DNA of 64,000 bases, taken from NCBI RefSeq assembly GCF_004342265.1, contig NZ_SMCS01000006.1, forward strand, positions 186,001-250,000, in the 5' to 3' direction. Source of the stretch: Luteibacter rhizovicinus (GTDB taxonomy: Bacteria > Pseudomonadota > Gammaproteobacteria > Xanthomonadales > Rhodanobacteraceae). The position numbers and the translations under genes are program-made. Below, piece by piece: positions 1 through 64,000 of the stretch (position 1 is the stretch's first letter; every line of letters starts with the position of its first letter). The notes below the pieces were generated by a model that was not told the DNA's origin, searched no databases, and saw nothing but the letters and a program-made list of their open reading frames with translations.

Positions 1-22
1 CGCCATTACGAGCGTCGTTCAT
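1..22 (-). CDS. possible 5' end of a gene leaving the window
   Basis: An ATG at 22 on the minus strand opens a frame reading MNDARNG before the window ends. A good Shine-Dalgarno-like GGAGGGG lies seven bases upstream (complement of 30-37). With only seven codons visible no function can be given, and chance is a real alternative. If it is real, it is transcribed divergently from the Fur-controlled operon at 146. Confidence 0.3.
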
Positions 23-79
23 GGCCGGCCCCCCTCCGACGTTGTGACGCGGAGTATAGAGCCGCGTGGTTGCTTCGGT

Positions 80-108
80 TTGACCCCTGAGTTCTAAATG
101 ATAATAAT
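80..108 (+). promoter_or_regulatory. sigma70 promoter of the iron operon
   Basis: TTGACC (80-85) and AATAAT (103-108) are separated by exactly 17 bases, five of six matches to consensus in each box. The predicted start is near 115, about 30 bases ahead of the ATG at 146. The -10 box lies inside the Fur palindrome. Confidence 0.6.
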
Positions 109-113
109 TATCA
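99..113. promoter_or_regulatory. Fur box (7-1-7 palindrome)
   Basis: TGATAATAATTATCA is a perfect 7-1-7 inverted repeat matching the core Fur-binding consensus. It overlaps the -10 box of the promoter at 80-108, so Fur-Fe2+ bound here would block RNA polymerase. The three genes that follow belong to families linked to iron uptake, which agrees with iron repression. Confidence 0.85.
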
Positions 114-145
114 ATTAGGAAACTACTCTTCGACCTCGGGCGCTT

Positions 146-421
146 ATGACCCTCCTCGCGTGCGCCATGGCCTTCGTCGCCGTGACCCTTGTCTATCTGA
201 CTCTTCCGAGCCAGCGGCTGCTGAAGCGCGGCCTTGGCCGGGGCATGCGGCTGGTCGGCGTGGCGCTGTCCATCGGAGCCGTTGCCTTGTGGGCGTCGGT
301 CGAGCGCGGCCTGCCGGGCTTCTTCGCGACGCTGACCGCCGCGATGCTCGGCGCTATCGCATTGCCATATCTGGCGTGGTGGCTGCGTCCCGGCGCCGCA
401 CGCCAACGGGAGCGCACCTGA
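146..421 (+). CDS. DUF3325-like small membrane protein of an iron-uptake operon
   Basis: This 91-residue protein has about three hydrophobic segments (residues 1-19, 35-51 and 56-80), separated by a basic loop near 24-33, so it is an inner-membrane protein. Size, topology and position beside a second small membrane protein and a PepSY protein fit the DUF3325 family found next to siderophore-receptor genes; the exact role of that family is unknown. It is the first gene after the Fur box, its ATG has only a weak Shine-Dalgarno, and its TGA overlaps the next ATG by one base. The family call rests on pattern and context. Confidence 0.6.
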   Translation: MTLLACAMAFVAVTLVYLTLPSQRLLKRGLGRGMRLVGVALSIGAVALWASVERGLPGFFATLTAAMLGAIALPYLAWWLRPGAARQRERT

Positions 422-684
422 TGATCGCCCGCTGCTTCGCCGGCATTTTGTTAGGGCTACCGCTATCCATCGCGCTGATTGCCTGCGCGATCTGGGCATG
501 GCCCGGGTCCAGCGAATCGGTGGTCATGCCTTTCCTGATCCTGTTTTTTCCCCTGTGGATCGGCGTGATGGCAGCCTCCTTCCTGTTCCGCAGCGGCGCG
601 CGCGCCTGGGCGTGGCTGGCTGTTGCCGATGTCGGCGCGTTCGCCCTGCTGTGGGCGCTTAAACACACCATGCCCGGTCTCTAG
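421..684 (+). CDS. DUF3649-like small membrane protein of an iron-uptake operon
   Basis: This 87-residue protein has three hydrophobic helices (about 5-27, 36-56 and 63-81). It resembles the DUF3649 group described as iron-transporter-associated. I chose the ATG at 421 because it overlaps the previous TGA by one base, which implies translational coupling. The stop at 684 touches the start of the PepSY gene at 685, so the three genes form one tight operon. The frame stays open upstream to 160, but that part lies over the first gene and is not needed. Confidence 0.6.
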   Translation: MIARCFAGILLGLPLSIALIACAIWAWPGSSESVVMPFLILFFPLWIGVMAASFLFRSGARAWAWLAVADVGAFALLWALKHTMPGL

Positions 685-2277
685 ATGAAACCCGCCACGC
701 TCCGTATGTTCACCGCCGTCCACACCTGGACCGGCCTGCTTGCCGGCTTCGCCCTGTTTATCGCGTTCTACGCCGGCGCACTCGCGGTATTCCACGACGA
801 AATCGACACCTGGGCCGTGCCGAAAACGGCTGCGGTCGAAACGGACACCATGGACCGGGCGCAGCGCATGCTGGCCGATATCGTGGCCAGCCATCCGGCG
901 GCGAAGGAACAGATCGGCGTGACCTACCCCGCCAATCATCCGTCGCACGAGGTCGCCGCCTACTGGTTCGACAAGGACGGCTGGAAGACGCAGACGCTTG
1001 CCGATAGTGGAGCGCGCGACTCGGAAGATCACGAACACGGCCTGGCCGACTTCGTCTACGAACTGCATTACACGTTGGGCGTTCCCGTCGCCGGCATTTA
1101 CCTGATGGGCGTCGTCAGCATCATCTACGGCCTGGCGCTCCTGACCGGTCTTCTGATCCATCTGCCCCATCTCGTGCGCGATCTGGCGGCGCTGCGGCCG
1201 GGGCATAACCTGAAGCGGCTCTGGCAGGATGCCCACAACGTCATCGGCATACTCAGCCTGCCGTTCCACATCGTCTTCGCCGTGACGGGCGCGTTGCTAT
1301 GCCTTTCGCTGGTGACGATGATGGCTTTCGACTACGCCGCGTTCGACGGCAAACTGGTACCCGCTTCGGAACGCATGACCAGCGCGATGCCCGCGACGCA
1401 CGCCACGGGCCGCGAGGCCACGATGCTGTCGCCGCGGGATCTGGGTGGACGTGCGCGCCGTGCTGCCTTGGCAGCGGGCGCGGCCGACTTCGAGCCCGAC
1501 TACATGCGCTACATGCACTATGGCGATGCGGGCGCGGCCGCGGAGGTCCGCGGCACATCGACGAAGACGCTCGGCGAGTACGGCATGGTGTCGCTGGACG
1601 CGGTCGACGGACATGTACTTGCCGTGCAGGTAGCGGGCGCGCGCGATGCAAATCATGCGACGTATTCCGCGATCTTCGGGCTGCATTTCGGCAGCTTCGG
1701 CAACCTGTCGGTGCGCTGGCTTTATTTCGTGCTGGGCCTGGCCGGCGCCTTCCTTTTCTATTCGGGCAACCTGCTCTATATCGAGACGCGCCGGAAACGG
1801 CGGCAGGCCGATCAGCCGCTGAAAGTGCGGGCCATGGCCACGGCGACCGTCGGTGTCTGCATCGGTTCGTGCCTGGCGATTTCCGCCACGTTCGTCGCCA
1901 ACGTGCTGGCCCCCGTTTTCGGCGGACGCCCCGAAGCTATCGTCCAGCCGGTCTGCTTCGGCGTATTCGCACTGGCCGTGGCGTGGACCTTATGGCGTCG
2001 TCCCGCCCGCGCGGCGGTCGACCTGCTCTGGGCCACGGCAATCGCCAGCCTGTCCATTGCCCTGCTCGATATGGCGATCAACGGCGAACGCCTCGCGCGA
2101 TCGCTTTCGGAAGGTCGCTGGGCGGTGGCGGGTGTCGATGCGGTGGCCATCGCCATGGGCGTCGGCTTCGGCTGGCTTGCCGTCGCTACCCGCCGACGCG
2201 TCGTCGAGGGTGATCAGAACAGTGTCTGGGCAGGCCATCGACGGGCCGGACCGACGCTCGCTCGGGACGTTGCCTGA
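685..2277 (+). CDS. PepSY-associated TM helix (PiuB-like) membrane protein
   Basis: The 530-residue protein starts with a membrane segment of the form RMFTAVHTWTGLLAGFALF, typical of the PepSY_TM family (PiuB and related iron-regulated proteins). Further membrane helices appear near residues 135-160, 185-215 and 340-365, with a cluster in the C-terminal third, and soluble periplasmic regions lie between them. Family members are proposed to act as inner-membrane reductases or siderophore-processing components, but the reaction is not settled. It directly abuts the preceding gene and shares the Fur-controlled promoter. The C-terminal helices beyond about residue 380 form an extra membrane module seen in some members only. 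Confidence 0.8.
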   Translation: MKPATLRMFTAVHTWTGLLAGFALFIAFYAGALAVFHDEIDTWAVPKTAAVETDTMDRAQRMLADIVASHPAAKEQIGVTYPANHPSHEVAAYWFDKDGWKTQTLADSGARDSEDHEHGLADFVYELHYTLGVPVAGIYLMGVVSIIYGLALLTGLLIHLPHLVRDLAALRPGHNLKRLWQDAHNVIGILSLPFHIVFAVTGALLCLSLVTMMAFDYAAFDGKLVPASERMTSAMPATHATGREATMLSPRDLGGRARRAALAAGAADFEPDYMRYMHYGDAGAAAEVRGTSTKTLGEYGMVSLDAVDGHVLAVQVAGARDANHATYSAIFGLHFGSFGNLSVRWLYFVLGLAGAFLFYSGNLLYIETRRKRRQADQPLKVRAMATATVGVCIGSCLAISATFVANVLAPVFGGRPEAIVQPVCFGVFALAVAWTLWRRPARAAVDLLWATAIASLSIALLDMAINGERLARSLSEGRWAVAGVDAVAIAMGVGFGWLAVATRRRVVEGDQNSVWAGHRRAGPTLARDVA

Positions 2278-2430
2278 CACGACAGTCTTTCAGATGGTCG
2301 AGATTCGCAAGGTTCCGCATGCTGCGTCGCCGCATTTGGGAATCGCGTCGCAAGCTCTTGAGCTGACATGAATTCTTAACTATTCCGACACATTTCCCGC
2401 GACCCCCGGGCCAATCCTCCCGCAGTGCAG

Positions 2431-2440
2431 CAAGCGCTTG
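2431..2440. promoter_or_regulatory. short LacI-type palindrome upstream of the regulator gene
   Basis: CAAGCGCTTG is a perfect 10-bp palindrome with the central CG of LacI/GalR-family operators. It lies 100 bases before the LacI-type gene start and 25 bases before the better operator candidate at 2465. It could be a second weak operator, but a 10-bp palindrome can occur by chance. Confidence 0.3.
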
Positions 2441-2464
2441 ATTTAATAGGCTTTACAAGTTCAC

Positions 2465-2480
2465 ATGAAAACGTTTACGT
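2465..2480. promoter_or_regulatory. predicted LacI-family operator (autoregulatory)
   Basis: ATGAAAACGTTTACGT matches the perfect operator at 6917-6932 in 14 of 16 positions and keeps the central AAACGTTT core. It covers an in-frame ATG at 2465, which is one reason to place translation initiation downstream at 2531. Binding here would give autoregulation of the LacI gene. Confidence 0.6.
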
Positions 2481-2530
2481 TCCGCGCCGACAGCCCATCA
2501 AGGGGCAGGGGCAAGGGTAGGCGAGACACT

Positions 2531-3553
2531 GTGAGCGTCACCATCAAAGACGTCGCAAAAATGGCCAACGTATCGGTGGCCTCGGTTTCGCGTGCCCTGA
2601 ATGGCCACGGCGGCGTGACTCCGGAGACGCAGAAGCGCATCCGCGAAGTCGCAGCACGCCTGCGTTACGTACCCCATAGCGCCGCCCGCAGTCTGATCAC
2701 CCGGCGGACGCAGACGATCGGCGCGCTGCTGCCCGACCTGCATGGCGCCTTCTTCTCCGAACTGATTCGCGGCATCGACATCGCCGCCCGCGCACGCGGC
2801 CTGTACCTGCTGGTCTCCAGCTCGCACGGCGATGCGGCCGAAGCGGCTGTCGCCCTGCGCGCCATGCAGGGACGTGTCGACGGTCTGCTGGTGATGTCGC
2901 CGCATGCCGACCAGGTGTTCCTCGACGACAACCTTCCGGTCCTGCTGCCCACGGTGCTGATGAACAGCCACGTGACGTCGGACCGTCATGCCGTACTGGA
3001 TGTCGACGACTACGGCGGCGCGCGGACGATGGTCGAGCACTTGCTCGCTAGTGGCCGTCAGCGCATCGCGTTCATCGCCGGCCCCGAGGTCAATCACGAC
3101 GTACAGGAACGCGCTCGCGGCTATCGCGACGCGCTGGAAGTTGCGGGCAAGGCCGACACGGCCTGCATTCTGCCCGGCGACTTCACCGAGGAATCCGGCT
3201 ACCGCGCCGGCAAGCAGGTGCTGGAGATGTCGCCCCGTCCGGACGCGATTTTCGCAGCCAACGACATGATGGCCATCGGCTGCCTGTCCGCGCTGGAAGA
3301 AGCCGGCGTGTTTGTCCCCGAAGACATCGGCGTCGCCGGTTTCGACGACATCCCCATGGCTCGTTACGTCTCGCCGCCGTTGACCACGGTGCGCGTGCGG
3401 ATCGCCGAACTCGGCGCCGCGGCGCTCGAACGCCTGGTCGGAATTATCGAAGCACCCGACGACGCACCGCCCCTACCCCGAGAGACCGTGAGCACCGAGC
3501 TGGTGATCCGGGCCTCCTGCGGCGGCGGCGAAACCGTACCCCGACGACTCTGA
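2531..3553 (+). CDS. LacI-family transcriptional regulator of the carbohydrate locus
   Basis: From the GTG at 2531 the protein has 340 residues, the usual family length, and begins SVTIKDVAKMANVSVASVSR, the classic LacI helix-turn-helix. It continues with a hinge (about 47-60) and a periplasmic-binding-protein-like effector domain (about 62-325) including the FDDIPMARYVSPPLTTV signature. An in-frame ATG at 2465 would add 22 basic residues, but it lies within a predicted operator and the family normally begins right at the HTH. The gene heads the TonB-receptor/ABC locus, and matching palindromes lie at 2465 and 6917, so a local regulator responding to an imported sugar is the natural inference. 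The effector is unknown. Confidence 0.88.
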   Translation: MSVTIKDVAKMANVSVASVSRALNGHGGVTPETQKRIREVAARLRYVPHSAARSLITRRTQTIGALLPDLHGAFFSELIRGIDIAARARGLYLLVSSSHGDAAEAAVALRAMQGRVDGLLVMSPHADQVFLDDNLPVLLPTVLMNSHVTSDRHAVLDVDDYGGARTMVEHLLASGRQRIAFIAGPEVNHDVQERARGYRDALEVAGKADTACILPGDFTEESGYRAGKQVLEMSPRPDAIFAANDMMAIGCLSALEEAGVFVPEDIGVAGFDDIPMARYVSPPLTTVRVRIAELGAAALERLVGIIEAPDDAPPLPRETVSTELVIRASCGGGETVPRRL

Positions 3554-3584
3554 TTCGCATGGCCGGGCATAACTTCGCCTCGCC

Positions 3585-3600
3585 ATGGAAACGATTACAC
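3585..3600. promoter_or_regulatory. degenerate LacI-type operator before the TonB receptor
   Basis: ATGGAAACGATTACAC agrees with the perfect palindrome at 6917 in 11 of 16 positions and keeps GAAACG and TTAC. It is about 200 bases ahead of the receptor start, in the gap between regulator and receptor. The match is suggestive only. Confidence 0.3.
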
Positions 3601-3789
3601 AGGACGGCTTCAACACCAAGGACGCGCGACATCCGCTGACCCGGGCACGCGGGAAGGCATGAGACACGGACAACAAGCTCCAGACAAAGGGTGGCTGCGA
3701 CCGCCCGAAACGACACAACGACGTCGGTATCCGTGCTCATGGCCAGTCGCGTCGAAACACTTAATTCAGCACCTTTTGGGAGGGGAATC

Positions 3790-6700
3790 ATGAGAGCCTC
3801 GATGCAGATCAAGAAGAAGTTACTCGCCAGCGTCATCACCGCCAGCGTTGCCGCCGCTGCGGTCTCGCCGATGAGCGCTTATGCCCAGTCGGCCGATGCC
3901 AGCCTGCGCGGCAAGGCCACGCCTGCCGCTACCGTCACCGCCAAGAACATCGCCACGGGCACCACCCGTCGGACGACGGTCGGTGCGGACGGTAGCTACG
4001 GCCTCATCGGCCTGCCCCCCGGCACCTACAAGGTCGACGCCGGCCCGGGTACCGAGAAGACGGTGACGCTGACCGTGGCTTCGAACGCCACACTGAACCT
4101 CTCCGCCGAAGCGGCTGCCGCCGCTACCACCACGGCTAATGCGGCCAACGCCGCGTCGCTCGAAGGTCTGACCGTCCAGGCGACAACGCTGACGGAAGTG
4201 AAGACGCCGGAAGTCGGTCAGACGATTTCGCTGCACCAGATCAGCACCATCCCGCAGGTATCGCGCAACTTCCTCGAATTCGCCGATACCGTTCCGGGCA
4301 TGGTCTTCAGCGTCGACGCGCAGGGTCATACCTCGCTGCGCGGCGGTGCCCAGAACAACAGCTCGACCAACGTCTACATCGACGGCGTGGGCCAGAAGAG
4401 CTACGTGAAGGAAGGCGGTATCTCGGGCCAGAACGCCAGCCAGGGCAACCCGTTCCCGCAGCTCGCCATCGGCGAGTACAAGGTCATCACCTCGAACTAC
4501 AAAGCCGAATACGACCAGGTGTCGAGTGCGGCCGTGACCGCCGAAACGAAGTCCGGCACGAACGAGTTCCACGGTGAGGTGTTCGGCACCTACACCAACG
4601 ATGCCTTCCGCAACCGCACGGCGGCCGAAGAATATACCGGCAAGAAGTCGACGTCGGACTCGAAGGAATACGGCTTTGCAGTCGGCGGTCCGATCATCAA
4701 GGACAAGATGCATTTCTTCATCGCGTATGAAGAAAAGAAATTCAATTCACCGATCTCCGTCGTCCCCGGCACCGTCAACTACTCCAACGTCCAGTCCCTG
4801 CTGCCGGCTTCCGCGCAGGCGGAACTCGGGCCGACGAACCTGCCGTTCAACGAGAAGTTGTACTTCGGCAAGATCGACTGGGAACTGACCGACCGCGACC
4901 GCATCGAAATCAGCACGCAGGTTCGCCGCGAAACGCAGCTGGACGGCGTGGGCTCGGGTCCGATCGCCGGCTCCGCGGGCTTCAACAACGTCAATCACGA
5001 TACACGCGCCACCTTCAAGTGGCAGCACAGCGGCGAAAGCTGGTTCAACGAGTTGATGTTCACGTACGAAAACGCGTTCGTGAACCCGACACCAGTGAAC
5101 GATGCCATCGGTTCGAGCTACACGTTCAAGCCGCAGCAGGATGCACTGATCCTGCAGACCGGTTCGGCCTCGCCGCTGGCCACGCAGAAGAAGAGCCAGG
5201 AAGGTCCGTCGATCCAGGACACCTTCACGTTCAACGATCTGCAGTGGAAGGGCGACCACGTCGTCAAGTTCGGCTATAAGTTCAAGTCGGTCGAGCTGAA
5301 GGCTCAGGATGCCGCCGCGAACAATCCGCAGTTCTACTACGACGTCGATCCCGTTAACGGCACGGCCGCTACTCCCTGGAAAGCGTTCTTCGCGACGCCG
5401 ATCCCGGGCCTTTCGGCTGTCTCGCAGACGACGTCGCGCCAGTACGGCATCTTCGCGCAGGACGACTGGGCGGTTAACGATCACCTGACCCTGAACCTCG
5501 GCGTGCGCTGGGACTACGAAGTCACGCCGTCGTACACCAACTTCGTGACGCCGCAGAACGTGATCGACGCGCTGAACTCGCAGGACACGAACAAGGGTGC
5601 GCCGGTAGGCCAGACGTACGCACAGTCGCTCGCACTCAGCGGTCTCAACATCAACGACTACATCAGCACGGGCAAGAACCGTAAGGCGTACAAGGGCGAA
5701 TGGCAGCCGCGTCTCGGCTTCTCGTACGACCTGTTCGCCGATGAAGCCCATGTGTTCCATGGCGGTGCCGGTCGTGCCTACGACCGCAACCTGTACGACT
5801 ACCTGCAGCTCGAGCAGACCAAGTCGTCGCTGCCGCAGACCACGCTGTACTTCAATGGCGCTCCGGGCGGCCGCACCTGCGACCTCGCCGCATCCAACTG
5901 CGTGCAGTGGGATCCGCGCTTCCTGCAAGGTCAGGCGGCTCTTGCCGGTGCCGTTGGCGCGACCAACGCGGGTCAGGAAGTCGACATGCTCAACAACAAG
6001 CTGAAGGCTCCGTACTCGGACCAGTTCAGCTTCGGCATGTCCAACCGCATCGGTGAATGGCAGACCGACGCGACCGTCACCCGCGTACTGACGCACGACG
6101 GCTTCGTGTTCACGCTGGGCAATCGTTACCCGACCCCTGGCTTTTTCCAGGACAAGAGCCAGCCGTGGGGCAACCCGATCCCGGGCTTGGGCGGTCTGAT
6201 CATCGGTAACAACGGCATCGCTACCCGTACCACACAGGTTCTGTTGTCCGCACAGAAGCCGTATACGGTGGAATCGGGCTGGAGCGCGACCTTCGCGTAC
6301 ACCTTCACGCATGCCAAGCAGAACCGCGCCATCTCCGAGCACTATGCGTTCGACGAGGCGTCCATCAGCGACTATCCGTTCATCACGTCGGATGCCGCCG
6401 CGAAGCATCGCTTCGTTGCAACCGGTGCGCTCGATCTGCCCTGGGGCATCACGGGCTCCATCAAGATGACGCTGGCCACCCCGCTGCCGAAGAACGACAT
6501 CGCCTGCTACGACGCCGTGTTCTCCAATGGCAGCGGTTGCCGCCCGGTCTCGGCCATTCCGCGTGGCTCGAAGTTCCTGGTCGGTGGCGACATCTGGGGC
6601 TACCGCGATATCGATCTTCAGCTGACCAAGGACTTCGTGATCAACGCAGACACGAAGGTCTATGCACGCTTCGATATCCTCAACGTCTTCAACTGGAAGA

Positions 6701-6831
6701 ACTACAACGACTACCTGACGAACTGGGGCTCCAATGGCGTGTTCAACGCCAACGGCGCGCAGTACAACCCGAACGGCAACATCACGTTCGTGCCGCGTAC
6801 GGCCCGCTTCACGGTCGGCCTGAAGTTCTGA
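3790..6831 (+). CDS. TonB-dependent outer-membrane receptor (Oar/carboxypeptidase-regulatory type)
   Basis: The protein has 1013 residues from the ATG at 3790, which has a strong GGGAGGGG Shine-Dalgarno; an in-frame start at 3691 is less likely. A signal peptide (about 1-32, ending AYA-Q) is followed by a carboxypeptidase-regulatory-like beta domain (about 36-115), an alanine-rich linker, a plug domain with the YIDGVGQ-type motif, and a long beta-barrel ending in Phe, as outer-membrane barrels do. Such receptors in Xanthomonadales import carbohydrates or other large substrates using TonB energy. Its place between a LacI regulator and a glycosidase/ABC operon suggests a glucan or oligosaccharide substrate. 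It is followed by two hairpins. Confidence 0.9.
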   Translation: MRASMQIKKKLLASVITASVAAAAVSPMSAYAQSADASLRGKATPAATVTAKNIATGTTRRTTVGADGSYGLIGLPPGTYKVDAGPGTEKTVTLTVASNATLNLSAEAAAAATTTANAANAASLEGLTVQATTLTEVKTPEVGQTISLHQISTIPQVSRNFLEFADTVPGMVFSVDAQGHTSLRGGAQNNSSTNVYIDGVGQKSYVKEGGISGQNASQGNPFPQLAIGEYKVITSNYKAEYDQVSSAAVTAETKSGTNEFHGEVFGTYTNDAFRNRTAAEEYTGKKSTSDSKEYGFAVGGPIIKDKMHFFIAYEEKKFNSPISVVPGTVNYSNVQSLLPASAQAELGPTNLPFNEKLYFGKIDWELTDRDRIEISTQVRRETQLDGVGSGPIAGSAGFNNVNHDTRATFKWQHSGESWFNELMFTYENAFVNPTPVNDAIGSSYTFKPQQDALILQTGSASPLATQKKSQEGPSIQDTFTFNDLQWKGDHVVKFGYKFKSVELKAQDAAANNPQFYYDVDPVNGTAATPWKAFFATPIPGLSAVSQTTSRQYGIFAQDDWAVNDHLTLNLGVRWDYEVTPSYTNFVTPQNVIDALNSQDTNKGAPVGQTYAQSLALSGLNINDYISTGKNRKAYKGEWQPRLGFSYDLFADEAHVFHGGAGRAYDRNLYDYLQLEQTKSSLPQTTLYFNGAPGGRTCDLAASNCVQWDPRFLQGQAALAGAVGATNAGQEVDMLNNKLKAPYSDQFSFGMSNRIGEWQTDATVTRVLTHDGFVFTLGNRYPTPGFFQDKSQPWGNPIPGLGGLIIGNNGIATRTTQVLLSAQKPYTVESGWSATFAYTFTHAKQNRAISEHYAFDEASISDYPFITSDAAAKHRFVATGALDLPWGITGSIKMTLATPLPKNDIACYDAVFSNGSGCRPVSAIPRGSKFLVGGDIWGYRDIDLQLTKDFVINADTKVYARFDILNVFNWKNYNDYLTNWGSNGVFNANGAQYNPNGNITFVPRTARFTVGLKF

Positions 6832-6836
6832 CGAAC

Positions 6837-6871
6837 TGTGCGACGGGTTCCGGCACGGAACCCGTCGCACA
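6837..6871 (+). terminator. strong 15-bp hairpin after the TonB receptor
   Basis: TGTGCGACGGGTTCC and its exact reverse complement (6857-6871) flank a five-base loop, five bases after the receptor stop codon. There is no U-tract directly after it, so it is better read as a 3'-end stabilising or attenuating hairpin, backed by the second hairpin at 6885. Confidence 0.65.
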
Positions 6872-6884
6872 TCGTTATGGTATC

Positions 6885-6907
6885 GGGGCCCTTGGGCCCC
6901 TTTATTT
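6885..6907 (+). terminator. Rho-independent terminator or attenuator
   Basis: GGGGCCC-TT-GGGCCCC forms a short, very GC-rich stem followed by TTTATTT. Together with the hairpin at 6837 it should end most receptor transcripts and allow separate control of the downstream enzyme operon. Confidence 0.7.
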
Positions 6908-6916
6908 GCCCTGACG

Positions 6917-6932
6917 ACGTAAACGTTTACGT
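6917..6932. promoter_or_regulatory. perfect LacI-family operator before the glycosidase/ABC operon
   Basis: ACGTAAACGTTTACGT is a perfect 16-bp palindrome with the central CG typical of LacI/GalR operators. It lies just after the terminator at 6885 and about 100 bases before the gene at 7029. The near-identical site at 2465, at the regulator's own gene, supports local control by that regulator. An adjacent TGCATGCC...GGCATGCA inverted repeat (6932-6953) may be unrelated. Confidence 0.75.
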
Positions 6933-7028
6933 GCATGCCACGGCCGGCATGCATACTCTCCCACCTGGAGGCTCCACCGCCGGTTCCGCCCTTAGGAATC
7001 CGCCCCGTACCGTTTAAGGATCCACGTC

Positions 7029-8510
7029 ATGCAAGTGAACAAGATCAAGCGTCTTTCCCTCGCCCTCGGCGCGCTGCTAGCATGCGCCGCTCCGTTCGCG
7101 GCGACCGCCAAGGCACCGGTGAAGAAAGAGAAAGAAGTCGCAACGGCATCGGCACTGAAACAGGTGCATGCCGTTCCACCGATGATCGCCGATCTTGAGA
7201 AGCGGACGTTCCAGTGGTTCTGGGACAGCGCCAATCCGTCCAACGGACTTATTCCCGATCACTATCCGACCGACTCCTTCGCGTCGATCGCGTCGGTGGG
7301 TTTCGGGCTGACCGCTTATGGCGTCGGCGTCGAACGCGGATACGTGACCCGTCAGCAGGCCATCGAACGCACGCTGACGACGCTGCGCTTCTTCAACAAC
7401 TCGGCACAAAACGATTCGGAAGACGGTGCGACCGGCTTCCACGGTTTCTACTACCACTTCCTCGACATGCAGTCCGGCAAGCGCTTTGCGCGCTGGGTCG
7501 AAGTGTCGACGGTCGATACCACGCTGCTGCTCGGCGGCGTGCTGTTCGCGCAGAGCTATTACGATCGCGATACGCCCGAAGAGAAAGAAATCCGCCAGCT
7601 CGCCGACGACATCTACCGCCGCGTCGAGTGGACCTGGGCGCAGCAGCGCAAGCCGCTGATCAGCATGGGCTGGACGCCGGGCGGCAAGTTCATTCCGCAC
7701 GACTGGAAAGGTTACGACGAAGGTATGCTCGTCTACATCCTCGCATTGGGTTCGCCGACCCATCCGATCGGCGACGATGCATGGAGCGCGTGGTCGGCGA
7801 CGTACAACAAGACCTGGGGCGAGTTCTACGGCCAGACGCATCTCGGCTTCGCACCGATGTTCGGTCACCAGTACAGCCACACCTGGGTCGATTTCCGCGG
7901 CATCCGCGATGCCTGGAGCCGCGATCACAACCTCGACTACTTCGAGAACAGCCGCCGCGCCACGTATTCGCAGCAGGCGTATGCCGTCGCCAATCCGGGC
8001 AAGTGGACGGGATACGGCAAGAACGTCTGGGGTCTCACGGCCAGCAACGGCCCCGGTGGCCTGATCGTCAAGAACGGCGACACCGAGCGCACGTTCCACG
8101 GCTATACCGCGCGCGGTGCCGGCATCGACTACATCTCCGACGACGGCACCATCGTGCCGACGGCGGCGGGCGGATCGATCGCGTTCGCGCCGGAGATCGT
8201 CATTCCCGCGCTTGAAGAAATGAAGCAGAAGTACGGCCAGTACGCCTATACGAAGTACGGCTTCGTCGATGCATTCAACCTCAGTTTCCACACGCAGACC
8301 GATATCCGTACGGGTCGTCTCGTACCGGACGTGGGCTGGTTCGATACCGTGCACCTGGGCATCGACCAGGGTCCGATCGTGCTGATGATCGAAAACCATC
8401 GCAGCGATTTCGTCTGGAACGTGATGAAGAAGAACCCGTATATCCGCAAGGGTCTCGAGCGGGCGGGCTTCACTGGCGGCTGGCTCGAGCAGGGCGCCAA
8501 AGCCGAATGA
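7029..8510 (+). CDS. secreted glucoamylase-like (PF10091/GH144-type) glycoside hydrolase, probable beta-1,2-glucanase
   Basis: This 493-residue protein has a signal peptide (MQVNKIKRLSLALGALL..., cleavage near residue 27) and then an alpha/alpha-barrel type domain carrying patterns of the PF10091 family: RTFQWFWD, GFHGFYYHFLDMQSGKR, GYDEGMLVYILALGSPTHP and GQTHLGFAPMFGHQYSH. GH144 endo-beta-1,2-glucanases belong to this family, so cleavage of beta-1,2-glucan in the periplasm or outside is the best guess; the substrate is inferred, not shown. It is the first gene of an operon with a solute-binding protein and two ABC permeases, and its TGA overlaps the next ATG by four bases. An operator-like palindrome precedes it. 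Confidence 0.78.
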   Translation: MQVNKIKRLSLALGALLACAAPFAATAKAPVKKEKEVATASALKQVHAVPPMIADLEKRTFQWFWDSANPSNGLIPDHYPTDSFASIASVGFGLTAYGVGVERGYVTRQQAIERTLTTLRFFNNSAQNDSEDGATGFHGFYYHFLDMQSGKRFARWVEVSTVDTTLLLGGVLFAQSYYDRDTPEEKEIRQLADDIYRRVEWTWAQQRKPLISMGWTPGGKFIPHDWKGYDEGMLVYILALGSPTHPIGDDAWSAWSATYNKTWGEFYGQTHLGFAPMFGHQYSHTWVDFRGIRDAWSRDHNLDYFENSRRATYSQQAYAVANPGKWTGYGKNVWGLTASNGPGGLIVKNGDTERTFHGYTARGAGIDYISDDGTIVPTAAGGSIAFAPEIVIPALEEMKQKYGQYAYTKYGFVDAFNLSFHTQTDIRTGRLVPDVGWFDTVHLGIDQGPIVLMIENHRSDFVWNVMKKNPYIRKGLERAGFTGGWLEQGAKAE

Positions 8511-9799
8511 GCAAACGCGGCATTCGACGTGGCGGGATCGTGGCGCTGGCCCTCACCGGCGCCATGATCCTTGCCGGTTGTGCGAAAGAAGACGCATCGT
8601 CGCGCACGCTCGATTTCTGGACCATCGGCCGCGAGGGACAAGCGGTCGAGAAGTTACTGCCGGAGTTCGAACGCGAACATCCCGGCTTGCACGTCAACGT
8701 GCAGCAGTTGCCCCTGACTGCCGCGCACCAGAAACTGTTGACGGCATTCGCGGGCAATTCGACGCCGGATGTCACGCAGCTCGGCAATACCTGGGTGCCC
8801 GAAATGGCGGCGCTTGGCGCGCTGGAACCGCTGCAGTCGCGCGTCGACGCATCGAAGATCATCCGGACCGACGATTACTTCCCCAGCATCTGGGCGACCA
8901 ACGTCATCGACGGCACGCTTTACGGTGTGCCCTGGTACGTGGACACGCGCCTGCTGTTCTATCGCAAGGACCTGCTGGCCAAGGCTGGCTTCGACCATCC
9001 GCCTCGCGACTGGGTCGAATGGCGCGAGATGATGGCGAAGCTCAGTCAGCCGGTCGGTACGACGTACGGCATCCTGATGCCGACGAATGAATTCGAGCAG
9101 TTGCTGTCGCTTGTGCTGCAGCAGGACGATGCGCCGCTGCGCGATAACAATCGTTACGGCAATTTCCGTAGTGCGGGATTCAAGCGCGCGCTGACGTTCT
9201 ATGTCGATACGTTCAAGCTGAAGCAGGCGCCGTTGATCACGAACGTCGGCGTCGGCAATCCGTGGGCCGCCTTCGGCCAGGGGTATTACACCTTCTATCT
9301 TTCGGGTCCGTGGAATATCGGCGAGTTCCGCAAGCGTCTTCCCGAAGCGCAACAGAAAGACTGGTCGACGGCGCCGCTGCCGGGTCCGACCGGTCCGGGT
9401 GCATCGAACGCGGGCGGCTCCAGTCTGGTGATCTTCCGCGCGTCGAAGCATAAGGACGACGCCTGGGCGCTTATCGACTTCCTGTCGCGCCCCGACATAC
9501 AGGCGCGTTTCTACGAGATTCTGGGCGACATGCCACCGCGTCGTTCGTCATGGGAAATGGACGCGCTGCGTAACGACCCGGAAGCCGCCGCATTCCGCGA
9601 TCAGCTGGAACGCGTGAAGGCGACGCCGCCCATTCCCGAGTGGGAACGCATCGTGACCGAAATGCAGCTGCTGGCGGCGGAAGCCGCGAGCGGCAAGAGA
9701 AGCGTTGACGATGCCGCGGCCGAACTCGACCGGCGCACCGACGCGATCCTGGAAAAGCGGCGCTGGATTCTCGACCACCCCCGGAGTGACGCCAAGTGA
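8507..9799 (+). CDS. sugar ABC transporter solute-binding lipoprotein (family 1)
   Basis: This 430-residue protein has a lipoprotein signal ending LAGC (Cys25) and continues into an extracellular solute-binding protein family 1 fold (TLDFWTIGREGQ near 33, GVPWYVDTRLLFYRKDLL near 145, GPWNIGEF near 265). It should capture the oligosaccharide released by the GH144-type enzyme and present it to the two permeases that follow. It overlaps its neighbours by four bases on each side. Membrane anchoring of a binding protein is less common in Gram-negatives but frequent in this order. Confidence 0.88.
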   Translation: MSKRGIRRGGIVALALTGAMILAGCAKEDASSRTLDFWTIGREGQAVEKLLPEFEREHPGLHVNVQQLPLTAAHQKLLTAFAGNSTPDVTQLGNTWVPEMAALGALEPLQSRVDASKIIRTDDYFPSIWATNVIDGTLYGVPWYVDTRLLFYRKDLLAKAGFDHPPRDWVEWREMMAKLSQPVGTTYGILMPTNEFEQLLSLVLQQDDAPLRDNNRYGNFRSAGFKRALTFYVDTFKLKQAPLITNVGVGNPWAAFGQGYYTFYLSGPWNIGEFRKRLPEAQQKDWSTAPLPGPTGPGASNAGGSSLVIFRASKHKDDAWALIDFLSRPDIQARFYEILGDMPPRRSSWEMDALRNDPEAAAFRDQLERVKATPPIPEWERIVTEMQLLAAEAASGKRSVDDAAAELDRRTDAILEKRRWILDHPRSDAK

Positions 9800-10674
9800 A
9801 TACCTCGCGCGCCGCCTGGCTGTTCCTCGCTCCCGCGCTGATCGTGCTGGGCATGTTCTTCCTGTTGCCCGTGCTCGCGGCGTTGATCCTCAGCCTGACG
9901 GACTACGATCTCTACGCGCTGGCGGATATCCGCAACCTGCGCTTCGTCGGGCTGGAAAACTACTGGACACTATTGCATCGTCCGTTGTTCTGGTCGGCGC
10001 TTGGACACACGGTGTATTTCGTGGCGGTAGGCGTGCCGCTTTCGCTTATCGCTTCGCTGGGTGCGGCCATGCTGCTGAACTCGCCGCTCGCGCGATGCAA
10101 GCCGTTCTTCCGTACCGCGCTGTTCGCGCCGGTCGTGACGACCGTAGTCGCGGTCGCCGTGATCTGGCGTTATCTGTTCAATACGAAGTACGGCCTGGTG
10201 AACTCGGTGCTCGATGGCATCGGCGTCGCACCCATCGACTGGCTGGGCGATCCGCACTGGTCGATGCCGACGATCATCCTGTTCGCCGTGTGGAAGAACT
10301 TCGGCTACAACATGATTATCTTCATGGCCGGTCTGCAGGCCATTCCCGCCGATCTTTACGAAGCCGCGCGCATCGACGGCGCCTCGGCGCTGCGCCAGTT
10401 CCAGCACATCACGCTGCCGATGCTCAAACCCACGATGGTGATGGTGAGCATCCTGACGGTATCCGGTTACTTCCAGCTGTTCGCCGAACCGTATGTGATG
10501 ACCGAAGGCGGTCCGTTGCAAAGCACGACCAGCGTTCTGTACCTGATGTACGAAGAAGGCTTCAAATGGTGGAACCTCGGTTCCGCGTCGGCCGTTGCGT
10601 TCCTGCTCTTCATCATCATGTTCGCCGTCACGGCGGTCATGCTGCGACTGTCGCGCCGCGGAGGTGAAGTATGA
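9796..10674 (+). CDS. sugar ABC transporter permease (MalF-type)
   Basis: The 292-residue protein has six predicted membrane helices and the cytoplasmic EAA loop EAARIDGASALRQFQHITLP, the contact site for the ATPase. It begins with GTG, overlapping the TGA of the binding-protein gene. With the next gene it forms the heterodimeric channel of a CUT1-type sugar importer. No ATP-binding subunit is encoded in the operon. Confidence 0.9.
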   Translation: MNTSRAAWLFLAPALIVLGMFFLLPVLAALILSLTDYDLYALADIRNLRFVGLENYWTLLHRPLFWSALGHTVYFVAVGVPLSLIASLGAAMLLNSPLARCKPFFRTALFAPVVTTVVAVAVIWRYLFNTKYGLVNSVLDGIGVAPIDWLGDPHWSMPTIILFAVWKNFGYNMIIFMAGLQAIPADLYEAARIDGASALRQFQHITLPMLKPTMVMVSILTVSGYFQLFAEPYVMTEGGPLQSTTSVLYLMYEEGFKWWNLGSASAVAFLLFIIMFAVTAVMLRLSRRGGEV

Positions 10675-11492
10675 ATCCGCGTATCGCCAAAGCGATCATC
10701 AATGGCTTGCTGATCGCAGGCGCCGTCGTCGCATTGCTGCCGCTGTTGTGGATGGTATCCGTATCGTTCATGACGCAGGGCGAGGCCAGTTCGCTGCCCG
10801 CGCCGCTGTTCCCGAAACATGCGACCTGGGCCAACTACCGCGAACTGTTCGCCAACGCGGGCATGGGCCGCTACCTGCTCAACAGCCTGCTCGTTTCCAC
10901 GGCGATCACCGCCGTCTCGCTCGCGTTCAATCTGATGGCTGGTTACGCGTTCGCCAAGTTGCAGTTCGCCGGTCGCGAACGGCTGTTCCAGGGGTTGCTA
11001 GGCGCGCTGGTCATTCCCGCGCAGGTGGCGATGCTGCCGCTGTTCCTGCTGCTGAAGTACCTGGGTCTGGTCAACACGTACGGCGCGGTCATCGTGCCGG
11101 CCATGGCCACCATTTTCGGTATCTTCCTCGTGCGTCAGTATGCGCGCGGCATTCCGGACGATCTGATGGAAGCGGCGCGGATCGATGGCGCCGGCGAGAT
11201 GCGCATCTTCGTCACCATCGTGATGCCGTTGCTGAAGCCGATCATGGTGACGCTGGCGATCTTTACCTTCCTCGCCGCATGGAACGACTTCATGTGGCCG
11301 CTGATCGCGCTGACCGGCCAGGAACATTACACGTTGCCGATCGCGCTGGCGTCTCTGTCGCGCGAACACGTGCAGGACAGCGAACTGATGATGGCCGGCT
11401 CGGTGGTAACGATTCTCCCCGTGCTGCTGCTCTTTCTCGCACTGCAGCGCTACTACCTCGAAGGTCTGCTGCTGGGCAGCGTCAAGGGATAA
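10671..11492 (+). CDS. carbohydrate ABC transporter permease (MalG-type)
   Basis: This 273-residue partner permease has six membrane helices and the EAA motif EAARIDGAGEMRIFVTIVMP. Its ATG overlaps the stop of the first permease by four bases. It lies five bases before the glycosidase at 11497, so all five genes from 7029 to 14220 look like one transcription unit. The ATPase must come from elsewhere in the genome. Confidence 0.9.
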   Translation: MNPRIAKAIINGLLIAGAVVALLPLLWMVSVSFMTQGEASSLPAPLFPKHATWANYRELFANAGMGRYLLNSLLVSTAITAVSLAFNLMAGYAFAKLQFAGRERLFQGLLGALVIPAQVAMLPLFLLLKYLGLVNTYGAVIVPAMATIFGIFLVRQYARGIPDDLMEAARIDGAGEMRIFVTIVMPLLKPIMVTLAIFTFLAAWNDFMWPLIALTGQEHYTLPIALASLSREHVQDSELMMAGSVVTILPVLLLFLALQRYYLEGLLLGSVKG

Positions 11493-11496
11493 ACAC

Positions 11497-14220
11497 ATGC
11501 TTCTTCGTTCGATCCTCGCCACAGCCGCGCTCACCGCCGGCTGTCTGCTGCCTTGCGCGTATGCGCAGACGGACGCCCGCCTTCTCGACGGTTTCGACCG
11601 TGCCGCGAACTGGACAGTCGGACATACGGACGACGTCAGTGCGACGCTGCGTCAGGACGGCGGTTCGCTGTGCCTGGATTTCGACTTCAACGGCGTATCC
11701 GGTTCCGCGTCGCTGAAGCGCGAGCTGCCCATCGACTATCCCGGCAACTTCGCGCTTTCGTTCGACGTGCGCGGGTCGATGTCGCCGAATACCTTGCAGC
11801 TGAAACTGATCGACGACAGTGGCGACAATGTCTGGTGGTATCAACGTCCCGCTTTCGTGCCCACGAAGGATTGGCAGCACATCGAAGTGCGTCGCAAGGA
11901 TATCGAGTTCGCATGGGGTCCCACGAAGGACCGGGTGCTCACGAAAACCGCCGCCGTCGAATTCATGATTTACGCGGAGAAGGCCGGCAAGGGTCGGGTC
12001 TGCTTCGACAACCTCCGCCTTAAACCGTTGCCGCCCGAGCCGGCGAATGCCGCTCCGTCCACGGCAGCCGCCACGCCACCCAAAGTGTACTTCCAGGCGC
12101 AGGCGAAGAAAGTACGGCGCGGACTCTATCCGCGCGGATTCTCCGGCGAACAGTCTTACTGGACGCTGGTCGGCGTCGACGGCGGTAGCGCGGAGTCCGC
12201 ACTGATCTCCGAGGACGGCGCGATCGAAGTGAACAAGGGCGGTTTTTCCATCGAACCCTTCGTGCTGGACAACGGCAAGCTTGTTACCTGGGCGGACGTT
12301 CGCGCGTCGCAGTCGCTGCTGGACGGTTATCTCCCGATACCGTCCGTTCAGTGGAAGACCGGCGCGCTGGGGCTCGAGACGACGGTGTTTGCCCAAGGCG
12401 AAGCGGGGCGCTCCGAACTGGTTATGCGTTACCGCGTGTCGAACGATGGCGATGCCGCTCGCGATGTCACGCTGGCCTTGATGGCCAGGCCGTTCCAGGT
12501 CAATCCACCCACGCAGTTCCTCAATTCACCCGGTGGCACCAGCCCGATCCATGATTTCGCCTGGGATGGAAAGAAGCTCACTGTCAATGGCGTGCACGTC
12601 GTCGTTCCACTGCAAAAGACGGATGACTTCGTTGCCAGCAGGAATACCGATGGTTCATTGCCCGAACGCATCGCGGCGGGCCAGCATCCTTCGGTTGCCA
12701 AACTGCACGACGACCTCGGCTTCGCCCAGGGTGCGTTTCTCTATCGCTTGCATGTGCCTGCGAAAGGCCACGTCGATCTTGGGCTGGTCGTTCCTTCCAT
12801 TTCGTCCGCGCATGTCGACGTGCCCGCGAACACGGCAATGTGGCTGGAAAGTCGGCTCGATGCCATCGCGTCCACATGGCGCGAAAAGCTGAACCGCGTC
12901 TCGATCGAAGCCCCCACGGCCGCGCAACCCATCGTCGATACGATGCGCAGTGGCGTCGCGCAGATACTGATGTCGCGCAACGGTCCCGCGTTACAGCCGG
13001 GCACGCGTTCGTATGGACGTACCTGGGTACGCGACGGCGCGATGATGCTCGAAGGGTTGCTGCGCACCGGTCATGCCGACGTCGCGGGCGAGTTCGTCGA
13101 CTGGTACGCGCCGCATCAGTTCAGCAACGGCAAGGTGCCATGTTGCGTGGACGCGCGCGGCTCCGATCCGGTACCGGAGAACGACAGCCACGGCGAACTG
13201 ATCTTCAGCGTCGCCGAGCTTTACCGCTATACGCACAATCGCGAGCAACTGACGGCATTGTGGCCTCACGTCGAACGCGCGGTTGCGTACATGGACAAGC
13301 TGCGGTTAAGCGAGCGCACCGACGCGCAACGCAACGGCCCGCTGTATGGACTGATGCCCGCCTCGATAAGTCACGAAGGCTATTCGGCCAAGCCGATGCA
13401 TTCGTACTGGGACGATTTCTGGGCCATGAAGGGCTATGACGATGCGGTCGATCTGGCCGCGACGCTCGGGAAGACGGGCGATGCGAAACGCATGGGCGAG
13501 TCGCGCGATACGTTTCGTACCGATCTGCATGCATCGATCGCCGCCGCGGTGAAAGAGAAGGGCATCGATTTCATTCCCGGTTCGGCGGAACTCGGTGACT
13601 TCGATGCGACGTCGACGACGATCGCCATATCCCCCGGTGACGAGCAGACGCGGTTGCCGGCCGACCTGGTGCAAGGCACCTTCGAACGCTACTGGCAGGG
13701 TTTCGTCGCGCGACGCGACGGCAAGACCGCGTGGGACGATTACACGCCGTACGAACTGCGTACGGTAGCGACCTTCGTGCGCCTCGGCTGGCGGGATCGC
13801 GTGCAGGAGTTGCTTGCCTTCTTCTTTGCCGATCGTCGACCCGCCGCCTGGAACCAGTGGGCTGAAGTCGTGGGCCGCGATCCGCGCAAGCCGCGCTTCG
13901 TCGGCGATATGCCGCATGCGTGGATCGCTTCGGACTATGTGCGGTCCGCGCTGGACCTGTTCGCCTATGAACGCGCCAGCGATCACGCGATGGTGCTTGG
14001 CGCAGGCGTGCCGATGACGTGGCTGGATGGCAAAGGCATCGCGGTACGCGATATGCGTACGCCATACGGGAAGCTGGGTTACACGCTGCGTCGCGAGGAT
14101 GGGAAGGTTGTGCTGACGATTACCGGCGATGCGAATCCGCCGGGGGGTTATGTGCTGGCGTTGCCGAAGGGTGAGGTGCGGGTGGCGAAATCCGCGACCC
14201 ATCTCGACGTTCGGCTGTAG
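11497..14220 (+). CDS. large secreted glycosidase: carbohydrate-binding-like domain plus (alpha/alpha)6-type catalytic domain
   Basis: The 907-residue protein has a signal peptide (about 1-24), then a jelly-roll domain resembling CBM11/CIA30 modules (about 29-170), then a long region ending in an all-helical, six-hairpin-like glycosidase domain (about 460-840). Around residue 508 lies RTWVRDGAMM, reminiscent of the WVRDG motif of GH15-like enzymes, followed by NDSHGELIF and PHAWIASDYVRS. I cannot place it in a numbered glycoside hydrolase family. Position at the end of the GH144/ABC operon implies that it trims the same glucan or releases side chains. Acidic residues at the RD and ND motifs are plausible catalytic candidates only. 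Confidence 0.75.
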   Translation: MLLRSILATAALTAGCLLPCAYAQTDARLLDGFDRAANWTVGHTDDVSATLRQDGGSLCLDFDFNGVSGSASLKRELPIDYPGNFALSFDVRGSMSPNTLQLKLIDDSGDNVWWYQRPAFVPTKDWQHIEVRRKDIEFAWGPTKDRVLTKTAAVEFMIYAEKAGKGRVCFDNLRLKPLPPEPANAAPSTAAATPPKVYFQAQAKKVRRGLYPRGFSGEQSYWTLVGVDGGSAESALISEDGAIEVNKGGFSIEPFVLDNGKLVTWADVRASQSLLDGYLPIPSVQWKTGALGLETTVFAQGEAGRSELVMRYRVSNDGDAARDVTLALMARPFQVNPPTQFLNSPGGTSPIHDFAWDGKKLTVNGVHVVVPLQKTDDFVASRNTDGSLPERIAAGQHPSVAKLHDDLGFAQGAFLYRLHVPAKGHVDLGLVVPSISSAHVDVPANTAMWLESRLDAIASTWREKLNRVSIEAPTAAQPIVDTMRSGVAQILMSRNGPALQPGTRSYGRTWVRDGAMMLEGLLRTGHADVAGEFVDWYAPHQFSNGKVPCCVDARGSDPVPENDSHGELIFSVAELYRYTHNREQLTALWPHVERAVAYMDKLRLSERTDAQRNGPLYGLMPASISHEGYSAKPMHSYWDDFWAMKGYDDAVDLAATLGKTGDAKRMGESRDTFRTDLHASIAAAVKEKGIDFIPGSAELGDFDATSTTIAISPGDEQTRLPADLVQGTFERYWQGFVARRDGKTAWDDYTPYELRTVATFVRLGWRDRVQELLAFFFADRRPAAWNQWAEVVGRDPRKPRFVGDMPHAWIASDYVRSALDLFAYERASDHAMVLGAGVPMTWLDGKGIAVRDMRTPYGKLGYTLRREDGKVVLTITGDANPPGGYVLALPKGEVRVAKSATHLDVRL

Positions 14221-14231
14221 TCGCGCCCTCA

Positions 14232-14257
14232 GTGGGAGCGCGCCTGCGCGCCCCCAC
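14232..14257. repeat. REP-like hairpin (degenerate copy)
   Basis: GTGGGAGCGCG and CGCGCCCCCAC form an 11-bp stem with one mismatch between convergent genes. The GGGAGCGCGC core is related to the palindromes at 16411, 22706, 26154 and 40540. It may also help terminate the long upstream operon. Confidence 0.5.
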
Positions 14258-14288
14258 AGTTCCTCGTCCTTCGTAGGTAGCTAAAGGC

Positions 14289-14639
14289 TCAGTGAGTCGC
14301 CACGCGAGTCCGCAGCAGCGCATCCACTGCCTGCTGCCATTCCGTCGATCCCGACTTCTGCTGCGGCGCTTCCTCACCGAGCTTGGTCTGCACCGCCGAG
14401 TTCCACTCAGGCGTGCCGGGTGCCGGGCCGTGACCGTCGTCGCTGACGGCAAGGGTCCGATCGACCCAGGCATACCAGTCCGGCGAACCCAACGCGGGAT
14501 TGGCGGGCGCGGTCTTACCCGGTGCGGGTTCCGTTGCCGGCGCGGAGGCGGAGGCGGAGGCGGTTTCCGGGGAGGAGGGCGAGCACGCCGCGAGGATCGC
14601 GGCGAGGGTGAGCGGAGCGATGGTAAACAACAGACGCAT
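14289..14639 (-). CDS. small putative lipoprotein of unknown function
   Basis: From the ATG at 14639 the product has 116 residues and begins MRLLFTIAPLTLAAILAAC, a clear lipoprotein signal with the modified Cys at 19. A Ser/Ala/Pro-rich linker (about 20-50) leads to a small domain with two similar segments, GSPDWYAWVDRTL and GTPEWNSAVQTKL. These look like an internal repeat of a WxxxVxxxL unit, and a third related segment GSTEWQQAVDALL sits near the C-terminus. An in-frame start at 14681 would bury the signal. I do not recognise the family. Confidence 0.7.
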   Translation of the reverse strand: MRLLFTIAPLTLAAILAACSPSSPETASASASAPATEPAPGKTAPANPALGSPDWYAWVDRTLAVSDDGHGPAPGTPEWNSAVQTKLGEEAPQQKSGSTEWQQAVDALLRTRVATH

Positions 14640-14739
14640 AGGCGGGTCCTGCAGGGGAACGGATACCCCAAGCCTAGCCACCCACGCGTCCGAAACGATT
14701 AACCCCGCTTAACATCAAGGTCTTACGACCCGCCGCCGT

Positions 14740-15423
14740 TCAGCTACGGGCAGCAACTTCGTCGATATGAAGCAATAAGTCCGCAGGATCGGCGAAAACG
14801 CGGTATGCGCCCGCGCGCTCCAGCTCGTTCTCGCCATAGCCGCCCGACAGGAGGCCAATACCCAGCGCCCGTGCCCGTTGGGCCGCGAGCATGTCCCAGA
14901 TGCTGTCGCCCAGCACCAGCGCGTCCCGGATGTCCGTGCCGAGGCGCTCCGCCGCGGTAACGAACAGGTCGGGATCGGGCTTGGCGTGACGCACCTGATC
15001 GCGCGTGACCACGGGCACCTTGTTCGGATCGACGCCAAGCGCCGCGATATTGTGCGCCGCGGTTTCCATGCGACCGCTGGTCGCTATCGCCCAGGGAATG
15101 CCCGCGTCGGTAAGCCAGGCGAGCAGTTCCCGCGCACCGGGCAGCGGACGAACGGCACCCGCTTCCGCCAGTCGTCCGTATGCCTTCGCATGATTGATGC
15201 GAAGGCGCTCGATGCGATCCGGGGTGATCTCGGTGCCGGTCTCGCGCAGGAGGATATCGGTGAACAATCCGCCGCTCATGCCGATTTTCCGATGGATGCG
15301 CCACACCGAAAGATCGATGCCTTCCATATCCAGCGATTCCTTCCACGCCAGAACATGCTGGTAGACGCTATCGACCAGCGTGCCGTCGAGATCGAAGAGA
15401 AAGGCGTGCTTAGCTCTGGACAT
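14740..15423 (-). CDS. HAD-superfamily phosphatase (phosphoglycolate phosphatase-like)
   Basis: The 227-residue protein carries all four HAD motifs: DLDGTLVDS near the N-terminus (nucleophile and acid Asp), ATSG (motif II), a Lys in RHAKPDPD (motif III) and LGDSIWDM (motif IV). The helical cap between motifs I and II is of subfamily IA. Such enzymes hydrolyse small phosphorylated metabolites such as 2-phosphoglycolate, sugar phosphates or beta-phosphoglucomutase-type substrates, and the substrate cannot be read from the sequence. It stands 35 bases downstream of the pirin gene on the same strand. Confidence 0.85.
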   Translation of the reverse strand: MSRAKHAFLFDLDGTLVDSVYQHVLAWKESLDMEGIDLSVWRIHRKIGMSGGLFTDILLRETGTEITPDRIERLRINHAKAYGRLAEAGAVRPLPGARELLAWLTDAGIPWAIATSGRMETAAHNIAALGVDPNKVPVVTRDQVRHAKPDPDLFVTAAERLGTDIRDALVLGDSIWDMLAAQRARALGIGLLSGGYGENELERAGAYRVFADPADLLLHIDEVAARS

Positions 15424-15458
15424 GGGGGATCACAGGAGTGAGTCGGGGAACGCCGATC

Positions 15459-16289
15459 TTAGAACTTGCCCGCGCGGAAGTCCGCGATGGCTTCGTGGAT
15501 CTCGGCCTGCGTGTTCATCACGAACGGACCATAGCGAGCCACCGGCTCTTTCAGCGGACGACCCGCGACGAAGAGCACGCGCGCGGCCTGATCTGCGGCG
15601 AACGTGACGCGATCGCCCTTCGAAAGCACCGCCAGTTCGCTACGTTCCAGCGATTCGCCGGCCACCTCGGCCTTCGTTCCTTCGAACACATACGCGAATG
15701 CACTGTGGCCTTCGGGCACGCTGAGGTCGAAACGGGCGCCGGCTTCCAGCGCGATATCGAGATAAACCGGCTCCGTGGCAACGGCGTCCACGGGCCCGCG
15801 CACGCCGCCGACGTCGCCGGCGACGACACGCACCGTTACGCCCTCGGCCGGATGGGCCACGGGAATGCGCTCCGGAGCGATGTCCTGATAGCGCGGTGCG
15901 GTCATCTTGTCGCTGGCGGGCAAGTTCACCCACAGCTGAAAACCCCACATCAGGCCTTCTTCCTGCTGCGGCATTTCCGAGTGGAGGATGCCGCGACCGG
16001 CCGTCATCCACTGGACGCTGCCGGCGGTAAGGTCGCCGCGATTGCCGTGGTTATCGCCATGGAGCATGCGGCCGGCGAGCATGTAGGTCACGGTTTCGAA
16101 CCCGCGATGCGGGTGCTCGGGGAAGCCCGCGATGTAATCGCCGGCCTGGTCGGAGCGGAATTCATCCAGCAGCAGGAACGGGTCGAGCATGTCGAGCGCC
16201 GGCTGGCCGATGACGCGCTTGAGCTTCACGCCCGCGCCATCGGATGTGTCCATGCCGCGTACACGGCGGGAAATGCTGCGGTCGGTCAT
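15459..16289 (-). CDS. pirin family protein
   Basis: This 276-residue bicupin has the pirin metal-binding signature PEHPHRGFETVTYML and the second-strand ILHSEM motif in the N-terminal cupin, so the Fe-binding His/Glu set is intact. A C-terminal pirin cupin ends near PLKEPVARYGPFVMNT. Bacterial pirins are redox-sensitive iron proteins and some act as quercetinases; the role here is unknown. I chose the ATG at 16289 (MTDRSISRRVRG) because the frame upstream to 16436 encodes a Cys-rich, low-complexity stretch overlapping a REP-like repeat. It is followed by the HAD gene. Confidence 0.88.
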   Translation of the reverse strand: MTDRSISRRVRGMDTSDGAGVKLKRVIGQPALDMLDPFLLLDEFRSDQAGDYIAGFPEHPHRGFETVTYMLAGRMLHGDNHGNRGDLTAGSVQWMTAGRGILHSEMPQQEEGLMWGFQLWVNLPASDKMTAPRYQDIAPERIPVAHPAEGVTVRVVAGDVGGVRGPVDAVATEPVYLDIALEAGARFDLSVPEGHSAFAYVFEGTKAEVAGESLERSELAVLSKGDRVTFAADQAARVLFVAGRPLKEPVARYGPFVMNTQAEIHEAIADFRAGKF

Positions 16290-16410
16290 GGGAAGGTCCT
16301 CGTGTGAGAGACACCTACAATGCGGCTTACAGGCACACGCGCCAAGCGTGCAACGGCGAACGGATTGTTTCCACGTAGCGGCTTGTCGCTTGCACGTATC
16401 CGCTTGCCGC

Positions 16411-16436
16411 TTGTGCAGGAGCGCGCTCCTACACAA
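16411..16436. repeat. REP-like palindrome
   Basis: TTGTGCAGGAGCG followed by CGCTCCTACACAA forms a 13-bp stem with one mismatch and no loop. It shares AGGAGCGC with the other copies in the window. It sits between the UPF0149 gene's 3' end and the pirin gene. Just upstream (about 16374-16415) is an imperfect doublet of CGCTTGTCGCTTG / CGCTTGCCGCTTG. Confidence 0.6.
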
Positions 16437-16448
16437 AACCGATGCGGG

Positions 16449-17123
16449 TCAATGCACCCAGTGGCCGCTGCGCTGGCGCGGCGGGCCGTCTTCGCCTTCT
16501 TCGTTACGTGGCTTCAGCATGGCCTGAACTTCGGCTTCGGTCGGCTGGTGCGTATGCCAGTAATCGCCGACCGCACCCAGGACGACCGGGACCTGCGCGA
16601 GGCAGTCGTCGTATTCGTCGTCGGTCAGCTTCTCGAATTCGGTATCGGCGGAGAGGATGCCCTCATCGACGGCCAGGGCCATGATCGGGCCCAGTAGTTC
16701 CATCAGCGTCGGGTCTTCCGCAAGACGCGTTTCCCAGAGTACCGCGCGCATATCGATGCCGCGACTGAAACCCTCGCACCAGCCGGCGGCCGACAGCATG
16801 GGACCGCTCTCCGTGTCGATCTCGCCGAGAATCGGCTCGTAAGCGTCCACTTCGAGCTCGGCGCCGATGGAATCGTTGAGCTTGGCCAGCAGCGCCAGCA
16901 CACGATTGCCTTCGCCTTCGTCGGTGAAAGCGTCATGCAGCACTTCGGGGAGCCATTCGTCGGGCAGCACTTCCAGCGGACCCACGGCGATGGCCGAGAG
17001 CATGCCGTGGACGCCGTCGAGCATCAGATCGCCTTCGCCCGCGTGCGCACGCAGGTAGCGGTCCAGTTCTTCCAGTTCCTTGTCGTCCAGCGAGCTGGGC
17101 CAATCGGACTTCGGGGTATTCAT
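16449..17123 (-). CDS. UPF0149 (YecA/YgfB-like) family protein
   Basis: The product has 224 residues from the ATG at 17123, which overlaps the TAA of the exonuclease gene (TAATG), so the two are translationally coupled. It is an acidic, helical protein with DGVHGMLSAIAVGP, WCEGFSRGI and DDEYDDCLAQVP, matching the UPF0149 fold. It ends in a short basic tail (RQRSGHWVH) and lacks the complete SEC-C zinc motif. Function is unknown for most members. A longer open frame to 17294 lies entirely within xthA and is discarded. Confidence 0.8.
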   Translation of the reverse strand: MNTPKSDWPSSLDDKELEELDRYLRAHAGEGDLMLDGVHGMLSAIAVGPLEVLPDEWLPEVLHDAFTDEGEGNRVLALLAKLNDSIGAELEVDAYEPILGEIDTESGPMLSAAGWCEGFSRGIDMRAVLWETRLAEDPTLMELLGPIMALAVDEGILSADTEFEKLTDDEYDDCLAQVPVVLGAVGDYWHTHQPTEAEVQAMLKPRNEEGEDGPPRQRSGHWVH

Positions 17124-17890
17124 TACAGGGCTAGCTCCAGCGCCACCGGGGTGTGATCCGACGGCCGTTCCCAGGTCCTCGGTGTGCGATCGATAACGGA
17201 CGATGTCGCGAGCGACTTGAGCGCATCGCTGATCAAAATAAGGTCGATCCGGAGACCCATGTTGCGCCGGAAGGCCGCCTGACGGTAGTCCCACCAGCTG
17301 AAATGGCCGGCCTCCGCTTCGAAGAGACGGAAGCTGTCAGCAAGGCCCAGCGCGGTGATGGCGGCAAGGCCGGCCCGCTCCGGAGGAGAACACAGGATGT
17401 CCTCACCCCAGGCCACGGGATCGTAAACGTCGCGATCGTCCGGACAGATATTGAAATCGCCCAGCACGACCAGTTTCGGGTAGCGGACGATTTCCTCGGC
17501 GAGGAAGTCGCGAACGCGGGCGAGCCAGTCGAGCTTGTACGCGTACTTTTCGTCGCCCACGGCTTTGCCGTTGACCACATAGAGATTGACCACGCGAACG
17601 CCGCCCACGGTCCCCGCGAGAATCCGTCGCTGGGGATCGTCGAGACCCGGGATGTCGGTAACGACTTCGGTGATCTCGCCGCGAGCGAGGATCGCCACGC
17701 CGTTATAGGTCTTCTGCCCGGAATAGACGCTGCGATAGCCAAGTGCCGCGATCTCGTCGACCGGGAACTTGCTGTCTTCGAGCTTGGTTTCCTGCAGGGC
17801 CACCACGTCCGGCGCGGCGTCGGCCAGCCACTGCTGCAGATGCGGCAGGCGGACCTTCAGCGAATTGACATTCCACGACGCGATTTTCAT
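17123..17890 (-). CDS. xthA: exodeoxyribonuclease III
   Basis: The 255-residue enzyme is full length for the ExoIII/AP-endonuclease family. It begins MKIASWNVNSLKVR with the catalytic Asn, has the metal Glu in LQETKLED, GDFNICPDD with the active-site Asp/Asn, and PSDHTPV with the general-base Asp-His near the end. It removes nucleotides 3'-5' from duplex DNA and cuts at abasic sites during base-excision repair. Its stop overlaps the next gene's start. A hairpin ahead of it (17907) separates it from prlC. Confidence 0.93.
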   Translation of the reverse strand: MKIASWNVNSLKVRLPHLQQWLADAAPDVVALQETKLEDSKFPVDEIAALGYRSVYSGQKTYNGVAILARGEITEVVTDIPGLDDPQRRILAGTVGGVRVVNLYVVNGKAVGDEKYAYKLDWLARVRDFLAEEIVRYPKLVVLGDFNICPDDRDVYDPVAWGEDILCSPPERAGLAAITALGLADSFRLFEAEAGHFSWWDYRQAAFRRNMGLRIDLILISDALKSLATSSVIDRTPRTWERPSDHTPVALELAL

Positions 17891-17906
17891 GGCGTCATTG
17901 TAAGGG

Positions 17907-17945
17907 AAAGGCGGCGCACCCCGGCTAGGGTGTGCCGCCTTTTCC
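17907..17945. terminator. intrinsic terminator-like hairpin between prlC and xthA
   Basis: AAAGGCGGCGCACCC (17907-17921) pairs with GGGTGTGCCGCCTTT (17928-17942), 15 pairs including one G-U, around a six-base loop. Read on the minus strand it follows the prlC stop codon by about 20 bases and should end that transcript; its T-rich tail is short. Confidence 0.6.
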
Positions 17946-17962
17946 GCCTCGTCGCCCCGGAA

Positions 17963-20002
17963 TCAGGCCAACCCATAGCTCTTCAGCAGGGCGTCCGGCC
18001 GCGGTTCGCGGCCGCGGAACGCCACGAACGATTCCAGCGCGGGACGCGTCGCGCCCACCGCCAACACCTCACGGCGGAAAGCGTCGCCCGTCGCGCGGTC
18101 GAGTACCCCGGCGGCCTCGAATGGTTCGAATGCGTCGGCGGACAGGACCTCGGCCCACAGATAGCTGTAATAACCCGCCCCGTAACCGCCGGCGAACACA
18201 TGCGTGAAGGCATGCGGAAAACGCTGCCACGCCGGCGGATACATGACGGCAACCTCGTGGCGGACTTTCTCCAGTACATCCATGGGACGTGCGCCGCGCG
18301 CCGGGTCGTATTCGAGGTGCAGGCGGAAGTCGAACAGCGCGAACTCCAGTTGCCGCACCAGAAACAGGCCGGCATGAAAATGCCGGGCGGCCAGCATGCG
18401 TTCGTACAGATCGTCGGGCAGCAGTTCGCCGGTTTTGTAGTGCCGCGCGAACAGCGCCAGCGCCTGTCTGTCCCAGGCGAAGTTCTCCATGAACTGGCTG
18501 GGCAGTTCGACCGCGTCCCACTCGACACCGTCGACGCCGCCCACCGAGGGAATATCGACCTCGGTCAGCATATGGTGCAGGCCATGGCCGAATTCGTGGA
18601 ACAGCGTCAGTACGTCGTCGTGGGTCAGCAAGGCTGGCGCGCCGTCCGTGGGCGGTGCGAAGTTGCAGGTCAGGAAAGCCACGGGCGACTGGACCTGATC
18701 CCCGTCCCTGAACCGCGACGCGCATACGTCCATCCACGCGCCGCCACGTTTGCCGGAGCGAGCATACAGATCGATGTAGGCACCGGCGAAGATCCGGCCA
18801 TCGGCATCCATGACGTCGTAATAGCTTACGTCCGGGTGCCAGGTGTCGACGTCCTCGCGCTTCTTCAGCGTGATGCCGTACAGGCGCTGGATCACGGTGA
18901 AAAGACCTTCGACGACCGCGGGAAGCGGGAAGTAGGGCTTCAGCTGCTCTTCGTCCAGTTGGTAGCGTTCCTGACGCAGGCGTTCCGACGCGAAGCCGAC
19001 GTCCCAGGGCTCGAGGTTGTCCAGCTTTAGCGTGTCGGTGGCGAAACGGCGCAGCTCGTCCAGTTCGCGACGGGCGACGGGACGCGCGCGACCGGCCAGA
19101 TCGGCAAGGAAATCGAGGACAACCTGCGGCGAGGTCGCCATTTTCGTGGCCAGCGATTCCTCGGCGGCATTGGCGAAACCGAGCAGCTGCGCGGCTTCGT
19201 GACGCAACGCCACGATCTTCTCGAGCCGCACGGTATTGTCGAACTTGCCCGCGTTCGGCCCCTGATCCGAGGCACGCGTCTGGTAGGCCCAGTACACACG
19301 TTCGCGCAGTTCGCGGTTCTCGGCGTAGGTCAGCACCGCCTGCACGCTTGGCTGTTTCAGCGTCACCAGGTAACCGTCGAGATCCAGGTCCTTCGCGTAT
19401 TCGCGCAGGACCGCACGACCGGACGGCGGAATGCCGGCGAGATCGCGTTCGTCCGTGACGTGCTGGTGCCAGGCTTCGGTGGCATCGAGTACGGCATTCG
19501 AAAACTCGGTGCTCAACTTCGACAGCTCGACGCCAATTTCGCGAAAACGGGTGCGCGCCGGTTCTTCCAGCGCAACACCGGACAGACGGAAGTCGCGAAG
19601 CGCATGTTCGACGGACGCTTTCTCCGCGATGGAAAGCGTCGCGAAATCCGGCCGGCCGGCAACCGCCTGGACCGCCGCGTACAGGTCCCGGTTCTGTCCG
19701 ACTTCGATACCGTGATCGGTGAGCTTTTCTTCCGCCGAACCATGCGCCTTGCGCAACGCCTCGGAATCGACCACCGAATGGAGGTGGCTGACGGGCGACC
19801 ACGCACGGGAAAGCGTCTGGTCGAGCCGCTCCTGGGCGAGCATGACGTGGGCGAAATCGCGCGGCGCGTCGGGCGTGGCGATGGCGTCGATAGCGGCACG
19901 CTGTTCCGCGATCAGGGTGTCGATGGCCGGCTCGACATGCTCGGGCCGAATGGCCGAGAAAGCGGGCAAAGTATTTTCGGCAAGCAGCGGATTGCTATCC
20001 AT
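17963..20002 (-). CDS. prlC: oligopeptidase A (M3 family metallopeptidase)
   Basis: The 679-residue protein has the length and order of PrlC/oligopeptidase A. The zinc motif HEFGHGLHHML lies at about residue 469, with the third ligand Glu expected in the downstream VEWDAVELPSQFMENF segment. The C-terminal half carries YFGYTWSE-like sequence (YYSYLWAEVLSADAF). It is a cytosolic endopeptidase that degrades signal peptides and short oligopeptides. Divergent from the patatin gene across a 107-base gap. Confidence 0.92.
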   Translation of the reverse strand: MDSNPLLAENTLPAFSAIRPEHVEPAIDTLIAEQRAAIDAIATPDAPRDFAHVMLAQERLDQTLSRAWSPVSHLHSVVDSEALRKAHGSAEEKLTDHGIEVGQNRDLYAAVQAVAGRPDFATLSIAEKASVEHALRDFRLSGVALEEPARTRFREIGVELSKLSTEFSNAVLDATEAWHQHVTDERDLAGIPPSGRAVLREYAKDLDLDGYLVTLKQPSVQAVLTYAENRELRERVYWAYQTRASDQGPNAGKFDNTVRLEKIVALRHEAAQLLGFANAAEESLATKMATSPQVVLDFLADLAGRARPVARRELDELRRFATDTLKLDNLEPWDVGFASERLRQERYQLDEEQLKPYFPLPAVVEGLFTVIQRLYGITLKKREDVDTWHPDVSYYDVMDADGRIFAGAYIDLYARSGKRGGAWMDVCASRFRDGDQVQSPVAFLTCNFAPPTDGAPALLTHDDVLTLFHEFGHGLHHMLTEVDIPSVGGVDGVEWDAVELPSQFMENFAWDRQALALFARHYKTGELLPDDLYERMLAARHFHAGLFLVRQLEFALFDFRLHLEYDPARGARPMDVLEKVRHEVAVMYPPAWQRFPHAFTHVFAGGYGAGYYSYLWAEVLSADAFEPFEAAGVLDRATGDAFRREVLAVGATRPALESFVAFRGREPRPDALLKSYGLA

Positions 20003-20109
20003 GGTGGGTCTCCTTAGGCCGCAAGCGTGGTGCTAGGACGGTATCAAATCAAGCCGGGTGCGGCGGCCCGCCCCGTATTTGTCATGTTGGTCTGCGAGCC
20101 TCGTCCCCC

Positions 20110-21822
20110 ATGCTGCTGCCACACGATGTCGACGCCCTGATCGAACGCTCCGGTACGTTCGGCCACCTGGGCGCGGGCGCACGGTCGGCGCTGGCCCGGC
20201 GACTGATCTGGCTGTCGTTACCGGGCGGCGCCACGCTGTTCGTGCAGGGCGAGCCGTCGGACGGCATGTACCTGTTGCGCAGCGGAAGCCTGGCGTCGTT
20301 CGCGCCGGACGGTTCGACGGATCATCTGATCGTTGCCGGCGGCATCGTGGGCGACGTCGGCCAGATCACGGGCGACTGTCGTCGACGTACCGTTCGCGCG
20401 CTGCGCGATTCGGAACTGTTGTGGCTTCCGTCCGCGGCCTTCGCAGGCCTGGCTGCGGATCATGCGTCGGTGCTGCTGGCCACCGCGAGAACCGCCGTGC
20501 GCCGTCTGCGCGACTCGCTGGCGGATCAGCGTGCGGGTTCGCCCCGAACGTTCGCCGTGCTTGCCCACGACCCCGGCGTGCCCGCGCGCGCCTTCGCTAC
20601 CCGGTTGGTCCAGGCGCTCGCCGAACATGGCCGGTCGGCTTTGATCGGTCCGGAGCACGGGCTAGGGCGCAGCGGTGCCTGGTTCGCGGAACGCGAAGCC
20701 GAACTGGACTACACGGTCTACCTCGACACGGAGGGGCAAGGCCTGTGGCGGAATCGATGCCGTCGCCAGGCCGATGCGCTTCTGCTGCCCGTTCTCGCCG
20801 CACAGCAGCCGGCGGCATGGCCCGAGGACTGGACCCGGATGGCTCCGGACCATCGGCCCCATCACCTGGTGCTGATTCATCCCGGCCACGACGTGGCGCA
20901 CGGTGCGGCCGCCCGCTGGGCGGCGACGCTTGCCCCGGCGACGCGCCAGCACCACGTCCGCGCGGGCGCCGACATCGACCGTATCGCCAGACTGGTATCC
21001 GGCAATGGGCGCGGGCTGGTCCTTGCGGGCGGCGGCGCCCGCGGCATGGCGCACCTGGGTGCCCTGCGCGCGCTCGGCGAAGCGGGTCACACCTTCGACG
21101 CCGTGGGTGGAACCAGTATCGGGGCGATCATCGCCGCCGGCGTGGCCATGGGCTGGCCCGTCGAAAGAATGGCGGAAACCATGCGGGAGGCCTTTGTTTC
21201 GGGGCGCCCGCTGTCCGACTGGACGCTGCCGCTGGTCGCGCTTACCCGTGGTCATCGCGCCACGCGCATGCTGCGCCGGACATTCGGCGCGATCGACATC
21301 GAAGACTTGCCCATACCTTATTTCTGCGTATCCACCAGCCTTAGCGGCGAGGGTAAGTCGGTGCATCGCGAGGGGCCGCTGTGGCTATGGCTGCGTGCGA
21401 CCAGCGCCATTCCCGGCGTGCTGCCCCCCGTCACGCACGGCGGAGGCGTGTTCGTCGACGGTGCGCTGGTCGACAATCTGCCGACCGACGTCATGCGCGA
21501 CGACGGCATCGGTCACATCACGGCCGTGGATATCCGTGCGGGTACCTCGCTGACCGCAAGCATCGACGAGGCCATCAGTCCGAGTCCCTGGCATGTATGG
21601 TTCCAACGAAGACGGGGCATCGTGCGGCCGTCGCTGGTATCGACCCTGGTGCGCGCGGCCATGGTGAACGCGGAGGCGGCAAGCGCCGAACGCCGCGCCC
21701 TGGCCGACCTGCTGCTGTCGCCGCCGCTGGAGCATATCGGCATGCTGGACTGGGGAAACTGGCGGCGAGCGGTGGATGCGGGGTATGCGTATACCGCAGA
21801 AGCACTCAATCAGCCGTTGTAA
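20110..21822 (+). CDS. patatin-like phospholipase with N-terminal cyclic-nucleotide-binding domain (NTE/RssA type)
   Basis: The 570-residue protein joins a cNMP-binding-like domain (about 15-135; LPGGATLFVQGEPSDGMYLLRSGSL) to a middle alpha/beta segment (about 140-285) and a patatin domain (about 295-480). The patatin parts are intact: oxyanion loop GGGGARGMAHLG, nucleophile GGTSIGAI (Gly-x-Ser-x-Gly) and the dyad Asp in DGALVDN. This is the bacterial form of neuropathy-target-esterase-like lysophospholipases. The phosphate-binding Arg of true cyclic-nucleotide pockets is not obvious, so the domain may bind something else. The gene stands alone, ending nine bases before a convergent gene. Confidence 0.85.
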   Translation: MLLPHDVDALIERSGTFGHLGAGARSALARRLIWLSLPGGATLFVQGEPSDGMYLLRSGSLASFAPDGSTDHLIVAGGIVGDVGQITGDCRRRTVRALRDSELLWLPSAAFAGLAADHASVLLATARTAVRRLRDSLADQRAGSPRTFAVLAHDPGVPARAFATRLVQALAEHGRSALIGPEHGLGRSGAWFAEREAELDYTVYLDTEGQGLWRNRCRRQADALLLPVLAAQQPAAWPEDWTRMAPDHRPHHLVLIHPGHDVAHGAAARWAATLAPATRQHHVRAGADIDRIARLVSGNGRGLVLAGGGARGMAHLGALRALGEAGHTFDAVGGTSIGAIIAAGVAMGWPVERMAETMREAFVSGRPLSDWTLPLVALTRGHRATRMLRRTFGAIDIEDLPIPYFCVSTSLSGEGKSVHREGPLWLWLRATSAIPGVLPPVTHGGGVFVDGALVDNLPTDVMRDDGIGHITAVDIRAGTSLTASIDEAISPSPWHVWFQRRRGIVRPSLVSTLVRAAMVNAEAASAERRALADLLLSPPLEHIGMLDWGNWRRAVDAGYAYTAEALNQPL

Positions 21823-21830
21823 GAGCGGCG

Positions 21831-22361
21831 TTACCGCAGATATTCGTCTTTCAGCTTCACGTAATTCGCCGCGGAATAATAAAGCTGCTCCACCTGCTTG
21901 TCGGTCAGCACACGCACCAGCCGCGCTGGATTACCCAACCACAACTCTCGCTCGCCCACGACTTTGCCGGGCGATACGACAGCACCCGCGCCAACGAAAC
22001 CGTTCTTCTTCACGACGGCACCATCGAGCACCGTCGCATGCATGCCGATAAGACACCCATCCTCGATGGTGCACGCATGGATCACCGCACCGTGGCCAAT
22101 CGTCACATCCTCGCCGATCAGCGTCGGAAAGCCGCCCGGCGAATAGGGACCGTCGTGGGTCACGTGGACGATGGCGCCATCCTGCAGATTGCTGCGCGCG
22201 CCGATGCGTATGTAGTGCACGTCGCCACGCGCCACGGCACCCGGCCAGATCGACACGTCGTCCCCCAGGACGACGTCGCCGATAAGCACGGCAGCGGGAT
22301 CGACGTAGCAGCGCTCGCCAAGCTGCGGCATCACGCCTTTGAAAGGGCGAACGTGGCTCAC
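21831..22361 (-). CDS. gamma-class carbonic anhydrase-like hexapeptide-repeat protein (YrdA family)
   Basis: From the GTG at 22361 the product has 176 residues and begins SHVRPFKGVMPQLGERCYVDP, aligning with the start of YrdA/CaiE proteins. It is a left-handed beta-helix of hexapeptide repeats. Three metal His residues are visible in GDVHYI, HVTHD and GHGAVIHAC. Family members bind zinc or iron, and some have carbonic anhydrase activity; many have none shown. The GTG overlaps the TGA of the lipoprotein gene (GTGA), indicating coupling. The frame stays open further upstream but there covers that gene. Confidence 0.88.
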   Translation of the reverse strand: MSHVRPFKGVMPQLGERCYVDPAAVLIGDVVLGDDVSIWPGAVARGDVHYIRIGARSNLQDGAIVHVTHDGPYSPGGFPTLIGEDVTIGHGAVIHACTIEDGCLIGMHATVLDGAVVKKNGFVGAGAVVSPGKVVGERELWLGNPARLVRVLTDKQVEQLYYSAANYVKLKDEYLR

Positions 22362-22657
22362 ATGAATTTCCCGCCGACGATGCGGCCATCGGCATCCAGC
22401 TGCGCGAAGTACCGGCTGTTGTCGTGACGCATCTCGCGCGTGGCCATCGTGCCGGGCGGCACCAGCGTCACGTCGGGATAGGTCGTCTTGAACTGCTCGA
22501 CCGTCGGATGCGTCGCGATAAAGGCATCGAACGCCTTCATGTCGGTCACGACACCGGCGACCGGCTTCGGCTGCGCGGCGACATTGCCCGTGTGGCAACC
22601 GGTAAGGGAAGCGCCTGCGAGCGCGACGGCGAGGATAGCTGCTGACATACGAAACAT
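22358..22657 (-). CDS. small lipoprotein, tandem paralogue A
   Basis: This 99-residue protein has an AAAGGAG Shine-Dalgarno seven bases before the ATG and a lipoprotein signal ending SLTGC (Cys21). The mature part has TDMKAFDAFIATHPT, TYPDVTLVPPG and NSRYFAQLDADGRIVGG. It is about 70 % identical by my count to the neighbour at 22752 from the Cys onward, and both are exactly 99 residues. It is probably anchored in the outer membrane. I do not recognise a named family; the last strands resemble a small beta-sheet domain. Its stop overlaps the carbonic-anhydrase start. Confidence 0.8.
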   Translation of the reverse strand: MFRMSAAILAVALAGASLTGCHTGNVAAQPKPVAGVVTDMKAFDAFIATHPTVEQFKTTYPDVTLVPPGTMATREMRHDNSRYFAQLDADGRIVGGKFM

Positions 22658-22705
22658 AGGAAGACTCCTTTCATCGACGTAACCGAATTATGCAGCGAAG
22701 CACTT

Positions 22706-22735
22706 TTGTAGGAGCGCTCTCGAGCGCTCCTACAA
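22706..22735. repeat. REP-like perfect palindrome between the tandem lipoprotein genes
   Basis: TTGTAGGAGCGCTC, then TC, then GAGCGCTCCTACAA: two exact 14-base arms. It is the cleanest copy of the family and lies between the two paralogous lipoprotein genes. It may cap the mRNA of the upstream copy. Confidence 0.85.
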
Positions 22736-22751
22736 GGGGCAGATGCCGGAC

Positions 22752-23051
22752 TTACTGGAACGAACCACCCGTGATTTTGCCCTGCGCATCCAGCTTCGCC
22801 GAGTAGCGGCTGTTGTTCATGCGCATTTCCATCGTCGTGATCATGCCGGGCAGCACCAGCTGCACATCGGGATAGGTGGCGCGGAATTGATCGGGCGTCG
22901 GATGCGTGGCGATGAAACCGTCGAAGGCTTTCATGTCGGTGACGAAACCGGAAACCGGCTTGGGCTGCGCGGCGACGTTGCCGGTCTGGCAGCCGGAGAT
23001 GGCCATGGCCGAACAGGCGACGGCGAAAGCGATTGCGGGCAGGTAACGCAT
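22752..23051 (-). CDS. small lipoprotein, tandem paralogue B
   Basis: From the ATG at 23051 (AAAGGCG upstream) the product has 99 residues, with lipoprotein signal MRYLPAIAFAVACSAMAISGC and Cys21, the same position as in paralogue A. The mature part shares TGNVAAQPKPV, VTDMKAFD, FIATHPT, TYPDV and NSRY with it. An in-frame start at 23096 would put charged residues ahead of the signal and overlap the next gene's boundary. The pair looks like a local duplication followed by divergence. Function unknown. Confidence 0.8.
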   Translation of the reverse strand: MRYLPAIAFAVACSAMAISGCQTGNVAAQPKPVSGFVTDMKAFDGFIATHPTPDQFRATYPDVQLVLPGMITTMEMRMNNSRYSAKLDAQGKITGGSFQ

Positions 23052-23096
23052 GGGGCACGCCTTTCGTGGAATGTCCCGCCGATTATGGACTCGCAA

Positions 23097-24035
23097 TTAC
23101 AGCTGGAACTGAATCCGGCGTCGCTGCGTGCTGCGCACCGGCTGACCATCGCGGGTCGCAGGGGTGAATTCCCAGCGTTTCACGGCGCCCAGGGCCGCCA
23201 GATCGAACACATTGCGCGGATCGGCATCCGCGACAGCCGCCTGGCTTACCTTCCCGTCGGGCTCGATCGTGAAGCTGACCTCGACCCAGCCCTGCCGCTT
23301 CTGGCGGCGTGCATCGGCGGGATAGAACGGCGGGACCTCCCGGCGAAGCACCGGGGCGGTTTCGGTATGCGCGACGGGCACGGGCGCGGCTGCCTGCGGT
23401 TCGGCGACATGCGGCGGCGCCGCTGCGGGGACCGTCTTCGCGACGGCGTGTTGCACCGGCGGCGTGGGCATGGGTGCCTCCGGCATTCGCGCCACGCGGG
23501 CAGCCGAGGCATCGACATTGCGCATGGCCGCGGCTTTCGCTTCGTCTTCCGCCGTGACGACGCGCTGCTGCGCATCGAGCTTGGCGCCAAGGATCACGAG
23601 CGTGTAATTGGTCGGATCGAAGTCGCGAAGCAAGGCGATTTCACGACGCGCTTCGTCGAGTTCGCGCTGGTTGATCTGTCGCTCGACCTCGGTGGAAGCA
23701 AAAGGCAGCGTTTCGCGCAACGCATCCAGCGCCACGGGATTCTCCGGCTGCAACTGCACGACGCTGAGGTAGTACTCGTAAGCGTTATTGCCCTGCGGAG
23801 CGATCAGCCGGTTTTCCTTCATGGCGTCGCGCGCCAGACCGAGCAGGATGTCGACTTCGCTACCGCCTTCCGCCGGCGCGGCCGCGCTGGCGACCTCGCC
23901 CGGTCCGGTGGCCGTCTGGTTGGGGCTATCGTCGCGACCGCGCAAAACGAAGTACGCAGCCGCGCCCACGACGGCGATTACCGCCGTCGCGATAAGCGCG
24001 CGCCGCACGAGTGCAGCAGGAATAAGAGAGGACAT
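23097..24035 (-). CDS. TonB-family energy transducer-like protein
   Basis: The 312-residue protein has an N-terminal membrane anchor (about 9-28, VRRALIATAVIAVVGAAAYFVL), then a helical region (about 55-165), a Pro/Ala-rich linker (about 185-225) and a C-terminal TonB domain (about 228-312) with PPFYPADARRQKRQGWVEVSFTI and VKRWEFTPA. TonB C-domains contact outer-membrane receptors or act in other envelope proteins. No exbB/exbD is next to it, and the short membrane anchor lacks an obvious SHLS motif, so it may be an accessory TonB or work outside transport. The true tonB of the window is at 56388. Confidence 0.82.
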   Translation of the reverse strand: MSSLIPAALVRRALIATAVIAVVGAAAYFVLRGRDDSPNQTATGPGEVASAAAPAEGGSEVDILLGLARDAMKENRLIAPQGNNAYEYYLSVVQLQPENPVALDALRETLPFASTEVERQINQRELDEARREIALLRDFDPTNYTLVILGAKLDAQQRVVTAEDEAKAAAMRNVDASAARVARMPEAPMPTPPVQHAVAKTVPAAAPPHVAEPQAAAPVPVAHTETAPVLRREVPPFYPADARRQKRQGWVEVSFTIEPDGKVSQAAVADADPRNVFDLAALGAVKRWEFTPATRDGQPVRSTQRRRIQFQL

Positions 24036-24219
24036 GACAGGTGACGCCAGGGGGAACCCGCATCCAGAACGTCCCCCTGTCGGACGTCCCCGGCGGGCGC
24101 GTCACGGTAACGGGATTGTGTTGCAACGATGTGGCGAGCCTGCCCGGCGCAAGAACCGGATGTTCCGCCAAAAACGGACGCGCGATGCTGGACGCCACCT
24201 CCCAACACCGGCCACGTCG

Positions 24220-24693
24220 ATGTCTTTCCTCATTTCCGGTCTCGACCCCACCCCCTTCCTGTCGCTATACGGCTTGTCCGACGACGAGCTGCGCGCGAAA
24301 GGCGTGCGCCGCTACGTCGCCGATGCGCCCACGGGATTTCCCGACCGCATCGAGCTACGCGATGTAGACCCCGGCGAAACCCTGCTGCTGCTCAACTACA
24401 CGCATCAACCGGCCGATACGCCCTACCGTGCCAGCCACGCCATCTTCGTACGAGAAGGCGCGACCGAGGCATATCGCTGCGAAGATGTCGTACCGGCGGT
24501 CCTGAAACGTCGCCTGATCTCGCTCCGGGCATTCGACGCCAACCACGATATGGTCGCTGCCGACGTGGTCGATGGAGAGAAGCTCGGGGAAGCTATCGAA
24601 GCGTTCTTCAAGCAACCGGATGTCGACTACATGCACGCGCATTACGCAAAGCGCGGTTGTTACGCCGCGCGCGTGGATCGGTCGCACGGATAA
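24220..24693 (+). CDS. DUF1203 family protein
   Basis: The protein has 157 residues from the ATG at 24220. It matches DUF1203 along its length: FLSLYGLSDDELRAKGVRR, GETLLLLNYTHQPADTPYRASHAIFVREG, LISLRAFDANHDMV and the end YMHAHYAKRGCYAARVDR. The conserved His and Cys residues are suggestive, but no activity is known for the family. It converges on the YkgJ gene with only three bases between stops. The open frame upstream to 23788 overlaps the TonB-like gene and is ignored. Confidence 0.82.
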   Translation: MSFLISGLDPTPFLSLYGLSDDELRAKGVRRYVADAPTGFPDRIELRDVDPGETLLLLNYTHQPADTPYRASHAIFVREGATEAYRCEDVVPAVLKRRLISLRAFDANHDMVAADVVDGEKLGEAIEAFFKQPDVDYMHAHYAKRGCYAARVDRSHG

Positions 24694-24696
24694 CGG

Positions 24697-24954
24697 CTAG
24701 ACGGTCGCCGCTTCAAGATGCGCGAGGTAGTTCATCGCCGAAACCGTATCGACGCCGCACATGTCCGGCTGCGGCATCAGGCTGGAACACACGGCCGGCC
24801 TTTCCGGCCGGCCGAAGATCGCGCAGCGGTTGTCGTCGGTGAGCTGGATGCAGCGGACGCCGGCGGGTTTGCCGTTGGGCATGCCCGGGATGGCCGAGCT
24901 GATCGACGGGGCGATGCAGCAGGCACCGCAACCGGCGCGGCAGATCAGGCTCAT
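24697..24954 (-). CDS. YkgJ-type Cys-cluster (UPF0153) protein
   Basis: The 85-residue protein starts MSLICRAGCGACCIAPSIS and carries further Cys residues in VRCIQL, RCAIFG, AVCSSL and DMCGVD. This is the CxxxCxxCC cluster of the UPF0153/YkgJ family, which probably binds zinc or an iron-sulfur cluster. Function unknown. Its start lies three bases after the aroE stop, so the two are cotranscribed. Confidence 0.85.
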   Translation of the reverse strand: MSLICRAGCGACCIAPSISSAIPGMPNGKPAGVRCIQLTDDNRCAIFGRPERPAVCSSLMPQPDMCGVDTVSAMNYLAHLEAATV

Positions 24955-24957
24955 CGC

Positions 24958-25794
24958 TTAGCCGTAGCGCTCGCGCAGCACGGCGTAAACCGGATCGGTG
25001 TCGGGGCGTCGGCCATGCCAGCGTTCGAAGGCGTCCGCCGCCGTTTCGATCAGCATGCCCAGACCGTCGTGGATGTATTTCGCATGGGCGGCTTTTGCCC
25101 AGCCGACGAAACCGGACGCTGCCGCGCCGTAGCAAAGGTCGTAGCAGAGGGCGCGGTTGCCGACGAGGTGGGTCGGCAGGTCGAGCCCGCCACCGACTAC
25201 GCCGGCCGAGGTGGCGTTGACGATGAGGTCGAAGCTGCCGAGGTTCGCCAGGTCTTCCCAATAGCGGGTATGCGCGCGTTCCGGTTCGCCGATGGCGTCG
25301 GCGAGTTCGTCGGCTTTTTCGGGCGAACGGTTGACGATGGTGAGCGTGTCGACGCCGGCATCCATCAGTGCCCACGCCACGCCGCGTGCCGCGCCGCCGG
25401 CACCGAGAAGGAGGGCGTTGTGGCCACGCAGGTCGAGGGAATGACGTTCGGTGATGTCGCGGACCATGCCGTCGCCGTCGGTGTTATGTGCCTCGATGCG
25501 GCCTCCAACCAGCGGCGTCAGAACGTTGGCCGTGCCACAACGCCCGGCCATGGCGGTGTGTTCGTCGGCCAGCAGGCACGCGGCGCCCTTGTGCGGCAGA
25601 GTGACGTTCGCGCCAAGTCCGCCTTCGGCGAAAAAGCGGCGTACGGCCTCGGGGAATTGCTCTGGCGTCGCATCGATGGCTTCGTAGCTCAGGCGAATGC
25701 CGCACTGCGCGGCGAACGCCCGATGAATTTCGGGGGACAGCGTGTGCGCGATCGGATGACCGAACACGGCAAAACGGTGCGCGACTGCGCTCAT
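24958..25794 (-). CDS. aroE: shikimate dehydrogenase (NADP+)
   Basis: From the ATG at 25794, preceded by AGGAGAG, the protein has 278 residues, normal for AroE. It has the substrate-binding SPEIH region near the N-terminus, the catalytic Lys in NVTLPHKGAA, the catalytic Asp in HNTDGDG, the glycine-rich LGAGGAARG and the NADP phosphate-binding NRSPEKA. It reduces 3-dehydroshikimate to shikimate in aromatic amino-acid synthesis. The frame is open upstream to 26247 but has no sensible start or domain there. Confidence 0.94.
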   Translation of the reverse strand: MSAVAHRFAVFGHPIAHTLSPEIHRAFAAQCGIRLSYEAIDATPEQFPEAVRRFFAEGGLGANVTLPHKGAACLLADEHTAMAGRCGTANVLTPLVGGRIEAHNTDGDGMVRDITERHSLDLRGHNALLLGAGGAARGVAWALMDAGVDTLTIVNRSPEKADELADAIGEPERAHTRYWEDLANLGSFDLIVNATSAGVVGGGLDLPTHLVGNRALCYDLCYGAAASGFVGWAKAAHAKYIHDGLGMLIETAADAFERWHGRRPDTDPVYAVLRERYG

Positions 25795-25940
25795 GCTTCT
25801 CTCCTGGGACGGAACACCGGCGAAGAGCCAGCTAGCGCCATTGTAACGGGCCGCACCGGTCCGGGAGCAGTCCGGCCCGGGGTCGCGATCCGTGAGACGG
25901 GCGCTGCCTAATCTCGGGTCCAGACCTGGGAGGAACCGCC

Positions 25941-26135
25941 ATGATCGACCGTCACGAATCGCTCTCGCCCCGCCGTGTCCGCGCACTGATTGCCCTGGGC
26001 TGGCTCGCCGCCGGCACGACGCTGCTGGCGCTGACCCCGTTGCCGATGCATAGCGAAAGCCTGGGCTGGACACCCGCGTTCTGGCTGGTGCTGGCGCCGG
26101 CGAGCCTGCTGGTGGCGCTGCGCCGCCGGGGTTGA
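25941..26135 (+). CDS. small membrane protein of unknown function
   Basis: The 64-residue protein has two hydrophobic helices (about 14-32 and 42-58) with a basic end LRRRG. The ATG has a strong GGGAGG Shine-Dalgarno at the right distance. It is divergent from aroE and convergent with the ATP-grasp gene across the 139-bp composite repeat. No family recognised. Confidence 0.65.
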   Translation: MIDRHESLSPRRVRALIALGWLAAGTTLLALTPLPMHSESLGWTPAFWLVLAPASLLVALRRRG

Positions 26136-26153
26136 GTCTCCGCGACACGCTGT

Positions 26154-26292
26154 TGTAGGAGCGCTCCTGAGCGCGATAGCCCACGGAGCGTAGAAACGGA
26201 CGCTCACATTCGCCAGCCCCGATCCGCGGGCTGGCGTTGCAACGCATGGCCTCTTCGCTCCGTCGGCTATCGCGCTCAGGAGCGCTCCTACA
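26154..26292. repeat. 139-bp composite inverted repeat of the REP-like family
   Basis: The 37-base arms 26154-26190 and 26256-26292 are reverse complements with a single mismatch. Each begins with the TGTAGGAGCGCTC unit and extends into CTGAGCGCGATAGCC. The 65-base middle contains its own perfect 9-bp hairpin (CGCCAGCCC at 26211-26219, GGGCTGGCG at 26228-26236). It fills the gap between two convergent genes. The layout is like paired REP units (BIMEs) or a small non-autonomous palindromic element. Confidence 0.8.
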
Positions 26293-26312
26293 GAGGGATC
26301 GTGGATCTTGCG

Positions 26313-27800
26313 TTAGCGGGGGAGGCCCAGCCGCTTCAGTTCCAGCCGGCGCATGAACTCCTGCATGATCCGGATGTAGAGATCCTCGCCCAGGTACGCA
26401 TCCTCGACGCCCGCGTCGATGGACGGGTTGTCGTTGACCTCGATGACCACGGCGCGATCGCCGACCTGCTTCAGGTCGACGCCGTAGATACCGTCGCCGA
26501 TGGTCTGCGTGGCCTTCAGCGCCAGCTTCACGATTTCGCTGGGCGCTTCGCGCACGGGTACGGTCTTGAAGCCGCCGGATTTGGCGGTGCCTTTGGCGCC
26601 GTGGTTATAAATCTGCCAGTGGCCGCGCGACATGTAGTACTGACACGCGTAAAGCGGCTCGTGGTTGAGCACGCCGATGCGCCAGTCGAAGTCCGTAGGA
26701 ACATATTCCTGCGCAATCACCAGCGCGCTGTGGCTGAAGAGTTCGGCTGCGCCTTTCTCCAGCGCTTCCTGGGTTTCGACCTTGACCACGCCTCGCGAGA
26801 ACGAGCCGTCGGGAATCTTCAGCACGATCGGCAGGCCCAGTCGCTCGGGCAGGTCGCGCACGCGTTTCGGATCGTCGCGGTAGAGGATCTCCGTCAGCGG
26901 CGTGGCAAGCTTGCGCGCCACCATCAGGTCGTTGAGGAAGATTTTGTTCGTGCAGCGCAGGATCGACGTCGGATCGTCCATGACGACCATGCCTTCCTTC
27001 TCGGCCCGATGCGCGAAGCGATAGGTATGGTTGTTGCTGGCCGTGGTTTCGCGAATGAACAGACCGTCGTACTCGGCCAGGCGCTGGTAATCGTTCTTGC
27101 CGATCGGGTCGACTTCGATACCCAGGTGCTTGCCCGCTTCGATGAACTGCTTCAGTGCCTTGCGGTTCGACGGTGGCATCGACTCATTGGGATCGACGAG
27201 CATGGCAATGTCGTAACGGAAGCGCTTGCGCGCGCGCGGCTTGCGCCAGAGCTTCTTGGAGAATTTGTCGAGCGCCTGGGCGAACGCGTCTTCCTGCGCG
27301 TCGTCCAACGTGTGCAGTCCGACCGGCTTGATGGCCGCGACCTGCCATACCCGATCGCGCTCGAACTCGATGCGCATCAACGGGCAGGGGAATGTTTCGA
27401 ACACCTGCCTCGCAAGATCTTGCAGATCGGGATAAGCCGTTTCGCCGAAGTAGACAAGCACGCCGAAGTCGGTCGTGTCCCGCCCACCGGCGGGCAGGAA
27501 GTTGGCGAGCTTCTGGTTGAGGTCGTCGATATCCAGGCCGTAGAGGGAGCGGCGGCGCAGATCGTTGACCGAGCGCACGGACGGAATGACCCGATGGCCA
27601 CGCGCTTCGGCCAGAAGGGACACGTAATAGCCCGTACCCAGGTATTTATAGCTGCGGCAGAGGTTGATGACGTGCGTGCGCTCGTCGTCGTCGCCACCTA
27701 CCGGCTCTCGCAGGTAATCCATTGCGGTAACGACGTCGACGGAAGGGTAGTACGAGCCCCAGTCGGAGGCTTTTTCCACGACGATGACGAGCCGACTCAT
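26313..27800 (-). CDS. RimK-family ATP-grasp ligase
   Basis: From the ATG at 27800 the protein has 495 residues, longer than E. coli RimK. The N-terminal half (about 1-200) is an extra domain beginning SRLVIVVEKASDWGSYYP. The C-terminal half is an ATP-grasp fold with DDPTSILRCTNKIFLNDLM, IVLKIPDGSFSRGVVKV, IAQEYVPTDFDWRIGV and the metal-binding IEVNDNPSIDAG. RimK-type enzymes add Glu or related residues to proteins or small molecules using ATP. This longer form occurs beside GNAT acetyltransferases in many gammaproteobacteria, as here, which suggests modification of an unknown small metabolite or peptide. It is divergent from the GNAT gene. Confidence 0.85.
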   Translation of the reverse strand: MSRLVIVVEKASDWGSYYPSVDVVTAMDYLREPVGGDDDERTHVINLCRSYKYLGTGYYVSLLAEARGHRVIPSVRSVNDLRRRSLYGLDIDDLNQKLANFLPAGGRDTTDFGVLVYFGETAYPDLQDLARQVFETFPCPLMRIEFERDRVWQVAAIKPVGLHTLDDAQEDAFAQALDKFSKKLWRKPRARKRFRYDIAMLVDPNESMPPSNRKALKQFIEAGKHLGIEVDPIGKNDYQRLAEYDGLFIRETTASNNHTYRFAHRAEKEGMVVMDDPTSILRCTNKIFLNDLMVARKLATPLTEILYRDDPKRVRDLPERLGLPIVLKIPDGSFSRGVVKVETQEALEKGAAELFSHSALVIAQEYVPTDFDWRIGVLNHEPLYACQYYMSRGHWQIYNHGAKGTAKSGGFKTVPVREAPSEIVKLALKATQTIGDGIYGVDLKQVGDRAVVIEVNDNPSIDAGVEDAYLGEDLYIRIMQEFMRRLELKRLGLPR

Positions 27801-27966
27801 GTGACCTCGAGATGTGGGCGAAGCACGCGACAGGCCCCTCATGGGCCCACGGTTCACCACGTGCGCAGTGTGGGGTTGACCATGCAACGGTACAAGGCCG
27901 CGCGCTGAAGCTGGCGTAAACGTCCGGCGAAGAAAACGATTGATAGACACCCACGCGAGGACTAGA

Positions 27967-28506
27967 GTGCCGCGCGTGTCGCTATCCTCCCCCGGCTCGT
28001 CGCCGCCCTACACCGCGCCGGAGTCCATCCGCATGCGTCCCCCCCCGGTTACCGTTCCGGTGCGAGTCCGTCGCGCCGAAGTCAGCGATCTCGACGACCT
28101 CGTCGCCCTCGAGGAAAGCAGCTTTGCGCACGACCGGCTGAGTCGCGCGCAATACCGTCGACATCTGGATAGCGAATCGGCGCAGGTGCTGGTGGCAAGC
28201 GCCAATCATCGACGCTTCCTCGGTACCGCCGTGGTGTTCTTCCGCCGCGGCTCCAAGGTTGCCCGCCTTTATTCCCTGGCGACGAAACCCGAGGCACGGG
28301 GCAAGGGCGTGGGCTCGGCATTGATCGAAGCCGCCGAAATCGCTGCCCGCGCGCACCGTTGCCGGTCGCTCCGTCTGGAAGTGCGTACGGACAACGTCGC
28401 CGCCATTGGCATCTACGAACGCCTGGGCTACACCCGCATCGGGACCTACCCGAAGTACTACCAGGACGGGGCGGACGCGCTACGCTTCGAAAAGCTCTTC
28501 GCCTAG
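27967..28506 (+). CDS. GNAT-family N-acetyltransferase
   Basis: From the GTG at 27967, preceded by GAGGA, the protein has 179 residues. An ATG at 28033 would give 157, and the frame also has a TTG at 27940. The GNAT core runs from about residue 33, with the acetyl-CoA loop in ARGKGVGSALIEAAEIAARA and the C-terminal GIYERLGYTRIG strand-helix typical of RimI-like enzymes. It is divergent from the RimK-type ligase. The C39 peptidase domain fused to this GNAT type in some species is absent. Confidence 0.8.
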   Translation: MPRVSLSSPGSSPPYTAPESIRMRPPPVTVPVRVRRAEVSDLDDLVALEESSFAHDRLSRAQYRRHLDSESAQVLVASANHRRFLGTAVVFFRRGSKVARLYSLATKPEARGKGVGSALIEAAEIAARAHRCRSLRLEVRTDNVAAIGIYERLGYTRIGTYPKYYQDGADALRFEKLFA

Positions 28507-28542
28507 GCCATACTCGGGCGCGTATTTAAGAGGATCCGAGCC

Positions 28543-28743
28543 ATGCGTCGAACGATTCCACTTCTGGTGCTCCTGCTCGCCTGCATGGCGCTGGCGGGCT
28601 GCGGCAACAAGGGTCCGCTGGTTCCCGCGCCGCCGAAGCCGAATGCGCCCGCCGTGAAGACGGTCGCGCCGACGTCCATGGCTGCGCCTGCGCCCAGCAC
28701 GACCGCGCCGCTGACGCCGTTCAGTAACCACATGGTGCAGTAG
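28543..28743 (+). CDS. lptM: LPS translocon maturation chaperone-like lipoprotein LptM
   Basis: This 66-residue lipoprotein has the signal MRRTIPLLVLLLACMALAGC and, right after the Cys, GNKGPLV, the conserved LptM (YifL) box. The rest is Pro/Ala/Thr-rich. LptM helps oxidative assembly of the LptD-LptE complex in the outer membrane. Its position directly before dapF is the usual one; lysA, often between them, is missing. AAGAGGA precedes the start. Confidence 0.85.
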   Translation: MRRTIPLLVLLLACMALAGCGNKGPLVPAPPKPNAPAVKTVAPTSMAAPAPSTTAPLTPFSNHMVQ

Positions 28744-28749
28744 GCCATC

Positions 28750-29577
28750 GTGAGCATGCGCTTTACCAAGATGCACGGCATTGGCAACGACTTCGTTGTC
28801 GTGGACTGGCGGGACGACGTCAAGTTGCCGCCCGCGGAACGCATTGCCGCGCTCGCCGACCGGCACACCGGTATCGGTTTCGATCAGCTGCTCAGCGTGG
28901 AACCGGCGCGCGATCCATCCTGCGACTGGTATTACGGCGTCTGGAATGCCGATGGTTCGCCGTCCGGGCAGTGCGGCAACGGCGTGCGCTGCGTGGCAGC
29001 ATGGCTTTATCGCGAAGGCGTCATCGCCCGCGATACCGACGTGCGCCTGGAAAGCCCGTCGGGCCCGGTGACCGTCAGGGTGCTGGCGGCGGATCGCGTG
29101 ACCGTCGATATGGGCGAGCCGGATTTCACACCGTCGCACCTCCCGTTCGATGCGCCGCAGGAAGCCAGCTCGTACATGCTCGATGTCGACGGAACGCCCG
29201 TCACGATCGGCGCCGTATCGATGGGCAATCCCCATGCCGTGCTGGAAGTGCCCGACCTCGGCGATCCGCATCTGGAAAACCTCGGTCCGGTCGTCACGGG
29301 CCATGCGCGCTTTGCCGATGGCGTAAACACCGGCTTCGCGCTGCGCGTGGACAGAAAGACGATCCGTCTGCGCGTGCACGAACGCGGCAGCGGCTGGACC
29401 CGCGCCTGCGGCACCGGCGCATGCGCGGCCGCCGCCGTCCTCCAGCGTCGCGGCCTCGTCGATGCCGTGGTGGACGTCTCCCTGCCGGGCGGCACCCTGA
29501 CCATCGAATGGCACGGTCCCGGCCATACTCTGTGGATGACCGGCCCCGCTGCCTTCGTATTCGAAGGCGAGATCTGA
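28750..29577 (+). CDS. dapF: diaminopimelate epimerase
   Basis: The 275-residue protein is full length. Both catalytic Cys residues are visible: QCGNGVRC in the N-terminal half and RACGTGACA in the C-terminal half, each on one of the two mirror-image domains. It starts MHGIGNDFVVVD, as expected. It converts LL-DAP to meso-DAP for lysine and peptidoglycan. The start is GTG at 28750, with an ATG two codons later (28756) just as plausible. It is six bases after lptM. Confidence 0.94.
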   Translation: MSMRFTKMHGIGNDFVVVDWRDDVKLPPAERIAALADRHTGIGFDQLLSVEPARDPSCDWYYGVWNADGSPSGQCGNGVRCVAAWLYREGVIARDTDVRLESPSGPVTVRVLAADRVTVDMGEPDFTPSHLPFDAPQEASSYMLDVDGTPVTIGAVSMGNPHAVLEVPDLGDPHLENLGPVVTGHARFADGVNTGFALRVDRKTIRLRVHERGSGWTRACGTGACAAAAVLQRRGLVDAVVDVSLPGGTLTIEWHGPGHTLWMTGPAAFVFEGEI

Positions 29578-29600
29578 CGCGTCGCTGGCCCGCGACGCGT
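29577..29600. other. hairpin after dapF
   Basis: ACGCGTCGC-TGGCCC-GCGACGCGT gives a perfect 9-bp stem at the dapF stop codon with no T-tract. It lies between dapF and the DUF484 gene and may slow or process the transcript. Confidence 0.45.
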
Positions 29601-29643
29601 AAACGCAGCACACTCATCCCCAATGCCGCACCAGGACGTACCC

Positions 29644-30330
29644 ATGACCGACACCGCGCTCGAAGGCGATCTGAAGCCAGCCACCGTGGCGTCGTACCTG
29701 CGTCGCCACCCCGAATTCCTTACCGACTACCCCGATCTGGCCACGCAGCTGGTTATGCCGCGGTCGAACGGCCCGGCGGCGTCGCTGTCGCTGTATCAGT
29801 TGCAGAACCTGCGGGAAAAGAACGCCGCGCTCGAAGCCCGGCTGGCCGAGCTGACGGACATCGCCGGCGACAACGAAAGCCTGATGCAGCGCGTGCACGC
29901 ACTGATGCTGGCGCTGCTTCAGGCCGAGAGTGTCGAAGACACCGTACGCCGCGTCGTGACGCGGTTGGCTGACGATTTCCATTCCGAGCGCGTCCGCGTG
30001 CTGTTCTACGGCGACCTCAACGGTCTGCCCGACGAAAGCTGGCTGCTGCGCGAACCGCGCGGCGTGGCGGGGCTGCCCGAGTTCGAAAGCTTCCTCGCGC
30101 AGGGCGAATCGATGGCCGGCCGACTGGCGCAGCCCAAGCTCCAGCGCCTGTTCGGCGACGATGCCGGCGACGTGCGCTCCGCTGCGCTGATGCGTATCGG
30201 CGACGACGCGATGCTGGCCATCGGCAGCGCCGATCCGGACCGTTTTCAGCCGGGCATGGGCACGCTGTTCCTGAAAATGATCTCGACGACGGTCGGTTCG
30301 GCCATCGAGCGGGCGCGGAAAGTGGCGTGA
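29644..30330 (+). CDS. DUF484 family protein
   Basis: The product has 228 residues from the ATG at 29644 (AGGACG upstream). It has an N-terminal helical part (ATVASYLRRHPEFLTDYPDLATQL), then a coiled coil (about 55-90) and a GAF-like domain (about 95-225). DUF484 proteins occur between dapF and xerC in most proteobacteria of this group, exactly as here; the function is unknown. Its TGA overlaps the GTG start of xerC. Confidence 0.9.
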   Translation: MTDTALEGDLKPATVASYLRRHPEFLTDYPDLATQLVMPRSNGPAASLSLYQLQNLREKNAALEARLAELTDIAGDNESLMQRVHALMLALLQAESVEDTVRRVVTRLADDFHSERVRVLFYGDLNGLPDESWLLREPRGVAGLPEFESFLAQGESMAGRLAQPKLQRLFGDDAGDVRSAALMRIGDDAMLAIGSADPDRFQPGMGTLFLKMISTTVGSAIERARKVA

Positions 30331-31220
30331 GTCCGGCCGAGGCCGTCGACGCCTTCCTCCGGCATTACGCCGCGGAGCGGGCGCCGTCGGCGAACACGCT
30401 GGATGCCTACCGGCGCGACCTCGGCAAACTGCTTCGTTTCATGGAGGCCGAGGGCCTGTCCGACTTCGACAGTCTGGCGCCCGAACGGCTGCGCGGGATG
30501 ATCGCCCGCGAACATCGCGGCGGCCTGGCGCCGAACAGCATCCAGCGACTTCTGTCCGCCTGCCGTACGCTGTTCCGCTATCTCACCCGCGAAGGCCACC
30601 TCGCGCACGATCCGGCCGCGGGCGTTCGGGGACCCAAAGTCCGCCGCAAGCTACCCCAGGTGCTGGATGCCGACGAAGCCAAGGAACTGGTGGAAACCGA
30701 TGTCGGCGGATCGCTGGCGCCGCGCGACCGGGCGATGCTCGAACTCTTTTATTCCAGCGGCCTGCGCCTGTCCGAACTGATCGGCCTGCGCTGGGGCGAC
30801 CTGGACCTGGACGACGGGCAGGTCAGGGTGCTGGGCAAGGGCAACAAGGCGCGCATCCTGCCGGTGGGCCGTTTCGCCATCGCAGCCTTGCGCGGACTGG
30901 CGGCGCTGGGCGGCATTGCGCCGGAAGCGCCCGTCTTCAAAGGACGTGGCGGCGCGCACATCAGCGCGCGGGCGGTGCAGCTACGCATGAAACACCTGGC
31001 GCTGGCCCAGGGTCTGGCCAAACGGATACATCCTCACTTGCTGCGGCATACCTTCGCCAGCCACATGCTGGAATCGTCGGGCGACCTGCGTGCGGTGCAG
31101 GAACTGCTCGGCCATGCGGATATCGCGACGACGCAGATTTATACCCATCTGGACTTCCAGCACCTGGCCCGCGTCTACGATTCTTCTCATCCCCGGGCGA
31201 AGAAGAAAACGGCCCGCTAG
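30327..31220 (+). CDS. xerC: tyrosine recombinase XerC
   Basis: The 297-residue protein has the SAM-like N-terminal core-binding domain (about 1-85) and the catalytic domain with Arg in SGLRLSELIGLRW, Lys in GKGNKAR, HPHLLRHTFASHML (His and Arg), HADIATTQIY with the second His, and the nucleophile Tyr in QIYTHLD. With XerD it resolves chromosome dimers at dif under FtsK control. It begins with a GTG overlapping the DUF484 stop. Confidence 0.94.
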   Translation: MSPAEAVDAFLRHYAAERAPSANTLDAYRRDLGKLLRFMEAEGLSDFDSLAPERLRGMIAREHRGGLAPNSIQRLLSACRTLFRYLTREGHLAHDPAAGVRGPKVRRKLPQVLDADEAKELVETDVGGSLAPRDRAMLELFYSSGLRLSELIGLRWGDLDLDDGQVRVLGKGNKARILPVGRFAIAALRGLAALGGIAPEAPVFKGRGGAHISARAVQLRMKHLALAQGLAKRIHPHLLRHTFASHMLESSGDLRAVQELLGHADIATTQIYTHLDFQHLARVYDSSHPRAKKKTAR

Positions 31221-31305
31221 CCCCGGAAACGGCGCCACTGCGTACGTTGAGGTTTCAGTAAGGCAGCGCGCGCTAGGTTCGCGCGTTTCGCTTGCGGTAA
31301 GTCCG

Positions 31306-32334
31306 ATGGTCTCGTCGTTGTTGCTGGTGTTTGCAGCCGCGGTAGCCGCGTTCGCGGTCAGCGCCATGAGCGGCGGCGGCGCCGGCCTGGTGCTTCTGCC
31401 CGTCCTGCGGATGGTGCTGCCCGCCGCGATGGTGCCGGCCGCGCTGTCGATCGGCAGCACGATCAGTTCCGCGTCGCGAATTACCCTGTTCTTCAAACAC
31501 ATCCGTTGGCGGGTCGTGCGCTGGTTCGTCCCTGCCGCGCTGCCGTTCGTCTGGCTGGGCGCGTGGTTGCTGACGTACATCGACCCGGTTTACCTCGAAG
31601 CCGTTCTGGGCCTGTTCCTCCTCGCGAACCTTCCCATGCTGTTCCGGCGACAGTCCGAACCGTCCGACGAACGGCCAGGCCCCGTCTGGGCGCTTTGCAT
31701 CGTGGGCGCCGCGGCAGGCTTTATTTCGGGTCTGACCGGCGCCGTGGGCCTGATCTTCAATCGGTTCTATCTGCGCTATGGCCTGTCCAAGGACGAAATC
31801 GTCGCGACGCGCGCGGCCAACGAGATCATCCTGCACCTGATCAAGCTCGTGCTTTACGGGTTGTTCGGGCTGCTTACGGGCGATGTCCTCACCGTGGGCG
31901 CGATCGTCGGCGCCGCCGCATTGTCGGCGACGTGGCTGACCCGCCGGGTTTTGCCCTACCTGAGCGAAGCCATGTTCAAGCGCATCGGATACGCGGCCAT
32001 GGTGCTTTCCGGCGCGATCATGTCGACCAACGCGGGCGGCGCGATCGCCACCCGCCACGGGATCGGCCTCCAGGCAACCGGTACGAAGAACGGTTTCCAC
32101 GGGTATCTCGACTGGGCGGACAGCCGCGTGACCCTCGAATTCGCCTACGACGAGGGTTTCGAGATCGAAACCGTGATCGACTGGGACGACCTGCCCGACG
32201 ACCGGAAAGCCGTGGCGGCCGGGCTGATCGAAGCGGCCGACCGGATCATGGTGGAGGAAGTCCGATCCATCGGCCGTCGCAGCTATGAGTTATACGTGTA
32301 TCGCGGTGGGGTACTGAGCAAACACGAGCTTTGA
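31306..32334 (+). CDS. TauE/SafE-family sulfite exporter-like permease
   Basis: From the ATG at 31306 the protein has 342 residues. The first 245 form about eight membrane helices with the two-repeat TauE/SafE pattern ([17 protein letters not shown] and [16 protein letters not shown]). A soluble tail of about 90 residues ([27 protein letters not shown]...) follows, which is not part of the family core. Some members export sulfite or organosulfur acids; the substrate here is unknown. It sits between xerC and hslV, an insertion into an otherwise standard gene order. Confidence 0.78.
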
Positions 32335-32362
32335 GCGGGGCTGGGCAAGGCGCTCGCCGACT

Positions 32363-32391
32363 CTTGGTCTGTCTCGCCCCCACCCCCACAT
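32363..32391 (+). promoter_or_regulatory. possible sigma32 heat-shock promoter of hslVU
   Basis: CTTGGTC (32363-32369), 13 bases, then CCCCCACAT (32383-32391) resembles the sigma32 consensus CTTGAAA-N11-16-CCCCATNT. It sits 35 bases before the hslV start, and hslVU is a heat-shock operon in many proteobacteria. The -35 box matches only in part and the region is C-rich, so chance is possible. Confidence 0.4.
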
Positions 32392-32425
32392 CTCTCGTCT
32401 CCCCACCCAACGGACCCCACCCGAT

Positions 32426-32959
32426 ATGGAATCGATGCACGCCACGACCATCGTCTGTGTCCGCCTGAACGGCAAGGTCGTTATCGGTAGCGATGGCCAG
32501 GTGACGCTCGGCAACACCGTGATGAAGGCCAATGCCCGCAAGGTACGCCGGCTCGGCAAGGGCGATGTCCTCGCCGGATTCGCCGGTGCGACCGCCGACG
32601 CCTTCACGCTGTTCGAGCTGTTCGACGAAAAACTGATCAAGCACAGCGGCAACCTCACCCGCGCCGCGGTCGAGATGGCCAAGGAATGGCGTACGGACCG
32701 TCGTCTGGGTCGCCTGGAAGCCATGCTGGCCGTTGCCGACAAGGAAGCGTCCCTGCTGATTTCCGGCAATGGCGATGTCCTCGAGCCCGAACATGGCCTG
32801 ATCGCGATCGGCTCCGGCGGACCGTATGCCCAGTCGGCCGCGCTTGCGCTGATGGAAAACACCGACCTGGATGCGCGCACGATCGTCGAAAAAGCGCTCA
32901 AGATCGCCGGCGATATCTGCATTTACACCAATCACAACGTGTCGATCGAAGAGCTCTGA
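32426..32959 (+). CDS. hslV: ATP-dependent protease peptidase subunit HslV
   Basis: The 177-residue protein aligns with HslV throughout ([36 protein letters not shown], with the catalytic Thr at residue 7). HslV forms two hexameric rings and degrades unfolded proteins fed by HslU. The Thr nucleophile must be freed from a six-residue leader MESMHA, longer than the usual single Met but like the HATTIV leaders of Xanthomonadales. The gene is 51 bases upstream of hslU. Confidence 0.93.
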
Positions 32960-33010
32960 GCGCCACGCGCCGAGCTTCGATCGTCTCCCTAACGAATCCA
33001 AGAGCAGACC

Positions 33011-34348
33011 ATGTCCGAACTCACGCCACGCGAGATCGTCAACGAACTCGACCGTTTCATCATCGGCCAGCACGACGCCAAGCGTGCCGTGGCCATCGCC
33101 CTGCGCAACCGCTGGCGCCGCATGCAGCTCGATCCGACCATGCGCGACGAGGTCACGCCGAAGAACATCCTCATGATCGGACCGACCGGTGTCGGCAAGA
33201 CCGAAATCGCGCGCCGTCTCGCCACACTGGCGAACGCGCCCTTCGTGAAGGTCGAAGCGACCAAGTTCACCGAAGTCGGCTACGTGGGCAAGGACGTGGA
33301 ATCGATCATCCGCGACCTGGTCGACGTGTCCTACAAGCTCGTGCGCGACCAGGCCAAGGGCCGAGTGCAAAGCCAGGCCGAAGACGCGGCGGAAGACCGG
33401 CTGCTCGACGCGTTGCTGCCCCGGCGTCAGCCCAGCGGCTGGGACGACTCGGCCGCGACGACGCCTGCGATCGATAGCGATACCCGCCAGAAGCTGCGCA
33501 AACAGCTGCGCGAGGGCTCGCTGGACGACCGCGAGATCGAGCTGGATTTCGCCACGAACATCGGCGTGGAAATCATGACCCCGCCGGGCATGGAAGAAAT
33601 GAGCCAGCAGCTGGGCAAGATGTTCCAGAACCTGGGTGGTACCAAAACCCAGAAGCGCCGCATGACGATCCGCGCCGCCCGGCCACTCCTGGTCGAGGAA
33701 GAGGCGGGCAAGCTGGTGAACGACGAAGAGCTGCGCGCCCGGGCCGTGGAAGCGGCCGAGCAGAACGGCATCGTCTTCATCGACGAGATCGACAAAGTGG
33801 CCCAGCGTTCGGAATGGGGCGGTGCGGGCGTCAGCCGCGAAGGCGTGCAGCGCGACCTGCTGCCGCTGGTGGAAGGCTCGACGGTGTCCACCAAGTACGG
33901 TGCCATCAAGACGGACCACATCCTGTTCATCGCCTCGGGCGCGTTCTCGCTGGCCAAGCCGTCCGACCTGATTCCCGAGCTGCAGGGCCGTCTGCCGATC
34001 CGCGTGGAGCTATCGGCGCTGTCCGTGGACGACTTCAAGCGCATCTTGCGCGAACCGAACAATGCACTTACAAAACAATATGTTGCACTTCTCCATACGG
34101 AGGGTGTGGCGCTGAACTTCACCGATTCGGGCATCGATCGCCTGGCCGAGGTGGCTTTCCAGGTGAACGAGCGTACCGAGAACATCGGCGCCCGCCGCCT
34201 GCATACGGTGATGGAGCGCCTGCTGGAGAAGATCTCCTTCGAAGCTGCGGATAAAAACGGCGAAAAGTACGAGATCGACGCCGATTATGTCGATAAAAGC
34301 CTGGCCTCGCTGGTCAAGGACGAAGATCTCAGCCGTTACATCCTCTAA
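33011..34348 (+). CDS. hslU: ATP-dependent protease ATPase subunit HslU
   Basis: The 445-residue AAA+ protein has Walker [13 protein letters not shown] (about 55-66), the intermediate domain (about 110-240), Walker [10 protein letters not shown], sensor and C-terminal [13 protein letters not shown], the tail that inserts into HslV. It unfolds substrates with ATP and opens the HslV chamber. It also carries the unfolding pore loop near VGKDVES. Shares the transcript with hslV. Confidence 0.94.
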
Positions 34349-34387
34349 ACATGGAAAGGCCCCCCTCCTGCTAAACTATTGACGTAT

Positions 34388-35008
34388 ATGGGCAAGATCA
34401 TTCAACTGAAAACCAACGGACAGCGAGCGAGCCTGCGCGAAGCGCAGGAATCGAAGCAGCTGGTCCGTCTATGGCGCGGCGAACTCGAACACGGCAGCTT
34501 TTGTGGCTACGTCGGCGGGGTCGGCCGCGAATTTTTCCTGCTGTGGGTCATCGGCGACGGCATCAGCTATGACGGCATGTACATCATGCGTCATCGCGAT
34601 ATTTCCGAACTCGAGGTCCCGGACAAGCATTCGTCCTTCCTGGAGAAGGCGCTCGCGCTGAAAGGCATCGTGCCGACGCCGCCCGCGGACTTCCCGCTGG
34701 ACGACATCGCGCAGGTGGTCGGCGCCGCGTCGAAGCATGCGCCGGTGATCGGCGTGCATGTCGACAGCGAGGACGAGGCCGAGGTCTGCTACATCGGGCG
34801 CATGGTCAGTGTCGAGGAAGACGGCTTCAACATGCAGGAAATCACCCCCGATGCCGAATGGCTGACCGAGCCGTCGTTCTTCGCGTGGGATGAAGTCTCG
34901 ACCGTGAGCCTCGAAGACGCGTACGCGCAGTCGCTGCTCGCCGTGGCCGGCGATCCGCCGCCACTGGAACAAGGCGATGCCGGCGGTGGCGTCGGACACG
35001 CCCACTAA
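34388..35008 (+). CDS. conserved hypothetical protein downstream of hslU
   Basis: From the ATG at 34388 the acidic protein has 206 residues. It begins MGKIIQLKTNGQRASLREAQESKQLVRLWRG and has a beta-rich centre (GYVGGVGREFFLLWVIGDGISYDGMYIMRHRDISELEV) and a second half with CYIGRMVSVEEDGFNMQEITPDAEW. The two halves look like related small barrel-like domains, each ending in a 'visible-effect' statement (FLLWVIGDG / FFAWDEV). No signal peptide or membrane segment; no family recognised. A terminator-like hairpin follows at 35024. Confidence 0.75.
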   Translation: MGKIIQLKTNGQRASLREAQESKQLVRLWRGELEHGSFCGYVGGVGREFFLLWVIGDGISYDGMYIMRHRDISELEVPDKHSSFLEKALALKGIVPTPPADFPLDDIAQVVGAASKHAPVIGVHVDSEDEAEVCYIGRMVSVEEDGFNMQEITPDAEWLTEPSFFAWDEVSTVSLEDAYAQSLLAVAGDPPPLEQGDAGGGVGHAH

Positions 35009-35023
35009 GTTTGCGTATGACCG

Positions 35024-35056
35024 GAACCCCCGCCTCATGGTGGGGGTTCTTTTTTT
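35024..35056 (+). terminator. Rho-independent terminator
   Basis: GAACCCCC (35024-35031) pairs with GGGGGTTC (35042-35049) across a ten-base loop, followed by TTTTTTT. It ends the gene at 34388. The hairpin and T-run also overlap the predicted start of the next frame at 35037. Confidence 0.85.
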
Positions 35057-35363
35057 CATCCTGTTCGCAACGATGTGGCCCGTCGCCTCAACGAAGGGAG
35101 AAGAGGCTGTGAGAACCCAACGCATCATCGTCGTATACGAGGACGGACCGTCGTCTCCCTCGGCGCTGGCCGCCGAAAACGCGACCGGAGTCGTCCGCGT
35201 ACGGGACATATCCCAACTCGACGGAGCGCTCGTGGAAATCGTCGGCGACGAACCCATGGAAAGCGTGCTGGCACGACTTCGCGCACAACCGGGCGTGCGC
35301 AGCGCACAGCCGGACGCTAGCATGCGCGTCTCCCCGATCCGCGGACCCGCGATCCGACCGTGA
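35037..35363 (+). CDS. stand-alone peptidase-inhibitor I9-like (subtilase propeptide) protein
   Basis: From the ATG at 35037 the product has 108 residues. A hydrophobic start (MVGVLFFILFATMWPVA) may be a signal peptide. The rest matches the pattern of the I9 subtilase propeptide: RIIVVYEDG, a middle strand DGALVEIVGDEP, and VLARLRAQPGVRSAQPDASMRV. No protease domain follows. I9 domains fold subtilisins and inhibit them; stand-alone forms can be protease inhibitors. The start is uncertain: 35037 lies inside a terminator hairpin, while a GTG at 35109 has a GGGAG Shine-Dalgarno and would give an 84-residue cytosolic form. Its TGA overlaps the next GTG, supporting translation of the frame. Confidence 0.6.
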   Translation: MVGVLFFILFATMWPVASTKGEEAVRTQRIIVVYEDGPSSPSALAAENATGVVRVRDISQLDGALVEIVGDEPMESVLARLRAQPGVRSAQPDASMRVSPIRGPAIRP

Positions 35364-35713
35364 AACCCCATCCCATCGATATCGTGTTGCACGCCACGTC
35401 GCGCGTGCTCGAAGTGGCGTTCGACAATGGCGAACGCTTCCTGCTTCCCTGCGAATACCTGCGCGTGAATTCGCCCAGCGCCGAAGTGCAGGGGCATGGG
35501 CCCAGCCAGAAAGTGACCGTACCCGGCAAACGCAACGTGAATATCGCCGCCATCGAACCGGTCGGCCATTACGGCGTATTGCTGCGCTTCGACGACGGCC
35601 ACGCCAGCGGCATCTTCGGCTGGGACACGCTTCTGGAACTTGGCCGTAGCTACGACACCGCATGGCCTGCGTACCTGGCGGAACTCGAAGCGAAGGGCTT
35701 GTCGCGCGAATGA
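35360..35713 (+). CDS. DUF971 family protein (gamma-butyrobetaine hydroxylase N-domain-like)
   Basis: The 117-residue protein matches DUF971: LPCEYLRVNSPSAEVQGHG, VNIAAIEPVGHYGVLLRFDDGHASGIFGWDTLLEL and YLAELEAKG. The domain is also found at the N-terminus of gamma-butyrobetaine hydroxylases and next to iron-sulfur or hslVU genes. Here it stands downstream of hslVU, as in many relatives. The start GTG overlaps the previous stop. Role unknown. Confidence 0.87.
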   Translation: MKPHPIDIVLHATSRVLEVAFDNGERFLLPCEYLRVNSPSAEVQGHGPSQKVTVPGKRNVNIAAIEPVGHYGVLLRFDDGHASGIFGWDTLLELGRSYDTAWPAYLAELEAKGLSRE

Positions 35714-35836
35714 AGCTACATGACGACAGCACATCCATGAAAGCCGGTCCGCGACGATGGGATTATGCTTGTCGGCGGCCTGACCGGATCGTGTAACAAC
35801 GGACCGGTGTTCTCAAACGCTTCCGTGGAGCAGTAC

Positions 35837-36730
35837 ATGACGCGCATTGTCGTCATCGGCAGTATCAATATGGATCTGGTCACGCTCGCGCCGCGTTTCG
35901 TCGCGCCGGGCGAAACCTTGATCGGCGAACGCTTCCTTACTGTACCGGGCGGCAAGGGCGCCAATCAGGCGGTCGCCGCAGCCCGGCTGGGCGCGAAAGT
36001 CGCCATGGTCGGCGCGGTAGGCGACGACGCGTTCGGAACGCAGTTGTACGACGGCCTGGTCGCCGAAGGCATCGACGTCGCGCATGTCTCGCGCATGGAC
36101 GGTATCGGCAGCGGCACGGCGTCGATTACCGTGGCCGGCGGCGAAAACCAGATCGTCGTCGTGCCGGCGGCGAACGCGCGCGTGATGCCGGCGCATGTCG
36201 AAGCCGCCTCGCGCGCGATCGAACAAGCCGATGTCGTGCTGGTCCAGATGGAAATTCCGCTGGCTTCCGTGGAAGCCACGCTGCGCATCGGCAAACGCGC
36301 CGGCGTGCCCGTCATCCTCAATCCGGCGCCCGCGCAGCATCTGCCGCTGGAGTGGCTGTCGCAGGTGCGGTACCTGACGCCGAACCAGCACGAACTGGCG
36401 ACCGTACTCAACGCGGATCCCTCGTCGGATTTTCGCGACCTGATGCGTCGCGCACCCTGCCCGGTCGTGCTGACGCGCGGCGAAGAAGGCGCCTGGTATC
36501 GCGAAGATGGCGAGCCTGTGCATCAAACCGGATTCAAGGTGGACGCCGTGGACAGCACGGGCGCCGGCGATACCTTCAACGCCGCGCTCGCGGTGTATCT
36601 GTCCCAAGGCTTGCCGACCGCCGTACGCATGGCGTGCGCGACCGCGGCGATCGCGGTATCCCGGCTGGGCGCGCAAGGCGGCATGCCGCGCGCCGACGAA
36701 GTCGAACGTTTTCTGGAACGACACGCATGA
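35837..36730 (+). CDS. rbsK: ribokinase
   Basis: From the ATG at 35837 (GGAG upstream) the protein has 297 residues. It is a PfkB-family kinase with GSINMDLV at the start, PGGKGANQAVAAARLGAKVAMVGAVGDDAFG, and the ATP/anion-hole motif DSTGAGDTFNAALA containing the catalytic Asp. It phosphorylates ribose imported by RbsABC. A longer frame to 35765 has no Shine-Dalgarno. The gene is first in the rbs operon, overlapping rbsD by four bases. Confidence 0.92.
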   Translation: MTRIVVIGSINMDLVTLAPRFVAPGETLIGERFLTVPGGKGANQAVAAARLGAKVAMVGAVGDDAFGTQLYDGLVAEGIDVAHVSRMDGIGSGTASITVAGGENQIVVVPAANARVMPAHVEAASRAIEQADVVLVQMEIPLASVEATLRIGKRAGVPVILNPAPAQHLPLEWLSQVRYLTPNQHELATVLNADPSSDFRDLMRRAPCPVVLTRGEEGAWYREDGEPVHQTGFKVDAVDSTGAGDTFNAALAVYLSQGLPTAVRMACATAAIAVSRLGAQGGMPRADEVERFLERHA

Positions 36731-37125
36731 AACGGAACGGTCTGCTGCACGCCGAACTCAATCGCATCATCGCGGCGATGGGCCACACCGATACGCTGGT
36801 CATCGGCGACGTCGGGCTACCGGTGCCTCATGGCGTTCCCTGTATCGACCTTGCCGTGCTTCCCGGCACGCCATCGTTCCAGATCGTATTTGACGCCGTG
36901 TTCGCGGAACTGGCGGTAGAAAGCGTGACCTTCGCTCGCGAGATCCACGAACGCAATGCCGCGCTCGCGTCTCTCGCGGGCAAACTCAGCAACGAAGGCG
37001 TGTCGGTCGACGAAGTGTCCCATGAAGAGTTCAAGCGTTTCTGCGCACGCGCGGTCGCGGTGGTCCGTACCGGCGAAACGTCGCCGTACGCCAACGTCAT
37101 CCTTCATGCGGGCGTGACCTTCTGA
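36727..37125 (+). CDS. rbsD: D-ribose pyranase
   Basis: The 132-residue protein has the RbsD pattern: MKRNGLLHAELNRIIAAMGHTDTLVIGDVGLPVP with the catalytic His at 20, IDLAVLPGTPSF, and the end TGETSPYANVILHAGV. It converts beta-pyranose to beta-furanose ribose, the form taken by ribokinase. The start overlaps the rbsK stop by four bases, and its stop shares an A with the rbsA start. Confidence 0.93.
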   Translation: MKRNGLLHAELNRIIAAMGHTDTLVIGDVGLPVPHGVPCIDLAVLPGTPSFQIVFDAVFAELAVESVTFAREIHERNAALASLAGKLSNEGVSVDEVSHEEFKRFCARAVAVVRTGETSPYANVILHAGVTF

Positions 37126-38606
37126 TGGACGCCCCGCTGATCCGGATGGAAGGTATCCACAAGGCCTTCGGGCCGGTGAAGGTACTGGAAGGCGTCGACT
37201 TCGAACTCCTGTCCGGCGAAGTGCACGCGCTGATGGGCGAGAACGGCGCCGGCAAATCCACGTTGATGAAAATCCTTACCGGCATCTACGCGCCGGACGA
37301 AGGCCGCATCCTCGTCGACGGCAAGCCCGTCACCATCACGACACCCGCGGATGCCGAACGCTATGGCATCGCCATCATTCATCAGGAACTCAACCTGATC
37401 CCGTCGCTGACCATCGCGGACAATCTATTCCTTGGCCGCGAGTTGCATCGCTTCGGTCTGCTGGATCGTAAAGCCATGCGCGAACGCGCGAAGGAATGGC
37501 TGGCGCGCATCGGTATGTCCGCGCTCGATCCGGACACGCGCATCGAAAAGCTTTCCGTCGGTCAGCAACAGATGGTCGAGATCGCACGGGCTATCGGCCA
37601 GAACGCGCGGGCCATCATCATGGACGAGCCGACCGCCGCGCTTACCGAACGCGAGACGACGACGTTGTTCGCGCTGATCCGCGACTTGCGCACGCAAGGG
37701 GCGGGTATCGTCTACGTCTCGCATCGCATGGAAGAAATCTTCGCGCTGTGCGATCGCATTTCCGTCCTTCGCGACGGCAAGTTCGTCGGCACGCGACCGG
37801 TACCCGGCCTCGAGCTGGACGAAGTCGTGCGCATGATGGTCGGACGCACGCTCGAAGCGCGCTTCCCCAAGCGTACGTCCACACCCGGCGAGGTGCTGCT
37901 GAAGGTCGAAGGCATCGGCGACGGTGCCGTGCACGACGTCAGCTTCGATCTGCGCGCTGGCGAAGTGCTTGGCGTCGCGGGACTCATGGGCGCCGGACGC
38001 ACCGAGCTGGCACGTCTGCTGTTCGGCATCGACAAGCCTACGCAGGGCCGCGTTCTGCTCGACGGCAAGCCACTTACCGCACGCTCGCCGAATGAAGCCA
38101 TCCACGCCGGCTTCGGTTTCGTTACGGAAGACCGCAAGGCACTGGGTCTGGTACTGGACATGAGCCTTCGCGAAAACGTAAGCCTGCCGAAGGTGCCCGC
38201 GCATGCGGGTCTCGTGGATCGCGGCAGCGAAAAGAAACAGACCCGCGGACTGATCGACCAGCTGAAGATACGTACGCGGGATATGGAACTGGACGTGCGC
38301 GCGCTGTCCGGCGGCAATCAGCAGAAAGTGGTGCTGGCCAAGTGGCTCGCACTGAAACCGCGCGTGCTGATCCTCGACGAACCGACGCGTGGCGTCGACG
38401 TCGGCGGCAAGGCCGAGATCTATCACATCATCAATCAACTCGCGGAGCAGGGCGTGGCCATTCTCATGATTTCCTCGGAACTCCCGGAGGTGCTCGCGAT
38501 GAGCGACCGCATCCTGGTGATGCACGAAGGACACGCCACGGCGCTACTCGATGCGGCGACGGCTACGCAGGAAACCATCATGCGCGCCGCGACGGGAGGC
38601 AAGTGA
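37125..38606 (+). CDS. rbsA: ribose ABC transporter ATP-binding protein
   Basis: The 493-residue protein has two ABC domains. The first has Walker A GENGAGKSTLMK, signature LSVGQQQMVEIARAI and Walker B IIMDEPTAALT; the second has the degenerate loop GLMGAGRTELAR, signature LSGGNQQKVVLAKWL and ILDEPTRGVDVG. This two-domain form is typical of RbsA/monosaccharide importers. It is inside an overlapping operon, and rbsC begins two bases after its stop. Confidence 0.93.
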   Translation: MDAPLIRMEGIHKAFGPVKVLEGVDFELLSGEVHALMGENGAGKSTLMKILTGIYAPDEGRILVDGKPVTITTPADAERYGIAIIHQELNLIPSLTIADNLFLGRELHRFGLLDRKAMRERAKEWLARIGMSALDPDTRIEKLSVGQQQMVEIARAIGQNARAIIMDEPTAALTERETTTLFALIRDLRTQGAGIVYVSHRMEEIFALCDRISVLRDGKFVGTRPVPGLELDEVVRMMVGRTLEARFPKRTSTPGEVLLKVEGIGDGAVHDVSFDLRAGEVLGVAGLMGAGRTELARLLFGIDKPTQGRVLLDGKPLTARSPNEAIHAGFGFVTEDRKALGLVLDMSLRENVSLPKVPAHAGLVDRGSEKKQTRGLIDQLKIRTRDMELDVRALSGGNQQKVVLAKWLALKPRVLILDEPTRGVDVGGKAEIYHIINQLAEQGVAILMISSELPEVLAMSDRILVMHEGHATALLDAATATQETIMRAATGGK

Positions 38607-38607
38607 T

Positions 38608-39549
38608 ATGACGACGCGCTTTTCGTGGAATGGTTCGCTCGCACTGATACAGCGTCTTGGTTCGGTCATCGGCCTGATGCTGCTGTTCATCGTGTTGTCG
38701 ATCATGAGTCCGGAATTCCTGACCACCGGCAACCTGCTCACCGTGCTGCGCCAGGTTTCGATCAATGCACTGATCGCTTTCGGCATGACCTTCGTGATTC
38801 TTGCCGGCGGCATCGATCTTTCGGTCGGCGCGATCCTCGCGCTGTCCGGCGCCGTCACGGCCGGCCTGATGGCTGCGGGTCACGGTGTGGTTCTGGCCGT
38901 TGTCGCCGGTCTTGGTCTGGGTGCTTTGCTCGGCGTCATCAATGGCGCACTGGTGTCGTGGGGGCGCGTGGCGCCGTTCATCGCGACGCTGGGCACGATG
39001 ACGCTGATTCGCGGTCTGACGCTCTCGTATACCGAAGGACGTCCGATTCCAGTTACCAACAACGGTTTCGCGTTGCTTGGCGGTGGCTATGTCGGGCAGC
39101 TGATACCCATTCCCGTCGTGTTGATGTTCGTGGTGTTCGCGGTCTGCGGTTTCCTGCTTCGCGGCACGGTATTCGGCCGGCATGTCGTCGCCATCGGTGG
39201 CAATGAAGAAGCGTCGCGGCTTTCCGGCGTTCGCATCAGTCCGATGAAACTCGCGATCTACGGACTCTCGGGTCTGCTGTCCGCATTCGCCGGCGTCGTG
39301 CTCACGTCGCGCCTGTATTCGGCGCAGGCGACCGCAGGCGTCGGCTATGAACTTGATGCCATTGCCGCCGTGGTACTTGGCGGCACCAGCCTGTCGGGCG
39401 GTCGCGGCTGGCTCTTCGGTACGCTGATCGGCGCGTTGCTGATCGGCTTCCTCAACAACGGTCTGAATCTTCTGGGCGTGTCCTCGTTCTACCAGCAGGT
39501 GGTCAAGGGCATCGTCATCCTCATCGCCGTACTGCTCGACCGGCGGTAA
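38608..39549 (+). CDS. rbsC: ribose ABC transporter permease
   Basis: From the ATG at 38608 (GGGAGG upstream) the protein has 313 residues and about ten membrane helices. Family signatures are NALIAFGMTFVILAGGIDLSVGAILALSG and the cytoplasmic GGNEEASRLSGVRI segment. It forms the homodimeric channel with RbsA. It ends just before rbsB. Confidence 0.93.
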   Translation: MTTRFSWNGSLALIQRLGSVIGLMLLFIVLSIMSPEFLTTGNLLTVLRQVSINALIAFGMTFVILAGGIDLSVGAILALSGAVTAGLMAAGHGVVLAVVAGLGLGALLGVINGALVSWGRVAPFIATLGTMTLIRGLTLSYTEGRPIPVTNNGFALLGGGYVGQLIPIPVVLMFVVFAVCGFLLRGTVFGRHVVAIGGNEEASRLSGVRISPMKLAIYGLSGLLSAFAGVVLTSRLYSAQATAGVGYELDAIAAVVLGGTSLSGGRGWLFGTLIGALLIGFLNNGLNLLGVSSFYQQVVKGIVILIAVLLDRR

Positions 39550-39578
39550 CGAACCGTCGCACCTCTGGGAGAACGTCC

Positions 39579-40526
39579 ATGCGTAAACTTGCCTACCTCG
39601 CCGCAGCTGCGGCCACGCTCCTCGCCGCCTGCAGCCAGCAAGGCCCGGGCGAATCGTCCACCGCGCCGGCATCGACCGCGGGCGCCGCGCCGGCCAGCGG
39701 CACGCCGACCATCGGTCTGGCCTTGTCGACCCAGAACAATCCGTTCTTCGTCGAACTGAAGGATGGCGCGCAGAAAGCAGCCAAGGACGCGAATGTCTCG
39801 CTCGTCGTCGTCGATGCGCAGGACGATCCCGCGCGTCAGATCTCCAGCGTGGAAGACCTGATCCAGAAGCATGTTTCGGTCATCCTGCTTAACCCAACCG
39901 ATTCGTCCGCGCTCGCGGGCGCGGTGCAGTCGGCCAATCGCGCGAACATTCCCGTCGTCACGCTCGACCGGGCGGTAGACGGTGCGGCTGTCGCTTCGCA
40001 TATCGCCTCGGACAACATCGCCGGCGGCAAGATGGCCGCCGATTTCCTGGCAAAGCAGCTGGACGGCAAGGGCAAGATTATCGAGCTGCAAGGTGTTGCC
40101 GGCACGTCGGCGGCACGCGATCGCGGCAAGGGTTTCGACGACGAAATCGCGCAGACACCGGGCCTGAAGGTCGTTGCCCAGCAGCCTGCGAATTTCGATC
40201 GCGCGCAGGGCATGTCCGTCAGCGAAAATCTGTTGCAGGCCAATAGCGATGTACAGGCCATCTTCGCGCAGAACGACGAAATGGCCCTGGGTGCGGTGCG
40301 TGCGCTCGATGGCGCCAAGCGCAACAACGTCGCTGTCGTCGGTTTCGACGGAACGCCCGATGGCAAGCAGGCGGTGAAGGACGGCAAGATGGCCGCGACC
40401 GTGGCGCAGCAGCCAGCGGAAATCGGCCGTCTCGGTGTCGAAACCGCGAAGAAGCTCATCGACAAGCAGCCGGTGGAAAAGACGATCGCCGTACCGCTGA
40501 AGCTCCTGACAAAAGACACCCCGTAA
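39579..40526 (+). CDS. rbsB: ribose-binding protein, predicted lipoprotein
   Basis: The 315-residue protein begins MRKLAYLAAAAATLLAACSQQ with a lipobox (LAAC, Cys18), followed by a Ser/Ala/Pro linker and a periplasmic-binding-protein fold (IGLALSTQNNPFFVELKDGAQKAAKD, VILLNPTDSSAL, FAQNDEMALGAVRAL). In E. coli RbsB is soluble; here it seems membrane-anchored. It is the last gene of the operon and is followed by a REP-like palindrome at 40540. Confidence 0.9.
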   Translation: MRKLAYLAAAAATLLAACSQQGPGESSTAPASTAGAAPASGTPTIGLALSTQNNPFFVELKDGAQKAAKDANVSLVVVDAQDDPARQISSVEDLIQKHVSVILLNPTDSSALAGAVQSANRANIPVVTLDRAVDGAAVASHIASDNIAGGKMAADFLAKQLDGKGKIIELQGVAGTSAARDRGKGFDDEIAQTPGLKVVAQQPANFDRAQGMSVSENLLQANSDVQAIFAQNDEMALGAVRALDGAKRNNVAVVGFDGTPDGKQAVKDGKMAATVAQQPAEIGRLGVETAKKLIDKQPVEKTIAVPLKLLTKDTP

Positions 40527-40539
40527 TAGCAGGTCTTAT

Positions 40540-40567
40540 GTAGGAGCGCTCTTGAGCGCTCCTACAG
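40540..40567. repeat. REP-like perfect palindrome after rbsB
   Basis: TGTAGGAGCGCTC-TT-GAGCGCTCCTACA, two exact 13-base arms. It lies between the convergent rbsB and ftsK genes and could serve as a bidirectional 3'-end element. It is nearly identical to the copy at 22706. Confidence 0.85.
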
Positions 40568-40592
40568 TCGCTTTATCGGAAAGTTTTTTCGG

Positions 40593-43100
40593 CTAATCCG
40601 TCGGCCCCGGCGCGAGCACCTCGCGCTGACCGTTGATACCCATCGACGATACGAGCCCCGCCGCTTCCATCGCTTCGACCAGACGCGCCGCGCGGTTGTA
40701 GCCGATACGGAACTGCCTCTGCACGAACGAGATCGACGCGCGACGCGAGCGGAGTACGAACGCCGCCGCTTCGTCATAAAGCGGATCGAGTTCGGCATCC
40801 GCATTGTCCTCGCCGAACATATCGCCCGAACCTTCCGCAGGTGGCCCGGCAAGGATCTCGTCCTTGTAATCGGGTTCGCCGAACTGCTTCAGCCACGCGA
40901 CGACGCGATGCACTTCCTCGTCCGCCACGAACGCACCGTGGATGCGCTGCGGATAGCCCGTCCCCGGCGGAAGGAACAGCATATCGCCCTGGCCGAGCAG
41001 GCTTTCGGCACCCATCTGGTCGAGGATGGTTCGCGAATCGATCTTCGACGACACCTGGAACGCGACGCGCGTCGGGATGTTCGCCTTGATAAGACCGGTG
41101 ATGACGTCGACCGACGGACGCTGCGTGGCAAGAATCAGATGAATGCCGGCCGCGCGCGCCTTCTGGGCGAGTCGCGCGATCAGTTCTTCGATTTTTTTCC
41201 CGGCGACCATCATCAGGTCCGCCAACTCGTCGATGATGACGACGATCATCGGTAACGTATCGAGATGCTCGGGTACTTCCGGATGCGCAGGGAAGGGATT
41301 GAACAATGGGCGACCCGCGGCGCGCGCCTCGCGAACCTTCTGGTTGTATCCGGCGAGATTGCGTACGCGCAGATCCGACATCACGCGATAGCGATTCTCC
41401 ATTTCCGCCACGCACCAGTTGAGCGCGTTCGCGGCGAGCTTCATATCGGTGACGACCGGCGCCAGAAGATGCGGAATCCCTTCGTATACCGAAAGCTCCA
41501 GCATCTTCGGATCGATCATGATCATGCGCACCTCGTCGGGCGTCGCTTTGTACAGCATCGACAGGATCATCGCGTTCACGGCGACGGACTTGCCGGAACC
41601 CGTGGTGCCAGCAACGAGCATATGCGGCGCTTTCGCAAGATCGGCGACGACGGGTTCCCCCGTGATGCCCTTGCCCATGGCCAGCGTCAGCAACGAATCG
41701 GAATCGCGGTATTCGCCAGAGTCGAGAATCTCGGAAAGCGCGATCATCTGGCGCTGCTCGTTCGGTAGCTCCAGACCCATGCACGTCTTGCCAGGGATCG
41801 TTTCGACCACGCGGATTGACGTCCGTCCGAGACCTCGCGCCAGATCTTTCATCAGCGCGACGATCTGATTGCCGCGTACGCCGACTGCGGGCTCCACTTC
41901 GAAGCGCGTGATCACGGGACCGGCCGATGCGCCGACCACGGTGACGGGCACTTTGAACTCGCGCAGACGCTGCTCGATCAGTTCGCCCGTTTCCATGAGC
42001 TGGGCTTCGTCGAGCGAAGTAGCAGGCTCATGTGCCGATGCGGACAGAAGGGAAAGCGGCGGCACGCCGACGGGCGAGGGTGTGCGCGAAACGACGGGCG
42101 TCGCAGCTGGCGTAACCGTTACGGCGGGAATGTCGGCAATGCTTTCTTCGTTTGCCGCTTTCCATCTCGCCGGTATGGCCGCGACAGGCGCGGCACGTAC
42201 CAGGCCCGCCGTTGGATCGACTTCTTCGACGCGCGGCACCGGCGCGACGACGATCGGTTCCGGCGCAGGTTCGGGCGCAACGGGTAATACGTTCGATTCG
42301 GCTACGGGCATCGTAGCAATCGATTCGTATCGCTCCGGCGCGCGTGGTGCGGGCGTTGGCGCTGCCGCCATGATCGGCATCGATGCAGGCGGTACGCGCG
42401 GAAGCTGCTCCGGCGGTGCCGGCGCATTCCTCGGCGCAAGCCAGGGTTCCCGAATCACCGTTTCGCGCATCGGCGTATGTCGACGAGCGGGCGGTGCGGA
42501 AACGGGACCGGTACGCGTCGGCACGGTGACCGCTGCTTCCACCGTGGTCTTTTCGCGCCGCACGGCCGGCGACACCGACCGTCTGCGCGCTGCCGGCCGA
42601 TCGGCACGACGTACCGCGCCACCGGAACGACCGCCGCGGCCCCGCGTAGTCAGGCGAGCGAATGTCTGCCGGGTGCCTTCGATCGCCAACGCGCCGAGCG
42701 GCTCGAGCGCCCGCGTCGCACCGTTGAATGCGCCGCCCCACGAGACGCCGAGATACCAGGGCAACGCGGCGCCGAGCGCGGCAAGCATCAGCAACGAGGT
42801 AAGGAATCCACCGAGCGATTCGCCAAACGCATGGCCGAGAACGCGACACAGATAACCGCCCATGGCGGGATCGTCGGTGTAATGCGCGATGACGAGGCCC
42901 TCGAGCGTCATGCTCGCGACAAGCACGACCAGCGCACCGGCCCAGAACCGTATGGCGCCTTGTCCACGAAGGACGTCGGGACCGCGCCGCAGCAGCCCGC
43001 GCGCGACACGCCAGATAAGAGGAATCAGCCAGAGAACGGAAACGCCGAGGCCGCCGAAGACAAGATTGAGCATGCGTGGAATCGACTGTCGTGAGCGCAC
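40593..43100 (-). CDS. ftsK: FtsK/SpoIIIE-type DNA translocase with short membrane domain
   Basis: From GTG at 43100 (or ATG at 43073) the protein has 835 residues. Three membrane helices are visible in the first 120, then a Pro/Ala-rich linker to about residue 350, the RecA-like motor with Walker A GTTGSGKS at about 498 and Walker [13 protein letters not shown], and the C-terminal gamma winged helix ([25 protein letters not shown]). Motor and gamma domains are typical FtsK. Canonical FtsK has four membrane helices and an extra N-terminal segment that is missing here; the frame closes at a stop just upstream. It sits between the rbs operon and an acyltransferase rather than in the usual division context, so a second translocase is possible. 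Confidence 0.85.
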
Positions 43101-43146
43101 GGACGGAGGGACATCCGTGCAAAGTCAGACAGTTTAACGCAGTTGC

Positions 43147-43218
43147 TCACGTTCGATATGGGGTTGTCATGCAACCATTTGACGTTGTTGATGTTTGCTT
43201 CAGGCATATCGAACGTGA
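43147..43218. repeat. nested inverted repeat upstream of ftsK
   Basis: TCACGTTCGATATG (43147-43160) is exactly repeated in inverted form at 43205-43218 across 44 bases. Inside, GGTTG-TCATG-CAACC (43162-43176) forms another hairpin. The structure lies in the divergent gap between ftsK and the acyltransferase. It may be a regulator-binding pair, an RNA structure or a small palindromic element; I cannot tell. Confidence 0.7.
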
Positions 43219-43385
43219 CCGTATAGCGCGCGCTTGAAGAAGCGCACCGTCATGCCATTCCTAAACAGGACACGTAGCGCACCTCCGAAGGAAGGGACAT
43301 CATCCGGTCCGCGACTTCCGGACCCGATGCTCGCCCGGTGCGGCGCCTATACTTCGATGCCTTGCCGCGCTGCAAAGGGGATACC

Positions 43386-44453
43386 TTGATATATACGCTC
43401 CAGTATCTGCGGGCGATTGCGGCCATCATGGTCGTGATGTCGCACATCGCCTTCAAAAGCACGGTGGCGGGCGCCGACGTCTTCGGCGGATTCCGCATCG
43501 GCGCAAGCGGCGTCGATGTGTTCTTCGTCATCTCGGGATTCGTCATGGCGATGATCTACTGGCGGACACCCCACGGGATTCCGTCCGCCGGAGACTTCTG
43601 GCTCAAGCGTTTCGTGCGCATCTTCCCGATGTATTGGCTGGTAACGACAGCGGCCCTTGCGCTGTATCTGCTGAGTCCTTCGCTGGTAAACGCCAACAGC
43701 GGCCCAACCAGCATCTGGCGCTCTTATACCTTGATTCCTACTCTTCAGCAGAGCGATATCACCTTCCTCATCGGGCCGGGCTGGAGTCTTAGTTTCGAGC
43801 TCTACTTCTATACGATCTTCTCTCTCATTTTTCTGATCCCTGCGCGCCGCGCGGGATTGACGACGGCGCTGGCAATCGTCCTGCTTCTGGCTTGCGGGTC
43901 GTTGTCCGGTATGTTCGTTACCTATCTGTTTACGAGTCCGCTCCTGCTGGAATTCGCATTCGGCATGCTGATCTTCGCGTGGTTCGCGAAAGCCCGTGGG
44001 CGACTGCCCGTCATGGCTGGACTTGCCTGCCTCGCCGGCGGGATCGGTGGGTTCGCGCTGCTCAATATGCCCGGCGCGTTCGTACTGTCCGAGCGATGGT
44101 GGCAGGCCGGTATTCCCGCCGCGCTCCTGATCGTGGGCGCACTGTCGCTGGAACCGTGGGCCATGGCGAGGCCGTCGCGATTGTGGTTGCTGTTGGGCGA
44201 CGCGTCGTATTCGTTGTATCTGATTCACGTTTTCGTTCTGGGTGCCGCGTCCCGTGCATTCGGATTGCTTCAACTCAGGAACTACGGGCCTGGCGTGGAG
44301 ATCGCTTTCTGGTGCGCCACGCTTCTGGCCACGATTGCAGCCGGCTGCATCGCACATCGGCTTATCGAACGTCCGATGACAAGGTGGATCGCGTCGCGTG
44401 TCCGTTCGTGGATAGCGTCGTCGTGGAAGTTCGCGGATCGTGCGCCTGCCTGA
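43386..44453 (+). CDS. acyltransferase family 3 membrane protein (OafA/ExoZ-like)
   Basis: From the TTG at 43386, preceded by AAAGGGG, the product has 355 residues and begins IYTLQYLRAIAAIMVVMSH, the usual start of acyltransferase-3 proteins with the conserved Arg and His. About ten membrane helices follow, with GVDVFFVISGFVM and FWLKRFVRIFPMYWL motifs and the late GDASYSLYLIHVFVL. These enzymes O-acetylate exopolysaccharide or lipopolysaccharide sugars. An in-frame GTG at 43338 would add 16 residues. It stands alone, convergent with mnmE. Confidence 0.85.
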   Translation: MIYTLQYLRAIAAIMVVMSHIAFKSTVAGADVFGGFRIGASGVDVFFVISGFVMAMIYWRTPHGIPSAGDFWLKRFVRIFPMYWLVTTAALALYLLSPSLVNANSGPTSIWRSYTLIPTLQQSDITFLIGPGWSLSFELYFYTIFSLIFLIPARRAGLTTALAIVLLLACGSLSGMFVTYLFTSPLLLEFAFGMLIFAWFAKARGRLPVMAGLACLAGGIGGFALLNMPGAFVLSERWWQAGIPAALLIVGALSLEPWAMARPSRLWLLLGDASYSLYLIHVFVLGAASRAFGLLQLRNYGPGVEIAFWCATLLATIAAGCIAHRLIERPMTRWIASRVRSWIASSWKFADRAPA

Positions 44454-44472
44454 TGGCGGGCCGAGCGATGCT

Positions 44473-45816
44473 CTACTTCCCGATACAGAACGAACTGAAG
44501 ATTGCCCCGAGCAGGTCGTCGGACGTGTAGGTGCCGGTGATTTCGCCGAGCTCCTGCTGCGCGTGGCGTAGTTCTTCCGCGGCAAGTTCGCCGGAACGGG
44601 TTTCGTCCAGCACGGTCGCTGTGCGTACAAGATGGGCGGCGACGTGTTCGAGTGCGACGACGTGGCGGCGGCGCGCGCTGAACGCGCCTTCGCCCGCACC
44701 GGCGGTGGCCAGGGTCTTCAGTGTCGAGCGAAGCGCATCGAGGCCGTTGCCGCTTTTCGCGGATAGCCATAGCCATGTCGCGCCATCGCGTTGTTCGGTA
44801 TGCGCGTTGCCGCCGGCGATGTCGATCTTGTTGACGACGACGATGCGTTCCGCGCTATCGGGAAGGTTTGCGAAGAACGTCAGATCGTTGTCCGCGTGCG
44901 ATGCCTCCGTGACAAGCAGCGCGACATCGCAGCGTTCCAGTTGCGCGCGCGCTCTGCGCACGCCTTCCTGTTCGACGATGTCGTCCGACTCGCGAAGGCC
45001 AGCGGTGTCGGCGAGTTCGAATGACACGCCGTCGATCGCGACGGATTCGCGCAGCACATCGCGCGTCGTGCCGGGAATATCGGTGACGATGGCGCGTTCG
45101 CTACCCGCAAGCGCATTCATCAGACTCGATTTTCCGGCATTCGGACGTCCGACGATGGCGACCGCGATGCCATCGTTGAGACGAACACCGCGTCGCGCTT
45201 CGACGAGAAGATCGGCAAGACGTACGCGCAATGACGTGAGCTGATTCTCTATCGCCGGATCGGCGAGGAAGTCGATTTCTTCCTCGGGAAAGTCGATCGC
45301 CGCTTCGACGTGAACGCGCAGCGCGACGAGATCGGCCAGCAGGTCGTCGACTTTCGCGGAGAACACGCCTTCCATGGAACGAAGCGCCGCGCGCGCACCG
45401 GCTTCCGATCGCGCGGCGACAAGGTCGGCGACGGCTTCGGCCTGGGCAAGATCCAGCTTGCCGTTGAGGAATGCGCGTTCGGTGAATTCGCCGGGGCGCG
45501 CAAGGCGTGCACCGAGTTCGATGACGCGACGAAGCAGGGCGTCGAGAAGAACGGCGCTGCCGTGTCCCTGGAGTTCCAGTGTGTGCTCACCGGTATAAGA
45601 AGCAGGACCGGGAAAGAACAACAGCAATCCGCGGTCGACGAGTTCAGCCGACGCGTCGCGGAATGCGGCGAAGTGCGCGTGACGCGGACGAGGTTCGCGA
45701 CCGAGCAGGGTGGCGGCGATGAAGGGAACGGCCGGACCCGATACGCGCACCACGCCGACGCCCGCGGCGCCCGCACCCGTGGCGATGGCGGCAATGGTGT
45801 CGTCGTGTTGGGTCAC
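44473..45816 (-). CDS. mnmE: tRNA uridine-5-carboxymethylaminomethyl synthesis GTPase MnmE
   Basis: From the GTG at 45816 the protein has 447 residues: N-terminal formyl-THF-binding domain (about 1-118), helical domain split by a G domain with P-loop GRPNAGKSS at about 223, DTAG in ADTAGLRESDD, NKID, and the C-terminal FSSFCIGK containing the essential Cys. With MnmG it modifies wobble uridine of several tRNAs. The gene is in the conserved yidC-mnmE order and is separated from yidC by a hairpin. Confidence 0.93.
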   Translation of the reverse strand: MTQHDDTIAAIATGAGAAGVGVVRVSGPAVPFIAATLLGREPRPRHAHFAAFRDASAELVDRGLLLFFPGPASYTGEHTLELQGHGSAVLLDALLRRVIELGARLARPGEFTERAFLNGKLDLAQAEAVADLVAARSEAGARAALRSMEGVFSAKVDDLLADLVALRVHVEAAIDFPEEEIDFLADPAIENQLTSLRVRLADLLVEARRGVRLNDGIAVAIVGRPNAGKSSLMNALAGSERAIVTDIPGTTRDVLRESVAIDGVSFELADTAGLRESDDIVEQEGVRRARAQLERCDVALLVTEASHADNDLTFFANLPDSAERIVVVNKIDIAGGNAHTEQRDGATWLWLSAKSGNGLDALRSTLKTLATAGAGEGAFSARRRHVVALEHVAAHLVRTATVLDETRSGELAAEELRHAQQELGEITGTYTSDDLLGAIFSSFCIGK

Positions 45817-45833
45817 TTCGCAGGCCTCATAGC

Positions 45834-45863
45834 GAAGCGGCGCGTCTTTCGACGCGCCGCTTC
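45834..45863. other. perfect 13-bp hairpin between yidC and mnmE
   Basis: GAAGCGGCGCGTC (45834-45846), TTTC, GACGCGCCGCTTC (45851-45863). No T-tract follows on either strand. It can reduce readthrough from yidC to mnmE or protect the mRNA end. Confidence 0.6.
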
Positions 45864-45869
45864 GGGTTA

Positions 45870-47561
45870 TCAGGACGTCCGGGCCTTGAGCTCGGCGCGG
45901 TCGACACTTCGTGTGATCCACCACTGCTGAAGCAGGCTGGTGGCACCGTTGACTGTCCAGTACAGCACCAGACCGGACGGGAAGAAGGCGAAGAAGACGC
46001 CGAACAGCAGCGGCATCACCTTCATCATCTTGGCCTGGGTCGGGTCCATGCCGGTCATCGGCGTCAGGCGCTGGGTGGCCAGCGTGACCATCATGTACAG
46101 CACCGGCAGTACGTAATACGGATCGGATGCCGACAGATCGTGGATCCAGCCGAAGAACGGTGCGTGACGCAGTTCGATGCTTTCGGACAGAACGCGGAGC
46201 AGACCGATGAAGATGGGGAAGGTGATCAGGATGGGCAGGCAACCCGCCATCGGATTGACCTTCTCCTTCTTATACAGCTCCATCATGGCCTGCTGCATCT
46301 TGACCTTGTCGTCGCCGTAACGCTCCTTGAGCGCCTGGACGCGAGGCTGCAACTTGCGCATGCGTGCGCCCGAACGGAACTGCGCGTCGGTCAGCTTGTA
46401 CAGCGCGGCCTTGATCAGCAGCACGAGCAGGATGATCGCGACGCCCCAGTTGCCACTGATGGCGTGCAGCTGGGAGAGCAGCCAATGCAGCGGCTGCGCG
46501 ATGATCGTCAGCCAGCCGTAGTTGCTGGTCAGTTCCAGGCCCGGTGCGATCGCGTCCAGCGTGCCCTGCAGTTTCGGACCGATGTACAGACGCGCGACGC
46601 TGTCGACGCTCTGTCCCGGCGCGGCCTGCAACGACGGACCGAATGCGCGGACGAGATAGCGCGGATTCGCGGTATCCGGATTGACGGTGGTCGTCGTGTA
46701 CGTGACGGCCTGGTCCGCCGGCGGAATCCACGCAACGAAGAAGTAATGCTGGAGCATGCTGATCCAGCCACCGGTGATCTGGCGGTTCAGCGGCTTCTTG
46801 GCGAAGTCGTTGAAGAGCAGCTGGTCGAACTTGGTTTCCGGGCTGTACCACGCGGCACCGAAGAAGCTGTGCTGCGCCGGATCGGTATAGGCCTTGAACC
46901 AGTTGACCTTGGCGGCCGGTACGCGCTGCAGCTGCTGGTAGGCGTTACCCGTCCAGGCCGTGGCGCTGCCGTTCTCGATGCGCTGATCGAGGTCGACGAC
47001 ATAGTCGTTGCGCTTCAACGTATAGCGCTTCACGACCTTGATGCCCGACGGATCGGTCCAGGTCAGGTCGACGCTGACGCTCTTTTCGCCGTCGGCGAGC
47101 GTGTACTCGGTTTTCTCGGCGTGGAAGAGGGCGTTGTGATCGGGTGCCGCGCCGGCGCTGCTGACCAGACCGTCCTGTGCCGCGAAGAACTGCGCGTCTT
47201 CGTCGTCGAGCAGACGGACGGGCGGCGAATCCGGATTCTTCTTGGTGCGCGGCTCGCTGGGATAAGCCAGCAATTCGGAACGAACGACACTGCCGCCGCG
47301 CGTATTGATCGTCAGACGCAGTACGTCGGTCGTAACGGTGACGAGTTGCGCCGGACCGGTGGCGTTAGCCGATTCGGAGGGAACGCCAGCGGGAGCGGCG
47401 GCGCCTGGAATGCTGGAGTCGCCGGCAGCGGCCTGCCCGGTGGTCTGCGCGGCGGACGTCGGTGCAGGAGGCGGAGTGACATAGTCTTTCTCCCATTCCA
47501 TCCAAAGCATGTACGCCACAAACATGAGCGCGAAGAAGAGGAACGTGCGCGTTTGATTCAT
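45870..47561 (-). CDS. yidC: membrane protein insertase YidC
   Basis: The 563-residue protein has an N-terminal membrane anchor (MNQTRTFLFFALMFVAYMLWMEW), a Pro/Ala linker, a large periplasmic beta domain (about 80-350), and five C-terminal membrane helices of the Oxa1 core (GNWGVAIILLVLLIKAAL, MAGCLPILITFPIFIGL, YYVLPVLYMMVTLATQ, MPLLFGVFFAFFPSGLVLYW). It inserts and folds inner-membrane proteins with or without SecYEG. It is in the usual order after rnpA, with no yidD between. Confidence 0.95.
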   Translation of the reverse strand: MNQTRTFLFFALMFVAYMLWMEWEKDYVTPPPAPTSAAQTTGQAAAGDSSIPGAAAPAGVPSESANATGPAQLVTVTTDVLRLTINTRGGSVVRSELLAYPSEPRTKKNPDSPPVRLLDDEDAQFFAAQDGLVSSAGAAPDHNALFHAEKTEYTLADGEKSVSVDLTWTDPSGIKVVKRYTLKRNDYVVDLDQRIENGSATAWTGNAYQQLQRVPAAKVNWFKAYTDPAQHSFFGAAWYSPETKFDQLLFNDFAKKPLNRQITGGWISMLQHYFFVAWIPPADQAVTYTTTTVNPDTANPRYLVRAFGPSLQAAPGQSVDSVARLYIGPKLQGTLDAIAPGLELTSNYGWLTIIAQPLHWLLSQLHAISGNWGVAIILLVLLIKAALYKLTDAQFRSGARMRKLQPRVQALKERYGDDKVKMQQAMMELYKKEKVNPMAGCLPILITFPIFIGLLRVLSESIELRHAPFFGWIHDLSASDPYYVLPVLYMMVTLATQRLTPMTGMDPTQAKMMKVMPLLFGVFFAFFPSGLVLYWTVNGATSLLQQWWITRSVDRAELKARTS

Positions 47562-47625
47562 TGCAGGGCCAAATCCGAAGGGCGCCGCGGTATACGACCG
47601 CGGAAGGACGGTGGGGACAGGAAGG

Positions 47626-48006
47626 TCAACGCGCGATTGTGACGCTCGACTGCTCAGGCTTCAACGGCCGCAACTTCTTCCACAGGGCATCGAGTTCGGC
47701 CAGGAGGACGGCGCCGGATTCGGCGACCGCGATGTCGCGGGCGGTCACCAGGACGTCTACCGTGGGAAGACCGGGCCGGGCGCGACGGAAAGATTCGCGC
47801 ACGAGGCGCTTGATGCGGTTGCGATCAACCGCGCGCTTGGAACAACGCTTCGAGATGGCAAGGCCAAGACGGGCCGTGTCGGTCTCGTTGTTTCCGAAAC
47901 GCAAAAGAAAGCAGCGGCCGCCGAGGCGGCCGCTGACAGTACGCAGGGCGGCGAAATCGGCGGCGCGGCGGAGCCGCGCTTCGCGCGGCATGGCAGCGGC
48001 ACGCAC
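47626..48006 (-). CDS. rnpA: ribonuclease P protein component
   Basis: The 126-residue basic protein has the RnpA signature KRAVDRNRIKRLVRESFR plus the N-terminal LRRAADFAAL and RFLLRFG-type strand. It binds M1 RNA in tRNA 5'-end processing. Start at 48006; an ATG at 47991 (MPREARLRR) fits the family as well. Follows rpmH with 13 bases between. Confidence 0.93.
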   Translation of the reverse strand: MRAAAMPREARLRRAADFAALRTVSGRLGGRCFLLRFGNNETDTARLGLAISKRCSKRAVDRNRIKRLVRESFRRARPGLPTVDVLVTARDIAVAESGAVLLAELDALWKKLRPLKPEQSSVTIAR

Positions 48007-48019
48007 GACGGCGAACCGC

Positions 48020-48154
48020 TTACGGGATCAGGCGCTTACGACCCTTCGCGCGGCGCGCGTTGAGGATCTTGCGACCGTCCGCGGTCTTCATGCGAGCACG
48101 AAAGCCGTGGGTGCGGGCGCGCTTGAGCTTGCTTGGCTGGAAAGTCCGCTTCAT
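48020..48154 (-). CDS. rpmH: 50S ribosomal protein L34
   Basis: This 44-residue, very basic protein reads [20 protein letters not shown] and ends with [14 protein letters not shown], a textbook L34. It is a small component of the large subunit. The gene is the first of the rpmH-rnpA-yidC-mnmE run, opposite dnaA, as in most bacteria. A good promoter lies at 48193-48221. Confidence 0.97.
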
Positions 48155-48192
48155 GGCTCTTACATCCGGGTGAAGATTAAAAAAGGCTAGAA

Positions 48193-48221
48193 AGTATGCG
48201 GGGTTATTACGGGAGTGTCAA
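48193..48221 (-). promoter_or_regulatory. sigma70 promoter of rpmH-rnpA
   Basis: On the minus strand TTGACA (48221-48216) is followed after 17 bases by CATACT (48198-48193). The -35 is a perfect match and the -10 matches four of six. The start would fall near 48186, about 30 bases before rpmH. Confidence 0.65.
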
Positions 48222-48331
48222 ACGGGGGTGACGGACCCGATCCCTGCGCCGACCTCTGGGAGAGGGCCAAGACTGGTAGACTTTGCCGTCCACCCCGCGC
48301 GCAAGCGCCTCTTCTGTGGCAAGCATACCTA

Positions 48332-49702
48332 ATGAGTGATCTTTGGCGGCGCTGTCTCGAGCGTCTGGAAGGCGAGTTGAGCGCCGAGGACGTGCATACC
48401 TGGCTGATGCCTCTTCAGGCTCGCGAAGATGCAACCGGCCTCTATCTCTTCGCGCCCAATCCTTACACGCTGGATACCGTACGCGAACAATATCTGGAAC
48501 AGATCCAGACGATCGTCGAACACCTGCTGGGCCGCCCCGTGCCCGTGCGCGTGGAAGTCGGGTCCAGTGGCGGGCGTCCCGCACCGGCGCGCACCGTCGT
48601 GCCCAACCCGCCCACGCAGCAACAACAACAGCATTACGCACCGCCTTCGCGCATGCCGGACGTGCCGGCGGAAGCCGCGCATATCCACAATCTGGATCCG
48701 CACTACACGTTCGAAACGTTCGTGGAAGGCAAATCGAACCAGCTGGGCAAGGCCGCGGCGATGCAGGTCGCGATGAATCCCGGCCGGGCGTACAACCCGC
48801 TGCTGCTTTATGGCGGCACCGGTCTGGGTAAGACGCATCTCATGCATGCGGCCGGCAACCTGATGATGGAAAACAATCCGGGCTTCAAGGTGCTTTACCT
48901 GCGCTCGGAGCAGTTCGTCAGCGGCATGGTGAAAGCGCTGCAGCAGAAGAACATGGACGAGTTCAAGCGGCGCTTCCGTTCCGTGGACGCGTTGCTGATC
49001 GACGACATCCAGTTCTTCGCGGGCAAGGACACCACGCAGGAAGAGTTCTTCCATACGTTCAATGCGCTTTTCGAAGCGAAGCAACAGATCATCCTGACCT
49101 GCGATCGCTATCCGAAGGAGCTGGACAAGCTCGAGCCGCGTCTGAAGTCGCGCCTGGGCTGGGGTCTGTCGGTGGCTATCGAGCCACCGGACTTCGAAAC
49201 GCGCGCGGCGATTCTTCTGTCGAAGGCGCACGACAAGGGTATGGCGGTGTCCGAGGACGTCGCGATGCTCCTTGCGCGGCGTATCCGCTCGAACGTCCGC
49301 GATCTGGAAGGCGCGCTCAATACGCTGGCGGCTCGCGCCAACTTTTACCGCAAGCCCATCACGACCGATTTCGCCGAGGAAACCCTGCGCGACCTGCTCA
49401 ATACCCATGCGCAGGCCGTGACGGTGCCCAATATCCAGAAGCAGGTGGCCGACTACTATCAGGTTCGGCTGTCCGACCTGCTCTCCAAGCGCCGTGTGCG
49501 CTCCCTGGCGCGTCCGCGACAGGTAGCCATGGCGTTGTCGAAGGAACTGACCGAACACAGCCTGCCGGAGATCGGAGAGGCTTTCGGCGGCCGCGACCAT
49601 ACGACCGTTCTCCACGCGTGCCGCACCATTCGCGGTTTCTGCGAGAAGGACGTGCGGATGAGGCAGGATTGGGAACAACTGATACGTATATTGACGGGCT
49701 GA
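48332..49702 (+). CDS. dnaA: chromosomal replication initiator DnaA
   Basis: From the ATG at 48332 the protein has 456 residues: domain I ([16 protein letters not shown]...), a variable linker rich in Pro and Gln, AAA+ domain III with Walker [11 protein letters not shown], Walker [10 protein letters not shown], and domain IV with the DNA-binding signature [15 protein letters not shown]. It opens oriC. The frame remains open upstream to 48215, but the family starts at MSDLW. No strong Shine-Dalgarno is seen. Confidence 0.96.
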
Positions 49703-49707
49703 AAACC

Positions 49708-49716
49708 TGTGGATAA
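49708..49716 (-). promoter_or_regulatory. DnaA box, perfect
   Basis: TGTGGATAA is the reverse complement of the consensus TTATCCACA, starting five bases after the dnaA stop codon. Confidence 0.85.
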
Positions 49717-49753
49717 TAAGTGGATGATCTGAGGACGGCTCCAGAACCCAAAG

Positions 49754-49762
49754 TTATCCACA
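49754..49762 (+). promoter_or_regulatory. DnaA box, perfect
   Basis: TTATCCACA, identical to the R1/R4-type consensus, in the middle of the predicted origin and in opposite orientation to the box at 49708. Confidence 0.85.
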
Positions 49763-49848
49763 AGACACCCACATGCAGTCCGTCTTTCAGGCCAGTCGAT
49801 ATGAAAAGACAAGTCACTGAATATAAACAATATTTTTGACTTCTCCAG

Positions 49849-49857
49849 TTATCCACC
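49849..49857 (+). promoter_or_regulatory. DnaA box, one mismatch
   Basis: TTATCCACC differs from the consensus only at the last base. It follows the A/T stretch 49819-49840 and precedes the second A/T stretch before dnaN. Confidence 0.7.
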
Positions 49858-49919
49858 GGCCCTACTACTACCACTAAATAAATCTTAAAAACTCTTTAAA
49901 GCAAAAGCAGGGGACACGC

Positions 49920-51020
49920 ATGCAATTCAGCATCCAACGAGAAGTACTGCTTAAACCCCTGCAGCAGGTGGTCGGCGTCGTGGAACGTCGTCAGACGCTG
50001 CCAGTACTGGCGAACCTTCTCGTGAAGGCCGACGGAGACCAGGTTTCGTTCACCGGCACCGATCTCGAAGTCGAAATGGTCGCCACCACGGCAGCCGAAG
50101 CGGTTCAGAACGGCGAAGTGACGATTCCGGCACGCAAGCTGTTCGACATCGTTCGCGCCCTGCCGGATGGATCGAAGATCGATGTGAAGCAGAACGGCGA
50201 GCGCATCGCCCTGAATGCCGGTCGCAGCCGATTCACGCTGGCCACGCTGCCGTCGACGGAGTTTCCGACCATCGACGAAATCGAACTTCTGGAGCGCGTA
50301 TCGCTTCCCGAAGACGTTTTGCGTGAGCTGATGGAACGCACGGCATTCGCCATGGCGAATCAGGACGTTCGCTACTACCTCAACGGCATGCTCCTGGATC
50401 TTCAGGAACACACGCTGCGTTGCGTCGCTACCGATGGTCATCGTCTTGCACTGAAAGAAACCCAGCTGGAAAGCTCGGTTTCCACGCGTCGTCAGATCAT
50501 CATTCCGCGCAAGGGCGTGAACGAGCTGGTTGGCTTGTTCGAAACCGGCGAAGGCCAGGTCGAGCTGGAATTCGGGCGCAATCACCTGCGCGTACGCCGT
50601 GGCGGCGTGGTTTTCACCTCCAAACTGATCGATGGCCGTTTCCCGGACTACGAGTCGGTTATTCCTCTCGGCGCGGACAAAACTGCGACGATCGAACGCG
50701 ATGTCCTGCGTGGCGCCCTGCAACGCGCGGCGATTCTGTCGAACGAAAAGTATCGCGGTGTGAAGCTGGAACTCAGCCCCGGCAAAATGCGCATCGTGGC
50801 CCACAACCCGGAGCAGGAAGAGGCCGTGGAAGAGGTCGAAGCCGAAACCAGCGTTTCGGATCTGGCCGTTGGCTTCAACGTGGGGTACCTGATGGACGCA
50901 CTCAGCGCACTTCGCGGCGACAAAGTCCGTCTGAACCTGCGCGACGCGCAGTCCAGCTGTCTCTTGCAGGAAGAGGGCAACGACGAGGCGCGGCACGTGA
51001 TTATGCCGCTGCGCCTCTGA
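49920..51020 (+). CDS. dnaN: DNA polymerase III subunit beta (sliding clamp)
   Basis: The 366-residue clamp protein begins MQFSIQREVLLKPLQQVVGVVERRQTLPVLANLL and ends ARHVIMPLRL, both typical of DnaN. Three repeated clamp domains are present. It tethers polymerase III to DNA and binds Hda and others. It is the first gene after oriC and is followed by a terminator. Confidence 0.96.
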   Translation: MQFSIQREVLLKPLQQVVGVVERRQTLPVLANLLVKADGDQVSFTGTDLEVEMVATTAAEAVQNGEVTIPARKLFDIVRALPDGSKIDVKQNGERIALNAGRSRFTLATLPSTEFPTIDEIELLERVSLPEDVLRELMERTAFAMANQDVRYYLNGMLLDLQEHTLRCVATDGHRLALKETQLESSVSTRRQIIIPRKGVNELVGLFETGEGQVELEFGRNHLRVRRGGVVFTSKLIDGRFPDYESVIPLGADKTATIERDVLRGALQRAAILSNEKYRGVKLELSPGKMRIVAHNPEQEEAVEEVEAETSVSDLAVGFNVGYLMDALSALRGDKVRLNLRDAQSSCLLQEEGNDEARHVIMPLRL

Positions 51021-51048
51021 CGCGCCGTAAACTCAGGGTTCGGCTTGT

Positions 51049-51090
51049 GACGCCGGGGTTGTCTCGCACACCCCGGCGTCTTTGCGTTTT
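51049..51090 (+). terminator. terminator-like hairpin between dnaN and recF
   Basis: GACGCCGGGGT pairs with ACCCCGGCGTC (51070-51080) around a ten-base loop, then TTTGCGTTTT. It can attenuate transcription from dnaN into recF; partial readthrough is likely because recF has no clear promoter of its own. Confidence 0.65.
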
Positions 51091-51108
51091 ACGGGGTAAA
51101 CAGAGCGG

Positions 51109-54703
<3,595 letters not shown>

Positions 54704-54713
54704 GGGCTAAAGC

Positions 54714-54738
54714 GGGCGGCAAAAAAGGCCGCCCGCGA
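54714..54738. terminator. hairpin after gyrB
   Basis: GCGGGCGGC and GCCGCCCGC form a perfect 9-bp stem around AAAAAAG, ten bases after gyrB. There is no T-tract on the plus strand after it, so termination would be weak. Confidence 0.5.
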
Positions 54739-54886
54739 ACCCCCGTCAATACTCTCTTAACAAGTCATTGTTTTGACTATTCTTTTTTGCCGCACTGCGA
54801 CTTGTTCTTAGGAATGAATTCAGGTTAACCTCTGTAGTCCCCCGGAGCACGGTCACGTGCGACGACTCCTAAACAGAGGTCAGGCA

Positions 54887-56191
54887 ATGAAACAGGGTTC
54901 CCTCATCAAGGTGGCGGCTGCAACAGCAATCGCTCTGTCGCTGGTCAGCGGCGCTGCCGTGGCAAAGGACACCGCTTCCAAGGACAAGAAGGAAGCGCTG
55001 TACCCGAACTCGAGCCGACAGGAACCCAAGCTCGACCTCACCAGCGAAAAAGACCAGAAGGCCCTCAACGAAGGCCTCGACGCGGTCAACAACGGCGAGA
55101 AAGACAAGGCGATGCAGCTTCTGCAGCCGATCGCCGACGGCACCAGCACCAAGAGCAAATACGCTCAGGCGCTCGCCCTCCAGGGCATGGCCAACATGAA
55201 GTACAACGACGGCGACGTTAAAGGCGCCATCGAGCTTCTGAAGAAATCCCTCGATAACGGCGTTCTGTCGAACGACACCTACTTCCAGCTCAAGTACATG
55301 CTCGCCCAGTTCTACGTGGCCGACGAGCAGTACGCGCAGGCTCTGACCACGCTGCAGTCGTGGCGCGCGGAAGGTAAGAAGGAAACCGCCGACTCGTACG
55401 GTCTCGAAGGCAATATCGATTACCGCCTCGAGAAATTCCCGGACGCGATCGTCGCGATCAACAAAGCGAAGTCGATGCCGGACGCGAAGCCCACGTCGAT
55501 CGACGGCTGGAACCAGATCCTGGCTGCCAGCTACTCCGAGACGGGCCAGGGCGACAAGGCCGCCGCGCTCGCGACGGAAGCTCTGCAGAAGAATCCGAAT
55601 GACGCGACCGCGCTGAACAACGCTGCGTCGACGCTCATCCAGGCCCAGAAATATCCTGAAGCGATCACGCTGCTGGAGAAGGGCCGCGCCGCCGGCGCGT
55701 TCAAGGACGAGAAGCAGTACGTCAATCTCGCCAAAATCTACCTGATCGACGGTCAGGACAACGAATCCCGTACCAAGACGAATGCCTCGAAGGCATACCA
55801 GGTGCTGGATGAAGGTCTGACCAAGGGCGTCGTCAAGCCGGGCTACGATGTTTACAAGCTCCAGGGTGACTCGTCCTACGTTGCAGAAAACCATGCGCAG
55901 GCCATTGCCGCCTACACGAAGGCCCAGCCTTTCGCGAAGGACGGTGAGGTTTCACTGCGCATCGGTCAGCTCCAAATCACCGATAACAAGTATGGTGAAG
56001 CAAAGAAATCCCTGCAGGATGCCATCAGCAAGGGCGTGCAACATAAGGGCTCTGCCTACATGATGCTCGCGGAAGCCGAGCGTGGTCTGAAGAACAAACC
56101 GGGTGCAATCGCCGCCATGAAGCAGGCAGCGCAGGACCCGGAAACCTCTGCCAAGGCCAACGCCTGGTTGAAAACCGCAGGCGCCAAGTAA
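54887..56191 (+). CDS. TPR-repeat periplasmic protein of the TonB cluster
   Basis: From the ATG at 54887 (AGAGG upstream) the protein has 434 residues: signal peptide (cleavage after AVA, about residue 26), then a string of TPR-like helical repeats (YAQALTTLQSWRAEGKKET, YPEAITLLEKGRAAG, HAQAIAAYTKAQPFAKDG, YGEAKKSLQDAI). It lies directly upstream of tonB-exbB-exbD1-exbD2. TPR partners (such as TtpC) are known for some TonB systems, so it may link the complex to other proteins; this is inferred from position. Confidence 0.82.
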   Translation: MKQGSLIKVAAATAIALSLVSGAAVAKDTASKDKKEALYPNSSRQEPKLDLTSEKDQKALNEGLDAVNNGEKDKAMQLLQPIADGTSTKSKYAQALALQGMANMKYNDGDVKGAIELLKKSLDNGVLSNDTYFQLKYMLAQFYVADEQYAQALTTLQSWRAEGKKETADSYGLEGNIDYRLEKFPDAIVAINKAKSMPDAKPTSIDGWNQILAASYSETGQGDKAAALATEALQKNPNDATALNNAASTLIQAQKYPEAITLLEKGRAAGAFKDEKQYVNLAKIYLIDGQDNESRTKTNASKAYQVLDEGLTKGVVKPGYDVYKLQGDSSYVAENHAQAIAAYTKAQPFAKDGEVSLRIGQLQITDNKYGEAKKSLQDAISKGVQHKGSAYMMLAEAERGLKNKPGAIAAMKQAAQDPETSAKANAWLKTAGAK

Positions 56192-56204
56192 GCGTCTGTA
56201 AAGT

Positions 56205-56249
56205 GCCTGAAGTACGGGTTTGACTACTTCGTAAATCTGCCCTTCAGGC
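56205..56249. other. stem-loop between TPR gene and tonB
   Basis: GCCTGAAG (56205-56212) pairs exactly with CTTCAGGC (56242-56249), with a partial inner pairing. A second hairpin TTTCGGC / GCCGAAA follows at 56311-56331. The 196-base gap before tonB otherwise shows no gene and no clear T-tract. Confidence 0.4.
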
Positions 56250-56387
56250 GCTATACAAACGCTATATGCTGGTGTACCTTGCATCTCTTTCCGCTTGCAG
56301 AAACCAGTGATTTCGGCATATACAGCCGAAATTGCCGGCCAGCAGTGCGGGCTTCACTTCCGCTTGATTAGCTCTTGATAGTGACTG

Positions 56388-57050
56388 ATGGCCTCAAGTA
56401 ACGAATCAACCGGCCAAGCGCCGTTTAGTTGGGGGCGCACAAGTGCTTTGGCAGTTGCCATTGCGCTGCACTCGTTCGCCTTCCTGCTGCTGGTAGCGCC
56501 CATGGCGCCGCCCAAGTCGCAGGAAAAGGAGAAAGAGAAGATCGTGCAGGTGGACTTTATCGAGCCACCGCCGCCGCCTCCCCCGCCGCCGCCGCCGCCT
56601 CCGGAACCTCCGAAGGCGCCGCCGCCGAAAATCATTCAACAGGTCAAGCCACCACCGACACCTCCGCCGCCGGCTCCGCCGCCGCCGGCCGTCGACGAAG
56701 CTTCGACCAACGCGATTCCGGCTCCGCCGCCGGCGCCTCCCGCGCCGCCTGCTCCGCCGGCTGATATCGCGCCGAGCGAAAATCTGTCGTACCGTCAGCG
56801 TAACCCGCCAAAGTATCCGCCGCAGGCGGTTCGCCAGCGGCACGAGGGTACGGTGGTCCTTCTGGTCCTCGTTGGTGTTGACGGTTCGCCGAAAGACATT
56901 AAGGTCGATCAGTCCAGCGGTTTCCGTGAGTTGGATCGCGCTGCAGAAGATGCCGCAAGGAATTGGCGATTCAACCCGGGTAAGCGTGGCGGCCAGGCGG
57001 TCGAAGGCTATGCGCGTGTCCCCGTTACGTTCAACCTAAATCAGCTGTAA
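56388..57050 (+). CDS. tonB: TonB energy-transducing protein
   Basis: The 220-residue protein has a short cytoplasmic start, a membrane anchor with His (TSALAVAIALHSFAFLLLV, His at about 28), a long Pro-rich periplasmic spacer including 13 Pro in a row at residues 60-72, and a C-terminal TonB domain with NPPKYPPQAVRQRHEGTVVLLVLV and NWRFNPG. It passes proton-motive energy from ExbBD to outer-membrane receptors. The Pro run needs EF-P for smooth translation. It is followed by exbB after 50 bases. Confidence 0.94.
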   Translation: MASSNESTGQAPFSWGRTSALAVAIALHSFAFLLLVAPMAPPKSQEKEKEKIVQVDFIEPPPPPPPPPPPPPEPPKAPPPKIIQQVKPPPTPPPPAPPPPAVDEASTNAIPAPPPAPPAPPAPPADIAPSENLSYRQRNPPKYPPQAVRQRHEGTVVLLVLVGVDGSPKDIKVDQSSGFRELDRAAEDAARNWRFNPGKRGGQAVEGYARVPVTFNLNQL

Positions 57051-57100
57051 TTTCCTCATTACAGTTAATTGTTCACGCTTGACTTCCCAAGGGTAGCGTT

Positions 57101-57874
57101 ATGTTGCAAGACACCTCCGCTCAGCCTGCCGTGCCAGGTACAAACTCCAACGCCGATGCCCTGAAGCAGATGGGCTTCGACCATCTGATCCAGAATTTCG
57201 ATTTTCTGGGTTGGATCGTCTTCGTCGTCCTTACGGCCATGTCGATACTTTCGTGGTATTTCATCGTCGCCAACTTCATCCGCAACAGCCTCGTCCGCAC
57301 TCGTGCCGACAAGGTGATCCAGGGTTTCTGGAACACTGCTTCCACGCAGGATGCGATCCGCGTTCTTGAAGAACAGCCGAAGGGCGAACCGTTCTCGAAG
57401 ATCGCCCTCGACGCCGCTTCGGCGGTCGCTCACCACCAGGCAGCCGCTGGCGGCCGTCTGGCAGAGACCCTGTCGCGTTCGGAATTCATCGATCGCGCCC
57501 TGCGTCAGGCCGTTGCTCGTGAGAGCCTGCGTCTCGAAGGTGGTCTGACCCTGCTCGCAACGGTCGGCTCGTCCGCTCCGTTCATCGGTCTGCTCGGTAC
57601 GGTGTGGGGTATTTACCACGCACTTATCGGTATCGCAGCCAGCGGCAGCGCCTCCATGGATAAGGTCGCCGGTCCCGTCGGTGAAGCTCTGATCATGACC
57701 GCGTTCGGTCTGTTCACCGCTATCCCGGCCGTGCTTGCGTACAACTTCTTCATGCGCTCCAACCGCCTGACGTACGCCCAGTTCGACGAATTCGCGCATG
57801 ACCTGCACGACTTCTTCGCCACGGGTGCCCGCGTCGAAGGCACCGGTACGCCGGTCGCTAACGTCAAGAAGTGA
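57101..57874 (+). CDS. exbB: TonB-system proton channel protein ExbB
   Basis: The 257-residue protein has three membrane helices, with the family motifs GLLGTVWGIYHALIGI and VGEALIMTAFGLFTAIPAVLAYN in the last two. It forms the pentameric channel around the ExbD helices. It precedes two exbD genes. Confidence 0.95.
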   Translation: MLQDTSAQPAVPGTNSNADALKQMGFDHLIQNFDFLGWIVFVVLTAMSILSWYFIVANFIRNSLVRTRADKVIQGFWNTASTQDAIRVLEEQPKGEPFSKIALDAASAVAHHQAAAGGRLAETLSRSEFIDRALRQAVARESLRLEGGLTLLATVGSSAPFIGLLGTVWGIYHALIGIAASGSASMDKVAGPVGEALIMTAFGLFTAIPAVLAYNFFMRSNRLTYAQFDEFAHDLHDFFATGARVEGTGTPVANVKK

Positions 57875-57885
57875 GGAACTGACCC

Positions 57886-58299
57886 ATGGCTATGAGTAGC
57901 GGGGGCAACAGCGGCGGTCCGATGTCGGAAATCAACGTCACGCCGCTCGTCGACGTGATGCTGGTTCTGCTGATCATCTTCATGATCACGGCTCCTCTGA
58001 TGTCCCATCGGATCCAGATCGATCTGCCGAAGGCTAATCCGAATGTTAAGGATGACACCCCGGTCGAACCGATGGATCTCGCGATCAAGCCGGACGGCAC
58101 GTACTTCCTGAACGACGCCGAGGTCAGCGATGCTGAACTCAAGGGCCAGTTCGCGGTTGCGGCGGCGAAGTCGCCGCAGCCTGAATTGCAGATCCGCGCC
58201 GACCGCACGACGGAATACAAAGTCGTGCGCAAGGTCCTTGGCGCTGCCAAGGAAGCAGGCATGGTTCATGTCGGCTTCCTCACCACCGGCAAGGAGTGA
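57886..58299 (+). CDS. exbD1: ExbD, first copy
   Basis: The 137-residue protein has the single membrane helix with the proton-carrying Asp (ITPLVDVMLVLLIIFMITAPL) and a periplasmic domain. The start MAMSSGGNSGGPMSEINVTP is Gly/Ser-rich. It and the next gene share a nearly identical first 40 codons and then diverge. Two exbD genes beside tonB-exbB is the arrangement known from Xanthomonas. Confidence 0.94.
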   Translation: MAMSSGGNSGGPMSEINVTPLVDVMLVLLIIFMITAPLMSHRIQIDLPKANPNVKDDTPVEPMDLAIKPDGTYFLNDAEVSDAELKGQFAVAAAKSPQPELQIRADRTTEYKVVRKVLGAAKEAGMVHVGFLTTGKE

Positions 58300-58305
58300 C
58301 GCACC

Positions 58306-58713
58306 ATGGCATTCAGTTCAGGTAATTCCGGTGGTCCGATGTCGGAAATCAACGTCACGCCGCTCGTCGACGTGATGCTGGTTCTCCTGATCATCTTCAT
58401 GATCACGGCTCCGATGCTGTCGCATAAGATCAAGATCGATCTGCCGCAGCCGAATCCGAACATCGTAAACCCCGAAAATCCGCCGGATCCCATCCGGCTG
58501 CAGATCCGCCAGGATGGTTCGCTGTACTGGAACGACACGCCGGTTGACGAGCTGGGCCTCAAGGCTCAGATCGCGGTAGTCGCCAGTCAGTCCAACCAGC
58601 CGGAACTGCAGATCGATGCGGACGACGCGGCTCAGTACGAAGTCGTGGCTCGGGTTCTTTCCGACGCCAAGGGCCAGGGCCTGACCAAGATCGGTTTCGT
58701 TAACTCGAACTGA
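58306..58713 (+). CDS. exbD2: ExbD, second copy
   Basis: The 135-residue paralogue starts MAFSSGNSGGPMSEINVTP with the same Asp-containing helix (PLVDVMLVLLIIFMITAPML). Its periplasmic part differs from ExbD1. In Xanthomonas campestris exbD2 is dispensable for iron uptake but needed for plant responses, so it probably serves special receptors or signals. It is followed by a terminator. Confidence 0.94.
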   Translation: MAFSSGNSGGPMSEINVTPLVDVMLVLLIIFMITAPMLSHKIKIDLPQPNPNIVNPENPPDPIRLQIRQDGSLYWNDTPVDELGLKAQIAVVASQSNQPELQIDADDAAQYEVVARVLSDAKGQGLTKIGFVNSN

Positions 58714-58740
58714 TCCCCAGACTCTTCCGGCTCCAAGAAG

Positions 58741-58769
58741 AAACCCCGCTTCGGCGGGGTTTTTTTTTT
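58741..58769 (+). terminator. Rho-independent terminator of the TonB operon
   Basis: AAACCCCGC-TTCG-GCGGGGT with a very stable UUCG-type tetraloop is followed by nine more T residues. It ends the tonB-exbB-exbD1-exbD2 transcript. Confidence 0.95.
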
Positions 58770-58859
58770 GGTTCCTCGCGCACTACGAGGGTGGTGGCCG
58801 ACGGCTCTTCCGGATGTCGCGGTTACGTGGAGGAAAGCATCGCGTCCATGCGGGATCGA

Positions 58860-59603
58860 TCAGGAAAGAATATCGAGGTACGCGCGTACCGTATTCGACA
58901 AGCCCTGGTACAACGCCTCGCCGATCAGCGCATGGCCGATCGATACCTCGGCCAGGCCCGGAATAGCCGACTTGAACGTACCGAGATTCGCCTGACTCAG
59001 ATCGTGCCCGGCATTGACCGCAAGGCCGGCCTGCTGCGCACGCTGCGCGGTATCCGCGAACGCCGCGAGTTCAATGCGTGCATCGCCGCGTGCGAATGCC
59101 TCGGCATAAGGCCCGGTATAAAGCTCGATGCGCTGAATACCCGCAGCCGCGGCTTCCGCGAAACCCTTCGCGTCGGCGCCGACGAAAACGCTCACCCGGC
59201 AACCGAGTTCGCGGAACGCAGCGACGATCGGCGATAGTTTCGGCAGGTCGGTCGTCAGGTCGAAACCGTGATCGGATGTGATCTGGCCGTCCGAATCCGG
59301 AACCAGCGTGACCTGGGTGGGACGCACTTCCTTGGCCAGCTCGAGGAGCCCCGGATACTCGCCGCGCGCCGGCGCGAACGGGTTGCCTTCGATGTTGTAT
59401 TCCACCCGCCCGCGCAGAAGGCCGGCAAGTACGCGGACATCGTCGGGCCGCACGTGGCGCATGTCGGGTCGCGGATGGACGGTAAGGCCGCCGCAACCCG
59501 CATCGATGCAGGTATTCGCGGCCGTGGCGATATCGGGTTCATTGCCGCCGCGCGAGTTGCGCAGTACGGCGATCTTATTCAGATTGACGCTGAGAACGGT
59601 CAT
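58860..59603 (-). CDS. pdxJ: pyridoxine 5'-phosphate synthase
   Basis: From the ATG at 59603 the protein has 247 residues and begins [23 protein letters not shown], matching PdxJ. Motifs [39 protein letters not shown] and VNAGHDLS are present. It condenses 1-deoxy-D-xylulose 5-phosphate and 3-amino-2-oxopropyl phosphate in vitamin B6 synthesis. It lies in the opposite direction to exbD2 and stands away from the usual recO-pdxJ context. Confidence 0.95.
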
Positions 59604-59733
59604 GGGATGCCTGAAAAAAAAGCGCACGCCAGGCGGCGTGCGCAATGACTGTCTTCCCAGCATAACGCGCTACGTCCCTGTAGCGAACTTCCACGACTTG
59701 CCAGAAATCAGACTCGGCTCGCGAGGAAATGGT

Positions 59734-60393
59734 TCAAGGCGTCGATGGGAAGGGTTCAGTGTCTTGCGTCATGAGACGCACTGTCCGTGAAGCCCCGCGC
59801 CATGCGATCGCGCCGGCGAATCCCGCGCGCACGTCCAGAGGCTGAACGGTCCATGCCGTCGCCGGCGCAATCGCACCATCGAATGCGACAGGGTGTGCTC
59901 TCCCCTCCACCACGTGGAACGACGCGCGATGCAGTCCGTAAGACAGTCCTCCGCCGTGCGCCTTCAGCACGGCCTCCTTGGACGTCCACAACGCAAGGAA
60001 CATGTCGAGCCGCGTCTCCTCCGTGCACGAGCGCAACAAGGCGGCCTCGCTGGGCGAAAAGAATCGCTCGGCCAGGGCGAGCAGTCGCGGCCTGGGGCGA
60101 ACCCGCTCGATATCGACGCCCAGTTCGAATCCGGCGTCTCCGCGCGCGATAGCGCACAGCGCCGTATCACCGCTGTGCGACCAGCTGAAGGCCAGCTCGC
60201 CCAGTGGTGCGGATAGCCATGGCTTGCCGTGCTCGCCGCGCACGATCGGTAAGTCGTCGGCGGGAACGGACGCATAAGCGGCGATGAGCGGGCGAAACAG
60301 CGCCTCGGCCGAAACGCCACGCCAGGGCACGCACCATACGTGGACATCCGAGCCTAGCGTGGCGGCCACAGCCGCAAGATCCTTGGAATTCAT
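59734..60393 (-). CDS. 4'-phosphopantetheinyl transferase (Sfp type)
   Basis: From the ATG at 60393 the protein has 219 residues with the two PPTase motifs ELGVDIERVRP (metal-binding Asp-x-Glu) and LWTSKEAVLKAHGGGL (catalytic Lys). It transfers the phosphopantetheine arm from CoA to carrier proteins, here probably for polyketide, nonribosomal peptide, pigment or fatty-acid carriers. No carrier or synthase gene is near. The start is uncertain as no strong Shine-Dalgarno is visible. Confidence 0.87.
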   Translation of the reverse strand: MNSKDLAAVAATLGSDVHVWCVPWRGVSAEALFRPLIAAYASVPADDLPIVRGEHGKPWLSAPLGELAFSWSHSGDTALCAIARGDAGFELGVDIERVRPRPRLLALAERFFSPSEAALLRSCTEETRLDMFLALWTSKEAVLKAHGGGLSYGLHRASFHVVEGRAHPVAFDGAIAPATAWTVQPLDVRAGFAGAIAWRGASRTVRLMTQDTEPFPSTP

Positions 60394-60482
60394 CCGGCGA
60401 TGGTGCAGCGCCCGGCGTCGCCGGGCAAGGCTCGCCGCGAAAGCACTAGAATGGACGCGGTGAATCTCGGGGAGCACCAACC

Positions 60483-63400
60483 TTGATTGCAGGCTGGCTA
60501 CTGCTGCTGGTATCGCTCGTCTACGTGGGCCTGCTGTTCTGTGTCGCGTATGCGGGCGACCGCCGGCCTCTGTATCCCAGCAAGCCGCACCTGCGACCGG
60601 TGGTCTACAGCCTGGCGCTGGCGGTTTATTGTTCGTCGTGGACTTTCTACGGCGCCGTCGGCACCGCTGCTCGCGACGGCCTTGCCTACATACCGATCTA
60701 TCTCGGTCCCCTGCTTCTGTTTGTCCTGGGATTCGGCCTGATCGAGCGGCTCGTCCTTGTCGCCCGGCAACGCAACATCACATCCATCGCCGACTTCATC
60801 GCGGCACGCTTCGGCAAGTCGCATGGCCTTGCCGCGCTGGTGGCGATCATTGCCGTACTCGCCGTCATTCCCTATATCGCGCTGCAGTTCAAGGCGGTTG
60901 CGATGTCCTTCGCCGTCCTCGGCGACATGGGTGCCGGCAAGCCTTCGTGGTGGCTGAGCGATACCGCATTGTGGTGCGCGACGCTGCTCGCCGTGTTCGC
61001 GATCCTGTTCGGTACGCGTACCATCGACGCGACGGAACACCACCACGGCATGATGCTCGCGGTCGCGCTTGAGTCGTTGATCAAGCTGCTTGCGTTCGTC
61101 GCCATCGGTGTCTACGCCTTCATCAAGGGCCCCGGTCTGGAAGCGACGTTGCGCGAGCCCGTCATGCAGCTTGAGCACGGTGGCTTTCCACCGGGCTTCG
61201 TCGCACAGACGTTGCTCGCGTTCTGTGCGATGTTCTGTCTGCCACGCCAGTTCCAGATCGGTGTCGTCGAATGCGAAGACCCGCGCGATCTGCGCAAGGC
61301 GCGCTGGCTGTTCCCGATCTACATGATCCTGGTCATGCTCGCGGTGCTTCCCATCGTTGGCGCGGGCATGAACATCGCCTCGGTACGCAACGGTGCCGCG
61401 GATGCGTGGGTATTGAATCTTCCCCTGGCGCATGGCGACAGCAGCGTTGCCCTCCTCGCATTCGTCGGCGGTTTCTCGGCGGCCACGGGCATGGTCATCG
61501 TGGCGGCCGTGGCGCTTTCCACCATGATCAGCAACGATCTGGTGATGCCGGCGTTGCTACGCATTCGTTCGCTGAATCTCGAACAGCGCAGCGATGTGTC
61601 GCATATCGTGCTTCGTGTCCGGCGCGTCGCTATCGTCGCGCTTGCCGCCATGGCATATGCGTACTACCGCATCATCGCCGATGCGGAAAATCTTGCCGCG
61701 ACCGGCCTGCTCGCGTTCGCCGCCGTCGCACAGTTCGCACCCGCCATCGTCTCCGCGTTGTACTGGCGCGGTGCCAGTCGCGTTGGCGTGTATGTCGGTC
61801 TTCTCGCGGGATTCCTGTGCTGGGCCTACACCTTATTGCTGCCCGCCATGACGCGCTCAGGCTGGTTGCCAGCCCACTGGATGAACGACGGACCGTTCGA
61901 TATCTCGTGGCTGAAACCGCAGGAACTGTTTCACCTGAGCGGGTGGGACCCGGTCACGCATGGCACGTTCTGGTCGTTGCTGATAAACGTCGCCAGTCTG
62001 ATCTTTATCTCTCTGCGTTTTCGTCCGAGCGTCGCCGAACGCCTGCATGCCGCGCTATTCGTCGATCCTTATGTACGTATCGCATCCGGTGCGGGCGACT
62101 GGCGCGGTCGGGTCACGGTGCGCGACCTGGGCACGATCGCTGGTCGTATCGTCGGCGAACGCGTCACGGTAAAAGCGTTCGCCGAATACGGTCAGCGTAA
62201 CGGCGGCGCGCTGCAACCGACGGACGCCGCGGATCGTTCCCTGATCCAGTTCACCGAACGTCTGCTCGCCAGCGCCGTCGGCGCGGCGAGCGCACGACGC
62301 ATGCTGATGGGTGCGTTGTCCGGCACCGGCCTGGATATCGCCGAAGCCATGGCGCTGATGGACGAAGCGTCGCAGGAACTGAGGTTCAATCGCGAGCTGC
62401 TTTCCACCACGCTCGAAAACGTATCGCAAGGCATCAGCGTCGTGGATGCGGAAATGCGGCTCGTCGCGTGGAACCGGCGATATCTGGAACTGTTCGATTA
62501 TCCCGAGGGCATGGTTTACGTCGGTCTTCCCGTTGGCGATCTCATCCGCTGGAACGCCGAACACGGCGAGTGCGGTCCGGGCGAAGTCGATCAACATGTC
62601 GCCAAACGCATCGGTTACATGCGCGCCGGCTCGCCTCACCTGTTCCAGCGCATACGACCCGACGGCACCGTCATCGAAATGCGTGGACGCGCCTTGCCAG
62701 GCGGCGGCTTCGTCACGACATTCACCGACGTCACTGCATACAAGCACGCCGAGCAGGCGCTGATCGAAGCGAATGAAACGCTCGAGCAGCGCGTGGAGGT
62801 TCGTACCGCGGAACTGTCCGAAGCACTTAGCGCCACCGCACTCGCGCGACGCGAAGCGGAAGCCGCCAACGTATCGAAGACGCGCTTCCTTGCCGCGGCC
62901 AGCCACGATCTTCTGCAACCGCTGAATGCGGCACGACTCTTCACGTCCGCACTACGACAGCATCCGGGATTGGACGCCGATGCTGCGCAGCTCGCCGAAC
63001 GCATCGACGCGTCGTTCCGTGCGGCGGAAGATCTGCTGGACGCACTACTCGACGTATCCCGCCTCGACGCCGGCAGCTATCGGCCGGAAATCGTGCCTTT
63101 CGCGCTTGCGGATCTTTTCGATTCGCTCAAGCAGCAATTCGCGGTGGTCGCGGAGCAGCGCGGTCTCTCGTTACGTGTCGTACCTTGCGGATTATCGGTA
63201 CGCACCGATGCGCAGTTGTTGCGCCGTATCGTGCAGAATTTCCTCTCCAACGCCCTGCGCTATACCCGTTCTGGCGGCGTACTGCTCGGCGTACGTCGCA
63301 TCGGCGACAGCCTTCGCATCGAAGTATGGGATAGCGGTCCGGGTATCGCCGCCGAGCAGCAGGCGCGCATCTTCGGAGAATTCCAACGTCTGGAACGCCC

Positions 63401-63974
63401 TTCTCCCTGGGGAGAAAAAGGTCTGGGACTGGGCTTGTCGATCTGCGAACGTCTCGCTGGCATTCTCGGACATCGCCTCGACCTGCGTTCGCGCGTGGGC
63501 CGTGGGAGCTGCTTCAGTATTACGGTGCCGCGCACGGCGACCGTCGCACGCAAGCGCGTTCAACCGATGGCGCGACCGGGCGGCGAACAACTGCCGTTAA
63601 CGGTGCTCTGCCTCGATAACGACGAATCGATTCTGGAAGGCATGAAAGCACTGCTCGGACGTTGGGGCGTGGATTGCCGCGTGGCGCTGACGGTCGACGA
63701 TGCGCTTCTCGTGCTGTCGGAAACCACGGTCGATCTCATCCTCGCCGACTATCATCTTGGCGAAGGCATGGATGGTCTGGAGGCCCTGCAATACCTGAGT
63801 ACCCGCGTCGTCCTGCTACCACCCGCGGCGATGGTCACGGCGGACGGAAGCACGGAACTCAAGCAGCGTGCGCGGGCGTTGGGCTATCCGTTGCTGCACA
63901 AACCGGTTCGACCGGCGGCGCTGCGTGCGTTGCTGGTGGCGCTGGCGAAGCGAGCGGGAACCACGGCGGCCTGA
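60483..63974 (+). CDS. hybrid histidine kinase with Na+/solute-symporter-like sensor domain
   Basis: This 1163-residue protein begins with TTG at 60483 (GGGGAG upstream). Residues 1-490 form about 13 membrane helices of the SSS (PutP-like) fold (AVYCSSWTFYGAVGTAARDGLAYIP). A PAS domain follows (about 640-750), a coiled coil, a HisKA domain with SHDLLQPLNAARLF (His808), an ATPase domain (NFLSNALRYT, DSGPGI, GLGLGLSI) and a receiver domain with DLILADYHLG (Asp1089). Similar kinases in Pseudomonas (ErcS', NahK) and Vibrio (CbrA-like) respond to nutrients. A single TTG-start gene; no output regulator is adjacent in the window. Confidence 0.88.
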   Translation: MIAGWLLLLVSLVYVGLLFCVAYAGDRRPLYPSKPHLRPVVYSLALAVYCSSWTFYGAVGTAARDGLAYIPIYLGPLLLFVLGFGLIERLVLVARQRNITSIADFIAARFGKSHGLAALVAIIAVLAVIPYIALQFKAVAMSFAVLGDMGAGKPSWWLSDTALWCATLLAVFAILFGTRTIDATEHHHGMMLAVALESLIKLLAFVAIGVYAFIKGPGLEATLREPVMQLEHGGFPPGFVAQTLLAFCAMFCLPRQFQIGVVECEDPRDLRKARWLFPIYMILVMLAVLPIVGAGMNIASVRNGAADAWVLNLPLAHGDSSVALLAFVGGFSAATGMVIVAAVALSTMISNDLVMPALLRIRSLNLEQRSDVSHIVLRVRRVAIVALAAMAYAYYRIIADAENLAATGLLAFAAVAQFAPAIVSALYWRGASRVGVYVGLLAGFLCWAYTLLLPAMTRSGWLPAHWMNDGPFDISWLKPQELFHLSGWDPVTHGTFWSLLINVASLIFISLRFRPSVAERLHAALFVDPYVRIASGAGDWRGRVTVRDLGTIAGRIVGERVTVKAFAEYGQRNGGALQPTDAADRSLIQFTERLLASAVGAASARRMLMGALSGTGLDIAEAMALMDEASQELRFNRELLSTTLENVSQGISVVDAEMRLVAWNRRYLELFDYPEGMVYVGLPVGDLIRWNAEHGECGPGEVDQHVAKRIGYMRAGSPHLFQRIRPDGTVIEMRGRALPGGGFVTTFTDVTAYKHAEQALIEANETLEQRVEVRTAELSEALSATALARREAEAANVSKTRFLAAASHDLLQPLNAARLFTSALRQHPGLDADAAQLAERIDASFRAAEDLLDALLDVSRLDAGSYRPEIVPFALADLFDSLKQQFAVVAEQRGLSLRVVPCGLSVRTDAQLLRRIVQNFLSNALRYTRSGGVLLGVRRIGDSLRIEVWDSGPGIAAEQQARIFGEFQRLERPSPWGEKGLGLGLSICERLAGILGHRLDLRSRVGRGSCFSITVPRTATVARKRVQPMARPGGEQLPLTVLCLDNDESILEGMKALLGRWGVDCRVALTVDDALLVLSETTVDLILADYHLGEGMDGLEALQYLSTRVVLLPPAAMVTADGSTELKQRARALGYPLLHKPVRPAALRALLVALAKRAGTTAA

Positions 63975-64000
63975 TTAATCGGAAGCAGGCGCGATGCTGG

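Follow-up and report, generated by a model that had tools for sequence, protein, structure and literature searches.

Introduction

Several described systems resemble the locus reported here. The Xanthomonas operon type that holds XCC2207 (XcSGL, structure 8xul) is alike, and an equal gene order is seen in X. arboricola (L122). According to PMC12369401, clusters of Listeria innocua (lin1839-1841) and Streptomyces griseus (SGR_2422-2427) have a Lin1841-type solute-binding protein (SBP) in an ABC importer, together with beta-1,2-glucan-active enzymes and a GH3 or GH1 beta-glucosidase, as in the route we propose. On the regulatory side, PMC4052901 predicts LacI-family control of zwf-pgl-edd-glk in the Caulobacter GluR regulon, a further likeness; there the regulator gene adjoins a glucose operon and the palindrome is 20 bp long, and the LacI gene described here lies in a putative glucan operon.

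The window, a 64,000-nucleotide stretch of the Luteibacter rhizovicinus genome, very probably contains a TonB-linked beta-1,2-glucan utilisation operon whose scattered partners stand under one palindrome. It departs from the Xanthomonas type in its large enzyme, which has no discoidin insert, and in its ATPase, which is encoded on another contig. Unlike the Listeria and Streptomyces clusters, it belongs to a Gram-negative bacterium and includes a TonB receptor, a GH144 enzyme, a 907-aa protein and a LacI palindrome, with its ATPase and GH3 genes lying elsewhere. If correct, this reading would give a complete Gram-negative pathway for a polymer important in plant-microbe contact, provide a ligand for 3uor, a solved Xanthomonas binding protein, and supply the importer's missing ATPase through operator evidence.

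Locus organization and proposed route

Seven ORFs, all on the forward strand, lie within 2465..14220 of the window:

2465..3553, + strand, LacI-family regulator (ORF and Pfam; probable start GTG 2531)
3691..6831, + strand, TonB-dependent receptor with a carboxypeptidase-regulatory domain (ORF and Pfam; probable start ATG 3790)
7029..8510, + strand, predicted GH144 endo-beta-1,2-glucanase (Pfam, homology and clan residues; signal peptide by eye)
8507..9799, + strand, solute-binding lipoprotein of putative Lin1841/3uor type (Pfam and homology; lipobox LAGC by eye)
9796..10674, + strand, ABC permease 1, MalF/UgpA type (Pfam and further family matches)
10671..11492, + strand, ABC permease 2, MalG/UgpE type (family matches)
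11497..14220, + strand, 907-aa exported protein, unclassified, probable glycoside hydrolase (predicted fold; signal peptide by eye)

In locus order the Pfam families are LacI, OMP_b-brl_4/TonB receptor, PF10091 ('Glycoamylase'), SBP_bac_1 and two BPD_transp_1 permeases, with none for the 907-aa protein, and the ORFs and Pfam matches agree with the seven genes, order, coordinates and families given in an earlier note on this DNA. Both revised starts were chosen by eye: an operator-like site runs across the regulator's ORF start at 2465, and the receptor's signal peptide begins at ATG 3790. Adjacent genes overlap by 4 bases at the GH144/SBP, SBP/permease 1 and permease 1/permease 2 junctions, and translational coupling is therefore likely. 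The locus has no ATPase gene, and no SusD family is found among the Pfam matches of its proteins, so it does not qualify as a Bacteroidetes-type PUL.

Homology, synteny, co-occurrence and palindrome positions are observed directly, as is the fold as predicted; the substrate in this organism, LacI binding and repression at the palindrome, the function of the 907-aa protein and the use of GH3 are what we infer. The TonB receptor would bring linear or cyclic glucan across the outer membrane, and the periplasmic GH144 would cut it into beta-1,2-glucooligosaccharides, which the 907-aa enzyme may trim or debranch from the end. The SBP would pass these to the two permeases, with import powered by an orphan UgpC/MsmX-type ATPase (G000:C2), and a cytoplasmic GH3 beta-glucosidase (G000:C2) would yield glucose for the Entner-Doudoroff route. 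The LacI protein would repress the operon and its scattered partners via one 14-bp palindrome. A broader claim is evenly poised between right and wrong: that the 907-aa protein founds a new GH family and attacks beta-1,2-glucan in the periplasm alongside GH144, that the LacI regulon extends from the glucan operon to the ATPase, the GH3, the Entner-Doudoroff operon and the large-enzyme paralog, five chromosomal sites or more, and that the Xanthomonas 'MalE' is a beta-1,2-glucooligosaccharide-binding protein.

Synteny, glucan synthase and candidate cytoplasmic enzymes

Across 80 named loci, fetched by the large gene, the genes for the SBP, both permeases and the large protein occur together in 79, and in 77 together with GH144 also, a grouping far beyond chance; the core synteny recurs in 30/30 further stretches. 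The X. arboricola operon is syntenic, with products near-identical to the solved proteins (GH144 against 8xul, 1105 bits; SBP against 3uor, 914 bits). Receptor identity falls to 34-36% in 5 of the 30 stretches, and the receptor gene is present in 70 of the 80 loci. Such a receptor would be needless for a periplasmic glucan, which argues against a locus that serves to recycle cyclic beta-1,2-glucan made by the cell itself rather than to take up foreign glucan, as does the absence of any palindrome of at least 11/14 in the 20 kb around the synthase. We think such recycling unlikely, and it is compatible with the utilisation operon we favor. The glycosyltransferase part of the synthase matches no Pfam model, and a genome search for OpgG/OpgD found neither, with a positive E. 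coli control.

The claim that no cytoplasmic glucosidase or phosphorylase is encoded holds for this locus and fails for two Duganella loci, where GH1, a cyclic-glucan-synthase-like GH94 and MalK lie inside the operon. We call the Duganella GH94 synthase-like and dropped its identity as a 1,2-beta-oligoglucan phosphorylase (SOGP), because 5h42, the solved example, is not among its 19 sequence matches. A search of the window's genome for a free GH94 phosphorylase gave a single GH94 match, which lies in the synthase. The genome's GH1 shares only 45% identity with the Duganella enzyme, and we therefore prefer the GH3 as the cytoplasmic enzyme. Two points weigh against the GH3: NCBIfam names it BglX (734 bits, cut-off 666), and its palindrome site reaches only 11/14 in this genome. 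In its favor, the ortholog has a site, stronger than this one, in 6 of 12 genus relatives.

The GH144 enzyme and the binding lipoprotein

PF10091 matches the GH144 protein at 276.5 bits (cut-off 27). Its nearest solved relative is 8xul at 641 bits, the other six scoring at most 221; this is XcSGL, characterised as active on beta-1,2-glucan in PMC12102758, and by the numbering of that paper E231, F278 and Y359 of our protein are the clan-defining E239, F286 and Y367 of XcSGL. Family and clan residues together make a strong case for a predicted GH144 endo-beta-1,2-glucanase, as had been proposed.

The SBP scores 526 bits against 3uor, 238 against Lin1841 and 128 against GacH, an acarbose/maltose protein. 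Its nearest relative with a known ligand is thus Listeria Lin1841 (beta-1,2-glucooligosaccharides), followed by GacH, and by this closest relative it is a predicted Lin1841-type beta-1,2-glucooligosaccharide-binding protein. The specificity of 3uor is given as unknown in PMC7676653, and the structure is mentioned in PMC13084667; titles and abstract openings yielded no literature on the operon, its regulon or the 3uor ligand. The homologies of GH144 and SBP support beta-1,2-glucan, the polymer suggested in the earlier note, as the likely substrate in this organism.

The large exported protein

The 907-aa protein matches no Pfam family at E <=1. AlphaFold, given a 55-row alignment, predicts a CBM-like domain, a supersandwich and an (alpha/alpha)6 barrel at pLDDT 91.8, against 38 from the single sequence. 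Structures of like fold (supersandwich and barrel) come from GH15, GH65, GH94, GH95, GH78 and GH116; with GH95, GH65, GH94 and GH78 the superfamily fold is common, and no one family stands out. Three acids are invariant in the alignment, E627, D639 and E790, and are candidates for catalysis. The discoidin insert occurs in 39 of the 55 aligned rows. Among 21 scanned relatives, 17 have a weak match to Bac_rhamnosid6H (alpha-L-rhamnosidase six-hairpin; best E 3.6e-7), and its substrate may therefore not be beta-1,2-glucan. Of 250 genomes sampled from the order, 61 encode such a large enzyme, two of them (G032 and G211) having only a 35-36% paralog. The protein is probably an unclassified hydrolase and, if the favored reading is correct, would point to an enzyme family that has no dedicated Pfam model. 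A paralog preceded by a palindrome site lies elsewhere in the window's genome.

The fold matches to GH15 enzymes, together with a weak TIGR01577 (GH15) stretch at 22 bits against a cut-off of 820.7, too little to place the protein in GH15, would also suit a maltose/alpha-glucan importer in which the GH144 protein and a GH15-like large enzyme act on alpha-glucans. Names lean the same way, as the Xanthomonas relative is named Xac-MalE and Pfam calls PF10091 'putative glucoamylase'. We nevertheless consider this reading highly improbable, given the listing of 3uor specificity as unknown, the beta-1,2-glucan activity of XcSGL, and the SBP's higher score to Lin1841 than to GacH.

An orphan ATPase

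The earlier note reasoned that the importer must borrow an MsmX-type ATPase and proposed a genome search for orphan CUT1 ATPases; one was found. Two ATPases in the genome have a MalK OB domain, one in an apparent polyol operon (by eye), the other an orphan above the NCBIfam UgpC cut-off with the locus palindrome upstream. A further candidate at C3:540342 was dropped as MsmX, since it adjoins an FtsX-like gene (by eye).

At E 1e-120, the ATPase occurs in all 61 genomes that encode the large protein or its paralog, and in 16 of the 189 that encode neither (Fisher test over the 250 sampled genomes, relatedness ignored), and it lies within 15 kb of the locus in at least 24 of the 61. A palindrome of at least 11/14 precedes it in 20 of 20 relatives (at least 12/14 in 13), and one of at least 12/14 does so in 22 of 32 named loci (33 MalK matches less L107, filtered out at 24% identity). 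The gene content is that of a CUT1 importer with a shared MsmX-type ATPase, and the co-occurrence leads us to predict that this protein energises the permease pair.

A palindrome with scattered sites

The operator-like consensus is a 14-bp palindrome, TGTAAACGTTTACA, with three sites in the locus:

2466..2479, no strand, operator-like palindrome TGAAAACGTTTACG, 12/14 to TGTAAACGTTTACA, at the LacI start
3586..3599, no strand, operator-like palindrome TGGAAACGATTACA, between LacI and the TonB receptor
6918..6931, no strand, operator-like palindrome CGTAAACGTTTACG, upstream of GH144

Of 55 loci (54 named plus the window), all but L165 have a palindrome of at least 12/14 near the LacI start; among 1100 random stretches of 180 nt, 14 have one. 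Another 10 loci, of 65 in all, were left out of this count because LacI starts there no more than 120 nt from the edge of the locus. The site upstream of GH144 is present in 11/11 genus operon regions examined, and one of at least 12/14 between LacI and the receptor in only 11 of 53 loci.

The 4.47-Mb genome holds only 8 sites with at most two mismatches: three in the operon, one each before the ATPase, the large-enzyme paralog and zwf-edd-eda, and two elsewhere. Six of the 8 thus stand at genes of the proposed route, and their positions suggest that its missing parts are encoded elsewhere under common control. The description of the locus as self-contained therefore has to be given up, as the predicted route uses a scattered ATPase, GH3 and large-enzyme paralog, and possibly the Entner-Doudoroff operon. 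In 12 genus relatives that operon is absent from all 55 of the site regions.

The same sites bear on a wider role for the LacI protein, that of a general glucose/beta-glucoside regulator in the manner of Caulobacter GluR/BglR, with beta-1,2-glucan one of several substrates sharing the ATPase. In G115, G198 and G174, three relatives that lack the large gene, the palindrome also precedes the ATPase, so neither is confined to this operon. Other sites stand before a hybrid histidine kinase, in this genome and in three relatives, and before another GH3 (45-46%) in four relatives. The site before zwf-edd-eda and the GluR prediction point the same way. Against such a role, sites are few in this genome and three fall in this operon, and other LacI paralogs may read the rest; we hold it as a tentative, somewhat doubtful alternative to a dedicated glucan regulon. 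Across the 12 genus relatives, only 31 of 67 sites stand at route genes, 10 at other recognised genes and 26 are unassigned.

Gene content and probable substrate of the locus

The genome holding the window is 4.47 Mb in 22 contigs, and the window covers bases 186001-250000 of contig C6. Open reading frames and Pfam families bore out the seven plus-strand genes (2431..14220) and the order that an earlier note had read there: LacI, TonB receptor, GH144 enzyme, solute-binding protein (SBP), two permeases and a 907-aa protein (large gene, 11497..14220). By eye, signal peptides are present at the start of the GH144 and 907-aa proteins, and a lipobox at that of the binding protein.

The closest relatives of the GH144 enzyme and the SBP give good support to the earlier guess that the substrate is beta-1,2-glucan. 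The best solved relative of the GH144 protein is 8xul, the XcSGL (XCC2207) structure, at 641 bits, with the other six at 221 or less, and the clan-defining residues of XcSGL are kept as E231, F278 and Y359. XcSGL is described as active on beta-1,2-glucan, and its structure is that of an E239Q mutant with sophoroheptaose (PMC12102758). The SBP scores 526 bits against 3uor, a Xanthomonas 'MalE' structure, 238 against Lin1841 and 128 against GacH; the ligand given for Lin1841 is beta-1,2-glucooligosaccharides of 3-5 units (PMC12369401). Judging from the syntenic operon of Xanthomonas arboricola (L122), where GH144 scores 1105 bits against 8xul and the SBP 914 bits against 3uor, both structures very probably derive from operons of this type. 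The locus belongs with the known beta-1,2-glucan utilisation clusters, as a new version of them.

Conservation of the operon

GH144, SBP, both permeases and the large gene occur together in 30/30 stretches from relatives, and the closest named relatives in a scan with the large gene are mostly Luteibacter. A search with the large gene gave at least 579 named loci, of which the best 80 were compared, some stopping at a contig edge: 79 have the SBP and both permeases, 77 have GH144, 70 a receptor and 64 LacI. These loci are mainly from Xanthomonadales, with Duganella, a Hyphomicrobium MAG and others also represented. A gene resembling the Trp_halogenase family, a flavoprotein assignment made by Pfam on the L062 protein (L062:5856-7439), lies between receptor and GH144 in 14/80 and is absent from the window. 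A 130-aa minus-strand ORF without a Pfam match (window 14289-14681) adjoins the operon in 11/80. At L088:15529-18606 (genome G054), a paralog of the large enzyme lies in divergent orientation beside the operon at its GH144 end, consistent with a common pathway.

The 907-aa protein

The AlphaFold model of this protein (55-row alignment; pLDDT 91.8, pTM 0.90) has the following parts, named by eye:

28-177, CBM-like sandwich
about 222-433, supersandwich
about 446-822, (alpha/alpha)6 barrel
a beta end

By Foldseek and VIA-align its neighbours, at 9-15% identity, are structures of GH15, GH65, GH94, GH95, GH78 and GH116, none of which is clearly the closest family. Invariant acids of the barrel include D513, E561, D563, E627, D639, D703, E753 and E790. 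Of the 55 rows, 39 carry an insert, about 90-125 residues long and largely a discoidin domain, that the window protein lacks; Pfam finds the discoidin domain in 12 of 21 aligned members. Because the protein lies beside GH144 in 77/80 loci, it is likely a partner hydrolase, and perhaps an exo-enzyme. The window protein has no Pfam match at E 1, but 17 of the 21 aligned members have a weak Bac_rhamnosid6H match (best E 3.6e-7), which counts against our reading, and the enzyme may have rhamnosidase- or fucosidase-like action.

An orphan ATPase outside the locus

The earlier note called the locus self-contained; we find a larger and more scattered pathway, with an ATPase and further palindrome sites elsewhere in the genome. 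The search it proposed for an orphan CUT1-type ATPase returned one, on contig C2. Two ATPases of the genome carry a MalK OB domain: one, by eye, is inside an operon resembling polyol uptake, and the other (C2:633404-634492) has no permease gene adjoining by eye and passes the NCBIfam UgpC cut-off (467 bits against 432). Of 250 genomes sampled from the order, 77 have a relative of the orphan (E 1e-120): all 61 counted as large-gene holders, two of which carry only the paralog, and 16 others.

In at least 24 of the 61, no more than 15 kb separates the ATPase from the large gene, and a MalK-like gene, in one case at only 24% identity, shares the locus in 33 of the best 80 of at least 579 named loci. 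In several Xanthomonadaceae, zwf, glk, pgl, edd and eda (named by eye) lie between ATPase and operon. In Duganella radicis (L118) the operon continues on one strand from the large gene through GH1 and GH94 to MalK, and L110 appears by eye to share this arrangement.

An operator-like palindrome

The 14-bp palindrome TGTAAACGTTTACA was sought in the 180 nt surrounding the LacI start of 55 loci, the window and 54 named ones; 10 others, with LacI at the locus edge, were left out. All but L165 have a match of 12/14 or better, a count of 54/55 as against 14/1100 random stretches. Between LacI and the receptor, only 11/53 loci have a second site, which counts against our reading. Matches of at least 11/14 in the 64-kb window are confined to 2466, 3586 and 6918, all within the locus. 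The whole genome holds 8 sites with at most two mismatches, and the reversed pattern gives 1. Sites beyond the locus include:

C2, 109 nt upstream of the orphan ATPase, at most two mismatches
C6:75597, before a large-enzyme paralog with a discoidin domain, at most two mismatches
C6:136544, before a zwf-pgl-edd-eda operon (pgl by eye), at most two mismatches
C4:6609, about 74 nt upstream of a hybrid histidine kinase (L185:6696-8873), one mismatch
about 116 nt upstream of a GH3 gene (L056:8588-10750), 11/14

A site at C1:565692 (at most two mismatches) has nothing obvious beside it. The GH3 protein has no signal peptide and is a candidate cytoplasmic enzyme; its solved relatives include 5xxl, which we take to be BT_3567 (583 bits), and Lin1840 (4zoa, 511), but also 5tf0 (602), and its NCBIfam name, BglX, counts against our reading.

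The palindrome in relatives

Twelve genus relatives hold 3-8 sites per genome, 70 in total, against 0-3 for the control. The 55 stretches examined cover 67 of the 70, three G218 sites being left out. LacI and GH144 sites are present in 11/11 operon stretches, the GH3 ortholog (81-83%) carries a site in 6/12 relatives, a 64% GH3 adjoining LacI in one, and the ATPase in two; these sum to 31/67. Others lie before a 45-46% GH3 (4), a histidine kinase (3), a distant receptor (2) and another LacI (1), and 26 are unassigned to genes. The Entner-Doudoroff operon is not among the genes at the 67 sites.

Directly upstream of the ATPase, a site of at least 11/14 lies at 35-127 nt in 20/20 relatives, including three that lack the large gene, and reaches at least 12 in 13/20; random 270-nt stretches reach 11 in 91/2000, an overestimate since most source loci were chosen for sites. 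At 12/14 or better it precedes the ATPase in 22 of 32 named loci (random stretches, 17/960). These are 22 of the 23 loci whose ATPase is at 61-74% (the remaining one scores 11); none of the 9 with a distant 46-48% type, which L110 and L118 encode within the operon, has such a site. Both zwf and the ATPase are present in 13 loci and are divergent neighbours in 7, where 5 of the gaps hold a site of at least 12, closer to the ATPase.

Some sites recur before particular genes. A 62-63% relative of the hybrid histidine kinase has one 88-89 nt upstream in the genus relatives L225, L245 and L253. Upstream of the GH3 with 45-46% identity to the cytoplasmic GH3, the palindrome is perfect (14/14) in the genus relatives L217, L241 and L256, and in L217 the encoded protein starts, by eye, with a signal peptide. 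In four genus relatives (L204, L210, L221 and L248), sites lie about 51-52 nt before a small gene that by eye resembles a polyhydroxyalkanoate regulator.
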